A DNA stretch of 64,000 nt. It comes from Actinomycetes bacterium. Lineage in GTDB: Bacteria > Actinomycetota > Acidimicrobiia > Acidimicrobiales > Bog-793. The DNA is taken from NCBI GenBank assembly GCA_021798985.1, contig JAJZBI010000023.1:1-64000 (forward strand), given 5' to 3'. The notes below the pieces were generated by a model. It made no database searches. It saw only the letters and a list, made by a program, of their open reading frames with translations, and had not been told where the DNA came from. Below, in pieces: positions 1 to 64,000 of the stretch. The first letter of the stretch is position 1. Each line of letters starts with the position of its first letter. Made by a program: the position numbers and the translations under genes.

Positions 1-183
1 CGCGCGTCCGACGGGGGTTTCGACGACTTCGTGCAACGCTCGGCACGCCCGCCAGTCCACCGAAATCCCGAACGCCCGGTCCGGGTCGGCCCAAGGGAAC
101 CCGAAAACCTCCGAAAACGCGCTATCCGGCCATCAAAAAGGCCGCTTGAGCTGGGATGAAGGTTTAGTTACAAGCTTAGAGGC
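1..183. other. Intergenic left edge, no gene seen
   Basis: I see no convincing coding frame here. There is a short hairpin, cggcc/ggccg around an A-rich loop, at about 128-145. The stretch is probably the flank or left end of the insertion sequence that follows. No terminal inverted repeat matching the other side of the transposase could be recognised. Confidence 0.4.
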
Positions 184-1038
184 TCAGCGGATAGGAGACA
201 CCGCCGGCATCCAGCGCTTTCGGTAGTCGATCAGCTTCGCCGTGAGGAGAAAGACGACGGTGAGGGCGAACTGCGCGAGCCGATGCTCGGCCTTTCGCTC
301 CGTATTCCTGCGCATCGGGCCGTAGTTCGAGAGCCACGAGTTGCTGCGCTCGACCGACCAGCGCAGTCCCATCGGCTGACGCGGTGCCGGGCCGGAAGCG
401 CCTCGCTTGCGCTTGTGCGCGATGACGGCGTCGGTGATGCCGAGCGCGGCGAGTCGTTCACGCGTGACGTCGGAGTCATAGCCGCGATCGAGCCAGATCG
501 TCCTCACCTGGGCGAGCCATCCGCGTGTCTTCGCGTCCTCGAGGGTCGGCTCCAAGAAGATGGAGTCATTGCGGTTCGCACCCTCGATCGTCCAGCCGAT
601 GGGGATGCCCTTGGCGTCGGTGAGGATCGACCACTTCCATCCGAGTTTGGATCGATCGGTCGGATTCTTCCCCGTCTTCTCGCCTCCACAAGGGCTCTTT
701 TGGAGCGAGCCGTCGACGGCGACGTCCCCGCCATCGATCCCGATCACCTTGTCATACGCGAGGAGCGCCTCGTTCGCGAGCTTGTCGTAGATCCCCGACG
801 CGACCCATTCGTCGCGTCGCGAGCGGACCGTCGTGTCCGACACCTTGTTCCCACAGAGCCGCTCGGCATCCTCGAAGCTGCAACCCGTCACGAGGCGGAC
901 GAGCATCACCTCGAAGCAGTCGTAGTTCGACTTCCGACGCCGATGCCGACCGAGGGGATGGTGGTCGACCGGTGCGGGGATCAACGGCTCGAAGGCTTGC
1001 CAGACGATTGCTTTCACTTCCGGGTCGAGCGCGCGCAT
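184..1038 (-). CDS. IS5-family DDE transposase
   Basis: This 284-residue protein catalyses cut-and-paste transposition of its own element. The N-terminal part (MRALDPEVKAIVWQAFEPLI) resembles the DUF4096-type region of IS5-family transposases. The catalytic DDE residues appear in order as VDGS, LDRGYDS and SVERSNSW. The frame stays open to 1104, but the ATG at 1038 starts the conserved domain and has GGAGGT about 11 nt upstream. The reading frame looks intact, so the copy could be active. It lies just beyond truA, the last gene of the ribosomal cluster, and is the only mobile element seen in the window. Exact element ends and target duplications were not resolved. Confidence 0.85.
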   Translation of the reverse strand: MRALDPEVKAIVWQAFEPLIPAPVDHHPLGRHRRRKSNYDCFEVMLVRLVTGCSFEDAERLCGNKVSDTTVRSRRDEWVASGIYDKLANEALLAYDKVIGIDGGDVAVDGSLQKSPCGGEKTGKNPTDRSKLGWKWSILTDAKGIPIGWTIEGANRNDSIFLEPTLEDAKTRGWLAQVRTIWLDRGYDSDVTRERLAALGITDAVIAHKRKRGASGPAPRQPMGLRWSVERSNSWLSNYGPMRRNTERKAEHRLAQFALTVVFLLTAKLIDYRKRWMPAVSPIR

Positions 1039-1156
1039 GATGGGTGCAGACCTCCATCGGTTGTGGGGTTTGGGTGCACCCGACATGCAAGCCGGGACAA
1101 ACACACAACCGGTGGATGGTCTATTTGCCGCGTGAACTACCTGTTCGGAGCGTTAT

Positions 1157-1237
1157 TTCCAATCCGCGCGGCCTCTTATGTTGCCTCCCACCTGGTGGTA
1201 CGCGGATTTGGAATCGGCCGAGCATGGCGACTCGGCC
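1157..1237. repeat. Inverted repeats between truA and the transposase
   Basis: Two structures lie just past the truA stop. A perfect 7-bp hairpin pairs 1216-1222 (ggccgag) with 1231-1237. An imperfect 12-bp inverted repeat pairs 1157-1168 (ttccaatccgcg) with 1201-1213. Either could end the rplQ-truA transcript, or the longer one could be an element end. Neither is followed by a T-run on the minus strand. Confidence 0.35.
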
Positions 1238-1261
1238 CTGGCGCGGACATGGGTCCGGAGC

Positions 1262-2179
1262 TCAGCGCGCCCCCGCCGCCGGCACGGCACGCTCCCAGGG
1301 CTCAGGCGGGGGCGTGGCGCCCCAGGTGCCGCCGAGGTCGTCGGGGTAGCGCACCGTGATCAGGCACAGTCCCGCGGGCGGCGCCAGGGTGGGCGCCCCG
1401 CGGCGTGAGCCGCTGCGTAGGAGCGCCACGACGTCGCTCGGGCGCAGGCGCCCCTCGCCGACGGCGACGAGCGCACCGACGATCGAGCGGACCATCTGGT
1501 GGCAGAACGCCTTCGCCTCGATGTCAAAGCTCCAGCGCCAGCCGTCCACGCGCCAGTGCGCGTCGGTGACCTTGCGCAGGAGCGGCCCGTCGGGGCGGTC
1601 GGGCGGCCGCCGGCAGAAAGCGGCGAAGTCGTGCTCACCGAGCAGCGGATCGGCGGCGAGCCGCATGGCGGCGAGGTCGAGCGGCCCCTCGAGGCGCCAC
1701 GCACGCCGTGCGTCGCGGGGGTCGGGGATCGGATCGAGGTCGAGCTCGTAGCGGTACCGGCGCGCCGTCGCGCTGTGACGGGCGTCGAAGCCCGCCGGGA
1801 CGCCACGGGCGCGCCAGCACGCCGCCTCCCGCCCGAGCTGGCGGTCGATCGCCCGGGCGAGCGCCGGGAGGTCCTCGAAGGGTGTGCCGCTCGCGCCGTA
1901 GCGGCGCGCGAGCAGCTCAGCCTCGAGGTCGACGTGCACGACCTGGGCGAGGGCGTGCACCCCGGCGTCGGTGCGCCCGGCGCAGACGAGGTCGACGTCG
2001 TGCCCCGCGATCTGGGCGAGGGCGTGCTTCAGCTCCCCGCCGACGGTGCGCACGTTCGGCTGGACGGCAAAGCCGTGGTAGCCGGCGCCGTCGTAGGCGA
2101 TGCCGAGGGCGACCCGGCACCGGGCGCGATCAGGGGCGGGCGCATGAGCGCCCGCCCCTTTTTGCACGAGGTCGCCCAT
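1262..2179 (-). CDS. truA: tRNA pseudouridine synthase A
   Basis: TruA converts uridines 38-40 in the tRNA anticodon arm to pseudouridine. The 305-residue protein has the catalytic-aspartate motif AGRTDAGVHA near residue 71, the N-terminal VALGIAYDGAGYHGF and the late KAFCHQMVRSIVGAL motif. I chose the ATG at 2179, which follows GAGGTG closely; a GTG two codons earlier (2185) is also possible. It follows rplQ by about 28 nt, the usual rpoA-rplQ-truA order. Its first 20 or so codons are not conserved and contain a perfect 12-bp hairpin, listed separately. No recognisable start codon lies after that hairpin and before the conserved domain. Confidence 0.95.
   Translation of the reverse strand: MGDLVQKGAGAHAPAPDRARCRVALGIAYDGAGYHGFAVQPNVRTVGGELKHALAQIAGHDVDLVCAGRTDAGVHALAQVVHVDLEAELLARRYGASGTPFEDLPALARAIDRQLGREAACWRARGVPAGFDARHSATARRYRYELDLDPIPDPRDARRAWRLEGPLDLAAMRLAADPLLGEHDFAAFCRRPPDRPDGPLLRKVTDAHWRVDGWRWSFDIEAKAFCHQMVRSIVGALVAVGEGRLRPSDVVALLRSGSRRGAPTLAPPAGLCLITVRYPDDLGGTWGATPPPEPWERAVPAAGAR
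2132..2163 (+). terminator. Perfect 12-bp hairpin with T-run inside the truA 5' end
   Basis: aggggcgggcgc (2132-2143) pairs perfectly with 2148-2159 across a 4-nt loop and is followed by T's to 2163. On the plus strand this is a textbook intrinsic terminator, yet no plus-strand gene leads into it. On the minus strand the same hairpin folds in the rplQ-truA mRNA just after the truA start, without a U-tract. There it may act as a U-less terminator or attenuator between rplQ and truA. Confidence 0.5.
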
Positions 2180-2207
2180 CGTCACCTCGATGGGAGGCGG
2201 CTTGGCC

Positions 2208-2567
2208 TCAGACGAACTCGATGCGCGCCATCGGCGCGTTGTCGCCGGGGCGCGTGCCGAGCTTCAAGATCCGCAGGTAGCCACCGGGGCGATCCACGTA
2301 CTGCGGGGCGATCTCGGCCACGAGCTTGTGGGCCATGTCCTTGTCGCGAAGGAAGGCCACCACCTGGCGGTGGTGGTGCACGCTGCCGTCGCGTGCCTTG
2401 GTGACGAGCTTCTCGAGCACCGGGCGCAGTGCCTTCGCCTTGGCCTCGGTCGTGACGATGCCCTGCGGGCTCGCCGCGATCAGCGAGGAGGCGAGGTTGG
2501 CGAGGATCGCCTTGTGGTGGGCGGCGTCCCCGCCGAAGCGGGGACCCTTCTTCGGGGCGGCGGGCAT
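2208..2567 (-). CDS. rplQ: 50S ribosomal protein L17
   Basis: L17 is a large-subunit protein near the peptide exit tunnel. The 119-residue product has the family features PRFGGDAAHHKAILANLA and EKLVTKARDG; typical length is 115-130. I chose the ATG at 2567, one base after the rpoA stop, because earlier in-frame starts would run into rpoA and add residues foreign to the family. It is translationally close to rpoA and is followed by truA. Just downstream, the mRNA can fold a 12-bp hairpin. Confidence 0.96.
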   Translation of the reverse strand: MPAAPKKGPRFGGDAAHHKAILANLASSLIAASPQGIVTTEAKAKALRPVLEKLVTKARDGSVHHHRQVVAFLRDKDMAHKLVAEIAPQYVDRPGGYLRILKLGTRPGDNAPMARIEFV

Positions 2568-2568
2568 C

Positions 2569-3516
2569 TCAGTAGGCCTCGTTGCCACCGGCGAGCGACA
2601 GGCCGCGCTCGTCGAGGCGCTCGATCACCTCGTCCAGGGACTTCTGGCCGAAGTTGGTGATGTTCAACAGGTCCGCCGTGCTGCGCTCGACGAGCTGGCC
2701 GATCGTATTGATCTGGGCCCGCTTCAAGCAGTTGCGGGGGCGCTCGGACAAATCCAGGTCCTCGATCGGCTGGTCGAGGTCGGGCGAGCCGCTCGTGGCC
2801 GTGCCGACGTCACCGAGCTCGAGGCCCTCGGCGCTCTCGGAGAGCTCGGCGACGAGGCCGACGAGCGAGCGCAGGGTCTGGCCCGCCGATGCCAGCGCCT
2901 CGGCAGGGGTAAGCGAGCCGTCCGTCTCGACGTCGAGCACGAGGCGGTCGTAGTCGGTGGACTGCTCGACCCGCGTTGGCTCGACGGTGAAGGCCACCCG
3001 GCGCACCGGTGAGAAGATGGCGTCGACGGGGATCACGCCGATCGTCGCGGCCTGCTTGGAGCGGTCCGCCGAGAGGTAGCCCTTGCCCCGGTCCACGGTG
3101 ACGTCCATCGCTAGGCGCCCCTTGGCGGTGACCGTGGCGAGGTGCAGCTCGGGGTTCAGCACCATGACATCGGCGGTGGTGCGCAGGTCGGCACCGGTCA
3201 CCTCCGCCGGGCCGCGCACGTCGATGCGCAAGGTCACGGGCTCCTCGGCCTCGCTCGTGAGGACGAGGTCCTTCAGGTTCAAGATGATGTCGCTGACGTC
3301 TTCTTTCACCCCCGTCAGGTAGGTGAACTCGTGGAGCGCGTCGTCGAAGCGGACCTGGGTGACGGCGGCGCCCGGGATCGAGGACAGCAGCGTGCGGCGC
3401 AGGGCGTTGCCGAGCGTGTGGCCGAAGCCCGGGTCGAGGGGGCCGACGGCGAACCGCTGCCGGTTCGCCTCCTCCTCGCCGATGGCCTCGACGGTCGGGC
3501 GCTGGATGATGAGCAT
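2569..3516 (-). CDS. rpoA: RNA polymerase alpha subunit
   Basis: RpoA dimerises to nucleate assembly of RNA polymerase. Its 315 residues show an N-terminal assembly domain with GFGHTLGNALRRTLLSSIPG near residues 30-50. A linker around 230-250 leads to a helix-hairpin-helix C-terminal domain with RPRNCLKRAQINTIGQL that contacts UP elements and activators. Length is normal. It sits in the alpha operon between rpsD and rplQ, with 9 nt to rpsD. The ATG is at 3516. Confidence 0.98.
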   Translation of the reverse strand: MLIIQRPTVEAIGEEEANRQRFAVGPLDPGFGHTLGNALRRTLLSSIPGAAVTQVRFDDALHEFTYLTGVKEDVSDIILNLKDLVLTSEAEEPVTLRIDVRGPAEVTGADLRTTADVMVLNPELHLATVTAKGRLAMDVTVDRGKGYLSADRSKQAATIGVIPVDAIFSPVRRVAFTVEPTRVEQSTDYDRLVLDVETDGSLTPAEALASAGQTLRSLVGLVAELSESAEGLELGDVGTATSGSPDLDQPIEDLDLSERPRNCLKRAQINTIGQLVERSTADLLNITNFGQKSLDEVIERLDERGLSLAGGNEAY

Positions 3517-3525
3517 TACTGGCTC

Positions 3526-4152
3526 CTACTTCGAATAGAGCTCGACGATGAGCTGCTCGCGCACCGGAGTGTCGATCTGCTCGCGGACCGGAGCGATGCG
3601 CACTCGCACCTGGTTGCCGTTCTCCTCGGCCTCGAGCCAGCCGGGCAAGGGGCGGTCGATCGTGTCGAGGTTCTGGCGGATGGTGATCTGGTCGCGCGCG
3701 CCCGGGTCGAGCGCGACGACGTCGCCGACGCGCACCCGGTAGCTCGGGATCGTCACCCGCTTGCCGTTGACCTGGACGTGGCCGTGGCTCACGAGCTGGC
3801 GCGCCTGGTTGCGGCTGACCCCCCACTTGGCGCGGAAAGTGATGTTGTCGAGGCGCAGTTCGAGCATGCGCAACAGGTTCTCGCCGGTGATGCCGCTCTG
3901 GCGGCTCGCCTCGTCGTAGAGGTTGCGGAACTGCTGCTCGAGCACGCCGTAGATGCGTCGCGCCTTCTGCTTCTCGCGCAGCTGCGCGAGGTACTCAGAG
4001 CCCTGACGCGCCCGGTCCCGGCCGTGCTCGCCGGGTGGGTAGGGACGACGCTCGACCGGGCACGCCGTGCTCTCGCACTTCGCGCCCTTCAAGAACAGCT
4101 TGACCTTCTCCCGGCGGCACAGACGGCACACCGGCCCCGTATAGCGGGCCAT
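3526..4152 (-). CDS. rpsD: 30S ribosomal protein S4, zinc-binding form
   Basis: S4 nucleates 30S assembly on 16S rRNA. The 208-residue protein begins with a zinc knuckle, CRLCRREKVKLFLKGAKC followed by another Cys (ESTACPVERR), so this is the cysteine-containing paralogue. An S4 RNA-binding domain follows near residues 95-160 (LRLDNITFRAKWGVSRNQAR, HGHVQVNGKRV). It lies between rpsK and rpoA. In other bacteria S4 can autoregulate its operon; no such mRNA structure was resolved here. Confidence 0.97.
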   Translation of the reverse strand: MARYTGPVCRLCRREKVKLFLKGAKCESTACPVERRPYPPGEHGRDRARQGSEYLAQLREKQKARRIYGVLEQQFRNLYDEASRQSGITGENLLRMLELRLDNITFRAKWGVSRNQARQLVSHGHVQVNGKRVTIPSYRVRVGDVVALDPGARDQITIRQNLDTIDRPLPGWLEAEENGNQVRVRIAPVREQIDTPVREQLIVELYSK

Positions 4153-4173
4153 CGATCTCCTCTTTCTGTGCGC

Positions 4174-4575
4174 TCAGACCCGGCGCCGCTTCTTCGGGCG
4201 GCAGCCGTTGTGCGGGATGGGGGTCACGTCCTTGATGCCGGTCACCTCGATGCCAGTGGCGGCGATGGAGCGGATGGCGGTCTCTCGACCCGAGCCCGGA
4301 CCACGGACGAGGACGTCAACGCGGCGCACGCCGTGCTCCATCGCTCGGCGGGCGCACTGCTCGGCCGCCATCTGGGCGGCGAACGGCGTCGACTTGCGGG
4401 AGCCCTTGAAGCCGACATTGCCGGCAGAGGCCCAGGCGAGCACGTTGCCCTCGTGGTCGGTGATCGACACGATCGTGTTGTTGAACGAGCTCTTGATGTG
4501 CGCCACGCCGTGTGCGACGTTCTTGCGCTCCCGCCGGCGTGGGCGGCGGCCTCCGGGCTTGGTGGTCTTGGCCAT
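4174..4575 (-). CDS. rpsK: 30S ribosomal protein S11
   Basis: S11 sits on the 30S platform near the Shine-Dalgarno helix. The 133-residue product shows [33 protein letters not shown] and the conserved end [18 protein letters not shown]. Its ATG shares one base with the TGA of rpsM (TGATG), implying translational coupling. It is followed by rpsD after 21 nt. Confidence 0.97.
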
Positions 4576-4955
4576 CAGTGCTTACGAACCTTCTTCTTGC
4601 CGGCGACGGTCTTCTTCGGTCCCTTGCGGGTCCGGGCGTTCGTGTGCGTCCGCTGGCCGCGGACGGGAAGGCCGCGGCGGTGGCGCAGGCCCTGGTAAGA
4701 GCCGATCTCCATCTTGCGCTTGATGTCCTGGGCGACGTCGCGGCGCAGGTCGCCTTCGACCTTCAAGTTGGCGTCGATGTAGGACCGGAGGCGGGCGACC
4801 TCCTCCTCGGTGAGGTCGCGCACGCGCGTGTCCACGCCGACCTCAGCGGCCTCGCAGACCTGCTGGGAGGTCGTGCGGCCGATGCCATAGATATAGGTCA
4901 GCGCAATCTCCAGCCGCTTCTCGCGGGGGATGTCAACACCTGCAATCCGTGCCAT
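4575..4955 (-). CDS. rpsM: 30S ribosomal protein S13
   Basis: S13 forms inter-subunit bridges in the 30S head. The 126-residue protein starts [20 protein letters not shown] and has the helix-two-turn-helix region [11 protein letters not shown]. It ends with the basic tail [32 protein letters not shown] (shown here only as evidence of a complete, typical C-terminus). It follows rpmJ by 3 nt and its stop overlaps the rpsK start by one base. Confidence 0.97.
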
Positions 4956-4958
4956 CGC

Positions 4959-5072
4959 TCAGCCCTGCCGCTGCTTGTGACGGGGGTTGTCGCAGATGAC
5001 CATGACCCGCCCGTGACGGCGGATGACCTTGCACTTCTCGCAGATCACCTTCACGCTCGGTTGCACCTTCAT
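4959..5072 (-). CDS. rpmJ: 50S ribosomal protein L36, zinc form
   Basis: This 37-residue gene encodes [20 protein letters not shown] followed by [17 protein letters not shown]. It keeps the Cys-x2-Cys ... Cys ... His zinc ribbon (C11, C14, C27, H32). L36 stabilises 23S rRNA in the large subunit. It lies in the standard infA-rpmJ-rpsM order, 3 nt before rpsM and about 105 nt after infA. Confidence 0.95.
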
Positions 5073-5134
5073 CGGTCGTCCGATCTCTCTTCCGGCGGTC
5101 GCCGGCCTTGCTTGGTTCTGCTGCCGCTTGCCCC

Positions 5135-5155
5135 GCCGGCGGCGCTGCCGCCGGC
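5135..5155 (-). terminator. GC hairpin between infA and rpmJ
   Basis: A perfect 9-bp stem (5135-5143 with 5147-5155) closes on a 3-nt loop in the 105-nt spacer after infA. It has no U-tract, so partial attenuation or mRNA processing is more likely than full termination. Confidence 0.35.
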
Positions 5156-5177
5156 CGGCCGTGCCGAAGCCTGGCCG

Positions 5178-5402
5178 CTACTTGTAGCGGTAGGTGATGC
5201 GTCCACGGGTCAGGTCGTAGGGGGTGATCTCGACCTGGACCCGGTCGCCGGGGAGGATGCGGATCCGGTGCATGCGCATCTTCCCTGAGCTGTGGGCCAG
5301 CACCTTGTGGCCGTTCTCCAGCTCCACCCGGAACATGGCATTCGGCAACGGCTCGACAACCGTGCCTTCCAGCACGATCGCGTCTTCCCTGGGCTTCGGC
5401 AG
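5178..5402 (-). CDS. infA: Translation initiation factor IF-1, probable CTG start
   Basis: IF-1 binds the 30S A site during initiation. The S1-like OB-fold body matches the family closely: [38 protein letters not shown] and [16 protein letters not shown]. No ATG, GTG or TTG lies where the protein should begin. A perfect AGGAGG sits 5 nt before a CTG at 5402, giving 74 residues that start (M)PKPREDAI, close to the usual 72-73. The nearest other in-frame start is a GTG at 5441 without such a site, which would add 13 atypical residues. The gene has its own promoter-like signal upstream and leads the alpha operon. Confidence 0.9.
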
Positions 5403-5558
5403 ATCGACCTCCTGAGTTCTTTGTCCCCGTACCCACCGCACCCGACGGGCGGCCCAAGGCCGCGAGTGCGGATGGCGCGGCGTGCCGCGGGTGTTGTGGC
5501 ACCCGGGCAAGGCACGCGAGCAGGCTGCTGCGAGCCCCGGAGCCCGGAGCGAAGAGAG

Positions 5559-5567
5559 ATTGTAGCA
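5559..5567 (-). promoter_or_regulatory. Extended -10 promoter for infA
   Basis: On the minus strand TGC-TACAAT forms an extended -10 box (-10 at 5559-5564, TG at 5566-5567). No good -35 is visible. It lies 43 nt beyond the map stop and predicts a leader of about 150 nt before the infA CTG. It would let infA to truA be transcribed apart from the spc operon. Confidence 0.5.
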
Positions 5568-5606
5568 GCTACGACACGGCGCCTCGACGGCGACCCTGGT
5601 CGGGGC

Positions 5607-6347
5607 TCACGGCGCCGTGAACACCTCGGGGCCGTCCTTAGTGATCGCGATGGTGTGCTCGAAGTGCGCCGACAGGCTGCCGTCGGCGGTGATGACGCTC
5701 CAGCCGTCGTCGAGCTCGATCGTGTCAGGACCGCCGACGTTCACCATCGGCTCGACGGCGAAGACGTTGCCGACCTTCAGCTTGGGCCCGGGCGAGCCCG
5801 GCCAGTAGTTGGGGACCTGGGGCTCCTCGTGCATCGCGGTGCCGATGGCGTGCCCGACGTACTTGCGCACCACCGAGAAGCCCGCGCCCTCGGCGACCTG
5901 CTGGACCGCCCGGCCGATGTCGTGGAGCCGGTTGCCCTCGTGCATCTGGTCGATGCCAGCCCACAGCGCCTGCTCGGTCACCTCGATGAGGCGCCGGGCG
6001 ACCGCGCTCACTTCGCCGACCGCCATCGTGTACGCAGCGTCGCCGTGGTAGCCCTCGATGATCGCCCCGCAGTCGACCGAGAGCAGGTCGCCCTCTTTGA
6101 CGACGTAATCGCCCGGGATTCCGTGCACGATCATGTCGTTCGGCGAGGTGCAGATCACGGCGGGGAACCCGTGGTAGTTGAGGAAGTTCGAGCGTGCCCC
6201 GCGTTGTGCCAGCACCTCGCGGGCGACCGCGTCGACCTGGCGCGTGGTCACCCCGGGGCGGACGAAGGCGCGCGTCTTGTCGATGATCTCGGCGACCACC
6301 CGTCCCGCCTTGCGCATCTTGTCGAGCTCGTCGTTGGTTCGGATCAT
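5607..6347 (-). CDS. map: Methionine aminopeptidase, type I
   Basis: MAP removes the initiator methionine from nascent proteins using two divalent metals. The 246-residue enzyme carries the ligand region LLSVDCGAIIEGYHGDAAYT, the histidine segment YVGHAIGTAMHEEPQVPNYW, AVEPMVNVGG and the late FEHTIAITKDG. It lacks the N-terminal zinc/SH3 extension, so it is the short form. The ATG at 6347 overlaps the adk stop by 4 nt (ATGA), fixing the start; the upstream open frame is inside adk. Confidence 0.96.
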   Translation of the reverse strand: MIRTNDELDKMRKAGRVVAEIIDKTRAFVRPGVTTRQVDAVAREVLAQRGARSNFLNYHGFPAVICTSPNDMIVHGIPGDYVVKEGDLLSVDCGAIIEGYHGDAAYTMAVGEVSAVARRLIEVTEQALWAGIDQMHEGNRLHDIGRAVQQVAEGAGFSVVRKYVGHAIGTAMHEEPQVPNYWPGSPGPKLKVGNVFAVEPMVNVGGPDTIELDDGWSVITADGSLSAHFEHTIAITKDGPEVFTAP

Positions 6348-7021
6348 CGCTCCCCTGCCCGTGGCCGCCGGTGCTCGTCGATCGCCCGGATCAACCGGTC
6401 GGTGACCTCGTCGGGAGAACCCTCGCCGTCCACGCCGATCAGGCGGTTCGTGCGCGAGTACCACGAGATCAGCGGCGCCGTCTCCTTCTCATACAAATCG
6501 AGCCGGCGCGTGATCGCCGCCTCGGTGTCGTCTGGTCGCTGGACCACCTCGCCCCCGCAGATGTCGCAGATCCAGTCCACCTTGGGCGGAGCGAACGTCG
6601 AGTAGTTGGCGCCGCAGTCCACGCACACCCGGCGGCTCGCCAGGCGGCCGAGGACGAGCTCGGTGGGCACCTCGAGGTTGATCACCACGTCGATCTCAAA
6701 GGGCGCCACCAGGCCGTCGAGCGCCTCGGCCTGCGCGGTCGTGCGCGGGAAGCCGTCCAGGCAAAAGCCGCGCCCGCGCGTGTCGTCCTGGGCGAGCCGG
6801 CGATCGAGCATCGACAGCAGCAGCTCGTCGGGGACGAGCTCGCCCGCGTCCATGTAGCGCTTGGCCTCACGGCCGAGGTCCGTCTGCTGTTTGACCGCGG
6901 CTCGCAGCATGTCCCCCGTCGAGATGTGCGGGATGACGTAGTGGCGGGAGAGGCGCACGCACTGGGTGCCCTTCCCCGCTCCCTGCTTGCCGAGGACGAT
7001 GAGTCGCGCGCCCGGTACCAA
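6344..7021 (-). CDS. adk: Adenylate kinase, long zinc-LID type
   Basis: Adk interconverts ATP + AMP and 2 ADP. The 225-residue protein shows the P-loop LGKQGAGKGTQ near residue 10, the AMP site STGDMLR and GFCLDGFPRT. A long LID carries two Cys-x2-Cys pairs (VCVDCG and WICDICGG), indicating structural zinc. The apparent start is TTG at 7021, 3 nt after the secY stop; no ATG or GTG precedes the P-loop. The order secY-adk-map-infA is typical. Confidence 0.95.
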   Translation of the reverse strand: MVPGARLIVLGKQGAGKGTQCVRLSRHYVIPHISTGDMLRAAVKQQTDLGREAKRYMDAGELVPDELLLSMLDRRLAQDDTRGRGFCLDGFPRTTAQAEALDGLVAPFEIDVVINLEVPTELVLGRLASRRVCVDCGANYSTFAPPKVDWICDICGGEVVQRPDDTEAAITRRLDLYEKETAPLISWYSRTNRLIGVDGEGSPDEVTDRLIRAIDEHRRPRAGER

Positions 7022-7024
7022 GGT

Positions 7025-8323
7025 CTATGAACGCAAGAAGCCCTCGTAGTTGCGCATCGTCAGCTGGCTGTCGATCTGCTTGTTGGTCTCGAGCGAGACC
7101 CCGACGCAGATCAGAAGCGTCGTCCCGAAGAACGGGATCGAGTTGATGTGCCAGGCGGCGAGGAGCACCGAGGGAAGCAGGGCGACGAGGGCAAGGAAGA
7201 GCGAGCCGGGCAAGGTGATGCGGTTCAAGATGCGCGACAGGTAGGTCTCGGTCGGGCCGCCGGGCCGGATGCCGGGGATGTAGCCCCCCTGCTTCCGGAT
7301 CGTGTCGGCCTGCTGGTAGGGGTCGAAGCTGACCTGGACGTAGAAGAAGGTGAAGATGACGATGAACAGGCCGTACAAGAACAGGTACACGCCGCCCGTC
7401 GGCGTGTAGAGGTTGGCCTGGATCCAGTCGCGCGCCCCCTTCCAGGGGATGATCGTCGCCACCAGCACCGGGATGTAGAGCAGGGAGCTGGCGAAGATGA
7501 TCGGGATGACGCCCGCCTGGTTGACCTTGAGGGGGATGTAGGTGCTCTGGCCGCCGTACATCCGCCGGCCCTGGACACGCCGGGCGAAGGTGACCGGGAT
7601 GCGCCGCTGGCCGAGCTCGACGAAGACGATCGCCACGAGCAGGGCCAGGCAGACCAGGGTGACGATGGTGAGCCCGGCCCACCCCTTTTGCTGCTTGATG
7701 ATGTCGACGTCAAAGGGCAGCGTGGCGACGACGTTGGCGAAGATGAGGATCGACATCCCCTGGCCGATGCCGCGCTCGGTGATGAGCTCGCCGAGCCACA
7801 TCACAAACGCCGTGCCAGCGGTGAAGGTCAAGATGATGAACAAGATGCGCGGCGCGGTGAAGTTCGGGATGAGGTCCGCTGACCCGGCGCCACCTCCGCC
7901 GAGCAGCTGGCCAGAGTGCAGCAAGAAGACGATGCCCGCCGACTGCATCAGCGCCAGCGCGACGGTCAGGTACCGCGTCGTCTGGGTCAGCTTGCGCTGG
8001 CCAACCGCCCCCTGGTCCCGCCACTGGGCGAACTTGGGGATCACGGTGCCGAGCAGCTGCACGATGATGGACGAGGTGATGTAGGGCATGATCCCGAGCC
8101 CGAGCACCGCCGCACGGGCGAGCGCCCCGCCCGAGAAGAGGTCGAGGTAGCCGAGCAGGCCGGAGTTCCGGCTCGAGCTCGTCAGGCTCTGGATCGCGTG
8201 GACGTCCACCCCCGGCACCGGGATGTTGGCGCCGAGCTGGTACAGCGCAACGATCAAGAGGGTGAAGAGCACCTTGTTTCGCAGGTCAGCGACCCGGACG
8301 ATGTTCCTCACGCTCGACAGCAC
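7025..8323 (-). CDS. secY: Protein translocase subunit SecY
   Basis: SecY is the channel of the Sec translocon. The 432-residue protein has about ten hydrophobic helices. The first is KVLFTLLIVALYQLGANIPV, followed by the plug region. Family motifs include GIMPYITSSIIVQLL, YLTVALALMQSAG and the cytosolic GQRRIPVTFARR loop. The start is a GTG at 8323 with AGGAG about 9 nt upstream. It follows rplO after a 63-nt spacer that holds a strong hairpin. Its partner SecE is encoded at 37.6 kb. Confidence 0.97.
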   Translation of the reverse strand: MLSSVRNIVRVADLRNKVLFTLLIVALYQLGANIPVPGVDVHAIQSLTSSSRNSGLLGYLDLFSGGALARAAVLGLGIMPYITSSIIVQLLGTVIPKFAQWRDQGAVGQRKLTQTTRYLTVALALMQSAGIVFLLHSGQLLGGGGAGSADLIPNFTAPRILFIILTFTAGTAFVMWLGELITERGIGQGMSILIFANVVATLPFDVDIIKQQKGWAGLTIVTLVCLALLVAIVFVELGQRRIPVTFARRVQGRRMYGGQSTYIPLKVNQAGVIPIIFASSLLYIPVLVATIIPWKGARDWIQANLYTPTGGVYLFLYGLFIVIFTFFYVQVSFDPYQQADTIRKQGGYIPGIRPGGPTETYLSRILNRITLPGSLFLALVALLPSVLLAAWHINSIPFFGTTLLICVGVSLETNKQIDSQLTMRNYEGFLRS

Positions 8324-8350
8324 AGCGGGTTCTCCTCTGACGACAGGCGG

Positions 8351-8380
8351 CCGACCGGCTAGGCGACCCTAGCCGGTCGG
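8351..8380 (-). terminator. Perfect 13-bp hairpin between rplO and secY
   Basis: ccgaccggctagg (8351-8363) pairs perfectly with 8368-8380 over a 4-nt loop. It lies 6 nt after the rplO stop and about 15 nt before the secY ribosome-binding site. It lacks a U-tract. It may attenuate transcription, protect the upstream mRNA or mark a processing point, so secY-adk-map could be expressed below the ribosomal genes. Confidence 0.55.
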
Positions 8381-8386
8381 GACACC

Positions 8387-8875
8387 TCAGCGGTTGGCGA
8401 GAGCGTTGCCCTGGACCGGGCGGCGCCGGTCGCCGTAGGGCGAGGGGACGACGGTCACGCTGCCTCCAGCGGCCTCGATAGCCTCCTTGGCGCTGCGCGA
8501 GAAGGCATGCGCCTCGACGGCGACGGCGCGGCTGATCTGGCCCCCACCGAGCACCTTGACGAGGCCCTTGTGGTGCACGAGGCCCGCCGCGCGCAGCGAG
8601 TCGGGCGTGATGCGGTCCTCGCTGCTCGCCTCGATCAGATCGAGGTTGACGACGTTGTACTCCACCCGGAAGGGGTTGGCGAAGCCGCGCAGCTTGGGGA
8701 TCCGCTGAGTGAGGGGCAGCTGACCGCCCTCGAAGCCCGGCTTCACCGTGTCGCGGGCGCGCTGACCTTTGGTGCCGCGACCGGCGGTCTTGCCGCCCTT
8801 GCCACCGGTCCCCCGGCCGACGCGGCGCCGCGCGCGGTTGGCGCCCGGCGCGGGGGCGAGCTCGTCGAGGCGCAT
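8387..8875 (-). CDS. rplO: 50S ribosomal protein L15
   Basis: L15 is a late-assembling large-subunit protein. The 162-residue product has the flexible basic N-terminus RRVGRGTGGKGGKTAGRGTK and the EGGQLPLTQRIPKLRGFANP motif. A C-terminal globular domain follows (KVLGGGQISRAVAVEAHAFS). Its ATG overlaps the rpmD stop by one base. Confidence 0.97.
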   Translation of the reverse strand: MRLDELAPAPGANRARRRVGRGTGGKGGKTAGRGTKGQRARDTVKPGFEGGQLPLTQRIPKLRGFANPFRVEYNVVNLDLIEASSEDRITPDSLRAAGLVHHKGLVKVLGGGQISRAVAVEAHAFSRSAKEAIEAAGGSVTVVPSPYGDRRRPVQGNALANR

Positions 8876-9090
8876 CAGTGCGTCACCTCCTTGGCCTTCG
8901 TCTCCGCCACGTCCTCTTGCACCTCGACGAGGTGCGGGACACGGGCGATCATGCCCCGGATCTCGGGGCGGTCGGGCAGCACGTTGGTCTTTCCGATCCG
9001 GCCGAGCCCGAGCGCCCGCAGTGTGCCGCGGTGCTTGGGCTTGGTGCCGATCGCGGAGCGGGTCTGAGTGACCCGCAGCTCGTCAGCCAT
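8875..9090 (-). CDS. rpmD: 50S ribosomal protein L30
   Basis: The 71-residue L30 shows LRVTQTRSAIGTKPKHRGTL and LGLGRIGKTNVLPD, and ends with a short acidic tail (EVQEDVAETKAKEVTH). It overlaps the start of rplO by one base and shares its first base with the rpsE stop region, giving tight coupling within the spc operon. Confidence 0.95.
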   Translation of the reverse strand: MADELRVTQTRSAIGTKPKHRGTLRALGLGRIGKTNVLPDRPEIRGMIARVPHLVEVQEDVAETKAKEVTH

Positions 9091-9656
9091 CAGCGCACCT
9101 CCGCCGTGCGCGGGGCGCCGTGGGCGACCCCGCCGTTGCGCCGGCGCTCCTCATAGGCGCGCAGCACGCCGAGCGGGACGACCTCGTCGGCGGGCTTGCC
9201 GCGCAGCCGCGCGACCTCGTCGGGGCGGCGCAGCGCGCGCAGCCCAGCGATCGTGGCGTGCGCCACGTTGATCGAGTTCGACGTCCCGAGCGACTTGGCG
9301 ACGATGTCGTGCACGCCGGCCATCTCCAAGATGGCCCGCGCCGCGCCGCCGGCGATCACGCCGGTCCCGGGTGCCGCCGGCTTGAGCAGGATGCGGCCGG
9401 CGCCCGCCTCGCCGATCACCGGGTGGGTGATCGTCGAGCCGGCGAGCGGCACCTCGAAGAGGTTCTTCTTCGCCTCCTCGATGCCCTTTTGCACCGCCAG
9501 GCCGGCCTCCTTGGCCTTGCCGTAACCGAGGCCGACCCGGCCCTGGCCGTCCCCGATCACCATCAGCGCGGTGAAGGAGAAGCGGCGGCCGCCCTGGACG
9601 ACCTTGGCGACGCGGTTGACCTTGATGGTCCGCTCTTCGTACTGCTGCTCGGGCAT
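9090..9656 (-). CDS. rpsE: 30S ribosomal protein S5
   Basis: S5 contributes to decoding fidelity and mRNA unwinding at the entry channel. The 188-residue protein has the dsRNA-binding domain ([39 protein letters not shown]). It also has the C-terminal domain [19 protein letters not shown] with [15 protein letters not shown]. The ATG at 9656 lies 2 nt after the rplR stop; the frame is open further upstream but that is inside rplR. The C-terminus ends with a short non-conserved tail. Confidence 0.96.
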
Positions 9657-9658
9657 CC

Positions 9659-10021
9659 TCAGAACTCCAGTCCGGCTTCGCGAGCCGCCTCGGCGAGCGC
9701 GGCGACCCTGCCGTGGTATTGGGCACCGCCGCGGTCGAAGACCACCCGGGCGACGCCTTGTGCCTTGGCCCGCGTGGCGACGAGCTTGCCGACCTCGGCG
9801 GCCGCAGCGACGTTCCCAGTCGCCTTGGTGCGCAGATCCGCCTCGACCGTCGAGGCGGCGGCGAGCGTGCGGCCCGCCACGTCGTCGATCACCTGGGCGA
9901 CGATGTGCTTGTTCGAGCGGAACACCGACAGGCGCGGGCGCTCGGCGGTGCCGGAGACCTTCCGGCGCACGCGGGCGTGGCGCCGCTGCTTCAGGGCGTG
10001 GATTCGGGCTGCGTTCGCCAT
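9659..10021 (-). CDS. rplR: 50S ribosomal protein L18
   Basis: L18 binds 5S rRNA in the central protuberance. The 120-residue protein has [34 protein letters not shown] and the ending [20 protein letters not shown]. It starts with the ATG at 10021, 2 nt before the rplF stop, and is followed by rpsE. Confidence 0.96.
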
Positions 10022-10023
10022 GA

Positions 10024-10563
10024 CTACTTCCCGGCCTTTCCGGCCTTGCGCTGGACGACCTCGCCGGCGTAGCGGACGCCCTTGCCCTTGTAGGGCTCGG
10101 GCTTGCGGATCTTGCGGATGTCGGCGGCCACCTGGCCCACCTTCTCCTTGTCGATGCCCCGCACCGTAATGCGGGTCGGGGCGGGCACCTCGAAGGTGAT
10201 CCCCTCGGGCGCATCGATCACGACGGGGTGGCTGAAGCCGAGCGCCAGCTCGAGCTGGCTCGGCCCCTTCGCGGTCGCCCGGTAGCCCACGCCCACGATC
10301 TCGAGGTCCTTCGCGAAGCCGTCGGTGACGCCGGTCACCATGTTCGCGATCAACGAGCGGGTGAGCCCGTGCAGGGCGCGGTTCTGGCGGGCGTCGTCGG
10401 GCCGCTCGACGAACAGCGTCGAGTCGTCCTCGCGCACCGTGATCATGCCCGGCAGCTCGCGCTCCAAGGTCCCCTTGGGGCCCTTGATGACGACGCGGCG
10501 CTCGGCGAGGCGCACCTCGACGCCCGAGGGCACCGCCACGGGGCTCCGTCCGATCCTCGACAT
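10024..10563 (-). CDS. rplF: 50S ribosomal protein L6
   Basis: L6 lies near the factor-binding site of the 50S. The 179-residue product has two duplicated L6 folds and typical motifs: [33 protein letters not shown], and the conserved C-terminal [18 protein letters not shown]. It follows rpsH by about 36 nt and precedes rplR. Confidence 0.97.
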
Positions 10564-10599
10564 CAGCGGTCACCTCCCGTCAATGCCGCTGTGAAGCGG

Positions 10600-11004
10600 T
10601 CACCAGACATAGCAGAGCACCTCGCCACCGATGCGCGCTTGGCGCGCCTCGCGGTCGGTCAGCAGGCCCTTGCTCGTCGACAGCACGGCGACGCCCATCC
10701 CCCCGAGCACGCGGGGCAGGTGGTCGGCACGGGCGTAGACGCGCAGGCCGGGCTTGGAGACCCGCTTCAGGCCCGCGATCGCCCGCGATCGCTCAGGCGT
10801 GTACTTCATCTTGATCTCGAGCACCGTGCCGGGCCGGTCGGGGTTGTCCGCCGTACTGAAGCCGGCGATGTAGCCCTCGCGCTCCAAGATGCCGGCGAGC
10901 GCCGTCTTCACCTTGGATCCCGGCATCGAGACGCTGTCGTGCATCGCCACGTTGGCATTGCGCAGCCGCGTCAACATGTCGGCGATGGGGTCGGTCATGG
11001 TCAT
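10600..11004 (-). CDS. rpsH: 30S ribosomal protein S8
   Basis: S8 binds helix 21 of 16S rRNA and, in E. coli, represses the spc operon. The 134-residue product has [17 protein letters not shown] and [20 protein letters not shown], and ends [23 protein letters not shown] chose the ATG at 11004, with GGAGGG about 8 nt upstream; an ATG two codons later (10998) is also possible. The frame stays open into rpsN but that part is not conserved. Confidence 0.96.
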
Positions 11005-11020
11005 CGGTCGATCCCTCCCC

Positions 11021-11206
11021 TCACCAACTGGCCTTGGTGACGCCGGGAACCTCGCCGGCGTGCACGAGCTCTCTGAGGCAGATCCGGCAGAGGCCGAAAC
11101 GGCGGAGCACCGAGCGCGGCCGACCACAGCGCCGGCACCGGGTGTAGCCGCGCACCTTGTACTTCGGCGTGCGCTGCTGCTTCTCGATGAGTGCCTTCTT
11201 AGCCAT
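11021..11206 (-). CDS. rpsN: 30S ribosomal protein S14, zinc type Z
   Basis: The 61-residue short S14 carries a four-cysteine zinc ribbon: [20 protein letters not shown] with a further ICLRE Cys. This short zinc form is the usual one in Actinobacteria and Firmicutes spc operons. It sits between rplE and rpsH with short spacers of about 5 and 16 nt. Confidence 0.96.
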
Positions 11207-11211
11207 GCCGC

Positions 11212-11793
11212 TTACTGTCCTTCGCGTCGGAACGGGAAGCCGAACGCGTCGAGCAGCGCCCTGCCCTCGGCGTCGGTATTGGCCGTGGTGACGATCGTGA
11301 TGTCCATCCCACGGGTGGTGTCGATGCGGTCGTAGTCGATCTCAGGGAAGATCAGCTGCTCGGTGATCCCGAAGGTGTAGTTGCCGTGCCCGTCGAACGA
11401 GCGGGACGGCAGTCCCCGGAAGTCCCGGATCCGCGGGATCGCGAGGGCGATCAGGCGGTCGAGGAACTCCCACATCCGGTCGCCGCGCAAGGTGACCATC
11501 GCCCCGATCGCGTTGCCCTCGCGCAGCTTGAAGGCGGCGATCGACTTGCGTGCCTTGGTCACCACCGGCCGCTGGCCGGTGATCGCCTGCAGGTCGCGCA
11601 CCGCGCCGTCGAGCAGCGACTGCTGCTGGGTGGCGCGACCGACGCCGCAGTTGATCACGATCTTCTCAAGGCGCGGTACCTGCATCACGTTCGAGCAGCC
11701 GAGCTGGCTCTGCAGCTGTGCCCGGATCTCCTGCTCGTAGCGCACCTTGAGCCGGGGCCGCTCCTTGGTGGCCGTCGCCGTGGCGGCGCTCAT
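11212..11793 (-). CDS. rplE: 50S ribosomal protein L5
   Basis: L5 holds 5S rRNA and contacts P-site tRNA. The 193-residue protein has [40 protein letters not shown] and [21 protein letters not shown] place the start at the ATG at 11793, which overlaps the rplX stop by 4 nt (ATGA). A short Ala/Thr-rich N-terminus precedes the fold. Confidence 0.96.
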
Positions 11794-12095
11794 AGGTCCT
11801 CCCCGCACTTCGCGCAGACGCGGCGCTTGTGGCCGTCGTCATCGATCCGGTAGGCGACCCGCGTCGGGCCGTCCTTGGAGCAGATGAGCGCGACCGCGGC
11901 GACCGGCATCGGCATGTCCTTGTCGATGATCCCGGCCTGGGTCGTCGCCCCGGTCGCCCGGGTGTGGCGCTTGGCGATGTTGACGCCCGCCACGATCACC
12001 TTGTTCTCGGCCGGGAGCGCGCGGATGACCTCGCCGGTCTTGCCGCGCTCCTTGCCGCTCATGACCTGGACCCGGTCACCTTTGCGGATTCGCAT
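11790..12095 (-). CDS. rplX: 50S ribosomal protein L24
   Basis: L24 initiates 50S assembly. The 101-residue product opens with the KOW motif ([20 protein letters not shown]) and has [20 protein letters not shown]. It ends in a Cys-containing segment, with C's in LICSKDG and [10 protein letters not shown] that could bind zinc. It overlaps rplN by one base and rplE by 4 nt. Confidence 0.96.
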
Positions 12096-12463
12096 CAGAT
12101 CACCTCCGGGGCGAGCGAGACGATGCGCATGAAGCGCTTGTCGCGCAGCTCGCGGCCGACCGGGCCGAAGATGCGCGTCCCGCGGGGCTGCAGCGCCTCG
12201 TTGATCAGCACCGCCGCGTTCTCGTCAAAGCGGATGTAGCTGCCATCTGGCCGGCGGTTCTCCTTCTTCGCCCGCACGACCACGCAGCGCACCACGTCGC
12301 CCTTCTTTACCGCGGCGCCCGGGACGGCATCTTTGACCGTGGCGATGAAGACGTCGCCGACGCGCGCGTAGCGCCGGCGCGACCCGCCGAGCACCTTGAT
12401 GCACAGCACCTCGCGCGCGCCGGAGTTGTCCGCCACCTTGAGGCGGGTCTCCTGCTGGATCAT
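12095..12463 (-). CDS. rplN: 50S ribosomal protein L14
   Basis: L14 forms an inter-subunit bridge and contacts the silencing factor RsfS. At 122 residues it is full length and strongly conserved: [40 protein letters not shown] and the ending [20 protein letters not shown]. It overlaps the rpsQ stop by 4 nt and the rplX start by one base. Confidence 0.98.
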
Positions 12464-12732
12464 CGGGCACGCTCCACGATCTCGACGAGCCGCCAGCGCT
12501 TCAGCTTGGAGAGCGGCCGCGTCTCGGCGACGCGCACGCGATCGCCCACGGCGCAGGCGTTCTCCTCGTCGTGGACATACAGGCGCTTGGTGCGCTGCAC
12601 GGTCTTCGCGTAGCGGGCGTGGCGCACGCGGTCGATCACGGCCACCACCGCCGTTTTGTCCATCGAGCGGGAGACGACCGTCCCCTCGCGCATCTTGCGG
12701 AGTCGGCGCTCAGGCGCCGTGGTCTCGGCCAT
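12460..12732 (-). CDS. rpsQ: 30S ribosomal protein S17
   Basis: S17 is an OB-fold protein and an early binder of 16S rRNA. The 90-residue product includes [36 protein letters not shown] and [20 protein letters not shown]. The ATG at 12732 overlaps the rpmC stop by one base. The longer upstream frame belongs to the rpmC region and is not used. Confidence 0.96.
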
Positions 12733-13007
12733 CACTGCTCCTCGTTCTCGGCGCCGGCCCGACGGCGGGACGCCTTGGTGCTGCCACCGGTCGCCTCCGG
12801 CGCCGGCACGACTCGGCCCTGGGCGCGCTCGGTCTCGAGCGTGCGCAGCCGGGCGACCTCCTTGCGGAGCGTGCCGATGCGGCTGACGTTGTCGAGCCGG
12901 CCCGTCGCCAGCTGGAAGCGGAGGTTGAAGAGCTCCTTTCGGGCGTCGGCCAGCCGCTGGTCGAGGTCGGCGACGTCGAGGGCCCGCAGTTCGGACGCCT
13001 TGGTCAT
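12732..13007 (-). CDS. rpmC: 50S ribosomal protein L29 with C-terminal extension
   Basis: L29 lies at the exit tunnel, where trigger factor docks. The two-helix core is [20 protein letters not shown] and [20 protein letters not shown], with [12 protein letters not shown]. After about residue 64 a non-conserved tail of roughly 27 residues follows, so the protein is 91 residues where 65-75 is usual. It overlaps rplP and rpsQ by one base each. Confidence 0.93.
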
Positions 13008-13441
13008 CACGCCTCCACCCCCGCGGCCGCGACGCCCTGGCGGACGACGAAGCGCGCCTTGATGGGCAGCTTCTGGATGGCACGCTCCATCGCGGCGCGC
13101 GCCAGCTGCTCGTCCACGCCACCGAGCTCGAAGAGGATCCGGCCCGGGCGCACGACGGCGACCCAGCGCTCGGGGTTGCCCTTGCCTGAGCCCATGCGGG
13201 TCTCGGCGGGCTTTTGGGTCACAGGCTTGTCGGGGAACACGCGGATCCAGACCTTGCCGCCACGGCGGACGTGGCGGGTCATCGCGATACGGGCCGCCTC
13301 GATCTGGCGAGCGGTGATCCAACCCGGCTCGAGCGCCTGGATGGCGAAGTCGCCGAAGTCGACCGACTGGCCGCCCTTGGCGACGCCGGTGAGGCGCCCG
13401 CGGTGCTGCTTGCGGTGCTTGACCTTGCGGGGCATCAGCAT
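13007..13441 (-). CDS. rplP: 50S ribosomal protein L16
   Basis: L16 organises the A-site region of the peptidyl transferase centre. The 144-residue protein begins [19 protein letters not shown] and contains [20 protein letters not shown] and [19 protein letters not shown]. The arginine in GSGKG context and overall length match the family. Its start is 2 nt past the rpsC stop. Confidence 0.97.
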
Positions 13442-13443
13442 GG

Positions 13444-14400
13444 TCAGTCGGTCTCCTTGCGGAAATGCGGCACATCGTGGTGCTGCTCGCGGGTACGACG
13501 CTCGATCTCTTCCTCCTCGGCGAGGAGGCGCTCGAGCGAGTCGTCGCCAGCTGGGGCGGGGGGCGCCGCGGTCGCCTCGGTGGCGGGCGGGGGCTCGGGC
13601 GCCTCGGCGGGGCTCGCCGGGGTGGCGACCGGGGTTGGCTCGGCGGCGGTCTCGGGGGCACGGCGGCGTCCACCGCCGGCGCTTACGATGCGCCGCGGAC
13701 GGGCCTGGCCGGAGGTCTCGCCGACGGCCATCGCCGCCTCACGGGAGATCTTCTCCTCGCCGGCGTTCTTGTAGGGCAGGATGTCGCCCTTGTAGATCCA
13801 CACCTTGATGCCGACGCGACCGGTCGTGGTGCGCGCCTCGCGAAAGCCGTAGTCGATGTCGGCGCGAAGCGTGTGCAGCGGAACCCGACCTTCGCGGTAG
13901 GACTCGCGGCGCGCCATCTCCGAGCCGCCGAGCCGGCCCGAGCACTGCACGCGCACGCCAAGGCCGCCGGCCTTTTGCACCGTCTGGATCGCGCGCTTCA
14001 TCGCCCGGCGGAACGAGATCCGTCGCGCCAGCTGGTCGGCGATGCCCTGGGCGATCAGCGCCGCGTCGAGCTCGGGCTGCTTGATCTCTTGGATGTTCAG
14101 CTGGATGTTGGCGTTGTGGGTGATGCGGGCGAGCTGGCGCCGCAAGCGGTCGGCCTCTTGGCCGCGCCGCCCGATGACGATGCCCGGGCGCGCCGTGTGC
14201 ACGTCGACCCGCAAGCGGTCCCGCGTCCGCTCGACCTCGATCCGGCTTACCGCCGCCGCCTCGAGCTGGGACATCAGGTAGTCGCGGATCTTCCAGTCCT
14301 CGATCACCGCGTCCTGGTAGCCGCGGTCCTCGAACCAGCGTGACTTCCAGTCGGTCGTCACGCCGAGACGGAACCCGTACGGGTTGACCTTCTGGCCCAT
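13444..14400 (-). CDS. rpsC: 30S ribosomal protein S3 with long low-complexity tail
   Basis: S3 lines the mRNA entry channel. The N-terminal region ([20 protein letters not shown]) and KH domain ([20 protein letters not shown]) are clear. So is the C-terminal S3 domain ending at about residue 232 ([20 protein letters not shown]). A further 86 residues rich in Ala, Pro and Glu follow, ending in a charged segment. Family members are usually 210-275 residues; this one is 318. It overlaps rplV by one base. Confidence 0.96.
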
Positions 14401-15065
14401 CAGCTCTCTCCCTCATCGCCGGCGGCCGTCTCGGGCTCGCCGTCTGTGGCCGCGCCGGCCGTCTCCTCGCCGCCGAGCTCGCCGGCCGCGCCCGTTGCCT
14501 CGGTCGCCGGCGCCGCGGCCACGCTCGCCTCCTCAGGCACCAGGACCACCTCGTCCGCCGGCGCCTCGTTCGTCGCCGCGCGCTCCGCCGGGGCCGCTTG
14601 CTCCTCTCGCCGCCGGCGCGTGCCGGCCACGCGGCGCGCCCGGCGGTCCGCCGCTTCCGCCGCGGCGCGCGCCCGGCGCCGGGCGACCTTGTCGGCCGGC
14701 ATCGGCGACAAGATCACCGTGATGTGGCAGCTGCGCTTGCGGATGCGCGTGGCACGGCCACGCGCCCGGGGGCGCCAGCGCTTCAGCGTCGCGCCCTCAT
14801 CGGCGTAGGCCGTCGACACGTAAAGCTCCTCGGGGTCAAGCCCCTCGTTGTGCTCGGCGTTGGCTGCGGCCGAGCGCAGCAGCTTGGCGACGACCGGGGC
14901 GGCGCCCCGGTCGGTGTGCTCGAGGATCTCCACGGCGCGGGAGTAGTCCATCCCTCGGACGAGGTCGAGGACCTCGCGCGCCTTGTAGCTCGACATGCGG
15001 CAGTGCCGCAGCACCGCGCGGGTGCCGGGACGCTCGTTGGTCTTGCGAGCCATCGCGACCGCCAT
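14400..15065 (-). CDS. rplV: 50S ribosomal protein L22 with ~100-residue acidic tail
   Basis: L22's beta-hairpin lines the exit tunnel and is where macrolide-resistance changes occur. The core ([40 protein letters not shown], hairpin [20 protein letters not shown]) ends near residue 120. About 100 residues follow: first an Arg/Ala-rich helix-like stretch, then a Glu/Ala/Gly-rich acidic end. Total 221 residues against a usual 110-120. The ATG at 15065 has GGAGG 7 nt upstream; a second ATG four codons later is possible. Confidence 0.95.
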
Positions 15066-15066
15066 C

Positions 15067-15345
15067 TCAGCGCCTCCCTGCGCGTTCCTGGCCGGCGTGG
15101 AACCGGAAGGTGCGGGTCGGGGCGAACTCGCCCAGCTTGTGGCCGACCATCGACTCGGTGATGTACACCGGGACGTGCTTGCGGCCGTCGTGCACCGCGA
15201 TCGTGTGCCCGACCATGTCGGGGATGATCGTCGAGCGTCGCGACCAGGTCTTGATGACCCTCTTCTCGTTGCGTCCGTTGAGGTCGTCCACCTTGTGCAG
15301 CAGGTGGTCGTCCACGAAGGGACCCTTCTTCAGGCTGCGGGGCAT
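15067..15345 (-). CDS. rpsS: 30S ribosomal protein S19
   Basis: S19 is in the 30S head beside S13. The 92-residue product is standard: [40 protein letters not shown] and [20 protein letters not shown]. It lies 1 nt before rplV and 17 nt after rplB. Confidence 0.97.
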
Positions 15346-15362
15346 CCTTGCTCCCTCTCGCG

Positions 15363-16199
15363 TCAGCGCCGGGCGCCGCGGGTGCGGCGACGGCGGACGA
15401 TGAGCTGGTCAGACGGCTTGTTGCGGGCACGCGTGCGGCCCTCGGGCTTGCCCCAGGGCGAGACGGGGTGGCGACCACCGGAGGTCTTGCCCTCGCCACC
15501 ACCAAGGGGGTGGTCGACGGGGTTCATGGCGACCCCGCGGGTCTGGGGCCGGACACCCTTCCAGCGGTTGCGGCCGGCCTTGCCGACCGAGATCAGCTCG
15601 GCCTCGGCGTTGCCGACCTCGCCGATCGTGGCGCGGCAGTCGATCGAGACACGGCGCATCTCGGTCGAGGGCAGCCGCAAGGTGGCGAACGCGCCCTCCT
15701 TCGCGACGAGCTGGACGCTCATGCCGGCGCCTCGCGCCATCTTGCCGCCGCCGCCAGGCCGCAGCTCGACGTTGTGGACGACCGAGCCGACGGGGATGTA
15801 GCGCATCGGCAGCGCGTTGCCCGGACGGATCTCGGCGCCCTGGCCGGACTGCAGCGTGTCGCCGACGCTCACCTTGTTCGGGGCGAGGATGTAGCGCTTC
15901 TCGCCATCCGCGTAGTGCAAAAGGCAGATCCGCGCGTTGCGGTTCGGGTCGTACTCGATCGCCGCGACCTTGGCGGGCACGCCGTCCTTGTCGCGCCAGA
16001 AGTCGATGATCCGGTACTGGCGCTTGTGACCACCGCCGCGGTGGCGCGCGGTCTTGCGCCCGTAGCTGTTCCGACCACCACTCGAGGGCAGCGGCACGAC
16101 GAGCGAGCGCTCGGGCCGGTCCTTGGTGATCTCAGAGAAGTCCGACGACGACTGGAACCGCCGACCGGCGCTCGTGGGATTGCGCTTGCGCACAGCCAT
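15363..16199 (-). CDS. rplB: 50S ribosomal protein L2
   Basis: L2 is required for subunit association and peptidyl transferase function. The 278-residue protein has [20 protein letters not shown] near residue 50 and the universally conserved C-terminal loop [17 protein letters not shown], which carries the key histidine. Length is typical. The ATG at 16199 lies 10 nt after the rplW stop. The open frame upstream of that point overlaps rplW and is not conserved. Confidence 0.98.
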
Positions 16200-16209
16200 T
16201 GCTCGACCC

Positions 16210-16497
16210 CTAGCTCTCGAACAGCTCGATGCGGTCTTCGCCGACGAGGCGAACGATCGCCCGCTTCGTGTCGCTGCGGCGCCCGAAGGTCGCCACGCGG
16301 CGGTTCCGCTTCCGCTTGCCCTTGCGATTGAGCGTGTTGACGCTCGCCACGCGCACGCCGAAGGCCCCTTCGACGGCGTCGCGGATCTCGATCTTGGACG
16401 CCCGCGGGTCGACGACGAAGACGTAGGCACCCTGGTCCATCAGCCCGTAGGACTTCTCGGAGATCACCGGGCGCAACAGCACCGTTCGCTCACTCAT
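16210..16497 (-). CDS. rplW: 50S ribosomal protein L23
   Basis: L23 is the docking site for trigger factor and SRP at the exit tunnel. The 95-residue product shows [40 protein letters not shown] and GKRKRNRR. The ATG at 16497 lies inside the end of rplD, an 8-nt overlap, implying coupled translation. Confidence 0.95.
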
Positions 16498-17242
16498 CGC
16501 TGTCGGCCTCCTCGCCGCCGCTCTCGGCGCCGTCCTCGTCCTCCGCGGCGCTCGTCTTGGTCGCCGCCTTGGCGGCCGGCGCCGCGCCGGCTGGCTCGCT
16601 CTCGCCGGGCAACGTGTCGTCGGAGAAGACGATGACGTCGGCGCAGAGCACGTCGTAGGCGGTGAGCTGGTCCGCCGGAACGGTCGCGACGTAGCCGAGG
16701 TTGGCAAAGGACTTCGCCGCCGCCTCGTCGTCCCGGCCGAGCACCACAAGCACGGTGCCCTCGCAACCCAGCCGGCCGAGCAAGTCGACGGCCTCCTTGG
16801 TCTTCGGGCCGTCGAAGCCGAAGCGGTCGACGACGCGCACGGCCGCCTGCTGCGCGCGGTCCGACAGGGCGCAGCGCAGCGCCGCCTGCACCATCTTGCG
16901 CGGCGTCTTCTGCTCATAGCTGCGCGGCTTCGGCCCGAGCGCGATCCCGCCGCCGGCATAGTGCGGGGCGCGGATCGATCCCTGGCGGGCGTTGCCCGTG
17001 CCTTTTTGGCGGAACGGCTTGGCGCCGCCACCGCGCACCTCGGCACGCGTCTTGGTCGACTGCGTGCCCGCCCGACGCGAGGCGAGCTGGCCGGTCACGA
17101 CCTGGTGGAGCAGGGGAACGTTCACCGGCACGGAGAAGATCGCCGGGTCGAGACGGACCTGGCCGAGCTCCCCACCGGAAAAGGCGCTGCGGGTGACGGT
17201 GACCGGCTCGAGGCGAACCGGGTCGTTGTGCACGATGCTCAT
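16490..17242 (-). CDS. rplD: 50S ribosomal protein L4 with acidic tail
   Basis: L4 lines the exit tunnel and in E. coli represses the S10 operon by acting on its leader. The core has VTGQLASRRAGTQSTKTRAE, VRGGGAKPFRQKGTGNARQG and SIRAPHYAGGGIALGPKPR. After about residue 210 there is an Ala- then Asp/Glu-rich tail of roughly 40 residues. The ATG at 17242 overlaps the rplC stop by one base; a GTG one codon earlier is less likely. Confidence 0.96.
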   Translation of the reverse strand: MSIVHNDPVRLEPVTVTRSAFSGGELGQVRLDPAIFSVPVNVPLLHQVVTGQLASRRAGTQSTKTRAEVRGGGAKPFRQKGTGNARQGSIRAPHYAGGGIALGPKPRSYEQKTPRKMVQAALRCALSDRAQQAAVRVVDRFGFDGPKTKEAVDLLGRLGCEGTVLVVLGRDDEAAAKSFANLGYVATVPADQLTAYDVLCADVIVFSDDTLPGESEPAGAAPAAKAATKTSAAEDEDGAESGGEEADSDE

Positions 17243-17883
17243 CACTTGCCGCCCTTCACTGCCTGGCGGAGCACCACGAGGCCGCCGTTCGGCCCGGGAA
17301 CCGCACCCTTCACGAGCACGAGCTGGCGCTCGGCGTCGGCCTCGACGACCTCTAAGTTGAGGGTCGTCACCCGGGCCGCACCGAGGTGGCCGGCCATCCG
17401 AGTGCCCTTGAAGACGCGCGCCGGGGTGGCGCAGGCACCGATCGATCCCGGCGCGCGGTGTTTCTTGTGGTTGCCGTGCCCGCCGCCCTGGCCGCTGAAG
17501 TTGTGCCGCTTCATGCCACCGGCGAAGCCCTTGCCCTTGGAGATCGCCGTGACGTCGACGAGCTCACCCGCCGCCAGCAGCCCGGCGTCGATCTCCTGGC
17601 CGACGGCGTAGCCGTCGGTGCTGTCGAGGCGCAGCTCGACGAGGCGGCGCCCCGGCTCAACCCCGGCCTTGGTGAAGTGGCCGGCCTCAGGCTTGCCGAG
17701 CGCCGCGGCCTTCTTCACGCCGTAGGTGACCTGCAGGGCGGAATAGCCCTCGCGCTCAGGCGTCTTGACCTGCACGACGCGCACGGGGGCCACCTTGACG
17801 ACCGTCACCGGTACGGCACGCTGTTCGGCGTCGAAGATCTGGGTCATCCCCACCTTCTCGCCGACGATCGCCTTCGTTGCCAT
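17242..17883 (-). CDS. rplC: 50S ribosomal protein L3
   Basis: L3 is one of two proteins that initiate 50S assembly. The 213-residue product has KAIVGEKVGMTQIFDAEQR and the tip loop GFAGGMKRHNFSGQGGGHGN (with the Gln that PrmB methylates in some bacteria). It also has HRAPGSIGACATPARVFKGT. The ATG is at 17883. Unusually, 318 nt separate it from rpsJ, and a promoter-like signal and terminator-like hairpin lie in that gap, so rplC probably leads its own operon. Confidence 0.97.
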   Translation of the reverse strand: MATKAIVGEKVGMTQIFDAEQRAVPVTVVKVAPVRVVQVKTPEREGYSALQVTYGVKKAAALGKPEAGHFTKAGVEPGRRLVELRLDSTDGYAVGQEIDAGLLAAGELVDVTAISKGKGFAGGMKRHNFSGQGGGHGNHKKHRAPGSIGACATPARVFKGTRMAGHLGAARVTTLNLEVVEADAERQLVLVKGAVPGPNGGLVVLRQAVKGGK

Positions 17884-18165
17884 CGTGCTCGCTCTCCATC
17901 TGAAAAAACTTGGCTGACCTTCGAACCGGCACGGTGCCACCGCGGCGGCACCGTCCCGAGACGGTGGGAGGCCGAGGCCGTCCCCTTGCATGCGTGCGCT
18001 CCGCCGGGAAGTCCCGAGCGGAGCGCTCTTCGTTGTTGCTGGGCGGTCCCCCGGCAAGCACCGGGGCACGCTCAGACGTCAGTCTCGGAGCCCAGCTCGC
18101 GCCAGCGCGCGGGCAAGGAGCTGCATGTTAGCACCTCGGCGGATCACGCCAAAGGGCCAAGCAGC
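17884..18165 (-). promoter_or_regulatory. Leader region upstream of rplC
   Basis: No gene is seen in this 318-nt gap. It holds the promoter-like signal described next and a leader of about 235 nt. In the leader, 17931-17942 and 17943-17954 form a near-perfect 12-bp palindrome (one mismatch). The position matches that of an L4-type S10 leader, but that leader fold was not recognised. Confidence 0.4.
18125..18152 (-). promoter_or_regulatory. Promoter candidate for the rplC operon
   Basis: On the minus strand TTGGCG (18147-18152) and TAACAT (18125-18130) are separated by 16 nt. Each hexamer matches the vegetative consensus at four of six positions. It begins 13 nt past the hairpin that follows rpsJ, which is where a new transcription unit would be expected. 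Confidence 0.5.
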
Positions 18166-18197
18166 GTGCAGCCGGCCGCCTGGGCGGCCGGCTGCAC
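18166..18197 (-). terminator. 15-bp inverted repeat after rpsJ
   Basis: gtgcagccggccgcc (18166-18180) is repeated perfectly in inverse at 18183-18197 with a 2-nt gap, so it folds as a 14-bp stem with a 4-base loop. It starts 4 nt after the rpsJ stop. There is no strong U-tract. It probably ends the rpsL-rpsG-fusA-tuf-rpsJ transcript. Confidence 0.6.
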
Positions 18198-18201
18198 GAG
18201 C

Positions 18202-18528
18202 TCATGCGGATTGGATCTTGATCTCGATGTCGACGCCGGCCGGCAGGTCGAGGCGCTGCAGCGAGTCCACCGTCTTCGGCGTGTGCTCGACGATGTCGAC
18301 GAGGCGCTTGTGGATCCGCATCTCGAAGTGCTCGCGGCTGTCCTTGTACTTGTGCGGCGAGCGGATGACCGTGTAGCGGTGGCGCTCGGTCGGCAGTGGC
18401 ACCGGGCCACGGACCTGCGCCTGGGTGCGCAGCACCGTCTCCACGATCTTCTTCGTCGACTGGTCGACCACCTCGTGGTCGTACGCCTTGAGGCGGATGC
18501 GGATCCGCTGGCGGGGGCCGTCGGCCAT
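18202..18528 (-). CDS. rpsJ: 30S ribosomal protein S10
   Basis: S10 (NusE) is a 30S head protein that also joins NusB in antitermination complexes. The 108-residue product has [39 protein letters not shown] and the ending [10 protein letters not shown]. It follows tuf by 13 nt and is followed by a strong hairpin, so here it behaves as the last gene of the str operon instead of the first gene of the S10 operon. Confidence 0.97.
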
Positions 18529-18541
18529 CTCGGTCCGACCC

Positions 18542-19729
18542 CTACTTCAAGATCTTGGTGACGACGCCGGAGCCCACCGTGTGGCCACCCTCGCGGATGG
18601 CGAAGCGAAGCCCCTCGTCCATGGCGATCGGCTTCTGCAGCTCGACGGTCATGGCCGTGTTGTCGCCCGGCATGACCATCTCGGTACCCTCGGGGAGGGA
18701 GATCGACCCGGTCACGTCGGTGGTCCGGAAGTAGAACTGCGGGCGGTAGTTCGTGAAGAACGGCTTGTGCCGGCCGCCCTCGTCCTTTTTCAGGACGTAG
18801 ACGTTGGCCTCGAAGTTGGTGTGCGGCGTGATCGAGCCGGGCTTGCACAGCACCTGGCCGCGCTCAACGTCTTCCTTCTTCGTGCCGCGCAGCAAGATGC
18901 CGACGTTGTCCCCGGCCTGGCCGGAGTCGAGCAGCTTGCGGAACATCTCGACGCCCGTCACGACCGTCTTCTGGGTCGGGCGCAGGCCGACGATCTCGAC
19001 CTCGTCGCCGACCTTGACCATGCCCTGTTCGATACGGCCAGTGACGACCGTGCCACGACCGGTGATGGTCATGACGTCCTCAATCGACATCAGCAGCGGG
19101 CGGTCGACGTCGCGTTGGGGCTCGGGGATGTAGGAGTCCACGGCGTCCATCAGCGCCACGATCTGGTCGGCGGCGGCGGTGTCGCCCTCGAGGGCCTTCA
19201 GCGCCGAGACGCGCACGATCGGCGTGTCGTCACCGGGGAACTCGTACTCGTTGAGCAGCTCGCGGACCTCGAGCTCAACGAGGTCCAGCAGCTCCTCGTC
19301 GTCAACCATGTCGGCCTTGTTGAGGGCGACGACGATCGAGGGCACGCCCACCTGGCGGGCGAGCAGCACGTGCTCACGCGTCTGGGGCATCGGGCCGTCG
19401 GCGGCCGAGACCACGAGGATCGCCCCGTCGACCTGGGCGGCGCCGGTGATCATGTTCTTGATGTAGTCCGCGTGACCCGGCATGTCGACGTGCGCGTAGT
19501 GGCGCTTGTCGGTCTCGTACTCGACGTGGGCGATCGAGATGGTGATGCCACGCGCCTTCTCCTCGGGGGCCTTGTCGATCTGGTCGAAGGCCGTGAAGGC
19601 GACGCTGGGGTTGCGGTCGTGGAGGACCTTGGTGATCGCCGCGGTCAAGGTCGTCTTGCCGTGGTCGATGTGCCCCATGGTTCCGATGTTCACATGGGGC
19701 TTGTTGCGCTCGAACTTCTGCTTCGCCAT
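18542..19729 (-). CDS. tuf: Translation elongation factor Tu
   Basis: EF-Tu delivers aminoacyl-tRNA to the ribosome as a GTP complex. The 395-residue protein shows all G motifs: [10 protein letters not shown] near residue 19, [12 protein letters not shown], and [15 protein letters not shown]. Domains 2 and 3 follow ([25 protein letters not shown]). It is a single copy within this window, 173 nt after fusA. That spacer contains an 8-bp hairpin (19853-19871) but no convincing promoter was found. Confidence 0.98.
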
Positions 19730-19902
19730 GGCTGGAGACAGCTCCGTCTGTGCTTGAGGGCGAGCCGCTCCGGCACGCCGTGGGGTGTGGACTGCTTGGT
19801 GGGTGTGGCCGCTGGTCGGGGCCGCGCCGGACGGGCGAGCCGCCCGGCTCGACCGCAGCCAGCGGCTGCGGCGGCTCCGCCGAGCTTCCTGCCGCTTTGG
19901 CC

Positions 19903-21996
19903 CTACTCCCCCGTCGCTCGGGCGATGATCTCCCGGGCGATGGAGTCGGGGACCTCCTGGTAGGAGTTGAACTGCATCGAGTACACCGCGCGTCCCTGGG
20001 TACGGGAGCGCAGGTCAGTAGCGTAGCCGAACATATCGGACAATGGAACCTGGGCGCGGATCACCTGGTTCGAGCCGCGCTGGTCCATGCCCTCGACCCG
20101 GCCCCGGCGGGAGGAGAGGTCGCCGATCACGTCGCCCATGTACTCCTCGGGCGTGACGACCTCGACCGCCATGATCGGCTCGAGCAGCACCGGGCGGGCG
20201 GCCCGGGCCGCCTTCTTGAAGCCCATCGAGCCGGCGATCTTGAAGGCCATCTCGGACGAGTCGACGTCGTGGTAGGAGCCGAAGACGAGGGACGCCCGGA
20301 TGTCGACCATCGGGTAGCCGGCGAGCACACCGGACTCCATCGCCTCGCGGATCCCGGCGTCGATCGAGGGGATGTACTCCTTCGGGATCACCCCACCGGT
20401 GATCTTGTCGACGAACTCGTAGCCGCCGCCCGGGCCCGTCGGCTCGAGATCGAGCACGACGTGACCGTACTGGCCACGACCACCGGTCTGGCGGATGTAG
20501 CGCTCCTCGATCTTTTGCACCGAATCGCGGATCGTCTCCCGGTAGGCCACCTGGGGCTTGCCGACATGCGCGTCGACCTTGAACTCGCGCAGCATCCGGT
20601 CGACGAGGACCTCGAGGTGCAGTTCGCCCATGCCGGAGATGACCGTCTGGCCCGTCTCCTCGTCCGTGCGGACGCGGAAGGTCGGGTCCTCCTCGGAGAG
20701 CGCGTACAGCGCCTTGGAGAGCTTGTCCTGGTCGGCCTTGGTCTTCGGCTCGACCGCGACATGGATGACCGGCTCGGGGAACTCGAGCGACTCGAGCACG
20801 ATCGGCGCGTCCGCGGCGCACAGGGTGTCCCCGGTCGTGGTCGACTTGAGGCCGACGACGGCGACGATGTCCCCGGTGTGGACCTCCTCGCGGTCCTCGC
20901 GGTGGTTGGCGTGCATCTGCAGGATGCGGCCGATGCGCTCTTTCTTGTCCTTGGTCGAGTTCAGCACGGTCGTGCCCTTGGCCAAGGTGCCGGAGTAGAC
21001 GCGCAGATAGGTGAGCTTGCCGACGAAGGGGTCGCTCATGATCTTGAAGGCGAGCGCCGAGAAGGGCTCGGCGTCATCGGCCTTGCGCTCGAGCGCCTCG
21101 TCGCCGCGCAGCGCCTTGCCCTCGGTCGGCGGGATGTCGAGCGGGCTCGGCAGGTAGTCGACGACGGCGTCGAGCATCGGCTGCACGCCCTTGTTCTTGA
21201 AGGCCGAGCCGCACAGCACCGGGACGAAGTCGCCGGCGATGGTGCCGTTGCGCAGGGCGCGGCGCAGGTCCTCGGCCGTGATCTCCTCGTCGCCGACGTA
21301 CTTCTCCATGACGGTGTCGTCGTGGTTGGACACGATGTCGATCAGCTCGTGGCGGGCGGCCGCGGCGGTGTCCTTCAGTCCGGCGGGGATCTCCTCGGCG
21401 CTCCACTTCTCGCCGAGGCCCTCCTCCTGCCAGATCAGGGCCTTCATCTCGAGCAGGTCGACCACGCCGGCGAAGTCCGCCTCGGCGCCGATCGGCAGCT
21501 GGACGACGGCGGGGACCGCGTCGAGGCGGTCGCGGATCATCTGGACGCAGCGCTCGAAGTTCGCCCCGATGCGGTCCATCTTGTTGACGAAGCAAAAGCG
21601 CGGGACGCGGTACTTGTCCGCCTGGCGCCACACCGTCTCGGACTGCGGCTCGACGCCGGCGACGGCGTCGAAGACGGCGACCGCGCCGTCGAGCACGCGC
21701 AGCGAGCGCTCCACCTCGACGGTGAAGTCGACGTGGCCCGGGGTGTCGATGATGTTGATGATGCAGTCGCGCCACTGCGCGGTGGTCGCTGCCGAGGTGA
21801 TCGTGATGCCGCGCTCTTGCTCTTGGACCATCCAGTCCATCGTCGCGGCGCCCTCGTGGACCTCACCGATCTTGTAGTTGCGCCCCGTGTAGTACAAGAT
21901 GCGCTCGGTCGTGGTGGTCTTGCCCGCGTCGATATGGGCCATGATCCCGATGTTGCGGGTCTTGGCCAGCGGGAAGGGGCGGTTGCTGTTCGCCAT
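19903..21996 (-). CDS. fusA: Translation elongation factor G
   Basis: EF-G catalyses ribosomal translocation and recycling. At 697 residues it has the full five-domain length: P-loop [32 protein letters not shown] (switch I region), [20 protein letters not shown] and the NKMDR motif. Domain IV ([17 protein letters not shown]) and domain V are also present. It lies between rpsG (168 nt upstream) and tuf, the standard str order. Confidence 0.98.
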
Positions 21997-22164
21997 GGGA
22001 CTCTTCTCTGCTCTGCTTCTTCGCTCGGTTTATGCGATCTGGCGGATCAACGCGTGCGACCGACGGCGTGTTCCACGCCGCTTCCGGTCGTCCCGCGCGG
22101 GCGCGAGACCCATCGGGTGGTGGCTTGCGGGAGCCACCCACCGCGGTGTGCCGCCGGCGCCCTG

Positions 22165-22635
22165 CTACCAGCGGTAGTGGGCGAACGCCTTGTTCGACTC
22201 GGCCATCTTGTGCATGTCGTCGCGGCGCTTGACCGCGGCGCCAAGGCCGTTGGCGGCGTCCAGGATCTCGTTAGCGAGCCGCATCGCCATCGTGCGCTCG
22301 CGGCGCTGGCGCGAGTAGCCGACCAGCCAGCGGATCGACAGCGTGGTCGCCCGGCGGGGGCGCACCTCGACCGGCACCTGGTAGGTCGCCCCACCGACGC
22401 GGCGGCTCTTCACCTCGAGCTCCGGCCGGGTGTTCTCGAGCGCCCGCTTCAGTGTGGCGATCGCCTCGCCGCCCGTACGCTCGCCCACGGTGTCGAGGGC
22501 CTCGTAGACGATCCGCTCGGCCAGGCTTCGCTTGCCCCGGCTGAGCACCTTGTTTACGAGCTGGGTGACGAGCAGCGAACGGTAGACCGGGTCCGGCTGG
22601 AGCTCGCGGCGGGGGGCGGGGCCGTTGCGGGGCAT
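22165..22635 (-). CDS. rpsG: 30S ribosomal protein S7
   Basis: S7 organises the 3' domain of 16S rRNA and is the autogenous repressor of the str operon in E. coli. The 156-residue protein has [40 protein letters not shown] and [20 protein letters not shown]. The ATG at 22635 shares a base with the rpsL stop (TAATG). The 168-nt spacer before fusA holds a 7-bp hairpin at 22119-22138. Confidence 0.97.
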
Positions 22636-23006
22636 TAGGACTCCTTCTTCGCGCCGTAGCGGCTGCGGGCCTGGGCACGGTCGCGGACTCCCGAGGTGTC
22701 GAGGGTGCCGCGGACGATCTTGTAACGCACGCCCGGCAGGTCCTTCACCCGGCCGCCGCGCACGAGCACGATCGAGTGCTCCTGGAGGTTGTGCCCGATA
22801 CCCGGGATATAGGCCGTGACCTCGACGCCGCCCGTCAGGCGGACGCGCGCCACCTTGCGCAGCGCCGAGTTCGGCTTCTTCGGAGTCGTCGTGTAGACGC
22901 GCGTGCAGACCCCGCGGCGCTGCGGAGCGCCCTTCAGGGCAGGAGTCTTCGTCTTCTTCTGCTTGGAGGCTCGTCCCTTGCGGACGAGCTGGGCAATCGT
23001 GGGCAC
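22635..23006 (-). CDS. rpsL: 30S ribosomal protein S12
   Basis: S12 controls decoding accuracy. The 123-residue protein has a GTG start at 23006 behind GAGGGAG, then (M)[11 protein letters not shown]. The streptomycin-relevant loops read [15 protein letters not shown] and [17 protein letters not shown], i.e. the unmutated, sensitive-type lysines. The frame upstream of the GTG is open but consists of leader and repeat sequence. It heads the str operon. Confidence 0.97.
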
Positions 23007-23150
23007 GCGCTCCCTCTCGGCAAGACCAGCGGGGGTGTGCTGACGCCCGGCAGAGCCAAGAGGCGACAGCCTGTCCATGGTAGGCGCGACGCACCAGGTG
23101 CACAACCACGCCATGGCAACCGGGCTGACCTGCTGCCCGGCCGACGTTGG
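23007..23150 (-). promoter_or_regulatory. Leader of the str operon
   Basis: This 144-nt stretch lies between the rpsL start and the -10 box and is probably the untranslated leader. No conserved element was recognised. Together with the promoter and repeats upstream it forms a 313-nt gene-free interval; nothing clear was seen from 23229 to 23319. Confidence 0.4.
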
Positions 23151-23156
23151 AGTATA
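23151..23156 (-). promoter_or_regulatory. -10 box TATACT for rpsL operon
   Basis: A near-consensus -10 hexamer (TATACT on the minus strand) lies 144 nt upstream of the rpsL start. No -35 stands at the ideal 17-nt spacing. A TGGACC at 20-nt spacing falls inside the first of three tandem repeats. Strong rRNA-like or stringently regulated promoters often depend on extra upstream sites. Confidence 0.55.
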
Positions 23157-23171
23157 CCTCCCCAGCCCTCC

Positions 23172-23228
23172 GCCACGGTCCAGCAGCCGCGCCACGGTCC
23201 AGCAGCCGCGGCACGGTCCAGCAGCCGC
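23172..23228. repeat. Three tandem 19-bp repeats upstream of rpsL
   Basis: The unit gccacggtccagcagccgc occurs at 23172-23190 and 23191-23209, and with one changed base at 23210-23228. The copies are exactly adjacent. They abut the -10 box of the rpsL promoter and cover where the -35 and upstream activator sites would be. They may be binding sites for a regulator, or a simple duplication. Confidence 0.8.
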
Positions 23229-23319
23229 GGGCCCGCGTGCGAACGCCGCCACGACGGGAGCCGGCGCCCCCGGCCCCGTGGGAGGCTCCAGCCGGGCGGG
23301 GCCGGGACGCTCGGCCCGC

Positions 23320-24432
23320 TCAGCCGGGCCAGATCAGCCTGGTCCCCCGATACAGCGAGGCGGCGAGTCCCGGGTCCTCCACGCTCGAAAGCGCCGGGAC
23401 CTTCTTGACGATGTGGAAGTCCACGAGCGCCTTCGCCTCGGGTGCCCACTCGGCGTAGCTCTCGACGCCGATGCCCTTGCCGGCGAGGTGGTGGTGCTCG
23501 GCGAGGGCCGCCTCGAAGCGCCACTCGGTGAGGTTGTGGGCGGCGTTGTAGTCGACGCCGGCGGCCTTGGCCGCCTGGCGCTCCCCCGAGATGCAGACGG
23601 TGGCGTGCTGGGCGCAGTAGGCGAACGCGTGCAGCTCGGCCCGCAGGAAGTCGGCCGCTGCCTGGCGGTGCTGGCGGACGAAGCCGGCGTTCATCACCTG
23701 GACGTTGAAGGTGCCCTTCACCCCGTAGCGGCTCGGCACGTACTCGCGAAAGGCCTGGTGCGCGGCGCGCAGGGTGATCGGCTCGTTCGACTGGTAGGCC
23801 TGGATGGCGTCGAAGTGCCCCTCGGTCAACAGCAGCGGGTTGTAGGAGTTGTCCACCACCAGCTGCACCTTGTCGGCTCCCGCCGCCGCCAGCATCTCTT
23901 GGATCGCGACCGGCAGGGCGGGGTGGTAGCCGAGGGTCTTGTGGTTGAGCTGCTTGAGGCTCGTGATCGACGGCTTGGTCAAGATCGCGTAGTCCGAGGT
24001 GTCGCCGTAAGTGGCGACCGCCACCATGTTGGTGTTCCCCGACGCCACCGACTGCAGGAAGTCGGCGGCGCTCCCCTCCCCGCTGACCGTCGCCCGGCCG
24101 GTCGAGACGAGCGCCACGGGGTTCGCCGAGGCGGGCGAGGAGACGAAGGTCACCTTCAGGCACTCATCGGTGAAATAGCCGAGGCGGATCGCGGCCTCGA
24201 CGTCCAAGATCCCCGCCGAGGCGTCGAAGCCGAAGGGCGACGCGAAGGTCAGCGTCCCGAGCCTGCGGTTCCCCGCGCAGGCGGCTCCCGAAAGGTGCGC
24301 CGCGTGTGCTCGGGCGCTCGGGCGCGCGGTGGCCGAGGAGCACGCCGCGCTCGTCGCCAGCGCGGCGCCGGCGAGGAAGGCGCCGAAGCCGGCGCGCCAC
24401 CGCCAGCGGCGGCGAGGTGGACGGGCGGGCAT
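23320..24432 (-). CDS. ABC transporter substrate-binding lipoprotein, NMT1/SsuA-like
   Basis: This 370-residue exported protein would bind a small solute for the adjacent permease and ATPase. It has a twin-basic N-terminus ([15 protein letters not shown]), a hydrophobic segment and a lipobox-like ATSAACSS near residue 32. The NMT1/THI5-type fold follows, with [29 protein letters not shown] and [11 protein letters not shown]. The family includes binders of sulfonates, nitrate, riboflavin and thiamine precursors. The NEP motif leans towards the thiamine/riboflavin side, but the substrate is unresolved. The ATG at 24432 has GGGAG 6 nt upstream. No TPP or FMN riboswitch was recognised before the operon. 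Confidence 0.8.
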
Positions 24433-24527
24433 CGCAGCTCCCTTCGCTTCGAACGGCGCGGGGTGATCGGCCCAGCGCTCGCGTCCTGGCCCGGACGTGC
24501 TGGCCAATGGTCTAGCGGATCGGCGGC

Positions 24528-25322
24528 TCACGCCCGCCCGCGCCGGCGGGCGACGAGCGCGCGCTCGGCAAGGACGAGCAGGACCGTCAGCACCACGCCG
24601 ATCATCGCCAGCACGAGAACGGCGGCGAAGATCTCGGGCAGGTCGTAAGTCGATTCCGCGCTCTCGATCAGGTAGCCGAGACCCGTCTGGGGCCCCGAAG
24701 TGGTGAGCTCGGCGACCACGGCGCCGACGACCGCGAGGGGCAGGCAGATCCGCGCCCCGGCGAACAGGAAGGGAAGGCTCGAGGGCAGGCGGATCCGCCA
24801 CAGCACCTCGGCTCGCCCGGCGTCCAGGCTCTGAGCGAGCTCGAGGACCGCCGGGTCGACCGAGCGCAGGCCGACGAGCGCGTTGATCAAGAACGGGAAG
24901 AAGGCGACGATCGCCGCCACCACGTAGCGGGGGGTGGCCGAGAGGCCGAGCATCACCGTCAGGGCCGGCGCGATGGCGACGACCGGGGTGACGTTGAGCG
25001 CCACGGCGAGCGGCATCACCGCCCGCTCGACGATCGGCAGCTCGCTCATCGCGACCGCGATCACAAAGGCGGCGGCGAAGGCCGCGGCGGCGCCCACGGC
25101 GACCTCCTCCAAGGTGGCCCCCGCATCCTTCGCGAACAGGCCCGGTTGGTCGGCGAGGCGGGAGAACACCGAGCCGACCGTCGGCAGCACGAGCGGGTTG
25201 TGGACGGCGATGAGCTGCCAGATACCCGCCACGACCCCGAGGGCGACGAGCGCGGGGACCACCCGGCGCGTCCCGCGCCACAGCGGACGCCGGTCGGCCA
25301 CCTCGAGCGCGCCACCGTTCAT
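24528..25322 (-). CDS. ABC transporter permease, SsuC/ThiX type
   Basis: This 264-residue membrane protein has about six hydrophobic helices (e.g. VVPALVALGVVAGIWQLIAV) and the BPD_transp_1 cytoplasmic EAA-like loop. That loop reads ELAQSLDAGRAEVLWRIRLP. It overlaps the start-side of the ATPase gene by 4 nt and is 95 nt before the binding-protein start. The three genes form a compact importer operon between rpoC and rpsL. Confidence 0.9.
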   Translation of the reverse strand: MNGGALEVADRRPLWRGTRRVVPALVALGVVAGIWQLIAVHNPLVLPTVGSVFSRLADQPGLFAKDAGATLEEVAVGAAAAFAAAFVIAVAMSELPIVERAVMPLAVALNVTPVVAIAPALTVMLGLSATPRYVVAAIVAFFPFLINALVGLRSVDPAVLELAQSLDAGRAEVLWRIRLPSSLPFLFAGARICLPLAVVGAVVAELTTSGPQTGLGYLIESAESTYDLPEIFAAVLVLAMIGVVLTVLLVLAERALVARRRGRA

Positions 25323-26125
25323 TGCGAGCCTTCGGTGACGGCCCGCAGCGCGCTGCGCACCTCGCGGGCGACGGCGTGCACCTCGCTCGAGTCCTCGAGC
25401 TCGGCGGTGCGCGGGCGGGCCAGCTCGACGGGGATGCGGGCGGCCACGCGGCCAGGGCGCGGGGAGAGCACGACGACCTCGTCGGCGAGCACGACCGCCT
25501 CGGCGACCGAGTGCGTGACGAACAGGACGAGGCGCTGGTCGGCCTGCCAGACGCTCAACAGCTCGTGGCGCAGCGACTCGCGGGTCATCTCGTCGACGGC
25601 CGAGAAGGGCTCGTCCATCAAAAGCACCGAGGGCCCGAAGGCGAACGCGCGGGCGATGGCGACGCGCTGCTGCATGCCGCCCGACAACTCGGCGGGGTGC
25701 CGCTGCAACACGTCACCGAGGCCGAGCGCGAGGAGCAGCTCCTCGGGAGTGCGCGACGGCGACACCGCTGCGCCGCGGTTGACCTCGAGAGGGAAGCGCA
25801 CGTTGTCGAGCACGTTGCGCCACTCGAGCAGCGCCGGGCTCTGGGGCACGTAGCCGATGCGCTTCTCGCGCCGGGCGAGCGCCACATCCTCGCCAAAGAG
25901 GCGCACCGAGCCGCTGTCGGCGCTGACGAGGCCGGCCGCCAGGCGCAGCACGGTGGACTTTCCGCACCCGCTCGGGCCGATGAGGCAGACGAAGCGACCG
26001 TGGTCGACCCGCAAGTCGAGATCGGCGACCGCCTGGCGGGCGCGCCCGCGGCGCCCGAACGACTTCGCCACACGTTCGAGCACGAGCCCTTCGTCGCTGT
26101 GGCCCACCCCCTCGTCGCGCGTCAC
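25319..26125 (-). CDS. ABC transporter ATP-binding protein, SsuB/ThiZ type
   Basis: This 268-residue ATPase energises import. It has Walker A GPSGCGKSTVLRLAAGL near residue 55, Q-loop (IGYVPQSPALLEWRNVLDN), signature LSGGMQQRVAIARAFA and Walker B LLMDEPFSAVDEMTR, followed by the H-loop VTHSVAEAV. It is the first gene of the operon. It has a GTG start at 26125, with a weak TACGTT -10-like box about 45 nt upstream (26171-26176). Confidence 0.93.
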   Translation of the reverse strand: MTRDEGVGHSDEGLVLERVAKSFGRRGRARQAVADLDLRVDHGRFVCLIGPSGCGKSTVLRLAAGLVSADSGSVRLFGEDVALARREKRIGYVPQSPALLEWRNVLDNVRFPLEVNRGAAVSPSRTPEELLLALGLGDVLQRHPAELSGGMQQRVAIARAFAFGPSVLLMDEPFSAVDEMTRESLRHELLSVWQADQRLVLFVTHSVAEAVVLADEVVVLSPRPGRVAARIPVELARPRTAELEDSSEVHAVAREVRSALRAVTEGSQ

Positions 26126-26216
26126 CTACGCCCCTGTCGCCTCCCGCCCCGGCGCCGCGCCGGAGCGTCCAACGTAGCGGGGCACCCGGCGGCGGGGCAC
26201 GATCGGGCCACGACGC

Positions 26217-26251
26217 GGCGCTGCCCCGGGGATGATCCCCGGGGCAGCGCC
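26217..26251 (-). terminator. 16-bp perfect hairpin after rpoC, no U-tract
   Basis: ggcgctgccccgggga (26217-26232) pairs perfectly with 26236-26251 across a 3-nt loop, 19 nt past the rpoC stop. It has no following U-run. U-less hairpins of this kind are common transcript ends in high-GC Actinobacteria. It should separate rpoBC from the ABC importer genes. Confidence 0.7.
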
Positions 26252-26270
26252 GACACGTGGGTGGGCCCGG

Positions 26271-33914
<7,644 letters not shown>

Positions 33915-34029
33915 GGGCCTACTCCTCGCGGGTGCGGGTGGTGCGGGCAACGGGCGGTGTCGCGACCGGGGCGCGCGTCATCAACCGAAGGAGCTTCGAT
34001 TGGAAGCGGCGCGGACACGGCAACCGCTC

Positions 34030-34058
34030 AGCATAGGCGCGCGAAAAGACGAAGGCAA
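34030..34058 (-). promoter_or_regulatory. rpoB proximal promoter candidate P2
   Basis: TTGCCT (34053-34058) and TATGCT (34030-34035) on the minus strand are separated by exactly 17 nt. Predicted leader to the rpoB TTG is about 110 nt. Confidence 0.6.
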
Positions 34059-34082
34059 CGCGCGCTGGCCGCGCCGAGGTGC

Positions 34083-34111
34083 AGGGTAGGGGACGCGGGC
34101 CAGACGGTCAA
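34083..34111 (-). promoter_or_regulatory. rpoB distal promoter candidate P1
   Basis: TTGACC (34106-34111) and TACCCT (34083-34088) on the minus strand are separated by exactly 17 nt. The -35 matches consensus at five of six positions. It lies about 53 bp upstream of P2. Confidence 0.6.
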
Positions 34112-34184
34112 GCAACCGATCCAGCCCGCGCCCCGCCCCGCGATCTCGCCGCGGCAGCGTGCGTGCTCGATTCCTTCCCCGGTT

Positions 34185-34211
34185 GGGGCGCCGGCCAATC
34201 GGCGACGCCCC
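34185..34211 (-). terminator. Imperfect hairpin after rplL
   Basis: ggggcg-ccg (34185-34193) pairs with cgg and cgcccc (34200-34211) around a 3-nt bulge. It lies 21 nt after the rplL stop. It is weak and probably allows partial read-through into rpoBC. Confidence 0.35.
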
Positions 34212-34232
34212 GCGGCGTGACAGAGTGCAGGA

Positions 34233-34625
34233 CTACTTGAGCTCGACCGTGGCGCCGGCGCCTTCGAGCTGCGCCTTCGCCTTCTCGGCGTCCTCCTTGG
34301 AGACCTTCTCGAGGACCGGCTTGGGCGCCGAGTCGACGAGGTCCTTGGCCTCCTTCAGCCCGAGGCTCGTGAGCGCCCGAACCTCCTTAATGACTTGGAT
34401 CTTCTTGTCGCCGGCAGAGGCGAGGACGACGTCGAACTCGTCCTTCTCGTCCTCGGCAGCCTCGGCGGCCGCGCCGCCACCGCCACCAGCCGCGGGCGCC
34501 GCGGCAACGGCCACCGGGGCCGCAGCGGTCACGCCGAAGCGCTCCTCGAACTCCTTCAAGAGCTCGGAGAGCTCGATCACGCTCATGTTCGCGATCCCGT
34601 CGAGGATCTCTTCCTTGGTCGCCAT
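34233..34625 (-). CDS. rplL: 50S ribosomal protein L7/L12
   Basis: L7/L12 forms the stalk that recruits GTPase factors. The 130-residue protein has the dimerising N-terminus ([20 protein letters not shown]) and an Ala/Gly-rich hinge around residues 40-60. The C-terminal domain reads [20 protein letters not shown] with [20 protein letters not shown]. It follows rplJ by 83 nt; that spacer contains a perfect 8-bp hairpin. Confidence 0.98.
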
Positions 34626-34655
34626 TGCGCTTCCCTTCTCCTCACTGCACTGGAC

Positions 34656-34675
34656 TCGCCACCGTGGGGTGGCGA
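34656..34675 (-). terminator. 8-bp hairpin between rplJ and rplL
   Basis: tcgccacc (34656-34663) pairs with 34668-34675 over a 4-nt loop in the rplJ-rplL spacer. It is more likely an mRNA-stability or processing element than a terminator, given the co-expression of these genes. Confidence 0.3.
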
Positions 34676-34708
34676 CGGACTGCTTGCTCGAACCGGTGCC
34701 GGGCTCGG

Positions 34709-35356
34709 CTACTCGGCGCTCTCCTCGGTGGCGGGCTCGCCGGCCGCAGCGGCTTCGGCCGGCGCCTCGTCGCTGGCTGCGGGCGCTGGCTCCTCGCTCG
34801 CCGCCGGCACCGCCTCGCCGGCCTCCTTGCGCTGGTCGATCAGTGCCTGGAGCCCGTAGGCGAGCTTCTGTGGCACTGCGGCGAGAAGGCTGGCCATCCG
34901 CTGCATCGGCGCCGCCAGCAGGCCGGCAAAGCTGGCGAGCAGCTGCTCCCGGCTCGGCAGGTCGGCGAGCGCCGTCGCCGCGCGGGCGTCGAGCACGTTC
35001 TCGCCCAGCAGGCCGCCCTTGACGACGAGTGCGGGGTTGGTGCGGGCGAAGTCCCGCAGCACCTTGGCCACCGCGCCGGGGTCGTCGCGCACGAAGGCGA
35101 TCGCCGTCGGGCCTTCGAGCAGGTCATCGAGGTCCGTCAGCCCCTGCTCGTGGGCGGCGCGGCGCACCAGGGTGTTCTTGTACACCTTGTACTCGCCGCC
35201 GGCCGCGCCGAGCGCCTTGCGGAGCGTCTCAAGTTCGCCGACGCGAAGGCCCCGGTACTCGGTGAGGATGGCGGCGCTCGCCGAGCCAAGGCGCTCGCGC
35301 ACCTCGTCGACGACGGCCACCTTCTCGGGACGAGGCTCCCGAAGGGTCGTCTCCAC
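34709..35356 (-). CDS. rplJ: 50S ribosomal protein L10 with acidic tail
   Basis: L10 anchors L12 dimers to the ribosome and in many bacteria represses its own mRNA. The core has [38 protein letters not shown] and [20 protein letters not shown]-terminal helix binds L12, then an Ala/Glu-rich tail of about 37 residues follows (215 in total against a usual 165-180). The start is GTG at 35356, with GGGAGGAG directly upstream; the frame above this is leader. Confidence 0.96.
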
Positions 35357-35539
35357 TGCTCCTCCCTTTCCTGGCCACAGCCGGCCGCGACGGGAGAAGC
35401 AGGAGTGCGTGCTTCGCCTCGTCGGGCGGGCGGACGGCCCATTGAGCGCCCTCAGGCGCACCAGATTTCTTCGGCGTCTTCAGTTGCCGCCGGCGGACCG
35501 GCGTGCGTTCCAGGGCGCGCGATGCGCGCGTGAGCCGGC

Positions 35540-35548
35540 AGCGTACCA
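35540..35548 (-). promoter_or_regulatory. Extended -10 candidate for rplJ-rplL
   Basis: TGG-TACGCT on the minus strand (-10 at 35540-35545) lies about 30 nt after the rplA stop, without a good -35. It would give an rplJ leader of about 175 nt, long enough for an L10-binding autoregulatory fold, which I could not confirm by eye. Confidence 0.35.
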
Positions 35549-35573
35549 GAACGCCGCACGGCGCCCCGGCCGG

Positions 35574-36299
35574 TCAGGCGATCGCCGCCAGCTCCTCGTC
35601 GGTGATCCGGATGCGGTTCGAGTCGACCCGCACGCCGGGCCCCATGGTCGACGAGAGCGTGATGGAGCGGATGTAACGGCCCTTGGCCGCCGCCGGCTTC
35701 GCTCGGACGAGCTCGTCGAGCACGGCGCGGACGTTGCACAGCAGGTCCGCGGCGTCAAAGGAGGCCTTGCCCACGGGGACGTGGATGTTGCCGACGCGGT
35801 CGGTGCGGTACTCGACGCGCCCCGCCTTGTACTCGCCAACCGTCCGGCCGACCTCGGTCGTGACCGTCCCGGTGCGCGGGTTCGGCATCAGGCCACGGGG
35901 GCCAAGGATGCGCCCGAGCCGGCCGACCTGGGCCATCAGGTCCGGCGTGGCGATCGCCACGTCGAAGTCGAGGAAGCCCTCCTTCTCGACCCGGGTGACG
36001 AGGTCGTCGGCGCCGACCACGTCGGCCCCGGCCTCGCGCGCCTCGGCTGCCGCGTCGCCAGCGGCAAAGACCGCCACCCGGACGCTGCGGCCGGTGCCGG
36101 CGGGCAGGCTCAATGAGCCGCGCACGATCTGGTCGGCGCGGCGCGGGTCGACCCCGAGACGCACCGCGAGCTCGACGGTCTCGTCAAAGCGCGCCGTGGC
36201 GAGCCCCTTGACGAGGTCGATCGCCTCCTGGGGCGAGTACAGCTGCTCGCGGTCGAGCCGCTTGACGGCGTCGAGGTAGCGCTTTCCGTTGCGGGCCAT
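35574..36299 (-). CDS. rplA: 50S ribosomal protein L1
   Basis: L1 forms the mobile E-site stalk. The 241-residue product has [59 protein letters not shown] and PNPRTGTV. Length is normal (230-240). It lies 26 nt after rplK and is followed by the L10 leader region. Confidence 0.97.
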
Positions 36300-36325
36300 C
36301 GTCTTCTCCTGCCTTTCCGCGCCGG

Positions 36326-36754
36326 CTACCGGGCGACCGTGATGCCCATCGAGCGGGCGGTGCCCTCGACCTGCAGCTTGGCGGCCTCGAGGTCGTCGGT
36401 GTTGAGGTCGGGCAGCTTGGTCGTGGCGATGCCCGCCAGCTGCTCCTCGGTGATCGTGCCGGCCTGCTCGCGGCCGGTCAGCTTGCTGCCCTTGTCGACG
36501 CCGGCCGCCTCGCGCAGCAGGACCGTCGTGGGCGGGGTCTTGAGGACGAAGGTGAAGGTCCGGTCCTCATAGATCGTGATCTCGACCGGGACGATCGTCC
36601 CGCGCATGGACTCGGTCGCCGCGTTGTACTGCTTGCAGAACTCCATGGTCTGCACGCCGTGGGGACCAAGTGCGGTCCCCACCGGCGGCGCGGGCGTGGC
36701 GGCGCCAGCAGGCAGCTGGATCTTGACGACGGCGGTGACGCGCCTTCTCGGCAT
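36326..36754 (-). CDS. rplK: 50S ribosomal protein L11
   Basis: L11 forms the GTPase-associated centre with 23S rRNA and is needed for the RelA stringent response. The 142-residue protein has [38 protein letters not shown] and [17 protein letters not shown], with the proline-rich thiostrepton-site helix intact. It is 28 nt after nusG. Confidence 0.97.
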
Positions 36755-36782
36755 CTTGACTCTTCCCTCTCGTGCTCGGCGC

Positions 36783-37496
36783 CTAGAGCTTCGCCACTTG
36801 GCTGAAGTCCAGCTCGACCGGGGTCTCCCGGCCGAAGATGTTGACCAGCACCTTCAACTTGAGCTGGTCCTCGTTGATCTCGGCCACCTGGCCAGTGAAG
36901 TCGGCGAAGGGCCCCTCGCGCACGCGCACGGTCTCGCCGACCTCGTGCTCGAGGCGCGGCCGGCGCTGCTTGGGCGCGGCCGCGGTGGCGCCTTCGACCG
37001 CCTCCTCGCGCACCTGCAAGATGTTCTCGACCTCGGCCCGAGACAGCGGGGTCGGCTTGGTGCCGGGACCGACGAAACCGGTGACACCGGGCGTCTGGCG
37101 GATCACCGACCAGGCGTCGTCGTCGAGGTCGGCGCGACAGAGTAGGTAGCCGGGGAAGACCTTGCGCTGGACCGTGACCCGCTTGCCGCCCTTGAACTCG
37201 ACGGTGTCCTCCATCGGGATCACGACCTCGAAGATCCGGTCCTCCATGTTCATGGAGACGATGCGGCTCTCGAGGTTGGACTTCACCTTGTTCTCATAGC
37301 CCGCATAGGTGTGCACGACGTACCACCGGCCGGGCCGGTCGTAGGGGCTCGGCGGGCGGGGCGGCGCGACCTCGGCCTCCTCCTCGGCACCCTCCTCCTC
37401 AGCGAGCGCGCCCTCGGCGGGCGCGTCCTCATCGACGGCCGCGTCCTCGGTCGTCTCGTCGTCGCCGGTCGGGGGCTCGAAGTTCGTCATCACCAT
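36783..37496 (-). CDS. nusG: Transcription antitermination/termination factor NusG
   Basis: NusG links RNA polymerase with Rho or the ribosome. The NGN domain begins near residue 55 ([20 protein letters not shown]) and includes [20 protein letters not shown] and [11 protein letters not shown]. The KOW domain follows ([20 protein letters not shown]). The first ~50 residues are a strongly acidic Glu/Asp/Ala-rich extension, a feature of many actinobacterial NusG proteins. Start is ATG at 37496; a second ATG two codons later is possible. Confidence 0.97.
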
Positions 37497-37577
37497 GCTT
37501 CTACGATCTCTCTGCGCTCGTGCTGGGTTGTTGGGCAGGCCGGCGCGGGCCGCTCACCCGCCGCCGCTCGCGCCCTC

Positions 37578-37597
37578 GCGCCGGCTCGCGCCGGCGC
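37578..37597 (-). terminator. 8-bp hairpin between secE and nusG
   Basis: gcgccggc (37578-37585) pairs with 37590-37597 over a tcgc loop, 5 nt after the secE stop. There is no U-tract; attenuation or processing is possible. Confidence 0.3.
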
Positions 37598-37602
37598 TGC
37601 CG

Positions 37603-37920
37603 TCAGGACTTGTACAGCCAAAACACCCCTCGGGCGAACAGGTAGTTCAGCCCGAAGATCAACAGCGCGATCAGCACCAGCGTCGTCAGGACGACGGTCG
37701 AGTAGTTGACGACCTCCGAGCGCCGCGGCCAGAGGACCTTGGCGAGCTCTTGGCGGACCTCGCTGAAGTACTGGGCGATGCGCTTGCCAATGCCCGGCCG
37801 CTGGGGATCGCTCTGGCGACGCGAGCTGGCGCTCGGTGCCGGGGCGCGACGGGGCGCGGGGGCACCGTCCGGGCCGGTCTGGCCCTGGCGCTGCAGCGTG
37901 CGCTTTTGCTGTCGGTTCAC
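37603..37920 (-). CDS. secE: Preprotein translocase subunit SecE
   Basis: SecE clamps SecY in the Sec translocon. The 105-residue protein has a basic, Pro/Ala-rich N-terminus. Then come the amphipathic helix GKRIAQYFSEVRQELAKVLW with PRRSEVVNYS and a single transmembrane segment (VVLTTLVLIALLIFGLNYLF). The start is GTG at 37920, with GAGGAAG about 7 nt upstream. It lies between tRNA-Trp and nusG, the standard place. Confidence 0.96.
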   Translation of the reverse strand: MNRQQKRTLQRQGQTGPDGAPAPRRAPAPSASSRRQSDPQRPGIGKRIAQYFSEVRQELAKVLWPRRSEVVNYSTVVLTTLVLIALLIFGLNYLFARGVFWLYKS

Positions 37921-37948
37921 GCGGACTTCCTCAGGTGGCTGATCCGAG

Positions 37949-38021
37949 CAGGGCAGGAGGGACTCGAACCCCCAACCGCCGGTTTTGGAGACCGGTGCTC
38001 TGCCAGTTGAGCTACTGCCCT
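37949..38021 (-). tRNA. trpT: tRNA-Trp (CCA anticodon)
   Basis: The acceptor stem is AGGGCAG/CTGCCCT, with D-stem GCTC/GAGC and anticodon stem CCGGT/ACCGG. The seven-base loop CTCCAAA gives anticodon CCA, and the T-arm loop is TTCGAGT. The discriminator base is G, as expected for tRNA-Trp. The CCA end is not encoded. Confidence 0.97.
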
Positions 38022-38067
38022 ACAACCTGCCGGGACGCGTTGCCGCATCGCCGTCGCGGGCCTGACC

Positions 38068-38073
38068 ACGATA
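38068..38073 (-). promoter_or_regulatory. -10 candidate upstream of tRNA-Trp
   Basis: TATCGT preceded by TGC on the minus strand gives an extended -10, about 47 nt upstream of tRNA-Trp. No clear -35 is seen. It could drive tRNA-Trp-secE-nusG. Confidence 0.35.
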
Positions 38074-38115
38074 GCACTGGCCCCGGGGCCTGCCCCGAGC
38101 GCCCCCGCAGAACGC

Positions 38116-38493
38116 TCAGGCGCTGGCCGGACGCCGCGTGGTGCGCAGCTTGGACGCCGTGACCAGCGCCGCTGCCGCAAGGACCCCGCCGATCAGGCCG
38201 GCGCCGTAGGCGAGGCGCCGACCGGCGAGGGCCGAGCGGATCACCGAGCGCCGCGCCGCACCCTCGACCGCCTCGAGGAGATCGGCAAGCGCGCCGGGCG
38301 ACAGCTCGGCACGCTCGCGACCGAGCTGGGCGAGCATCCGCAGCAGGCGGCGGTAGCGGGCGAGCTCGGCCTGGCAGGCAAGGCAGTGCTCGATGTGGCG
38401 CGACAGGCCCAACGGCGGCTCGGCGCGACCGTCGAGGACCCTCGGCAGCGCCTCGGCGACGGCCGCGCAGGCGGGCTCAGCGAGCGACGGCAC
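38116..38493 (-). CDS. Putative zinc-binding anti-sigma factor
   Basis: This 125-residue protein probably sequesters the ECF sigma factor encoded just upstream. It has an anti-sigma zinc-finger motif, His-x3-Cys-x2-Cys in HIEHCLACQAEL near residue 32, preceded by an N-terminal Cys. A single membrane-spanning segment (LAYGAGLIGGVLAAAALVT) and a short basic tail end it. The start is GTG at 38493 behind GAGG, overlapping the sigma gene by 17 nt, so the two are co-translated. The family call rests on motif and context only. Confidence 0.75.
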   Translation of the reverse strand: MPSLAEPACAAVAEALPRVLDGRAEPPLGLSRHIEHCLACQAELARYRRLLRMLAQLGRERAELSPGALADLLEAVEGAARRSVIRSALAGRRLAYGAGLIGGVLAAAALVTASKLRTTRRPASA

Positions 38494-39166
38494 CTTGGTG
38501 CACCTCGCCGGGCTCCTGCGGCGGGCCCAGGAAGGGCCGGACCACCCCCGACGCGGCGCCTGGCACCAGCGCCTCTGCCGTCTTTTGCTCGGGGAAGAGC
38601 TGCTCGCGCAGCCGCCGGCGCGCCCGGTGCAGGCGAACCTTGGAGGCCGCCCGGCTGATCTTGAGCTCGGCGCCGATCGCCTCATGGCGAAGCTCATAGA
38701 CGTCGTGGAGCACGACGACGGCACGGAGCGGATCGGGCAGCCGGCCGACCGCCGCGGCGAGCCGATCCCGCTCGGCAGCGCGCGCCGCGACCGCCTCGGG
38801 GTCGCCGTCGTGCGCGTCGTCGGCCAGCTCGCCTGCCGCCTCGAGCGGGAGCGCCACGCGGCGCCGGCGCAGCTGGGTGGCACAGCAATTGGCGGCGATC
38901 CGGTAGAGCCAGGTCGTGACGGCTGCCTCACTGCGGAAGCGGCCGATCGAGCGATAGGCGCGCAGGTAGGTCTCCTGCACCGCGTCCCGGGCGTCGTGCT
39001 CGTTGCCGAGCAGGCGCAGTGCCAGGGCGTGCACGGCGGGGGCGGTCTCGCGCACCAGGCGCTCGAAGGCCTCCCGCTCGCCGCGGCGGGCAGCGCGCGC
39101 CAGCTGCTCGAGCGACTCGCCCTCCGCCGCGAGATCGCGGCGCTCGCCTCGGCCGAGCGAGCTCAT
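38477..39166 (-). CDS. ECF-family RNA polymerase sigma factor
   Basis: This 229-residue protein would redirect RNA polymerase to a specific regulon. Region 2 is clear: LLGNEHDARDAVQETYLRAY then RFRSEAAVTTWLYRIAANCC. Region 4 (GRLPDPLRAVVVLHDVYELR, IGAELKISRAASKVRLHRAR) follows after an acidic linker. About 35 residues extend past region 4. I chose the ATG at 39166; a TTG two codons earlier exists. It is only 10 nt from the rpmG stop, so it is probably co-transcribed with it. The regulon is unknown. Confidence 0.88.
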   Translation of the reverse strand: MSSLGRGERRDLAAEGESLEQLARAARRGEREAFERLVRETAPAVHALALRLLGNEHDARDAVQETYLRAYRSIGRFRSEAAVTTWLYRIAANCCATQLRRRRVALPLEAAGELADDAHDGDPEAVAARAAERDRLAAAVGRLPDPLRAVVVLHDVYELRHEAIGAELKISRAASKVRLHRARRRLREQLFPEQKTAEALVPGAASGVVRPFLGPPQEPGEVHQGAVAR

Positions 39167-39176
39167 CGCCAAAGGC

Positions 39177-39341
39177 CTAGCGGGTCTCGCGGTGCACCGT
39201 GTGCTGGCGGTCGAAGCGGCAGTACTTGCGCATCTGGATGCGCTCGCGGTCGTTCTGCTTGTTCTTCGTCGTGATGTAGTTCCGCCGCTTGCAGACCTCG
39301 CACTCGAGCGTCACCTTCACGCGCTTCTCGCTCTTGGCCAC
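39177..39341 (-). CDS. rpmG: 50S ribosomal protein L33, incomplete zinc ribbon
   Basis: This 54-residue protein reads [40 protein letters not shown], then [15 protein letters not shown]33 lies near the E site. The first Cys-x2-Cys pair is present (C14, C17), but the second pair keeps only one Cys (C41); the expected fourth Cys is Asp. Zinc binding may be weakened or lost. It starts with GTG at 39341 and lies between tRNA-Met and the sigma gene. Confidence 0.93.
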
Positions 39342-39384
39342 CTCAGTACTCCTCGCTGCGCTCGACCTGCTCGTCGTTCGAGCC

Positions 39385-39461
39385 TGGTAGCGGCGGCCGG
39401 ACTCGAACCGGCGACCCCACGATTATGAGCCGTGTGCTCTAACCAACTGAGCTACGCCGCC
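39385..39461 (-). tRNA. tRNA-Met (CAT anticodon), probably elongator
   Basis: Acceptor GGCGGCG pairs with CGCCGCT (a G-U at position 1). Anticodon stem CACGG/TCGTG encloses CTCATAA, anticodon CAT. The T-arm is GCCGG TTCGAGT CCGGC. The gene appears to encode its CCA end. A CAT anticodon could also belong to lysidine-modified tRNA-Ile2, but position next to tRNA-Thr and rpmG favours Met. Confidence 0.93.
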
Positions 39462-39471
39462 TTGACCTGCG

Positions 39472-39544
39472 AGCCCCCTGTCGGAATCGAACCGACGACA
39501 CCAGCCTTACCATGGCTGTGCTCTGCCGACTGAGCTAAGGGGGC
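39472..39544 (-). tRNA. tRNA-Thr (GGT anticodon)
   Basis: Acceptor GCCCCCT pairs with AGGGGGC. D-stem GCTC/GAGC and anticodon stem CAGCC/GGCTG are present. The loop ATGGTAA gives anticodon GGT, and the T-arm is GTCGG TTCGATT CCGAC. No encoded CCA. It is the first element of the rpmG cluster. Confidence 0.96.
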
Positions 39545-39611
39545 GGACGGGCGCCCGAGGCCGCCGCGCCTGCGGCTTGAGAGCATACCCGAGCCTGGAC
39601 GGGGTCGCCGC

Positions 39612-39617
39612 TAGGCT
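39612..39617 (+). promoter_or_regulatory. -10 box TAGGCT, leaderless GNAT gene
   Basis: TAGGCT ends exactly 6 nt before the GTG of the acetyltransferase, so transcription would begin at or next to the start codon. The same geometry is seen at yajQ and the menaquinone-reductase gene. Confidence 0.55.
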
Positions 39618-39623
39618 GGCGAG

Positions 39624-40109
39624 GTGGACGTGCGCCTCGGCAAGCCCGATGACGCCGAGGCGCTGCGCCAGATCTACAACGGCGAGGTCGTCTCCTCCCT
39701 CGTCACGTTCGACCTCGTCCCCCGCACCCCGGAGGACCAGCACGCCTGGATGGCGGCCCACGGTGGCGCCTACCCGGTCGTCGTCGGCGAGATCGAAGGA
39801 AGGGTCATCGGTTTCGCGTCCCTGTCTCCCTATCGCCCGCGGCCGGCCTATGCGACGACCGTCGAGGACTCGGTCTACGTCGCCGCCGACGTGCGGGGCC
39901 AAGGGGTCGGCAAGGCGCTGCTCAGTGAGGTAGTGCGCCTCGCCGGGGCCCACGGCTTCCACTCGGTGATCGGGCGGATCGTCGGCGACCACACGGCCTC
40001 GATCGCACTCCACCGCTCCTGTGGGTTCGAGCTCGTAGGCATCGAGCGGGAGGTCGGCCGCAAGTTCGGTCGGTGGCTCGACGTCGCGGTGATGCAGCTG
40101 CTCGTCTGA
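39624..40109 (+). CDS. GNAT N-acetyltransferase, phosphinothricin-acetyltransferase-like
   Basis: This 161-residue enzyme would transfer acetyl from acetyl-CoA to an amino group. The N-terminus MDVRLGKPDDAEALRQIYN and the acetyl-CoA loop VAADVRGQGVGKALL are typical. The end (HRSCGFELVGIEREVGRKFG) resembles the PAT/bar branch, whose natural substrates are often methionine sulfoximine or unknown amines. The true substrate is not predictable. Start GTG at 39624 appears leaderless. It converges on the mannosyltransferase gene with a 13-bp gap. Confidence 0.85.
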   Translation: MDVRLGKPDDAEALRQIYNGEVVSSLVTFDLVPRTPEDQHAWMAAHGGAYPVVVGEIEGRVIGFASLSPYRPRPAYATTVEDSVYVAADVRGQGVGKALLSEVVRLAGAHGFHSVIGRIVGDHTASIALHRSCGFELVGIEREVGRKFGRWLDVAVMQLLV

Positions 40110-40122
40110 GCGAGCGCTCGGC

Positions 40123-41871
40123 TCAGGCGCGCTCAGAGACGAGGTCGGCAGGACGCGTGCTGAGCCCGCCCTGGTGCGGGTGGCTGCGGGCCCGGAGCAG
40201 CGCCAGGCCGACCCCGACGAGTGCCACCGAGAAGCCGGCGACGAGCAGCGGGTTGGCGACCGAGATCTCATGCAGGAGCACCCGGCCGCCGGGAAGGCCG
40301 ACGAAGCAGGAGATGCCCGAGCAGATCACGACGATCCGGCGGACCCGACCCTCGACGACCGGAGCGAGGAAGACGAACCCCCATGCCGCGTACCACGGCT
40401 GGACGACGGGGCTGAGCACGACCACGGCGATGAGGCTCCAGCCGAGCGCGCGCAGCGGGCCGATCTCGTCCGAGCGCAGCAGCAGGCGCACCCCGATGAC
40501 GGCGGCGAGCACGAACCCGAGGCCGCGCGCCAAGGTGAGCACCGTATGGGCATGGCCGCCGAGGCCGACGGTCGCCAGGATCTTGCCGCCGAGCAGGCCG
40601 ACCGCGGTCGCCGGATCGAGCCAGGAGCGCACGGTGTCGGGGTTGGACAGGCCCGCCATCCAGCCCCAGCCAAGGCCCGCGACCGCCGACAACACGGCCA
40701 TGACGGCCAAGGTGAGCAGCATCGCCGTCGCGACGGGGCGGACCCGCTCGCGCACCGATCGGTGGGTCCCGAGCCACTCCCAGCCGATGTAGACCGCACC
40801 GATCAGCGCGGGGACTTTGACCGCGGCGCCGAGGGCCACCAAGACGATGCCCCAGATGCGGTGGCCGCGGCGCGCCAGCGCGTAGCCGGGCACCAAGAAG
40901 CCGAGCATCATCGCGTCGTTGTGGCCACCGGCCACCAGGTGCAACAGCACCAAGGGGTTGAGCGCTGCCATGGCGAAGCCAGAGGCGCCATCGAGGCCGA
41001 ACGAGCGCGCGATGCTCGGGATGGCGGCCGCGGCGGCGATCGTGCCGGCGAGCGCCAGCAGCCGGAGGCCTTCGACCGACATCAAGACGTTGTGTCCAGT
41101 GAGCTCAACGATCCAGCCCGCCGGGACCAAGAAGACGGGGCCGTACGGCGAGGTCACGTTGCCCCAGAGCGGGTCGACGAGCCGGTTGAGCGGATTCGCC
41201 CCGATCGGGCCGAGGACGGTCGGCCCGTAGGCGTAGGGGTTGATGTGCCGGCTCATCATCTCGCCCTGGGCGACGTAGCTGTACAGGTCCTTGCTGAACA
41301 GCGGCGCCACGACGAGCAGCGGCGCGACCCAGGCGGCGAAGACCCAGGCGAGGTGGCGTACCGGCATGCCCCGGTAGCGGGCGCAGACGCGCACGACGTC
41401 CCACCACGCCCGCAGCATCAAGATCATCCCGAGGTAGACGGCCACGACGCCGAAGAAGAGCCACTGGCCGGGCGGCGGCGTGATCCCCGGCACCGCCGAG
41501 GGCGTGGGCACGCCGAAGTACCAAGAGCCCGGCAGCTTGGAGGTGAACGGCGAGTTGGGCTGGCTGGCGCCGAGCACGATGGCGATGGAGCCGAGCAGGC
41601 CGAGCAGCGCCGGGCGGGCGAGCAGGCGGCCGATCGGGGTCACACCGTGGACGTAGCGCTCGGGCACCGGGTCGGGGCGCAGCCGGGAGCCGACCGCGTG
41701 GCCAAGGGCGCGGCCCGTGCTCGCCAACGTCTGGCCAGCGGGCGTCTCCATCAGGCCGTGGGCGCGACGGAGCGCCTCGGCGCGTACGCGCACGGCGGCA
41801 TGCAGAACCGCGTGGAGGCGGCGCTGCAGCGAGGAGTCGGGGCCGGAAAGCGCCGGAGGGACCGTCGCCAC
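40123..41871 (-). CDS. MptB-like polyprenol-phosphomannose alpha-1,6-mannosyltransferase
   Basis: This 582-residue GT-C integral membrane protein has about a dozen hydrophobic helices. It has the family motif APLFSKDLYSYVAQGEMMSR with HINPYAYGP, where acidic residues follow the first helix pair. GGHNDAMMLGFLVPGYALAR and PVVQPWYAAWGFVFLAPVV lie later. Such enzymes elongate lipomannan-type glycans from polyprenyl-phosphomannose on the outer face of the membrane in Corynebacteriales and relatives. The exact linkage here is inferred. GTG start at 41871. A TAAGCT box 8 nt upstream suggests a very short leader. Confidence 0.8.
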   Translation of the reverse strand: MATVPPALSGPDSSLQRRLHAVLHAAVRVRAEALRRAHGLMETPAGQTLASTGRALGHAVGSRLRPDPVPERYVHGVTPIGRLLARPALLGLLGSIAIVLGASQPNSPFTSKLPGSWYFGVPTPSAVPGITPPPGQWLFFGVVAVYLGMILMLRAWWDVVRVCARYRGMPVRHLAWVFAAWVAPLLVVAPLFSKDLYSYVAQGEMMSRHINPYAYGPTVLGPIGANPLNRLVDPLWGNVTSPYGPVFLVPAGWIVELTGHNVLMSVEGLRLLALAGTIAAAAAIPSIARSFGLDGASGFAMAALNPLVLLHLVAGGHNDAMMLGFLVPGYALARRGHRIWGIVLVALGAAVKVPALIGAVYIGWEWLGTHRSVRERVRPVATAMLLTLAVMAVLSAVAGLGWGWMAGLSNPDTVRSWLDPATAVGLLGGKILATVGLGGHAHTVLTLARGLGFVLAAVIGVRLLLRSDEIGPLRALGWSLIAVVVLSPVVQPWYAAWGFVFLAPVVEGRVRRIVVICSGISCFVGLPGGRVLLHEISVANPLLVAGFSVALVGVGLALLRARSHPHQGGLSTRPADLVSERA

Positions 41872-41959
41872 GGTGGCCGAGCTTAGTGCGCCTCCCCGCC
41901 GCTCCCCGGTCGGGCCGCGATGCGCGATCGCCCGCCTCCTCGACAGACCAACGGCTCGC

Positions 41960-41965
41960 TAGCGT
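41960..41965 (+). promoter_or_regulatory. -10 box TAGCGT for SGNH gene
   Basis: TAGCGT has the TAGNNT form seen at the other plus-strand genes but lies 36 nt before the ATG. This gene therefore has a short leader, with a GGAGG at 41992-41996. Confidence 0.45.
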
Positions 41966-42001
41966 CTTCGCTCTGCCATCGCTCGGTCCCTGGAGGTTCC
42001 C

Positions 42002-42850
42002 ATGGCACAGCCCGCCGTCCGCCGAGCGCTCCGACGCGCCGGCGCGGCGGTCACGCTCGGGTGCGCGCTCTCGGGCTGCGCGCGCGCCGCCAGCGCCGTG
42101 GCGCACCACCGCGGGTCGCCGCGGGGCACCTCCACCCCCACGCCGCGGCGCGCGGCGCGCGGCCAGCACGAAGCAGGGGGGGCGCTCCCGACGGCGGGCG
42201 GCGCGGGGGCGACCACGACGAGCTCGGCCCCGGCGACGAGGACGACCGGCGCCCCGCCGCCCTCGAGTGCCGCCACGCCAGCGCCCAGAAGCTCGGCAGC
42301 GCCCCCTTGGCCGGCAACGGGTGCGACCCATCTCCCCGGTCAGGCTGGGGCGGGTCTGGTTGCCGGCGAGGTCACCGCGCTCGGCGACTCGGTGATGTTG
42401 GACTACGCGAGCGTCCTTGTCGGCGACCTTCGCGCTCGGCGCGTCGTCGTGCGCGCGCGCGTCGGCGAACAGTTCTCGACGGGGGCGACGGTCGCCGCCG
42501 AGCTGCGCGCCACTCGCCAACTCGGCACGATAGTCGTCGTGGCACTCGGGACCAACGGCCCGATCACCACCGAGCAGATGGCCGCGATGCGGCGGGCCCT
42601 TGCGGGCGCCTCCCTCGTCGTCTTCGTCACGGTCCACGTCGACCAGCCCTGGCAAGGCGAGGTCAACGCGACGCTCCGGGCGGCCGCCGCGGCGATGCCG
42701 CACGCCGTGATTGCGGATTGGGCGCGGCTGTCGGCCACGCACCCGAGCTGGTTCTATGCCGACGGCACGCACCTGCCGATCGACGGCCCCGGGGCGCACG
42801 CGCTGGCGGCGCTGATCGCCCGGGCGATCGCGACCCGCGCCTCGGACTGA
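42002..42850 (+). CDS. Secreted SGNH-fold hydrolase/acyltransferase-like lipoprotein
   Basis: This 282-residue protein has an N-terminal signal with lipobox LSGC near residue 25. About 85 residues of Ala/Thr/Pro/Ser-rich linker follow, then an SGNH domain. The catalytic blocks are TALGDSVMLDY (Ser), VVVALGTNGPITT (Asn) and YADGTHLPIDG (Asp-x2-His). It resembles the soluble domain of OafA-type O-acyltransferases more than a lipase. It may modify or de-esterify cell-wall glycans; the substrate is unknown. It is divergent from the MptB-like gene. ATG at 42002 with GGAGG 5 nt upstream. Confidence 0.8.
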   Translation: MAQPAVRRALRRAGAAVTLGCALSGCARAASAVAHHRGSPRGTSTPTPRRAARGQHEAGGALPTAGGAGATTTSSAPATRTTGAPPPSSAATPAPRSSAAPPWPATGATHLPGQAGAGLVAGEVTALGDSVMLDYASVLVGDLRARRVVVRARVGEQFSTGATVAAELRATRQLGTIVVVALGTNGPITTEQMAAMRRALAGASLVVFVTVHVDQPWQGEVNATLRAAAAAMPHAVIADWARLSATHPSWFYADGTHLPIDGPGAHALAALIARAIATRASD

Positions 42851-42868
42851 GCGGGGCGGGCAAGACAA

Positions 42869-42898
42869 AGCCCCCCGGAGCGGTGAGCTCGGGGGGCT
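42869..42898 (-). terminator. Terminator after tRNA-Tyr, shared with SGNH gene
   Basis: agcccccc and ggggggct form an 8-bp stem around a loop that can pair further. On the minus strand the stem is followed by TTTGTCTT, fitting an intrinsic terminator for tRNA-Tyr. The hairpin also lies 19 nt past the convergent SGNH gene. Confidence 0.65.
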
Positions 42899-42922
42899 GG
42901 TGGCGCACAAGGCGTTCGAGCG

Positions 42923-43004
42923 TGGGCCGGGTAGGATTCGAACCTACGAAGGCAGTGCCGACAGATTTACAGTCTGCTCCCTTTGTCCACTTGGGTACCG
43001 ACCC
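42923..43004 (-). tRNA. tRNA-Tyr (GTA anticodon)
   Basis: This is a class II tRNA with a long variable arm. Acceptor GGGTCGG pairs with CCGGCCC; anticodon stem GCAGA/TCTGT encloses CTGTAAA, anticodon GTA. The T-arm is GTAGG TTCGAAT CCTAC. The discriminator is A and the CCA end is not encoded. Confidence 0.96.
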
Positions 43005-43083
43005 GTGCCGGGACACCCTAATCGACACCGGGACCCGGCCGCGACGGCCCCTCGGCGGGTGAGTCGGGGCGAACAAGGGGCGC

Positions 43084-43089
43084 TAGCGT
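43084..43089 (+). promoter_or_regulatory. -10 box TAGCGT, leaderless yajQ
   Basis: TAGCGT ends exactly 6 nt before the yajQ ATG, so the mRNA would start at the ATG. No Shine-Dalgarno sequence is present. Confidence 0.55.
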
Positions 43090-43095
43090 CGGCGC

Positions 43096-43584
43096 ATGCC
43101 GAGCTTTGATGTCACTTCAGAGGTCGACTTCCAAGAGGTCCGCAACGCCGTCGACCAGGCCTCGCGGGAGGTCGCCACCCGCTTCGACTTCAAGGACACC
43201 GGCGCGAGCATCGAGCTCGCAGCCACGAGCATCGAGTTGCACGCCCCCACCGAGGACCGTCTGCGGGCGCTCGTGCAGGTGCTCGAGGAGAAGCTGGTGC
43301 GCCGCCAGGTCTCGCTGAAGTCCCTCTCCTACGGAAAGGTCGAGGAGGCGTCCAAGGGCACGGTCCGTCAGGTGGCCAGCCTGCAGGCGGGCATCTCGGC
43401 CGACCACGCGAAGAAGATCAACAAGGTCGTGCGCGACCTTGCGTTGAAGGGCGTGACCTCCCAGGCCCAGGGGGACCAGGTCCGCGTGACCGGCAAGAAG
43501 CGCGACGATCTACAGGCGGTCATCGCAGCGCTGAAGGCCGAGGATCTCGGCATCCCGCTGCAATACGGCAACTTCCGCGACTGA
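43096..43584 (+). CDS. yajQ: YajQ-family nucleotide/cyclic-di-GMP-binding protein
   Basis: This 162-residue protein belongs to the DUF520/YajQ family of two-ferredoxin-like-domain proteins. Markers are MPSFDVTSEVDFQEVRNAVD, TRFDFKDTGASIEL, AGISADHAKKINKVVRDLAL, VRVTGKKRDDLQAVIAAL and the ending IPLQYGNFRD. In Xanthomonas a member binds cyclic di-GMP and acts with a transcription factor; the role in Actinobacteria is not settled. It converges on nuoN across a 99-bp gap. Confidence 0.93.
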   Translation: MPSFDVTSEVDFQEVRNAVDQASREVATRFDFKDTGASIELAATSIELHAPTEDRLRALVQVLEEKLVRRQVSLKSLSYGKVEEASKGTVRQVASLQAGISADHAKKINKVVRDLALKGVTSQAQGDQVRVTGKKRDDLQAVIAALKAEDLGIPLQYGNFRD

Positions 43585-43659
43585 TCGGGCGGCTCGCTCG
43601 GGCGGCACGACGCACGACTGCGGCACGCCAGCCCGGCGGGTCGGGCGATTGCGCGGCCG

Positions 43660-43678
43660 GCGCGGCGCGCCGCCGCGC
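43660..43678. terminator. Hairpin between convergent yajQ and nuoN
   Basis: gcgcggc (43660-43666) pairs with 43672-43678 over a 5-nt loop, 6 nt after the nuoN stop. It could end both transcripts. No T-run on either strand. Confidence 0.35.
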
Positions 43679-43683
43679 GCTCG

Positions 43684-45362
<1,679 letters not shown>

Positions 45363-45366
<4 letters not shown>

Positions 45367-47126
45367 CGTGATGCCACCTTGGTCGGGATCCTCCCCTGGA
45401 CTGGTGCCGTGCCGGCACCGGGACGCCCGGCGCCCACGATCGCGTGCGACGCCAGCACCGCGTGCAGCACGAAGCCGTGGTCGTGGCGCTCGGACGCGGG
45501 CGTGACCGCCGCGCTGAGGCTCGCCCGGCCAAGCGCGGGGATGTGCGGATGGGCAGCCGCCTCGACCTGGTTGATGATGCGGTCGACGGTCGGCGTGATG
45601 CGAGCGAGCACGGGCTGGGGATAGACGCCGAGGAAGACGATGAGCACGACGAGGGGTGCCATGACGAGGCCTTCGGCCACGGTGAGCTCCCGGAACGGGC
45701 GCCCAGCGCCCGGCGCTGGCGCGGCGGCGGCCTTGGCGGGAGGGCCGTGGAAGACCTGCTGGTAGGCCCACAGGAGGTAGACCGCGGCAAGCACTACCCC
45801 GACGAGGGCAACGATCGCCCACCAGCGATGCGTGAGGAAGGTGCCGGCGAGGATCAAGAACTCGCCGATGAAGCCGTTCAGGCCCGGCACGCCGATGGAG
45901 GCGAGCATCACGAGGGTGAAGACCGCCGCCATCATCGGCGCCTTGCGCTGCAGGCCGCCGAGGTGGCGCACGTCGGTGGTGCCCCAGCGGCGGTAGATCA
46001 TCGCGATCAGCAAGAACAGCGCCGCCGTATACAGCCCGTGGTTCACCATCTGCAGCACCGCGCCCGACAGCGCCTCTCCGGTCAGCGCGAACGCGCCGAG
46101 GATGATGAAGCCCATGTGGGCGAGCGAGGAGTAGGCCATCAGCCGCCCGAGGTCGCGCTGGGCGGCGGCGACGATGCCGCCGTAGATGATCCCGGCGACC
46201 CCGAGGGAGAGCAGGAGGGGCGCGAGGACCACGACGGCGTGGGGGAACAGGCTCAGGTCGAACCGGACGATGCCGTAGGTGCCGAGCTTGGCCATCACGG
46301 CGGCAAGGACGACGACGCCGCCGGCGGGCGAGGTGGCGTAGGCATCAGGCGACCAGGTGTGGAAGGGGAACATCGGCGCCTTGACCGCAAAGGCCGCCGT
46401 GAAGGCCAGGAACAAGACGACGTCCGCCGTCCCCGACAGGTGGGTGTGGGCGAGCTGGATGACGTCGAAGGTCGTCACCCCGCTCTGGCCGGCGTGGATG
46501 AAGGCCAACGACAAGATGCCGACGAGCAGGAACGCCGACGCGGCGAAGGTGTAAAGGAAGAACTTGGTCGCAGCCGGCCCCCGACGCTCTCGGCCCCAGC
46601 CGACGATCAAGAAGTAGACAGGGATCAGGGTCAGCTCGAAGAAGAGGAAGAAGAGGAGGAGGTCCAAGGAGAGGAAGCTGCCCATGCAGCCGACCTCTGC
46701 GATCAGCACCCAGACCGTGAAGGCCTTGGTGTTCTCCTTCTCGGTGGCACCCGCCAGGGCGATCGGGAAGAGCACCGCCACCATCAGCATCAAGAACAGC
46801 GACACCCCGTCGACCCCGACGGTCCAAGAGATGCCGAGGCCGCTCGCGAAGGGATGAGTCTCGACGAGCTGGTAGCCGGCAGTGGAGGTCTTGAACTGGT
46901 CGAGGACCGCAGCGGCGATGCCCAGCACGCCGATCGCCGCCACGAGGCCGATCGCTCGGATGAGGGCCGTCTGCTTCTTCGGGACGAACAAGATCACCAA
47001 CGCCGCCGCGGCGGGCACCAGGATCAAGGTGTTGAGGAAGGGGAAGGGCGCCGTGTTCGCTGGGCCGGCGAGCCCGGCGTGGGTGCGAGCGGCAAGGACC
47101 AGCGCAGTGAGCGCGTGGAGCGGCAT
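45363..47126 (-). CDS. nuoM: NADH-quinone oxidoreductase subunit M
   Basis: NuoM is the central antiporter-like subunit. The 587-residue protein has the characteristic FFELTLIPVYFLIVGWGRER, FPFHTWSPDAYATSPAGGVV and SSLAHMGFIILGAFALTG motifs with the pumping Glu and Lys residues. The ATG at 47126 follows the nuoL stop by one base. Length is slightly above the usual 500-530 because of extended ends. Confidence 0.96.
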
Positions 47127-47127
47127 C

Positions 47128-49140
47128 TCAGACTCCCGCTCGGTAGACGATGAAGGCGATGAGGACGACGGCGCCGGCGAGCAGGCCGAGCGCATAGGTG
47201 CGCACGTAGCCGTTCTGCACCTTGCGCAGCCCAAGGCCGCCGATGCGAGCGAGCGCCCCGACGCCGTTGACGGCGCCGTCGATCACCCGGTTGTCGATAA
47301 CCGCCGATGCGAAGCCGGCGAACAGGCTCGACGGCCGGGCGATCAAGTGGTCGAAGCTCCAATCGATGAACCAGGCCATCGTCAAAAAGCGCGGCTCGAG
47401 CGCCGGACGCTCGGCGGTGCGCCGCCACGCCGAGGCGGCCACGGTGGCGCCGATGAGCGCCAGCACGGCGTCGGCGATGCCAAAGGCCCACTCCTGGGCG
47501 ACGCTGAAGTGGGTGACGAGGAGCGAGTGCCCGACGACGGGGTCGAGCCAGCGCTCGAGGAGCACGAAGTTGGGGTGGAAGGGCAGGTCGATGAAGCCGC
47601 CGAAGACCGCGAGGAACGAAAGCACCACGAGCGGCGCGGACATCACCCAGCGGGCGTCGTGGGGATGCAGGCCGCCGCTGCCGTGCCCGGGTTCGCTGCC
47701 CGTCTCCTCGGTCGAGCGCGCTCCGGTCGCCCCGGGGTCGGCGCCGAGCTTGGCGCTGTGGTGGTTCGGCACCTCGAGCACGTGCCCGTGCCCGTCGCCG
47801 CCCGCATGGGCTTCGACCCAGCGCCGCTGGCCCAAGAAGACGAGGAAATACTCGCGGCCCATGTAGTAGGCGGTGAGCATCGCCGTGAAGGCGCCGATCG
47901 CCCACAGCGCGGGGCTCACCGCCCAGGCATTGATGAGCACCTCGCCCTTGGACCAAAATCCGCTGAAGGGCGGGATGCCGGCGATCGAGAGCCAGCCGAC
48001 CAAGAAAGCGATCGCCGTCAGGGGCATCAGCTTGGCGAGCGCGCCCATCTTCTTGATGTCCTGCTCGTCGTCCATCGCGTGGATGACCGACCCGGCCGAG
48101 AGGAACAAGAGCGCCTTGTAGAAGGCGTGCGTCAGCATCAAGAAGATGGCTGCGACGTACGCGCCCGAGCCGGCTGCCAGGAACATGTAGCCGAGCTGGG
48201 AGATCGTCGAGTAGGCGAGCACCTTCTTGATGTCGTTCTGCGCGCAGCCGATGCTGGCGCCGAGGAAGGCCGTGCAGGCGCCGACCCAGGCGATCACGTG
48301 GGCGGCGTCGGGCGCGAGGTGGAGGATCGGGTTGATCCGGCACATCAAGTAGACGCCCGCAGTGACCATCGTGGCGGCGTGGATGAGCGCCGAGACGGGG
48401 GTGGGACCCTCCATGGCGTCGGCCAGCCAGGGATACAGCGGGATCTGCGCCGACTTGCCGGCGGCACCGAGGAACAACAAGAGGGCGATCGCCACCAACG
48501 TGCCCGTCGAGAGGTGGCCGAGGTGGGCGAAGACCACGCGGTACTGCACGCTGCCGGTCTTCTCGAAGATCAAGAAGATCGCCGCCAGGAAGCCGGCATC
48601 GCCGATGCGGTTGTAGATCATCGCCTTCTTGCCGGCGCTTGCCGCCGACGGGCGCTCGAACCAGAAGGAGATGAGGAAGTACGAGCAGACGCCCACGCCT
48701 TCCCAGCCGAAGAAGCTGAGGAGGAAGTTGTCTCCGAGCACGAGCATCAGCATCGAGAAGACGAACAGGTTCAAGTACACGAAGAACTTCGAGAAGTCCT
48801 CGTCGTGCTCCATGTAGCCGATCGAATAGAGGTGGATGAGCGTGCTGACGCCGGTGATGAAGGCCGCCATCGTCATCGACAGCGGGTCGACGTAGAGCCC
48901 GGCGTCGACGCGCAGGTGGTCGACGCCCAGCCAGGTGAACCAGTGCTGGGTGAAGTGGCGGGCATCGGGCGCGTGCTGGAACAGGCCGGCGAAGACGAGC
49001 GCGGTCACGATGAAGCTGAAGAGCACCATCGCCGTGGCGAACCAGCCCGCGAGCGGGTTGCCGAGCCGGCGCCCGAAGGCAGCGAGCACGGCGAAGCCGG
49101 CGAGCGGGAAGAGCGGGATCAGGAAGGCGGCGTGGATCAC
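47128..49140 (-). CDS. nuoL: NADH-quinone oxidoreductase subunit L
   Basis: NuoL is the distal antiporter subunit with the long lateral helix. The 670-residue protein shows GWEGVGVCSYFLISFWFERP, KSAQIPLYPWLADAMEGPTP, VSALIHAATMVTAGVYL and STISQLGYMFLAAGSG. A hydrophilic loop of about 55 residues near 47640-47820 carries eight His residues (GHGH, NHH, GHG and LHPHD clusters). The C-terminal amphipathic helix and last membrane helix are present. Start is GTG at 49140, 10 nt after nuoK. Confidence 0.96.
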   Translation of the reverse strand: MIHAAFLIPLFPLAGFAVLAAFGRRLGNPLAGWFATAMVLFSFIVTALVFAGLFQHAPDARHFTQHWFTWLGVDHLRVDAGLYVDPLSMTMAAFITGVSTLIHLYSIGYMEHDEDFSKFFVYLNLFVFSMLMLVLGDNFLLSFFGWEGVGVCSYFLISFWFERPSAASAGKKAMIYNRIGDAGFLAAIFLIFEKTGSVQYRVVFAHLGHLSTGTLVAIALLLFLGAAGKSAQIPLYPWLADAMEGPTPVSALIHAATMVTAGVYLMCRINPILHLAPDAAHVIAWVGACTAFLGASIGCAQNDIKKVLAYSTISQLGYMFLAAGSGAYVAAIFLMLTHAFYKALLFLSAGSVIHAMDDEQDIKKMGALAKLMPLTAIAFLVGWLSIAGIPPFSGFWSKGEVLINAWAVSPALWAIGAFTAMLTAYYMGREYFLVFLGQRRWVEAHAGGDGHGHVLEVPNHHSAKLGADPGATGARSTEETGSEPGHGSGGLHPHDARWVMSAPLVVLSFLAVFGGFIDLPFHPNFVLLERWLDPVVGHSLLVTHFSVAQEWAFGIADAVLALIGATVAASAWRRTAERPALEPRFLTMAWFIDWSFDHLIARPSSLFAGFASAVIDNRVIDGAVNGVGALARIGGLGLRKVQNGYVRTYALGLLAGAVVLIAFIVYRAGV

Positions 49141-49150
49141 TGGGGGGTCG

Positions 49151-49456
49151 TCAACCCTTCAAGATGTGGGCGTCGTCTGCGGTCGCCCCGAATTTGCGCC
49201 GGAACAGGGACACGATGATGCCGAGGCCGACCACGACCTCGGCGGCCGCCACCACGAGCACGAAGAAGACGGCCGATTGGCCGCCCACGTCGTTCAGTGC
49301 GCGCGAGTAGGTGACGAAGGTGAGGTTGGCGGCGTTCAGCATCAGCTCGATGCACATGAACATCACGAGGACGTTGCGCCGCACGAGCAGGCCAACGGCC
49401 CCCACCGTGAAGAGGACCGCGGCCAGCACCAGGTACCACGTCGGGCTCACGCTCAC
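49151..49456 (-). CDS. nuoK: NADH-quinone oxidoreductase subunit K
   Basis: NuoK is a three-helix proton-channel subunit. The 101-residue protein has the two buried glutamates in [20 protein letters not shown] and [20 protein letters not shown]. The GTG start at 49456 overlaps the nuoJ stop by 4 nt (GTGA). Confidence 0.97.
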
Positions 49457-50103
49457 CGGTCCACCCCCGATCCGCCCGGCGCTCCCTCGAGCGCCGGGCT
49501 GTTGGCGTCCTCGCCCGCGCCGCTGCCGGGCTCACCGGCAGCGAGCACCGGCCGCTCGGTGGGCTCGTCGCCGGCGGTGTGCCGGCGGGCGAGCACGACG
49601 GCGCCGATCACCGCCACGACGAGCAGCGCCGAGGTGACCTCGAAGGGCAGCAGGTAGGTCGTGAAGATGGCATGGCCGAGGTCCGAGACATTGGCGGCAG
49701 CCCCGTGCAGCTTCCCCGTCACGCTGTGCGCGCCGGTCACCCAGCGCTCGTGGGCGAGGAGCAGCACCTCGGCGAGCACGGCGAGGCCGAGGAAGAAGGT
49801 GAGTGCCCGCCGGGCGTTGAAGCCGTCAGCGAAGACCCGCTCTTGGCGGTCGACGCCGATCAGCATGATCACGAAGAGGAACAGCACCACGATGGCGCCC
49901 GTGTAGACGATGACCTGCACGGCGGCGAGGAACTGGGCGTTCTCCTCGACAAAGAGCACGGCGACGCCGAACAGCGTCATCACGAGCATCAAGGCGGCGT
50001 GCACGGGGTTGCGCGAGAGGACGACTCCCAGCGCGCCGACCACGGCGATCACTGCGGCGATCGCGAAGGTGATGGCGTCGGGCAGCGTAGCGACGGCGAG
50101 CAT
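49453..50103 (-). CDS. nuoJ: NADH-quinone oxidoreductase subunit J
   Basis: NuoJ is a five-helix membrane subunit whose third helix pi-bulge couples to proton transfer. The 216-residue protein includes [20 protein letters not shown] and [20 protein letters not shown] with [11 protein letters not shown]. About 45 hydrophilic residues end it. It overlaps nuoI by one base. Confidence 0.96.
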
Positions 50104-50786
50104 CAGCGGACCTTTCCGCCAAAGCGCGAGGGGATCTTGTTGGCGAGGGTCTCGCGCAGCGAGATGTTGCCGGTGGCCTCGTCGTCGCGCTTATTGCTCT
50201 GGCCGCCCTCAGGGGCGCGCACGCCGTAGCCGAGCTCGCCGGACCATTGGACCTCGCCCTCGTAGGCGGCCGAGCCAGCCGGGGACGTGGCGCGCATCCA
50301 GGCCGAGGTGTTGGCGTCCTCGCCCTCGCGCCAGTCCTCCCAGGGAAGCCGGCGTGGCCGGCCCTCGTCGTCGACGAGCAGCTCGGCCTTGGTGTAGATG
50401 GCGTCGGCGCGGCTCGTGAAGGAGAACTCGAACATCTTGGACTCAGTGATCGCCTCGGTCGGGCAGGCCTCCACACACATGTCGCAGTGGATGCAGCGCA
50501 GGTAATTGATCTCGTAGACGAAGCCGTAGCGCTCCCCCGGCGAGACCGGGGCATCCTCGGGGTTGTCGGCGCCGCGGACGTAGATGCAGTCCGCGGGGCA
50601 GACCGCGGCGCACAGCTCGCAGCCGATGCACTTCTCCATGCCGTCCTCGTAGCGGTTGAGGACGTGCCGGCCGTGCAGGCGCGGCGGCTTCGGCCGCTTC
50701 TGCTTGGGGTACTCGGTGGTGACCCGCGGCTCGGCGACCTGCTTGATCGCCTGCTTGAAGCCGCCGAAGAAGTTCAGGCCCGGCAT
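50103..50786 (-). CDS. nuoI: NADH-quinone oxidoreductase subunit I
   Basis: NuoI carries clusters N6a and N6b. Two 4Fe-4S motifs are present in the 227-residue protein: CIGCELCAAVCPADCI and CIHCDMCVEACPTEAI. A C-terminal extension of about 80 residues follows, longer than in E. coli. The ATG at 50786 lies one base past the nuoH stop. Confidence 0.97.
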   Translation of the reverse strand: MPGLNFFGGFKQAIKQVAEPRVTTEYPKQKRPKPPRLHGRHVLNRYEDGMEKCIGCELCAAVCPADCIYVRGADNPEDAPVSPGERYGFVYEINYLRCIHCDMCVEACPTEAITESKMFEFSFTSRADAIYTKAELLVDDEGRPRRLPWEDWREGEDANTSAWMRATSPAGSAAYEGEVQWSGELGYGVRAPEGGQSNKRDDEATGNISLRETLANKIPSRFGGKVR

Positions 50787-50787
50787 G

Positions 50788-52020
50788 TCAACCTCCGACC
50801 CTCTCGGCGGACCCGAGCGCCGGGACCACGTCGCCGCCCTCGCCACGCTCGCCCGCCAGGGAGAGCTCGTCGCGGCGCAACCGGGCGACCTTCATGGATT
50901 GGGCGAGCATCAGCCCGGCGACGATGCAGCCACCGATGATCGCAAAGCCCCAGGCGAGCGACCAGACGAAGCCGGCCACGATCAGTAGCCACGCCAGCGC
51001 GAGCGGGATGAGCCGCTTCCAGCCGAGGTCCATGAGCTGGTCGTAGCGGAGCCGGGGCAGCGCGGCACGGATCCACACCTGGATGTAGCAGAAGACGACG
51101 GTCTTGCCCGCGAACCACAGGATCGGCCAGAGCCAGCGGACGACGTGGAACCCGGGTCCGTCAGGACCGCCGAAGAACAAGGTGACGACCACCGCCGACA
51201 TGGTGACGGTGTTCATGAACTCGGCCAAGAAGAACAAGGCGAAGCGGATCGAGGAGTACTCGGTGTGGTAGCCGCCGCCGAGCTCGGACTCACCCTCAGA
51301 CAGGTCGAAGGGCGGGCGGTTCAGCTCGGCCGTCGAGGCAATGAAGAAGAGCACGAAGGGGATGACCCCGAGGCGGATGACGTTCCAGTGCCAGAACGCC
51401 GAGGCCTGCGAGTCGACGATCGCGCGCGTCGACAAGCCGTGGGCCTCGAGCACGACCACGACCACGGTGAGACCGAGGACTGCCTCGTAGGAGATCATCT
51501 GTGCGGAGGCCCGGACCGAGCCGAGCAACGGGTACTTCGAGCCGGAGGACCAGCCGGCCAGCATCGTGCCGTACACGGCGAGCGAGGAGAGCGCGAGCAC
51601 CACCAAGATGCCGATCGGTGGGTCCGCGACCTGCAGCTCGACGACGTGGCCGGCGATGGTCACGACCCCGCCGACGGGCACCACGGTGAAGATCAAGAAC
51701 GCCGGGATCACCGAGAAGTACGGCGCGAGGCGGAACACGAGGCGATCCGCCCGCTCAGGCAGCAGGTCCTCTTTGAAGAAGAGCTTCGTGCCGTCCGCGA
51801 GCGTCTGCAGCAGGCCGAAGGGGCCGGCCCGGTTCGGGCCGATCCGATTCTGCATGTCGGAGATGACCTTGCGCTCGAACCAGATCATCAGCATCACCGA
51901 CACCATGAGCACGGCGAAGGCAACGACGACCTTGACGAGGATCGTGATGAGCACCGCCAGGCCGAACCCCTTGGCGAACAAGGGGTCGCTGATCGCGGCG
52001 GCGAAGCTGGTCGGGATCAC
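50788..52020 (-). CDS. nuoH: NADH-quinone oxidoreductase subunit H
   Basis: NuoH builds much of the quinone-binding chamber. The 410-residue protein has WFERKVISDMQNRIGPNRAG, PFGLLQTLADGTKLFFKED, and the acidic loop ELNRPPFDLSEGESELGGGY with HTEYSS. The GTG at 52020 overlaps the nuoG stop by 4 nt (GTGA), which fixes the start. The upstream open frame lies in nuoG and is not conserved. Confidence 0.97.
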   Translation of the reverse strand: MIPTSFAAAISDPLFAKGFGLAVLITILVKVVVAFAVLMVSVMLMIWFERKVISDMQNRIGPNRAGPFGLLQTLADGTKLFFKEDLLPERADRLVFRLAPYFSVIPAFLIFTVVPVGGVVTIAGHVVELQVADPPIGILVVLALSSLAVYGTMLAGWSSGSKYPLLGSVRASAQMISYEAVLGLTVVVVVLEAHGLSTRAIVDSQASAFWHWNVIRLGVIPFVLFFIASTAELNRPPFDLSEGESELGGGYHTEYSSIRFALFFLAEFMNTVTMSAVVVTLFFGGPDGPGFHVVRWLWPILWFAGKTVVFCYIQVWIRAALPRLRYDQLMDLGWKRLIPLALAWLLIVAGFVWSLAWGFAIIGGCIVAGLMLAQSMKVARLRRDELSLAGERGEGGDVVPALGSAERVGG

Positions 52021-54731
52021 GCCAAGGTCTCCAGGCGCACGTCGGTCACGGGCGAGCCGGCGTCCACCAGCGCGTTCGCCCCGTCGTCGAGGTTGGCGGT
52101 GAGGACCACCACGTTGCGGGCGAGGCTCGCGTCCGGCGCGATGGGCACCTCGATCGCGCCGCGCTCCGACTTGCAACGGACGGGGTCGCCGGCCTGCACG
52201 CCGAGCTGCTCGAGCACGTGAGGGTTGGCCGCCAGGACCGCTTGGCCGGCGAGCCCGCGCAGGGAGAGGCTCGCTTGCACCAGCGTGCCATGGTCATAGA
52301 GCGCGCGACGCAACACGAGCCGGAAAGAGTAGGCGTCGAGGCGCCCCGGCGCACCCCCGCCCAACCCGAGCGCCTCGAGGCCGCCGAGCGCGAGAAGCGG
52401 CGGGCGGGCACCCTCCGGGGAGCTCGCGCGCCGCCCGCTGCCGCCGACTGGGAGCGCGGTGCCGGCACCGAGCGGCGCGCCTTGCTCTTCGACGGAGAAG
52501 ATGCCCGGCGTCGCCATCGGGTCGATCGGTCGCGGCGAGGTGCCGTCCCGGCGGCCGAGCAGGGTCACCGGCGTCTCGGCGAGCGGCGCCACGATCCCGT
52601 CGCGGCGCTCGGGGGCCGAAAGCTGGTCGAGGTCGATCCCGCGGTGCGCCGGTGCGAGCCGGGAGATCTCCCGGCTCAACGTCTCGATGCTCGAGCAGCC
52701 GAGGTCGTTGCCGAGCGTGCGGGCGAGCTCTGCCGCCACCGACCAGGCGGGCCAGGCGACTCCCGGCGGGACCACCTTGGGGGCAAGGCGCGTGACGCGG
52801 CCCTCGAGGTTGGTCGTTGAGCCGAAGCGCTCGTCGGCGCCGGCGACAGGCAACACCACGTGGGCGAGCTCGTTCGACGCGTCACGATGGGTCGCGACCG
52901 CAACCAGCAGGTCGACCTGCTCGAGCGCGTGGCGAGCGAGCGCGGCGTCGGGGAAGTCGGCGATCGGGTCCGCTCCGAGCAAGATGAGCATCGACAGCTC
53001 GCCCGACGCCGCAGCTTCGAGGATGCCGCGCGCGTCCCGACCGCGGTCGGAGGGCAGCTCGCCCCACGCCGCTTCGAACCACTGCCGCCCCGCCTCGAGC
53101 CCGACGCGGCCGGGCAGGATGCCGGGTGCAAGGCCCATGTCGAGTGCCCCGTGCACGTTCGCCCGGCGCAGCACGCTCAAAAAGCGCGCGCCGGGGAGGG
53201 CCCGCTGCAACAGCGCCGCGGCGCCGGCGATGGAGCGCGCGTCCTCGGCGAGCGACGGCCGTCCGAGCACGATGACGACGCCGTCACCCACCGCGGCGTC
53301 CGAGCCCTCGCCAGACAGCGCCGAGAGCACGGCACGTGCCCGCTCGATCTCGGCGGGGTCGGCGCCGGGGATCTCCTCGATCGACCCGTCACCCACCAGC
53401 GCGCCCGCAAGGCGCTGGGCCTCGCCGGGGAGGTAGCCGCAGCGGACGTGCGCGACCTCGCTGAGGGCGGTCGGCACCGTCGAGCACTCGATGACCGGCA
53501 CGGTCGCCGCGGCCTTGCGCAGGCGCAGGTAGAGGACCGGCAGCTCCTCGCGCAGGTCCGGCGCGAGCACGATTAGCGCCTTGGCGTGCACGGCGTCGTC
53601 GATCGTCGCTCGCGGCAGGCCGAGGACGAGCTCGGCGGGCAGGCCGTCGCCGAGCTGGGCGTCCACGTGATCGGTGCGCAGGATCGACTTGGCGAGCTTG
53701 GACCAGGCGTAGGCGTCCTCGTTGGTGAGCCGGGCACCGCCGAGGACGGCGATGCCGCCCGGCCCAAAGCGCTGGTCCGACTGGCGCACCCCAGCCGCCA
53801 CCTCCCGAAGCGCCTCGGCCCAGCGCGCCTCGACGAGCTCGCCGGCGCGGCGGACGAGCGGCCGGGTGACGCGGTTGGTGGCGTGGACCGCCTCGTAGCC
53901 GAAGCGGCCCTTGTCGCACAGCCAGCTCTGGTTGACCGGCTCGGAGTCGATGCCGAGATAGCGGACGAGCCGGCCCGCCGAGGACTGGGCAGCCACGCGG
54001 CAGCCGACCGAGCAGGTCACGCAGGTGGTCTCGACCTGCTCGAGATCCCACGGGCGCGAGCGGAACCGGTACGGCGCGGCGGTGAGCGCGCCGACCGGGC
54101 AGATCTGCACGGTGTTGCCGCTGAAGTACGAGCTGAAGGGGCGCTCAGGGAAGGGCGCCACCTCGATGTGGGCCCCCCGGAAGGCGAAGTCGATCAGCGC
54201 CTCGCCCGCCACCTCAGCGGCAAAGCGCGTACAGCGGGCGCACTGGATGCAGCGCTCGCGGTCGAGGTGGATGAGCGGGCCGATCTCGATCGGCTTCTCC
54301 CAGTGGCGCTTCTCCTCGACGAAGCGGCTCTCTCCGGGGCCGTGGCTGAGCGCCTGGTCCTGGAGCGGGCACTCGCCGCCCTTGTCGCAGACCGGGCAGT
54401 CGAGCGGGTGGTTCACGAGGAGGAACTCGAGGACCCCCTCCTGGGCCTTGGCGGCCTTGGGCGAGGAGGTGCGGACCTCCTGGCCGTCGGCCACGCGGAC
54501 GTAGCAGGCGGGCTGGAGGCTGAAGCCGCGTGGCCCGGAGACCTCGACGAGGCACATCCGGCACATCCCGACCGGCTCCATGCGCGGGTGGTAGCAAAAG
54601 CGCGGGATGTAGACGCCAGCCCGCTCGGCGACCTCGATCACGAGCTCGCCGGGCACCGCAGGCACCGGCGTGCCGTCGACAGTGACCTGGATCGTCTGGG
54701 GGGCGACTTGCTCGCGGGCGGTATCGGTCAT
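52017..54731 (-). CDS. nuoG: NADH-quinone oxidoreductase subunit G
   Basis: NuoG carries several iron-sulfur clusters of the peripheral arm. The 904-residue protein has an N-terminal 2Fe-2S domain (PRFCYHPRMEPVGMCRMCLV) and the DCPVCDKGGECPLQDQAL region. CIQCARCTRF and a molybdopterin-oxidoreductase-like Fe4S4 motif follow (CVTCSVGCRV ... LCDKGRFGYE, i.e. the N7-type site). A degenerate molybdopterin domain and C-terminal beta domain complete it. ATG at 54731 overlaps nuoF by 4 nt. Confidence 0.96.
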   Translation of the reverse strand: MTDTAREQVAPQTIQVTVDGTPVPAVPGELVIEVAERAGVYIPRFCYHPRMEPVGMCRMCLVEVSGPRGFSLQPACYVRVADGQEVRTSSPKAAKAQEGVLEFLLVNHPLDCPVCDKGGECPLQDQALSHGPGESRFVEEKRHWEKPIEIGPLIHLDRERCIQCARCTRFAAEVAGEALIDFAFRGAHIEVAPFPERPFSSYFSGNTVQICPVGALTAAPYRFRSRPWDLEQVETTCVTCSVGCRVAAQSSAGRLVRYLGIDSEPVNQSWLCDKGRFGYEAVHATNRVTRPLVRRAGELVEARWAEALREVAAGVRQSDQRFGPGGIAVLGGARLTNEDAYAWSKLAKSILRTDHVDAQLGDGLPAELVLGLPRATIDDAVHAKALIVLAPDLREELPVLYLRLRKAAATVPVIECSTVPTALSEVAHVRCGYLPGEAQRLAGALVGDGSIEEIPGADPAEIERARAVLSALSGEGSDAAVGDGVVIVLGRPSLAEDARSIAGAAALLQRALPGARFLSVLRRANVHGALDMGLAPGILPGRVGLEAGRQWFEAAWGELPSDRGRDARGILEAAASGELSMLILLGADPIADFPDAALARHALEQVDLLVAVATHRDASNELAHVVLPVAGADERFGSTTNLEGRVTRLAPKVVPPGVAWPAWSVAAELARTLGNDLGCSSIETLSREISRLAPAHRGIDLDQLSAPERRDGIVAPLAETPVTLLGRRDGTSPRPIDPMATPGIFSVEEQGAPLGAGTALPVGGSGRRASSPEGARPPLLALGGLEALGLGGGAPGRLDAYSFRLVLRRALYDHGTLVQASLSLRGLAGQAVLAANPHVLEQLGVQAGDPVRCKSERGAIEVPIAPDASLARNVVVLTANLDDGANALVDAGSPVTDVRLETLA

Positions 54732-56038
54732 CGTGCGTCTCGCATCGGGCAGCCGCCCTCTTTCACATGCAGCAGGAACTCGTCGCGGAACATCCGGATC
54801 CCCGAGGCGATGGAGGACGGGATCGAGGGGCCGAGCACGCAGATCGTCGTCTGCTGCGGCGGCCAGCTGACGCCGGGCGCGATGTTGTCGCACGCATCCA
54901 TCAACAAGTCGAGGTCGGCCTCACGGCCCGCCCCCTCCTCGATGCGCCGCAGGATCTTCTCGAGCCAGCCCGAGCCCTCACGGCACGGGGTGCACTGGCC
55001 ACAAGACTCCCGGTAGAAAAAGCGCGTGATGCGCCAGGCAGCGCGAACGGCACAGGTCGTGTCGTCCATGACGACGACCGAGCCCGAGCCGAGCATCGAG
55101 CCCTGCTTGGCCACCGCGTCCTGGTCGAGGCCGAGCGAGAGGTGCTCGGGGCCGAACCAGGGCGCCGACACGCCGCCGGGGATGAAGGCCTTGAGGTCGT
55201 GGCCGTCTTTGACCCCGCCGCCGAGCGAGGGGTCCATGATCAAGTCCGCAAAGGTGGTCTTGGACATCTCGAGCTCGTACCAGCCCGGCCGCTCGACGCG
55301 ACCGGAGAGCGCGAACAGCCGGGTGCCCGTCGAGCTGCCCTGGCCGAGGGCGGCGAAGGCCGCGCCGCCGTTGCGGACGATCCAGGGCAGGTTCGACATC
55401 GTCTCGATGTTGTTGACCACCGTGGGCGCTCCGTACAGGCCGATGGCGGCGGGGAAGTACGGCGGCTTGATGCGTGGAAAGCCGCGCTTACCCTCGAGGC
55501 TCTCGAGCAGCGCCGTCTCCTCCCCGCAGATGTAGGCACCGGCCCCGGGGTGGATCACGAGGTCGAGCGACCAGCCCGACCCAAAGATGTTGCGCCCGAG
55601 TGCTCCGTGTGCGTACGCCTCGTTGACCGCCTGGCTGAGACGCTCGAGGCCGAGCGCGAACTCGCCGCGGCAGAATATGAAGGCCTGCGCGACGCCGAGC
55701 GCGTAGGCGGCGATGATCGTGCCCTCGATCACCTGGTGCGGGTCCCGCTCGATCAGTAGGTGGTCCTTGAAGGTCGCAGGCTCGCTCTCGTCCCCGTTGA
55801 TCACGAGGTAGGTGATCTCCGCGGGCCGAAGCATCGACCACTTGCGACCGGCCGGGAACCCAGCGCCCCCGCGGCCGAGCAGGCTCGCCTTGTCGACCTC
55901 CTCGCGGATCTCCGCCGGCGGTCGGGCGAGCGCGGCGCGCAGGCCTTCGTATCCCCCGGTCGCGAGGTAGCGCTCGAGGGTGTGGGAGTCCGAGTGCCCA
56001 AGGCGCGAGGTGACGATGCGCGGCGCGTCGGTGATCAT
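54728..56038 (-). CDS. nuoF: NADH-quinone oxidoreductase subunit F
   Basis: NuoF binds NADH, FMN and cluster N3. The 436-residue protein has the nucleotide site LLGRGGAGFPAGRKWSM, ICGEETALLESLEGKRGFPR (FMN region) and the cluster motif SCGQCTPCREGSGW, with a later Cys in MDACDNIAPG. The ATG at 56038 overlaps the nuoE stop by 4 nt. Confidence 0.97.
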   Translation of the reverse strand: MITDAPRIVTSRLGHSDSHTLERYLATGGYEGLRAALARPPAEIREEVDKASLLGRGGAGFPAGRKWSMLRPAEITYLVINGDESEPATFKDHLLIERDPHQVIEGTIIAAYALGVAQAFIFCRGEFALGLERLSQAVNEAYAHGALGRNIFGSGWSLDLVIHPGAGAYICGEETALLESLEGKRGFPRIKPPYFPAAIGLYGAPTVVNNIETMSNLPWIVRNGGAAFAALGQGSSTGTRLFALSGRVERPGWYELEMSKTTFADLIMDPSLGGGVKDGHDLKAFIPGGVSAPWFGPEHLSLGLDQDAVAKQGSMLGSGSVVVMDDTTCAVRAAWRITRFFYRESCGQCTPCREGSGWLEKILRRIEEGAGREADLDLLMDACDNIAPGVSWPPQQTTICVLGPSIPSSIASGIRMFRDEFLLHVKEGGCPMRDAR

Positions 56039-56610
56039 CGCTCGTCTCCCCCTCGCTCGCCCTCGGTGGCCAGGAGGCCGACCGCGCGCTCGACCCGGCA
56101 CAGCGTGCCGTGGTGGGGCACATCCCCGCCGAGCTCTCCCGAGCGCAGCCGCTCGCACAGCGCGTCGAAGCTCGCTGCGTCGAGCGGGCCGAAGAAGCGG
56201 TGGTTCACCTGCACGCACGGGGCCGTGTCGCAGCCAGCGAGGCACTCCGCCTCCTCGATCGTGAACTCCCCGTCCGCCGTCGTCTGGCCGACCGCGATGC
56301 CGAGGTGCTCCTCGGCGTGCTCGAGGAGCTCGTACGCGCCCCCGAGCATGCAGGCGATGTTCGTGCACACGGCGATCACGTGGCGTCCGACGGGCTCGGT
56401 GTGGAGCATGTCGTAGAAGCTCGCCGTCCCGCGCACCTCCGCAGGGGTGACCCCGACCAGCGCGGCGATGTCCTCCATCGCCTCTGGCGTGAGCCAGCCG
56501 TCTTGGGACTGTGCAAGGTGACAGAGCGGGATGAGCGCGGAGCGCGCCTTTGGGTACAGCGCGACGATCGCACGTGCCCGCTCGAAGTTCTCCGGCGTCA
56601 GCGCCGCCAT
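56035..56610 (-). CDS. nuoE: NADH-quinone oxidoreductase subunit E
   Basis: NuoE is the thioredoxin-like 2Fe-2S subunit (cluster N1a). The 191-residue protein has the four ligands in AVCTNIACMLGG and ECLAGCDTAPCVQVNHRFFG. A non-conserved tail of about 30 residues ends it. ATG at 56610 overlaps the nuoD stop by one base. Confidence 0.96.
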   Translation of the reverse strand: MAALTPENFERARAIVALYPKARSALIPLCHLAQSQDGWLTPEAMEDIAALVGVTPAEVRGTASFYDMLHTEPVGRHVIAVCTNIACMLGGAYELLEHAEEHLGIAVGQTTADGEFTIEEAECLAGCDTAPCVQVNHRFFGPLDAASFDALCERLRSGELGGDVPHHGTLCRVERAVGLLATEGERGGDER

Positions 56611-57998
56611 CAGCGATCCACCTCCCCGAGGACCGGGTCGACCGAGGAGAGCACGGCGATCGCGTCGGCGATCAGGCCACCCCGCAACAGCGGCGGGACG
56701 CTCTGCAGGTTCACGAAGCTGGGGCCGCGCACGTGCATGCGGTAGGGCTTGTTGCGGCCATCGGACACGAGGTAGCACCCGAGCTCGCCCCGCGGCGACT
56801 CGACCGCCACGTAGGTCTCGCCCTTGGGCACATCAAAGCCGCGGGTGTAGAGCTTGAAGTGGTGGATCAAGGCCTCCATCGACTCGTCGATGCGAGCCCG
56901 CGGCGGGGGCGTCACCTTCTTGTCCTGCACCCGGTAGTCGCCCGACGGCATCTTCTCGAGCACCTGGCGGATGATCCGCAGCGATTCCCGGATCTCGTTC
57001 AGCCGCACGGCATAGCGGTCGAAGGTGTCGCCGACGGTGCCCACGATGACGTCGAAGTCGACCTCGTCGTAGGCAAGGTAGGGCATGGAGCGCCGCAGGT
57101 CCCACGGGACGCCCGCAGCCCGCAGGATCGGCCCGGTCGCCGAGAGCGCGAGCGCGAGCTCGGGACCGATGACCCCGACGCCCTCGGTTCGCTCCCGGAA
57201 GATCGGCTGGCCCGTCAGCAGCTCGTCGTAGTCGTCGAGGCGCGCCTCGATCGTATCGACGATGCTCGCCACGTCGTCCTCCCACCCATCGGGCAGGTCG
57301 GCGGCGACGCCACCGGGGCGGATGTAGTTGGTGTTCATCCGCAGGCCGGTGACCTTCTCGTTCCAGCTCAAGATCAGGTCCCGCTCGCGAAAGCCGAAGA
57401 TCATCATGGTCGTCGAGGCGAGGTCCATGCCGTTCGTGGCCGCCCAGGTGACGTGCGAGCCGACGCGGTTCATCTCGGCCATGAGCATCCGGATCCAGGT
57501 CGCGCGTGGCGGGATCTCGACGCCGAGGAGGTCCTCGACGGCCAGCGCGAACATCAGCTCGTTGCCGAGGGGCGAGAGGTAGTCCATGCGGGTGACGTTG
57601 GTCGCCCCCTGGACGTAGGTGAGCTCCTCGCCCTGCTTCTCCATGCCGGTGTGCAGGTAGCCGATCACCGGCTTGGTGCGCAGCACGGTCTCGCCCTGCA
57701 GCTCGAGCATGAGGCGGAGCACGCCGTGGGTCGAGGGGTGCTGCGGGCCGAGGTTCAAGATCATCGTCTCGCCCTCGCCGAAGCTGTCGCCGACCTCGCT
57801 CAGCTCGACGCCGCTCGACTCGGGGAGCCGGAGCACCCCACCCTGCTCGATCGCCAGCTTGACGGGGTCGGTCTCCGCCGCGGTCGCCATCTCCTGGGCG
57901 CCCTCGAGGGTCTCCTCCGCCCCGAACTCCTCGGGCTCACCGATCTCTGCACCGAGCTCCTCGGCGCGTTCCAGCTGCTCGTTGGTCTCCTCGCTCAT
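56610..57998 (-). CDS. nuoD: NADH-quinone oxidoreductase subunit D
   Basis: NuoD forms the quinone site with NuoB. The conserved 49-kDa core starts near residue 80 (LNLGPQHPSTHGVLRLMLEL) and includes GYLHTGMEKQGEELTY, MNRVGSHVTW and LVSDGRNKPYRMHVRGPSFV. The first ~75 residues are a Glu-rich acidic extension. I chose the ATG at 57998, with GGGAGG 6 nt upstream; a GTG two codons earlier is possible. Confidence 0.96.
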   Translation of the reverse strand: MSEETNEQLERAEELGAEIGEPEEFGAEETLEGAQEMATAAETDPVKLAIEQGGVLRLPESSGVELSEVGDSFGEGETMILNLGPQHPSTHGVLRLMLELQGETVLRTKPVIGYLHTGMEKQGEELTYVQGATNVTRMDYLSPLGNELMFALAVEDLLGVEIPPRATWIRMLMAEMNRVGSHVTWAATNGMDLASTTMMIFGFRERDLILSWNEKVTGLRMNTNYIRPGGVAADLPDGWEDDVASIVDTIEARLDDYDELLTGQPIFRERTEGVGVIGPELALALSATGPILRAAGVPWDLRRSMPYLAYDEVDFDVIVGTVGDTFDRYAVRLNEIRESLRIIRQVLEKMPSGDYRVQDKKVTPPPRARIDESMEALIHHFKLYTRGFDVPKGETYVAVESPRGELGCYLVSDGRNKPYRMHVRGPSFVNLQSVPPLLRGGLIADAIAVLSSVDPVLGEVDR

Positions 57999-58047
57999 CT
58001 CCACCTCCCCGCGAAGGCGGGCGCCGGCGCGCGACGCACGACGGCGC

Positions 58048-58599
58048 TCATCGTGGACCCGGGGCGTCTTTGAACTGCACCGGCACGCGCCCCACGCTGT
58101 AGTCCTTGCGGAGGGGGTGACCCTCCCAGTCCTCTGGCATCAAGATGCGTGTCAGGTCAGGGTGCTCGAGGAAGCGGATGCCGAACATGTCGTAGGCCTC
58201 CCGCTCCATCGCCTCGCTGCCGGGCCACAGGTAAAAGAGCGTCGCGCAGCTCGGGTCGGACTCGGGCACCTGCACGCGCAGCCGCACGCGCTGGCGGCGC
58301 TCGATGCTGAGCAGCCCACACACGACCTCGAACCGCTCGCCGGCCACCGCCGGCGGCAGCGGACGGTCGAGGTGGCGGAGATAGTCGACGGCGGTGAGGT
58401 CCGAGCACATGACGAAGCTCGCGGCCTTCAACGCCGCGGCGACGCGCAGGTACTCCTCGCGGGTCGGGAAGAAGACGACCTGTCCCCGCGCGACGTCATA
58501 GGGCACGCCGGCGAGCGCCGGAGCCGCCTCGATCAGCTGGGCGATCACGTCGGGCGCCTCGGGCGCGCCGGTGGTCTCGCCGGCCACCTCCCCGCTCAA
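58048..58599 (-). CDS. nuoC: NADH-quinone oxidoreductase subunit C
   Basis: NuoC is the 30-kDa peripheral-arm subunit. The 183-residue protein ends with the signature [40 protein letters not shown] and [10 protein letters not shown]. The start is uncertain. I place it at a TTG at 58599 that overlaps the nuoB stop by 4 nt (TTGA), parallel to the ATGA/GTGA junctions elsewhere in this operon. A GTG five codons later is the alternative. Residues before either are not conserved. Confidence 0.92.
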
Positions 58600-59189
58600 C
58601 GGGGCGTCCCGACGCGCACGGGGGTCGGCAGCGGCTGCACCCACCCAGGCGCCTGGGGTGACTCCCCGGTGAGATCGATGCCCGCGCCGCCACCGCGGCG
58701 AGCACGGCGGCGCATGATCTCGCCCGTGCGCACCTTCTCATGCAGCGTGAGGATCGAGTGGATCAGCGTCTGGGGGCTGGGCGGGCATCCCGGCGAATAG
58801 ACATCGACGGGAACGACCTCATCGACGCCCTGGACGATCGCGTAGTTGTTGAACATCCCGCCCGATGAGGCACACACCCCCATCGAGATGACCCACTTGG
58901 GCTCCATCATCTGGTCGTACACCTGGCGCAGCACCGGGGCCATCTTCTGGGAGACCCGGCCCGCCACGATCATCAGGTCCGACTGGCGAGGGGAGGGGCG
59001 GAACACCTCCATGCCAAAGCGGGCGAGGTCGTACTCGGCGGCCCCGGCCGCCATCATCTCGATCGCGCAGCACGCCAGCCCGAAGGTCGCCGGCCACATC
59101 GAGTGCTCGCGCGACCATCGGACGAGGTCTTCCAACCTGCCCGTGAGGAAGTTGTGGCTGAGCGATTCGAGCCCGCTCCACGACGCCAT
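58596..59189 (-). CDS. nuoB: NADH-quinone oxidoreductase subunit B
   Basis: NuoB binds the terminal cluster N2 that reduces quinone. The 197-residue protein has the tandem-Cys ligands in [13 protein letters not shown], plus [20 protein letters not shown] and [20 protein letters not shown]-terminal extension of about 45 residues is variable. ATG at 59189, 10 nt after nuoA. Confidence 0.97.
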
Positions 59190-59199
59190 GACGAACCTC

Positions 59200-59655
59200 C
59201 TATGCCGCCTCGCCGTCGGAACCGCTCACCCGGCGCACGGTGGAGCTCGAGGTCCGCGACGTGGGCGCCGAGACCGGCCGGACCCGCTTGACGGGTCCCC
59301 AGTCGAGCGCCCCGTTGGCGATCAGGTAGATGAACGAGAAGAACACGGCAGCGGCGAAGACGATGATCTCGATGAGGCCGAAGCGCCCGAGCTGGTCGTA
59401 GACGACCGCCCATGGGAACAAGAAGATCACCTCGATGTCGAAGATCACGAAGATCATCGCCACGAGGTAGAAGCGGACAGGGAAGCGCTGGGGCAGCTCG
59501 TGGGTCGGGATGATGCCGCTCTCATAGGGCGCTTCCTTCGCGTAGGTCGGCCGCTTGGGAGCGAGCAGACGCGACGCGACGAGCGAGAGCGCCGCGAACG
59601 CGACGCCCAGCACGAAGAGAACGAAGATCGGGAGGTAGCTATCCAGGCTGCCCAT
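59200..59655 (-). CDS. nuoA: NADH-quinone oxidoreductase subunit A
   Basis: NuoA is a three-helix membrane subunit. The 151-residue protein has [40 protein letters not shown] and a third helix. A Ser/Arg-rich tail follows. It is the first gene of the nuo operon. The ATG at 59655 leaves a 102-bp divergent intergenic region in which no clear minus-strand promoter was recognised. Confidence 0.95.
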
Positions 59656-59745
59656 GGCCGTCAGCGGTTCTACCACCTCGCTGTGCCCCCAAGCACATCG
59701 AGCGCCCGGCGCCACCGGCGTCGGCGGTCCCCACCTGATGGCCAG

Positions 59746-59751
59746 TAGTGT
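59746..59751 (+). promoter_or_regulatory. -10 box TAGTGT, leaderless reductase gene
   Basis: TAGTGT ends exactly 6 nt before the GTG start at 59758. No Shine-Dalgarno sequence is present, consistent with a leaderless transcript. Confidence 0.55.
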
Positions 59752-59757
59752 CCATGC

Positions 59758-61053
59758 GTGCCTGAGCCCCTCGCCGCTCCGACGCGGCCGCCGCTGCCCG
59801 AGGACCGCTCCTGCGACGTGCTCGTGATCGGCGCCGGGCCGGCCGGCGCCGCCGCCAGCTACTGGCTCGCGAACGCCGGCTGGGACGTCGTCACACTCGA
59901 GAAGAAGCACTTCCCTCGGGCCAAGACCTGTGGGGACGGACTCACACCGCGCTCGGTGCTCCAGCTCGAGCAGATGGGGCTCGCCGACGACCTCGCCGCC
60001 CACCATCGCTTCCGCGGCCTGCGGGCGCTCGCCTTCGGCAAGGAGCTGCTCCTCGACTGGCCCCGCCACCCTGGCTACCCGGGCTACGGCTACGTGGTCA
60101 CGCGCAAGGACCTCGACGCGCTGGTCGCCGGGCGGGCCGAGAAGGCTGGTGCCACGCTCTGGCAGGGCGCCGAGGCGCTCTCGCCGCTCAGCCCGTCGCC
60201 AGGGCCGGGAGCGCCCGCGGGCGGGGCCGTCGTGCGCGACCTCGAGCACGGCCACAGCGTCCGCGTCCGCGCGCGCTGCGTCATCGTCGCCGACGGCTCG
60301 AACTCCCGGATCGGCCGGGCGCTCGGCGCGGCGCGCGACCGTGAGGTGCCCCTCGGCATGGCGATCCGCGGCTACTTCGCCTCACCCCGCCACGACGAGC
60401 CGTGGATCGAGTCGCACCTCGACATCCGCAAGGGCGAGGATGTGCTGCCCGGCTACGGCTGGATCTTCCCGCTGGGGGACGGGCGGGTGAACGTGGGCAT
60501 CGGGCTGCTGTCGACCTCCGAGCGCTTCCGCGAGGTGAACACCACCAAGCTGCTGGCGAGCTTCGTCGACTACGCGCCGAGCTCGTGGTGCCTCTCGCCG
60601 GCCACCGCGCTCGGGCCGGCGACAGGCGGCAAGCTGCCGATGGGCCTGTCGGTGGGGCCCCGCGTGGGCCCGGACTACCTCCTCGCCGGCGACGCCGGCG
60701 GCGCCATCAACCCCTTCAACGGCGAGGGCATCGCCTATGGCTACGAGACGGGGCGGCTGGCGGCCGAGGTCGTGAGCGCCGCGCTGAGCTCCCCAGAGAG
60801 CGCCGCGCTGGCGGACTACGAGCGCCAGCTCGCGGCCCGCTATGGCCTGTACTACAAGGTCGCGAGCGCCTTCGTCCGGCTGATGGGGCGCCCCGAGCTC
60901 ATGCGGGCGATGGTCGGCACCGGCATGTACTCGCGCACCTTGATGGAGTGGGTGCTGCGGATCATGTCGAACCTGCTGCGCCCCGACGAGACCGGCCCGG
61001 CCGAGGCCGCCTACCGCGCCGTCGCCGCGCTCATGCGCCGCGCCGAGGCGTAG
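59758..61053 (+). CDS. FAD-dependent geranylgeranyl/menaquinone reductase, MenJ-like
   Basis: This 431-residue flavoenzyme would saturate isoprene units of menaquinone or a polyprenyl lipid. It has the Rossmann FAD motif DVLVIGAGPAGAAASYWLA near residue 20, KTCGDGLTPRSV and the second FAD block DYLLAGDAGGAINPFNGEGI. MenJ in Mycobacterium reduces one double bond of menaquinone-9. Placement back to back with nuoA, whose product complex reduces the quinone, supports a menaquinone role here. Archaeal-type lipid reduction is an alternative. The stop is 9 bp from the convergent hemL stop. Confidence 0.85.
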   Translation: MPEPLAAPTRPPLPEDRSCDVLVIGAGPAGAAASYWLANAGWDVVTLEKKHFPRAKTCGDGLTPRSVLQLEQMGLADDLAAHHRFRGLRALAFGKELLLDWPRHPGYPGYGYVVTRKDLDALVAGRAEKAGATLWQGAEALSPLSPSPGPGAPAGGAVVRDLEHGHSVRVRARCVIVADGSNSRIGRALGAARDREVPLGMAIRGYFASPRHDEPWIESHLDIRKGEDVLPGYGWIFPLGDGRVNVGIGLLSTSERFREVNTTKLLASFVDYAPSSWCLSPATALGPATGGKLPMGLSVGPRVGPDYLLAGDAGGAINPFNGEGIAYGYETGRLAAEVVSAALSSPESAALADYERQLAARYGLYYKVASAFVRLMGRPELMRAMVGTGMYSRTLMEWVLRIMSNLLRPDETGPAEAAYRAVAALMRRAEA

Positions 61054-61062
61054 GCGCACGCC

Positions 61063-62346
61063 TCACGGCGCCGCGACCTCTTGAGCGGCGGCCCGCGCCG
61101 CCTCGATGGTGACCTCGATCTCCTCCTCGCCGTGCGCGAGCGAGGGGAACGCCACCTCATAGGGGCTCGGAGCGAGCGCGATCCCGCGCCGCAACATGGC
61201 GTTGAAAAAGCGCGGGTAGATGCCCGTGCCAGCCGCCGCGCGGGCGCCCTCGTAGTCCCGGACCGGCACGGAGGAGAAGAAGACCGACAGCAGGCTCGAC
61301 AGCCGGGGGACCTCGGCGGCCAGCCCGACCTCGGCGAAGGCCTGGGCGAGCCCGGCGGCGAGGCGGCCGACGCGCCCGGACAGCTCCTCGTAGTCCTGCT
61401 CGTCGAGCTCCGCGAGCACCGCCAGCCCTGCTGCGGTGGCGAGCGGGTTCCCCGACAAGGTGCCCGCCTGGTACACAGGGCCGAGCGGCGCGAGTACCTC
61501 CATCACCTCCCGCCGGCCCCCGAGTGCCGCCAGCGGCAGGCCGCCGCCCACGACCTTGCCGAAGCACCACAGATCCGGGCGCACGCCGACGAGCTCGGCA
61601 GCGCTGCCGCGGCGCAGTCGGAAGCCGGTGATCACCTCGTCGAAGCACAACAGCGCGCCGGCGGCGTCGCATGCCGCGCGCAGCCCGGCGAGGAAGCCCT
61701 CGGCGGGGACCACGAGGCCCATGTTCGCGGCTGCCGGCTCGACCAGCACGCAGGCCACCCGGTCGTCGATCTCGGGGATCACGTTGTAGGGGGCGACGAT
61801 GGTGTCGGCCACGGCGCTCGCCGGCACCCCGGCCGAGGCCGGCAGCCCGAGCGTCGCCACCCCGCTCCCCCCCGCCGCCAACAGCGCGTCGGAGTGGCCG
61901 TGGTAGCAGCCCGAGAAGATGAGGATCCGGTCCCGTCCGGTGAAGCCGCGCGCCACGCGCACCGCCGTCATCAGTGCCTCGGTGCCCGACGAGACGAGCC
62001 GCAGCAGCTCACAGCCCGGCACCGCCTCCTCGATCGCGCCCGCCAGGCGGACCTCGTCCTCGGTCGGCGCCCCGAAGGTGGTCCCCTTCGCCGCCGCGTG
62101 CTGCACCGCGTCGACAACCGCCGGGTGGGCGTGGCCGAGGATCGAGGCACCCCAGGACTGGACGTAGTCCACGTAACGGTTGCCGTCGACGTCAACGAGG
62201 TACGCGCCCTCGCCGCGAGCGACGAAGAAGGGGTCGCCGCCGACGGCCGCGAAGGCCCGCACGGGCGAGTTCACCCCGCCGGGGATGGCGCCGAGCGCCC
62301 GGGCGAACAAGGCGGCGCTGCGCGCACGGGTCTGGTCCGCGCTCAT
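61063..62346 (-). CDS. hemL: Glutamate-1-semialdehyde 2,1-aminomutase
   Basis: HemL converts glutamate-1-semialdehyde to 5-aminolevulinate using PLP. The 427-residue protein has IPGGVNSPVRAFAAVGGDPF, FSGCYHGHSDALLAAGGSG, LCFDEVITGFRLRRGSAAEL and the PLP lysine in DLWCFGKVVGGGLPLAALGG. Its presence shows the C5 (tRNA-Glu) route to haem. The ATG at 62346 overlaps the hemB stop by 4 nt. Confidence 0.97.
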   Translation of the reverse strand: MSADQTRARSAALFARALGAIPGGVNSPVRAFAAVGGDPFFVARGEGAYLVDVDGNRYVDYVQSWGASILGHAHPAVVDAVQHAAAKGTTFGAPTEDEVRLAGAIEEAVPGCELLRLVSSGTEALMTAVRVARGFTGRDRILIFSGCYHGHSDALLAAGGSGVATLGLPASAGVPASAVADTIVAPYNVIPEIDDRVACVLVEPAAANMGLVVPAEGFLAGLRAACDAAGALLCFDEVITGFRLRRGSAAELVGVRPDLWCFGKVVGGGLPLAALGGRREVMEVLAPLGPVYQAGTLSGNPLATAAGLAVLAELDEQDYEELSGRVGRLAAGLAQAFAEVGLAAEVPRLSSLLSVFFSSVPVRDYEGARAAAGTGIYPRFFNAMLRRGIALAPSPYEVAFPSLAHGEEEIEVTIEAARAAAQEVAAP

Positions 62347-63353
62347 CGCTGCGCGCCGAGCAGTTCGGCGACCTCGGCCGCGAGGTAGGTGAGGATGAGG
62401 TCGGCCCCGGCGCGCTTGATCGAGATCAGCGTCTCGAGCGCCACCGCCTGCCGGTCGATCCAGCCGGCTTGGCCCGCCGCGGCGAGCATCGCGTACTCAC
62501 CCGAGACGTGGTACGCGGCAACCGGCACCGACACGGCGGCGCGCACGTCAGCGAGGACGTCGAGGTAAAGCGTCGCCGGCTTCACCATCACGAGGTCGGC
62601 GCCCTCTTCGACGTCGAGGCGAACCTCCTCGAGGGCCTCGCGACGGTTAGCGGGGTCCTGCTGGTAGGCGCGCCGGTCGCCACCGCCGGCGATCGTCACA
62701 TCGACGGCGTCCCGGAACGGGCCATAGAGCGCCGAGGCGTACTTCGCGGCGTAGGCGAGGATGCCGACGTCGCTGCGCCCGACCCCGTCGAGTGCCGCCC
62801 GGATGGCCGCCACCTGGCCGTCCATCATCCCGCTCGGGGCGACGAGGTCGGCGCCGGCCTCCGCCTGGGCGAGCGCCACCTCGCCGTAGCGCTCCAAGGT
62901 GGCGTCGTTGTCGACGCGCCCGCGCCGGTCGAGCAGGCCGCAGTGGCCGTGGTCGGTGTACTCATCAAGGCACAGGTCGGGCATGAGGACGAGGCGGTCC
63001 CCCACCGCGTCGCGCAGCGCCCGAAGCGCCACCTGGACGATACCGCCGGGGTCCGAGGCGCCGCTGCCCGTCGCGTCCTTGCGCGCCGGCACCCCGAAGA
63101 GCACGATCGCGGGGACCCCGAGGGCGACGAGGTGCTTGGCCGCAGCGACCAAGCTGTCGAGGCTGTGCTGCACCACGCCGGGCAACGAGTGGATCGGCTG
63201 CGGCTCGTCGATCCCCTCGCGCACGAACAGCGGCGCGACAAGGTCCTCGACCTGCAGTTGGGTCTCGGCGACCATCCGGCGCAGCACCGGGGTCTGTCGG
63301 AGGCGGCGCAGGCGACGGCTCGGGAGCGGCAGGCGGGAGGGGACCTCAGGCAT
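62343..63353 (-). CDS. hemB: Delta-aminolevulinic acid dehydratase
   Basis: HemB condenses two 5-aminolevulinate molecules to porphobilinogen. The 336-residue protein has the metal-site segment LMPDLCLDEYTDHGHCGLLD, in which the middle zinc Cys is Asp, and the Schiff-base lysines in YAAKYASALYGPFRDAV and VMVKPATLYLD. A mixed Cys/Asp metal site of this type occurs in other actinobacterial HemB proteins. The ATG at 63353 lies 8 nt inside the end of hemD. Confidence 0.97.
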   Translation of the reverse strand: MPEVPSRLPLPSRRLRRLRQTPVLRRMVAETQLQVEDLVAPLFVREGIDEPQPIHSLPGVVQHSLDSLVAAAKHLVALGVPAIVLFGVPARKDATGSGASDPGGIVQVALRALRDAVGDRLVLMPDLCLDEYTDHGHCGLLDRRGRVDNDATLERYGEVALAQAEAGADLVAPSGMMDGQVAAIRAALDGVGRSDVGILAYAAKYASALYGPFRDAVDVTIAGGGDRRAYQQDPANRREALEEVRLDVEEGADLVMVKPATLYLDVLADVRAAVSVPVAAYHVSGEYAMLAAAGQAGWIDRQAVALETLISIKRAGADLILTYLAAEVAELLGAQR

Positions 63354-64000
63354 GCTCGCAGCGTAGAGCCGCAAAATGGGCGGCGAGCGCCGAGGCGAGG
63401 CTCGCCGCGTCGGCCCGCTCGGCCTCGACGTCCACGTGGACGCCGCACGCCCGCACCGCCTCGCTCGTCACCGGCCCGATGCTCGCCACGACCGGCGGGA
63501 ATGCGTCGGAGCCGGCGCGCTCGAGGAAATGACGGACCGCCGATCCCGAGGCGAAGGTGATCGCGTCGGCGCCGCGCACCGCCGCCAGCCGCTCGGGCGA
63601 AAGTGCCGCCGGCACCGTCTGGTAGGCGGTGACGCGCTCCACGCGCCAGCCGGCGGCCGCAAGGCGCGCTTCAAGCGCCGGGCTCGCCTCGGCCGCCGCC
63701 GGAAGGAGCACCCCACCGGCTCCGGCGGGTGGCGGGAACTGGCGGGCCAGCTCCTCGCCCCGGGCTAGCTCGGCGACGAGGTCCGCGACGATCCCGGCGC
63801 GCGCGAGCGCCTCGGCGGTGCGCGGCCCCACCGCGGCGATCTTCGGGCCCGCCAGCGCCCGGGCGTCGCGCACGCGCTTCATGGTGGCGAACACCGCGTT
63901 CTGCGAGGTGAAGGCGATCCAGGCGAACGCGGTGAGGCGCCCGAGGGCGGCGTCGAGCGCCGCCCCGCCGTCGCTCGGCGGCGCAACGGCGATCGTCGGA
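63346..64000 (-). CDS. hemD: Uroporphyrinogen-III synthase, 5' end beyond window
   Basis: HemD cyclises hydroxymethylbilane to uroporphyrinogen III. The frame runs open to the window edge, so the N-terminus is missing; an internal GTG at 63894 is not the true start. The segment AWIAFTSQNAVFATMKRV matches the family's conserved Thr-Ser-x-Asn-Ala-Val. AVGPRTAEALARAGI and DAITFASGSAVRHFLE are also typical. A fusion to HemC or a methyltransferase upstream cannot be excluded. It overlaps hemB by 8 nt. Confidence 0.88.
   Translation of the reverse strand, partial: PTIAVAPPSDGGAALDAALGRLTAFAWIAFTSQNAVFATMKRVRDARALAGPKIAAVGPRTAEALARAGIVADLVAELARGEELARQFPPPAGAGGVLLPAAAEASPALEARLAAAGWRVERVTAYQTVPAALSPERLAAVRGADAITFASGSAVRHFLERAGSDAFPPVVASIGPVTSEAVRACGVHVDVEAERADAASLASALAAHFAALRCEHA

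Follow-up and report, generated by a model that had tools for sequence, protein, structure and literature searches.

A sigma/anti-sigma pair in the actinobacterial rpmG-secE-nusG block with predicted targets in fatty-acid and membrane-lipid synthesis

Why should an alternative sigma factor be encoded between tRNA genes, rpmG, secE and nusG? The question is raised by a stretch of 64,000 nucleotides from an acidimicrobial actinomycete (contig JAJZBI010000023.1, positions 1 to 64,000; hereafter the window), in which the first-pass annotation had placed a sigma gene and an anti-sigma gene at 38116-39166, inside the rpmG-secE block. These coordinates proved exact, and both Pfam matches and gene order agree with the assignment. 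The finer description holds as well: the sigma ATG follows the rpmG stop after 10 nt, the anti-sigma gene shares 17 nt with the sigma gene, and its product has an HxxxCxxC motif and one membrane helix. The features of the block are as follows.

39544-39471, minus strand: tRNA-Thr(ggt), the first gene of the block in the window genome
39461-39385, minus strand: tRNA-Met(cat)
39341-39177, minus strand: rpmG (50S ribosomal protein L33), ending 10 nt before the sigma gene
39166-38477, minus strand: ECF (RpoE-like) sigma factor, 229 aa, ATG start
38493-38116, minus strand: anti-sigma, 125 aa, GTG start, overlapping the sigma stop
38374..38469, minus strand: span of the codons for the putative zinc ligands Cys9, His33, Cys37 and Cys40 of the anti-sigma (invariant alignment columns)
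38155..38205, minus strand: predicted membrane helix of the anti-sigma, residues 97-113 (Kyte-Doolittle window)
38021-37948, minus strand: tRNA-Trp(cca)
37920-37603, minus strand: secE
37496-36783, minus strand: nusG, followed by rplK, rplA and rplJ

A scan of the window block for sigma70 promoters returned no site. Divergent from the block, 79 nt from its tRNA-Thr end, lies a gene (39624-40109, plus strand) that by eye encodes a GNAT-type acetyltransferase.

The window sigma has the build of an ECF (group IV) factor, with Pfam regions 2 and 4 (r4_2/r4) only (Sigma70_r2, 5e-18; Sigma70_r4_2, 2.6e-11), and scores above the cut-off of TIGR02937 (sigma70-ECF, 7.2e-26). The best matches of its profile among PDB sequences were AlgU, M. 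tuberculosis SigE, SigW and RpoE, and those profile relatives that bear names come mostly from Acidimicrobiia/Acidimicrobiales MAGs. The anti-sigma has an N-terminal Cys9, a segment HIEHCLAC that fits HxxxCxxC, and a single C-terminal transmembrane helix followed by a basic tail of 12 aa. HxxxCxxC beside an ECF gene is a trait of zinc-type class I anti-sigma domains (ASDI), which the window shares with 56 of 66 block loci. Searches with the window protein gave no significant Pfam family and a weak match to the NCBIfam 'antisigma' model (0.0021), and the anti-sigma profile matched RsiW best (E 1.3e-3), followed by ChrR. Its AF2 model is all-helical at moderate confidence (pLDDT 79.4, pTM 0.46); a Foldseek search with this model placed AlgU/MucA in the top row at a level below significance (E 2.6, VIA Z 2.2).

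To see how far the arrangement extends, we tabulated sigma, nusG and rpmG coordinates in 119 genomes of the class, belonging to 32 families. By coordinates the sigma adjoins nusG or rpmG in 76 genomes, and with the divergent copy of G014, taken from the loci that were read, it lies in the block in 77 genomes and 24 of the 32 families. In 22 further genomes (f2, f5, f6, f9, f12 and single members of f16 and f21) rpmG and nusG stand together without the sigma, and the rpmG-tRNA-Trp-secE order was retained after this repeated, clean loss of the pair; the remaining 20 genomes were unplaced, mostly through contig ends or absent matches, and the 77/22/20 split was tallied by hand from the coordinate matching. 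Across 246 genomes sampled from the phylum, many top-scoring sigma matches from outside the class likewise lie close to nusG. All 20 other-class loci that we read (families f33, f38, f39, f42, f45, f65, f68 and f81) hold the sigma together with an HxxxCxxC anti-sigma that has a hydrophobic stretch, although these loci were picked for sigma-nusG closeness and so do not give a rate. Absence of the pair from relatives is thereby refuted. Where the block is split or broken (G013, G042, G006 and G012; L124, L126, L114 and L123), the sigma stays near rpmG and nusG lies elsewhere. The first-pass annotation had stated that hadABC fill this gap in mycobacteria, which is nearly apt, except that many relatives have both in the gap, a double-hotdog hydroxyacyl dehydratase as well as the sigma pair. 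A MaoC/FAS1_DH dehydratase directly precedes the sigma in several families (two were tested with Pfam).

The pair also persists in Candidatus Actinomarina (family f14), whose genomes are approximately 1 Mb in size; by coordinates the sigma lies in the block in 20 of them, the others being unplaced, and three Actinomarina/OCS155 loci (L215, L220 and L225) show the same block order. In nearly all Actinomarina genomes with the block sigma, it is the sole candidate returned by the ECF query. For the Actinomarinales genomes consulted in a published table, two sigma factors are listed (PMC7771536), so the block sigma should be the only alternative sigma of Actinomarina. Loci L105-L113 of this group are tightly packed in the order tRNA-Tyr, tRNA-Thr, tRNA-Met, rpmG, sigma, anti-sigma, tRNA-Trp, secE, nusG.

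Phylogenetic analysis separated the block sigmas of both samples, together with the relocated sigmas of G127 and G247, from 27 paralogous and other-phylum ECF factors with a support of 100 (bootstrap) and 95 (SH-aLRT). This tree comprised 85 rows, after 36 of 121 had been dropped as near-duplicates, other-phylum sequences (some of them) or long branches, the last including G014 and three paralogues of the window genome; FastTree grouped the divergent G014 sigma with a long paralogue. Both relocated sigmas have zinc-motif anti-sigmas of the same build as neighbours. In three sigma-lacking f2 genomes the highest-scoring sigmas fall with the paralogues, which suggests that the block sigma was lost from f2, not relocated. 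The pair is best read as an orthologous module that was probably ancestral in Actinobacteria.

Inspection of the gap between rpmG and the sigma gene revealed GTAAC in almost every family, as part of a conserved ECF-type motif, GTAAC(C)-N17-GTC, which we take to resemble RpoE-type promoters. Upstream of the sigma, GTAAC-N17..19-GTC is present in 47 of 66 class loci (48 of 66 with G100, scored apart), with a spacer of 18 in 40 of the 47, and in 18 of the 20 loci from other classes; the background was 0.8% in shuffles and one site in 252 kb on the opposite strand of all loci. Most loci thus carry the AAC-type -35 element of autoregulated ECF factors, and the window's own copy is without it: the motif is absent at the window sigma and at the most similar named loci (L163, L173 and L187), as well as at the sigma in Actinomarina, f3, f26, f27 and f30. 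In Actinomarina the ECF motif was sought before tRNA-Tyr, rpmG, sigma and fabD, and none was found. In families bearing the dehydratase, the tail end of the dehydratase gene often runs into GTAAC, and the annotated start of the sigma takes in the -10 element; since this -10 lies within the first sigma codons (L095, L115, L145, L150 and similar loci), the true start of the sigma is probably downstream.

Candidate targets were sought by pattern searches and by reading selected stretches downstream of the sites. The strict motif gave 37 matches in 18 block genomes against 10 for a reversed-pattern control, one match in the window genome against two, 73 in 30 further block genomes, barely more than the control (about 63), and 23 in 22 sigma-lacking genomes against about 50; a looser motif returned mostly background in the 30 further block genomes. 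The 111 strict matches in 49 block genomes lie before the genome's own sigma (27), fabD (21), other lipid or biotin genes (20) and a small membrane protein (3), and approximately 40 are other, unassigned or unread sites, including sites in coding frames. The 20 lipid and biotin genes encode acyl-CoA/acyl-AMP ligases (7), DegV (FakB-like) proteins (4), biotin carboxylase-type proteins (3), desaturases (3), BioY (2) and PlsC (1). Among the sigma-lacking genomes, none of the 23 strict sites precedes a recognisable lipid gene. The tally by gene and the sums of the reversed controls were made by hand via coordinates; targets were named by Pfam on representatives, except for the carboxylase-type protein of G004 and the desaturase of L363, which were named by eye. 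The small membrane protein behind the motif, of approximately 107 aa, occurs in f28, f13 and f20 (L302, L443 and L449), the f13 copy being without a Pfam match. In the window genome the only strict match is the one before fabD, on contig C51, 67 nt from the end of the site to the start used.

We then compared fabD between genomes with and without the block sigma, using the 300 nt upstream of the gene, which was found in 111 of the 119 class genomes. Among measured block genomes outside Actinomarina the motif precedes fabD in 23 of 42, and in sigma-lacking genomes in 0 of 19. Adding nine block genomes by coordinates raises the former to 32 of 51, but these nine were found through their strict matches, and 23 of 42 is the unbiased figure. 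The contrast is significant (Fisher p 1.3e-5 for the measured and 8e-7 for the larger set), although members of a family are not independent; counted by family, and with 21 sigma-lacking genomes, it is weaker (14 of 22 block families against 0 of 4, p 0.03). Shuffled fabD upstream sequences gave the motif in 0.9%. The measured set left out G076, where fabD is cut, and most Actinomarina; it counts G012, whose fabD start is uncovered, and G092 is represented by 163 nt of upstream sequence. The sigma-lacking set excludes G039 (block unseen) and G014 (divergent sigma, no anti-sigma), both of which are negative (0 of 21 when included), and no conserved regulator upstream of fabD was evident by eye in the few sigma-lacking loci inspected. 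The motif is missing before fabD in block families f4, f7, f11, f16, f26 and f28 and in all eight Actinomarina genomes examined, among them G053, which by coordinates has the sigma (the tabulated f14 rows alone give 0 of 7); in seven aligned Actinomarina genomes, conserved coding-like sequence reaches up to fabD. It is present in six of eight genomes whose block was unseen or at a contig break (G021, G086, G094, G020, G036, G103, G035 and G018). In other classes a strict fabD motif occurs in 6 of the 15 block genomes with enough upstream sequence and a looser form in another two; among genomes with an unlinked or relocated sigma the count is 0 of 6. The motif therefore stands before lipid genes in sigma-bearing and not in sigma-lacking genomes, which makes genes of fatty-acid and membrane-lipid synthesis, and fabD most of all, the predicted targets of GTAAC-N17-GTC.

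A shared promoter type does not by itself name its reader. One or more other ECF paralogues might read the sites before fabD and the lipid genes, with the block sigma merely sharing the promoter type: the 3.76-Mb window genome has 20 Sigma70_r2 matches, similar promoters precede unrelated ECF genes, and SigD of C. glutamicum likewise has GTAAC as its -35. We consider this unlikely, because the motif precedes the block sigma itself (48 of 66 and 18 of 20 loci) and because families lacking the sigma keep other ECF genes, yet have the fabD motif in 0 of 19 genomes. We infer that the block sigma, rather than a paralogue, reads the motif and would activate the genes that bear it. Sites resembling GTAAC...GTC also lie near unlinked ECF genes in Endomicrobium-type genomes (L212, L214 and L227) and in Desulfotruncus (L230), which suggests that this type of promoter predates the block sigma or extends beyond it.

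The first-pass annotation had suggested that the pair could link membrane or redox stress to Sec and ribosome output; on this view a stress regulator would tune the block itself, with its tRNAs, ribosomal protein, SecE and NusG. The pair is co-located with the block in most of the class, read-through past it into tRNA-Trp-secE is plausible, and the C-H-C-C zinc motif of 56 of 64 anti-sigmas resembles that of redox-sensing RsrA-type proteins. RsrA-type redox proteins are ZAS anti-sigmas with a Cys plus HxxxCxxC. Among the 66 class block loci, 56 encode an HxxxCxxC anti-sigma, eight a homologue without the full motif (these eight were added by hand) and two (G014 and G040) no anti-sigma; all 56 HxxxCxxC proteins have the N-terminal Cys, in 54 of them 18-40 residues upstream (G054 and G090 being the exceptions), and thus the ligands of the RsrA type, with redox release putative. 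In 8 of 64 class anti-sigmas, however, the predicted zinc site is gone and the N-terminal Cys is lost too: in f28/f29 (L155-L159) the N-terminal Cys is replaced by Tyr, the His by Phe and the first Cys by Asp, with the remaining domain retained; in G068 the last Cys is Ser as well; and in f13 the zinc segment is absent or unrecognisable. That the ligands disappear together speaks for a single C-H-C-C metal site, and their loss in 8 of 64 speaks against this site as a universal sensor. HxxxCxxC has been described as often structural (PMC7406223), which the loss fits. Redox sensing is thus not a signal common to all. The block as a target of the sigma was rejected: motif searches found no site before tRNA genes, rpmG, secE or nusG in 66 class loci, so neither a sigma-dependent promoter before tRNA-Thr or secE nor control of Sec and ribosome output was borne out. 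In nine aligned Actinomarina genomes, moreover, the block begins, at tRNA-Tyr, with a conserved sigma70-type TATAAT-like -10 box. With lipid genes as the targets found, we regard a regulator that tunes the block as improbable. Least credible of all is the idea that the pair is kept only through its position inside an essential operon, its conservation saying little on function, for which the tight spacing and overlap in the window speak, but against which stand the 22 genomes that lost the pair cleanly while keeping rpmG-tRNA-Trp-secE, its retention in 20 Actinomarina genomes of about 1 Mb, nearly always as the only ECF-type candidate, its conserved promoter, and two relocations outside the block that kept the anti-sigma.

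We consider it probable that the pair represents, in the window, an ancient actinobacterial ECF module, predicted from comparative sequence evidence to control fatty-acid and membrane-lipid synthesis. The sigma would direct RNA polymerase to GTAAC(C)-N17-GTC sites at fabD and further lipid genes, and in most relatives also to such a site ahead of its own gene. The range of predicted targets (fabD, carboxylase, biotin uptake, ligases, desaturases and acyltransferase), taken with the neighbouring dehydratase, makes regulation of membrane fatty-acid supply its most likely role, and the link to membrane physiology suggested for the window gains support from these targets. All 64 anti-sigmas have a hydrophobic 17-mer, and the tail beyond it is at most 20 aa in 60 of 64 (median 11, mostly basic), which leaves no space for an outside sensor domain. 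The anti-sigma would thus be a small cytosolic zinc-type domain anchored by one C-terminal membrane helix, with next to nothing outside, a build that lacks the extracytoplasmic domain of the protease-controlled RseA/RsiW type (RIP). As no outside domain is present, its signal most likely comes from the membrane or from a partner in the cytosol. It probably sequesters the sigma at the membrane and frees it on membrane or lipid demand.

How the pair itself is expressed bears on its place in the block. Co-transcription with rpmG, as the first-pass annotation suggested, is plausible through read-through. Because the window copy has no promoter motif of its own, the pair is probably supplied there only by read-through from the rpmG block, and in Actinomarina and the window lineage sigma expression probably depends on the ribosome/Sec block. 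Such supply would tie the sigma level to growth and would reverse the link first proposed: the block would set the level of the sigma, and the sigma the supply of lipid. More tentatively, and as a possibility to which we give clearly less weight, this may form a phylum-ancestral circuit by which the supply of membrane lipid is matched to protein synthesis and export. Read-through across tRNA-rpmG-secE-nusG would keep sigma and tail-anchored anti-sigma at levels proportional to growth; the anti-sigma would read the membrane from within, by lipid packing or by its own insertion, and release the sigma, which would raise transcription of fabD, carboxylase, acyl-ligase and desaturase genes. In Actinomarina, the sigma would then be the last alternative sigma left in a genome that is among the smallest of free-living actinobacteria.

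The components are of known kinds: an ECF sigma, a zinc-type membrane anti-sigma and an ECF factor driving fatty-acid synthesis, as with SigX. SigX is proteobacterial and its locus is differently placed, and SigD of C. glutamicum also sits at a different locus. RsiW, RseA and MucA have periplasmic parts that are cut by proteases, and RsrA is soluble. Overexpression of the ECF factor SigX in P. aeruginosa induces fatty-acid synthesis enzymes and alters membrane fluidity (PMC3875570). Both are ECF factors with a link to fatty-acid synthesis, predicted in the present case, and no orthology is implied; unlike SigX, the present pair is ancestral to much of its phylum and lies in the rpmG-secE locus. 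Closer in taxonomy, C. glutamicum SigD is an actinobacterial ECF factor with a -35 of GTAAC and a lipid (mycolate/envelope) regulon (PMC6338062). The -35 is shared, whereas its -10 is GAT against GTC here, so that the promoter is not of the SigD type. B. subtilis SigW/RsiW, E. coli RpoE and P. aeruginosa AlgU are nearest in the profile comparisons of sigma and anti-sigma, but RsiW, RseA and MucA differ from the anti-sigmas described here in what follows the helix, a tail of at most 20 aa in 60 of 64. With RsrA/SigR of Streptomyces the anti-sigma shares the ZAS build of Cys plus HxxxCxxC; it differs in its TM helix, in a sigma nearer to RpoE/SigW than to SigH/SigR structures, and in the loss of the zinc ligands in two lineages.

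A literature search, mostly without subscription journals and supplementary ECF tables, found no description of the pair, its promoter or its regulon; as far as the literature was searched, the phylum-deep place in rpmG-secE-nusG, the promoter code and the predicted regulon are new. For early fatty-acid synthesis in Actinobacteria, control by the activators MabR/FasR is known in a few genera. They act on the fabD operon in mycobacteria and Streptomyces, and MabR responds to long-chain acyl-CoA (PMC5541348). The likeness lies in dedicated transcriptional control of a fabD-led fatty-acid operon, and the difference in that MabR/FasR are DNA-binding activators whereas the present system is a sigma/anti-sigma pair. 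If our reading is correct, a large and mostly uncultured part of the phylum would instead use an ECF sigma inside a ribosome-Sec unit. This would provide a testable model of how membrane supply is matched to growth and protein export, together with a promoter code by which regulons of uncultured Acidimicrobiia could be annotated, and would suggest what the one alternative sigma of Candidatus Actinomarina may do.

The FabD of the window genome (L313/P0006) has a C-terminal extension of approximately 150 aa, which has no Pfam match and which by eye (SPFAGALQG...) resembles a biotinyl/lipoyl-type segment.
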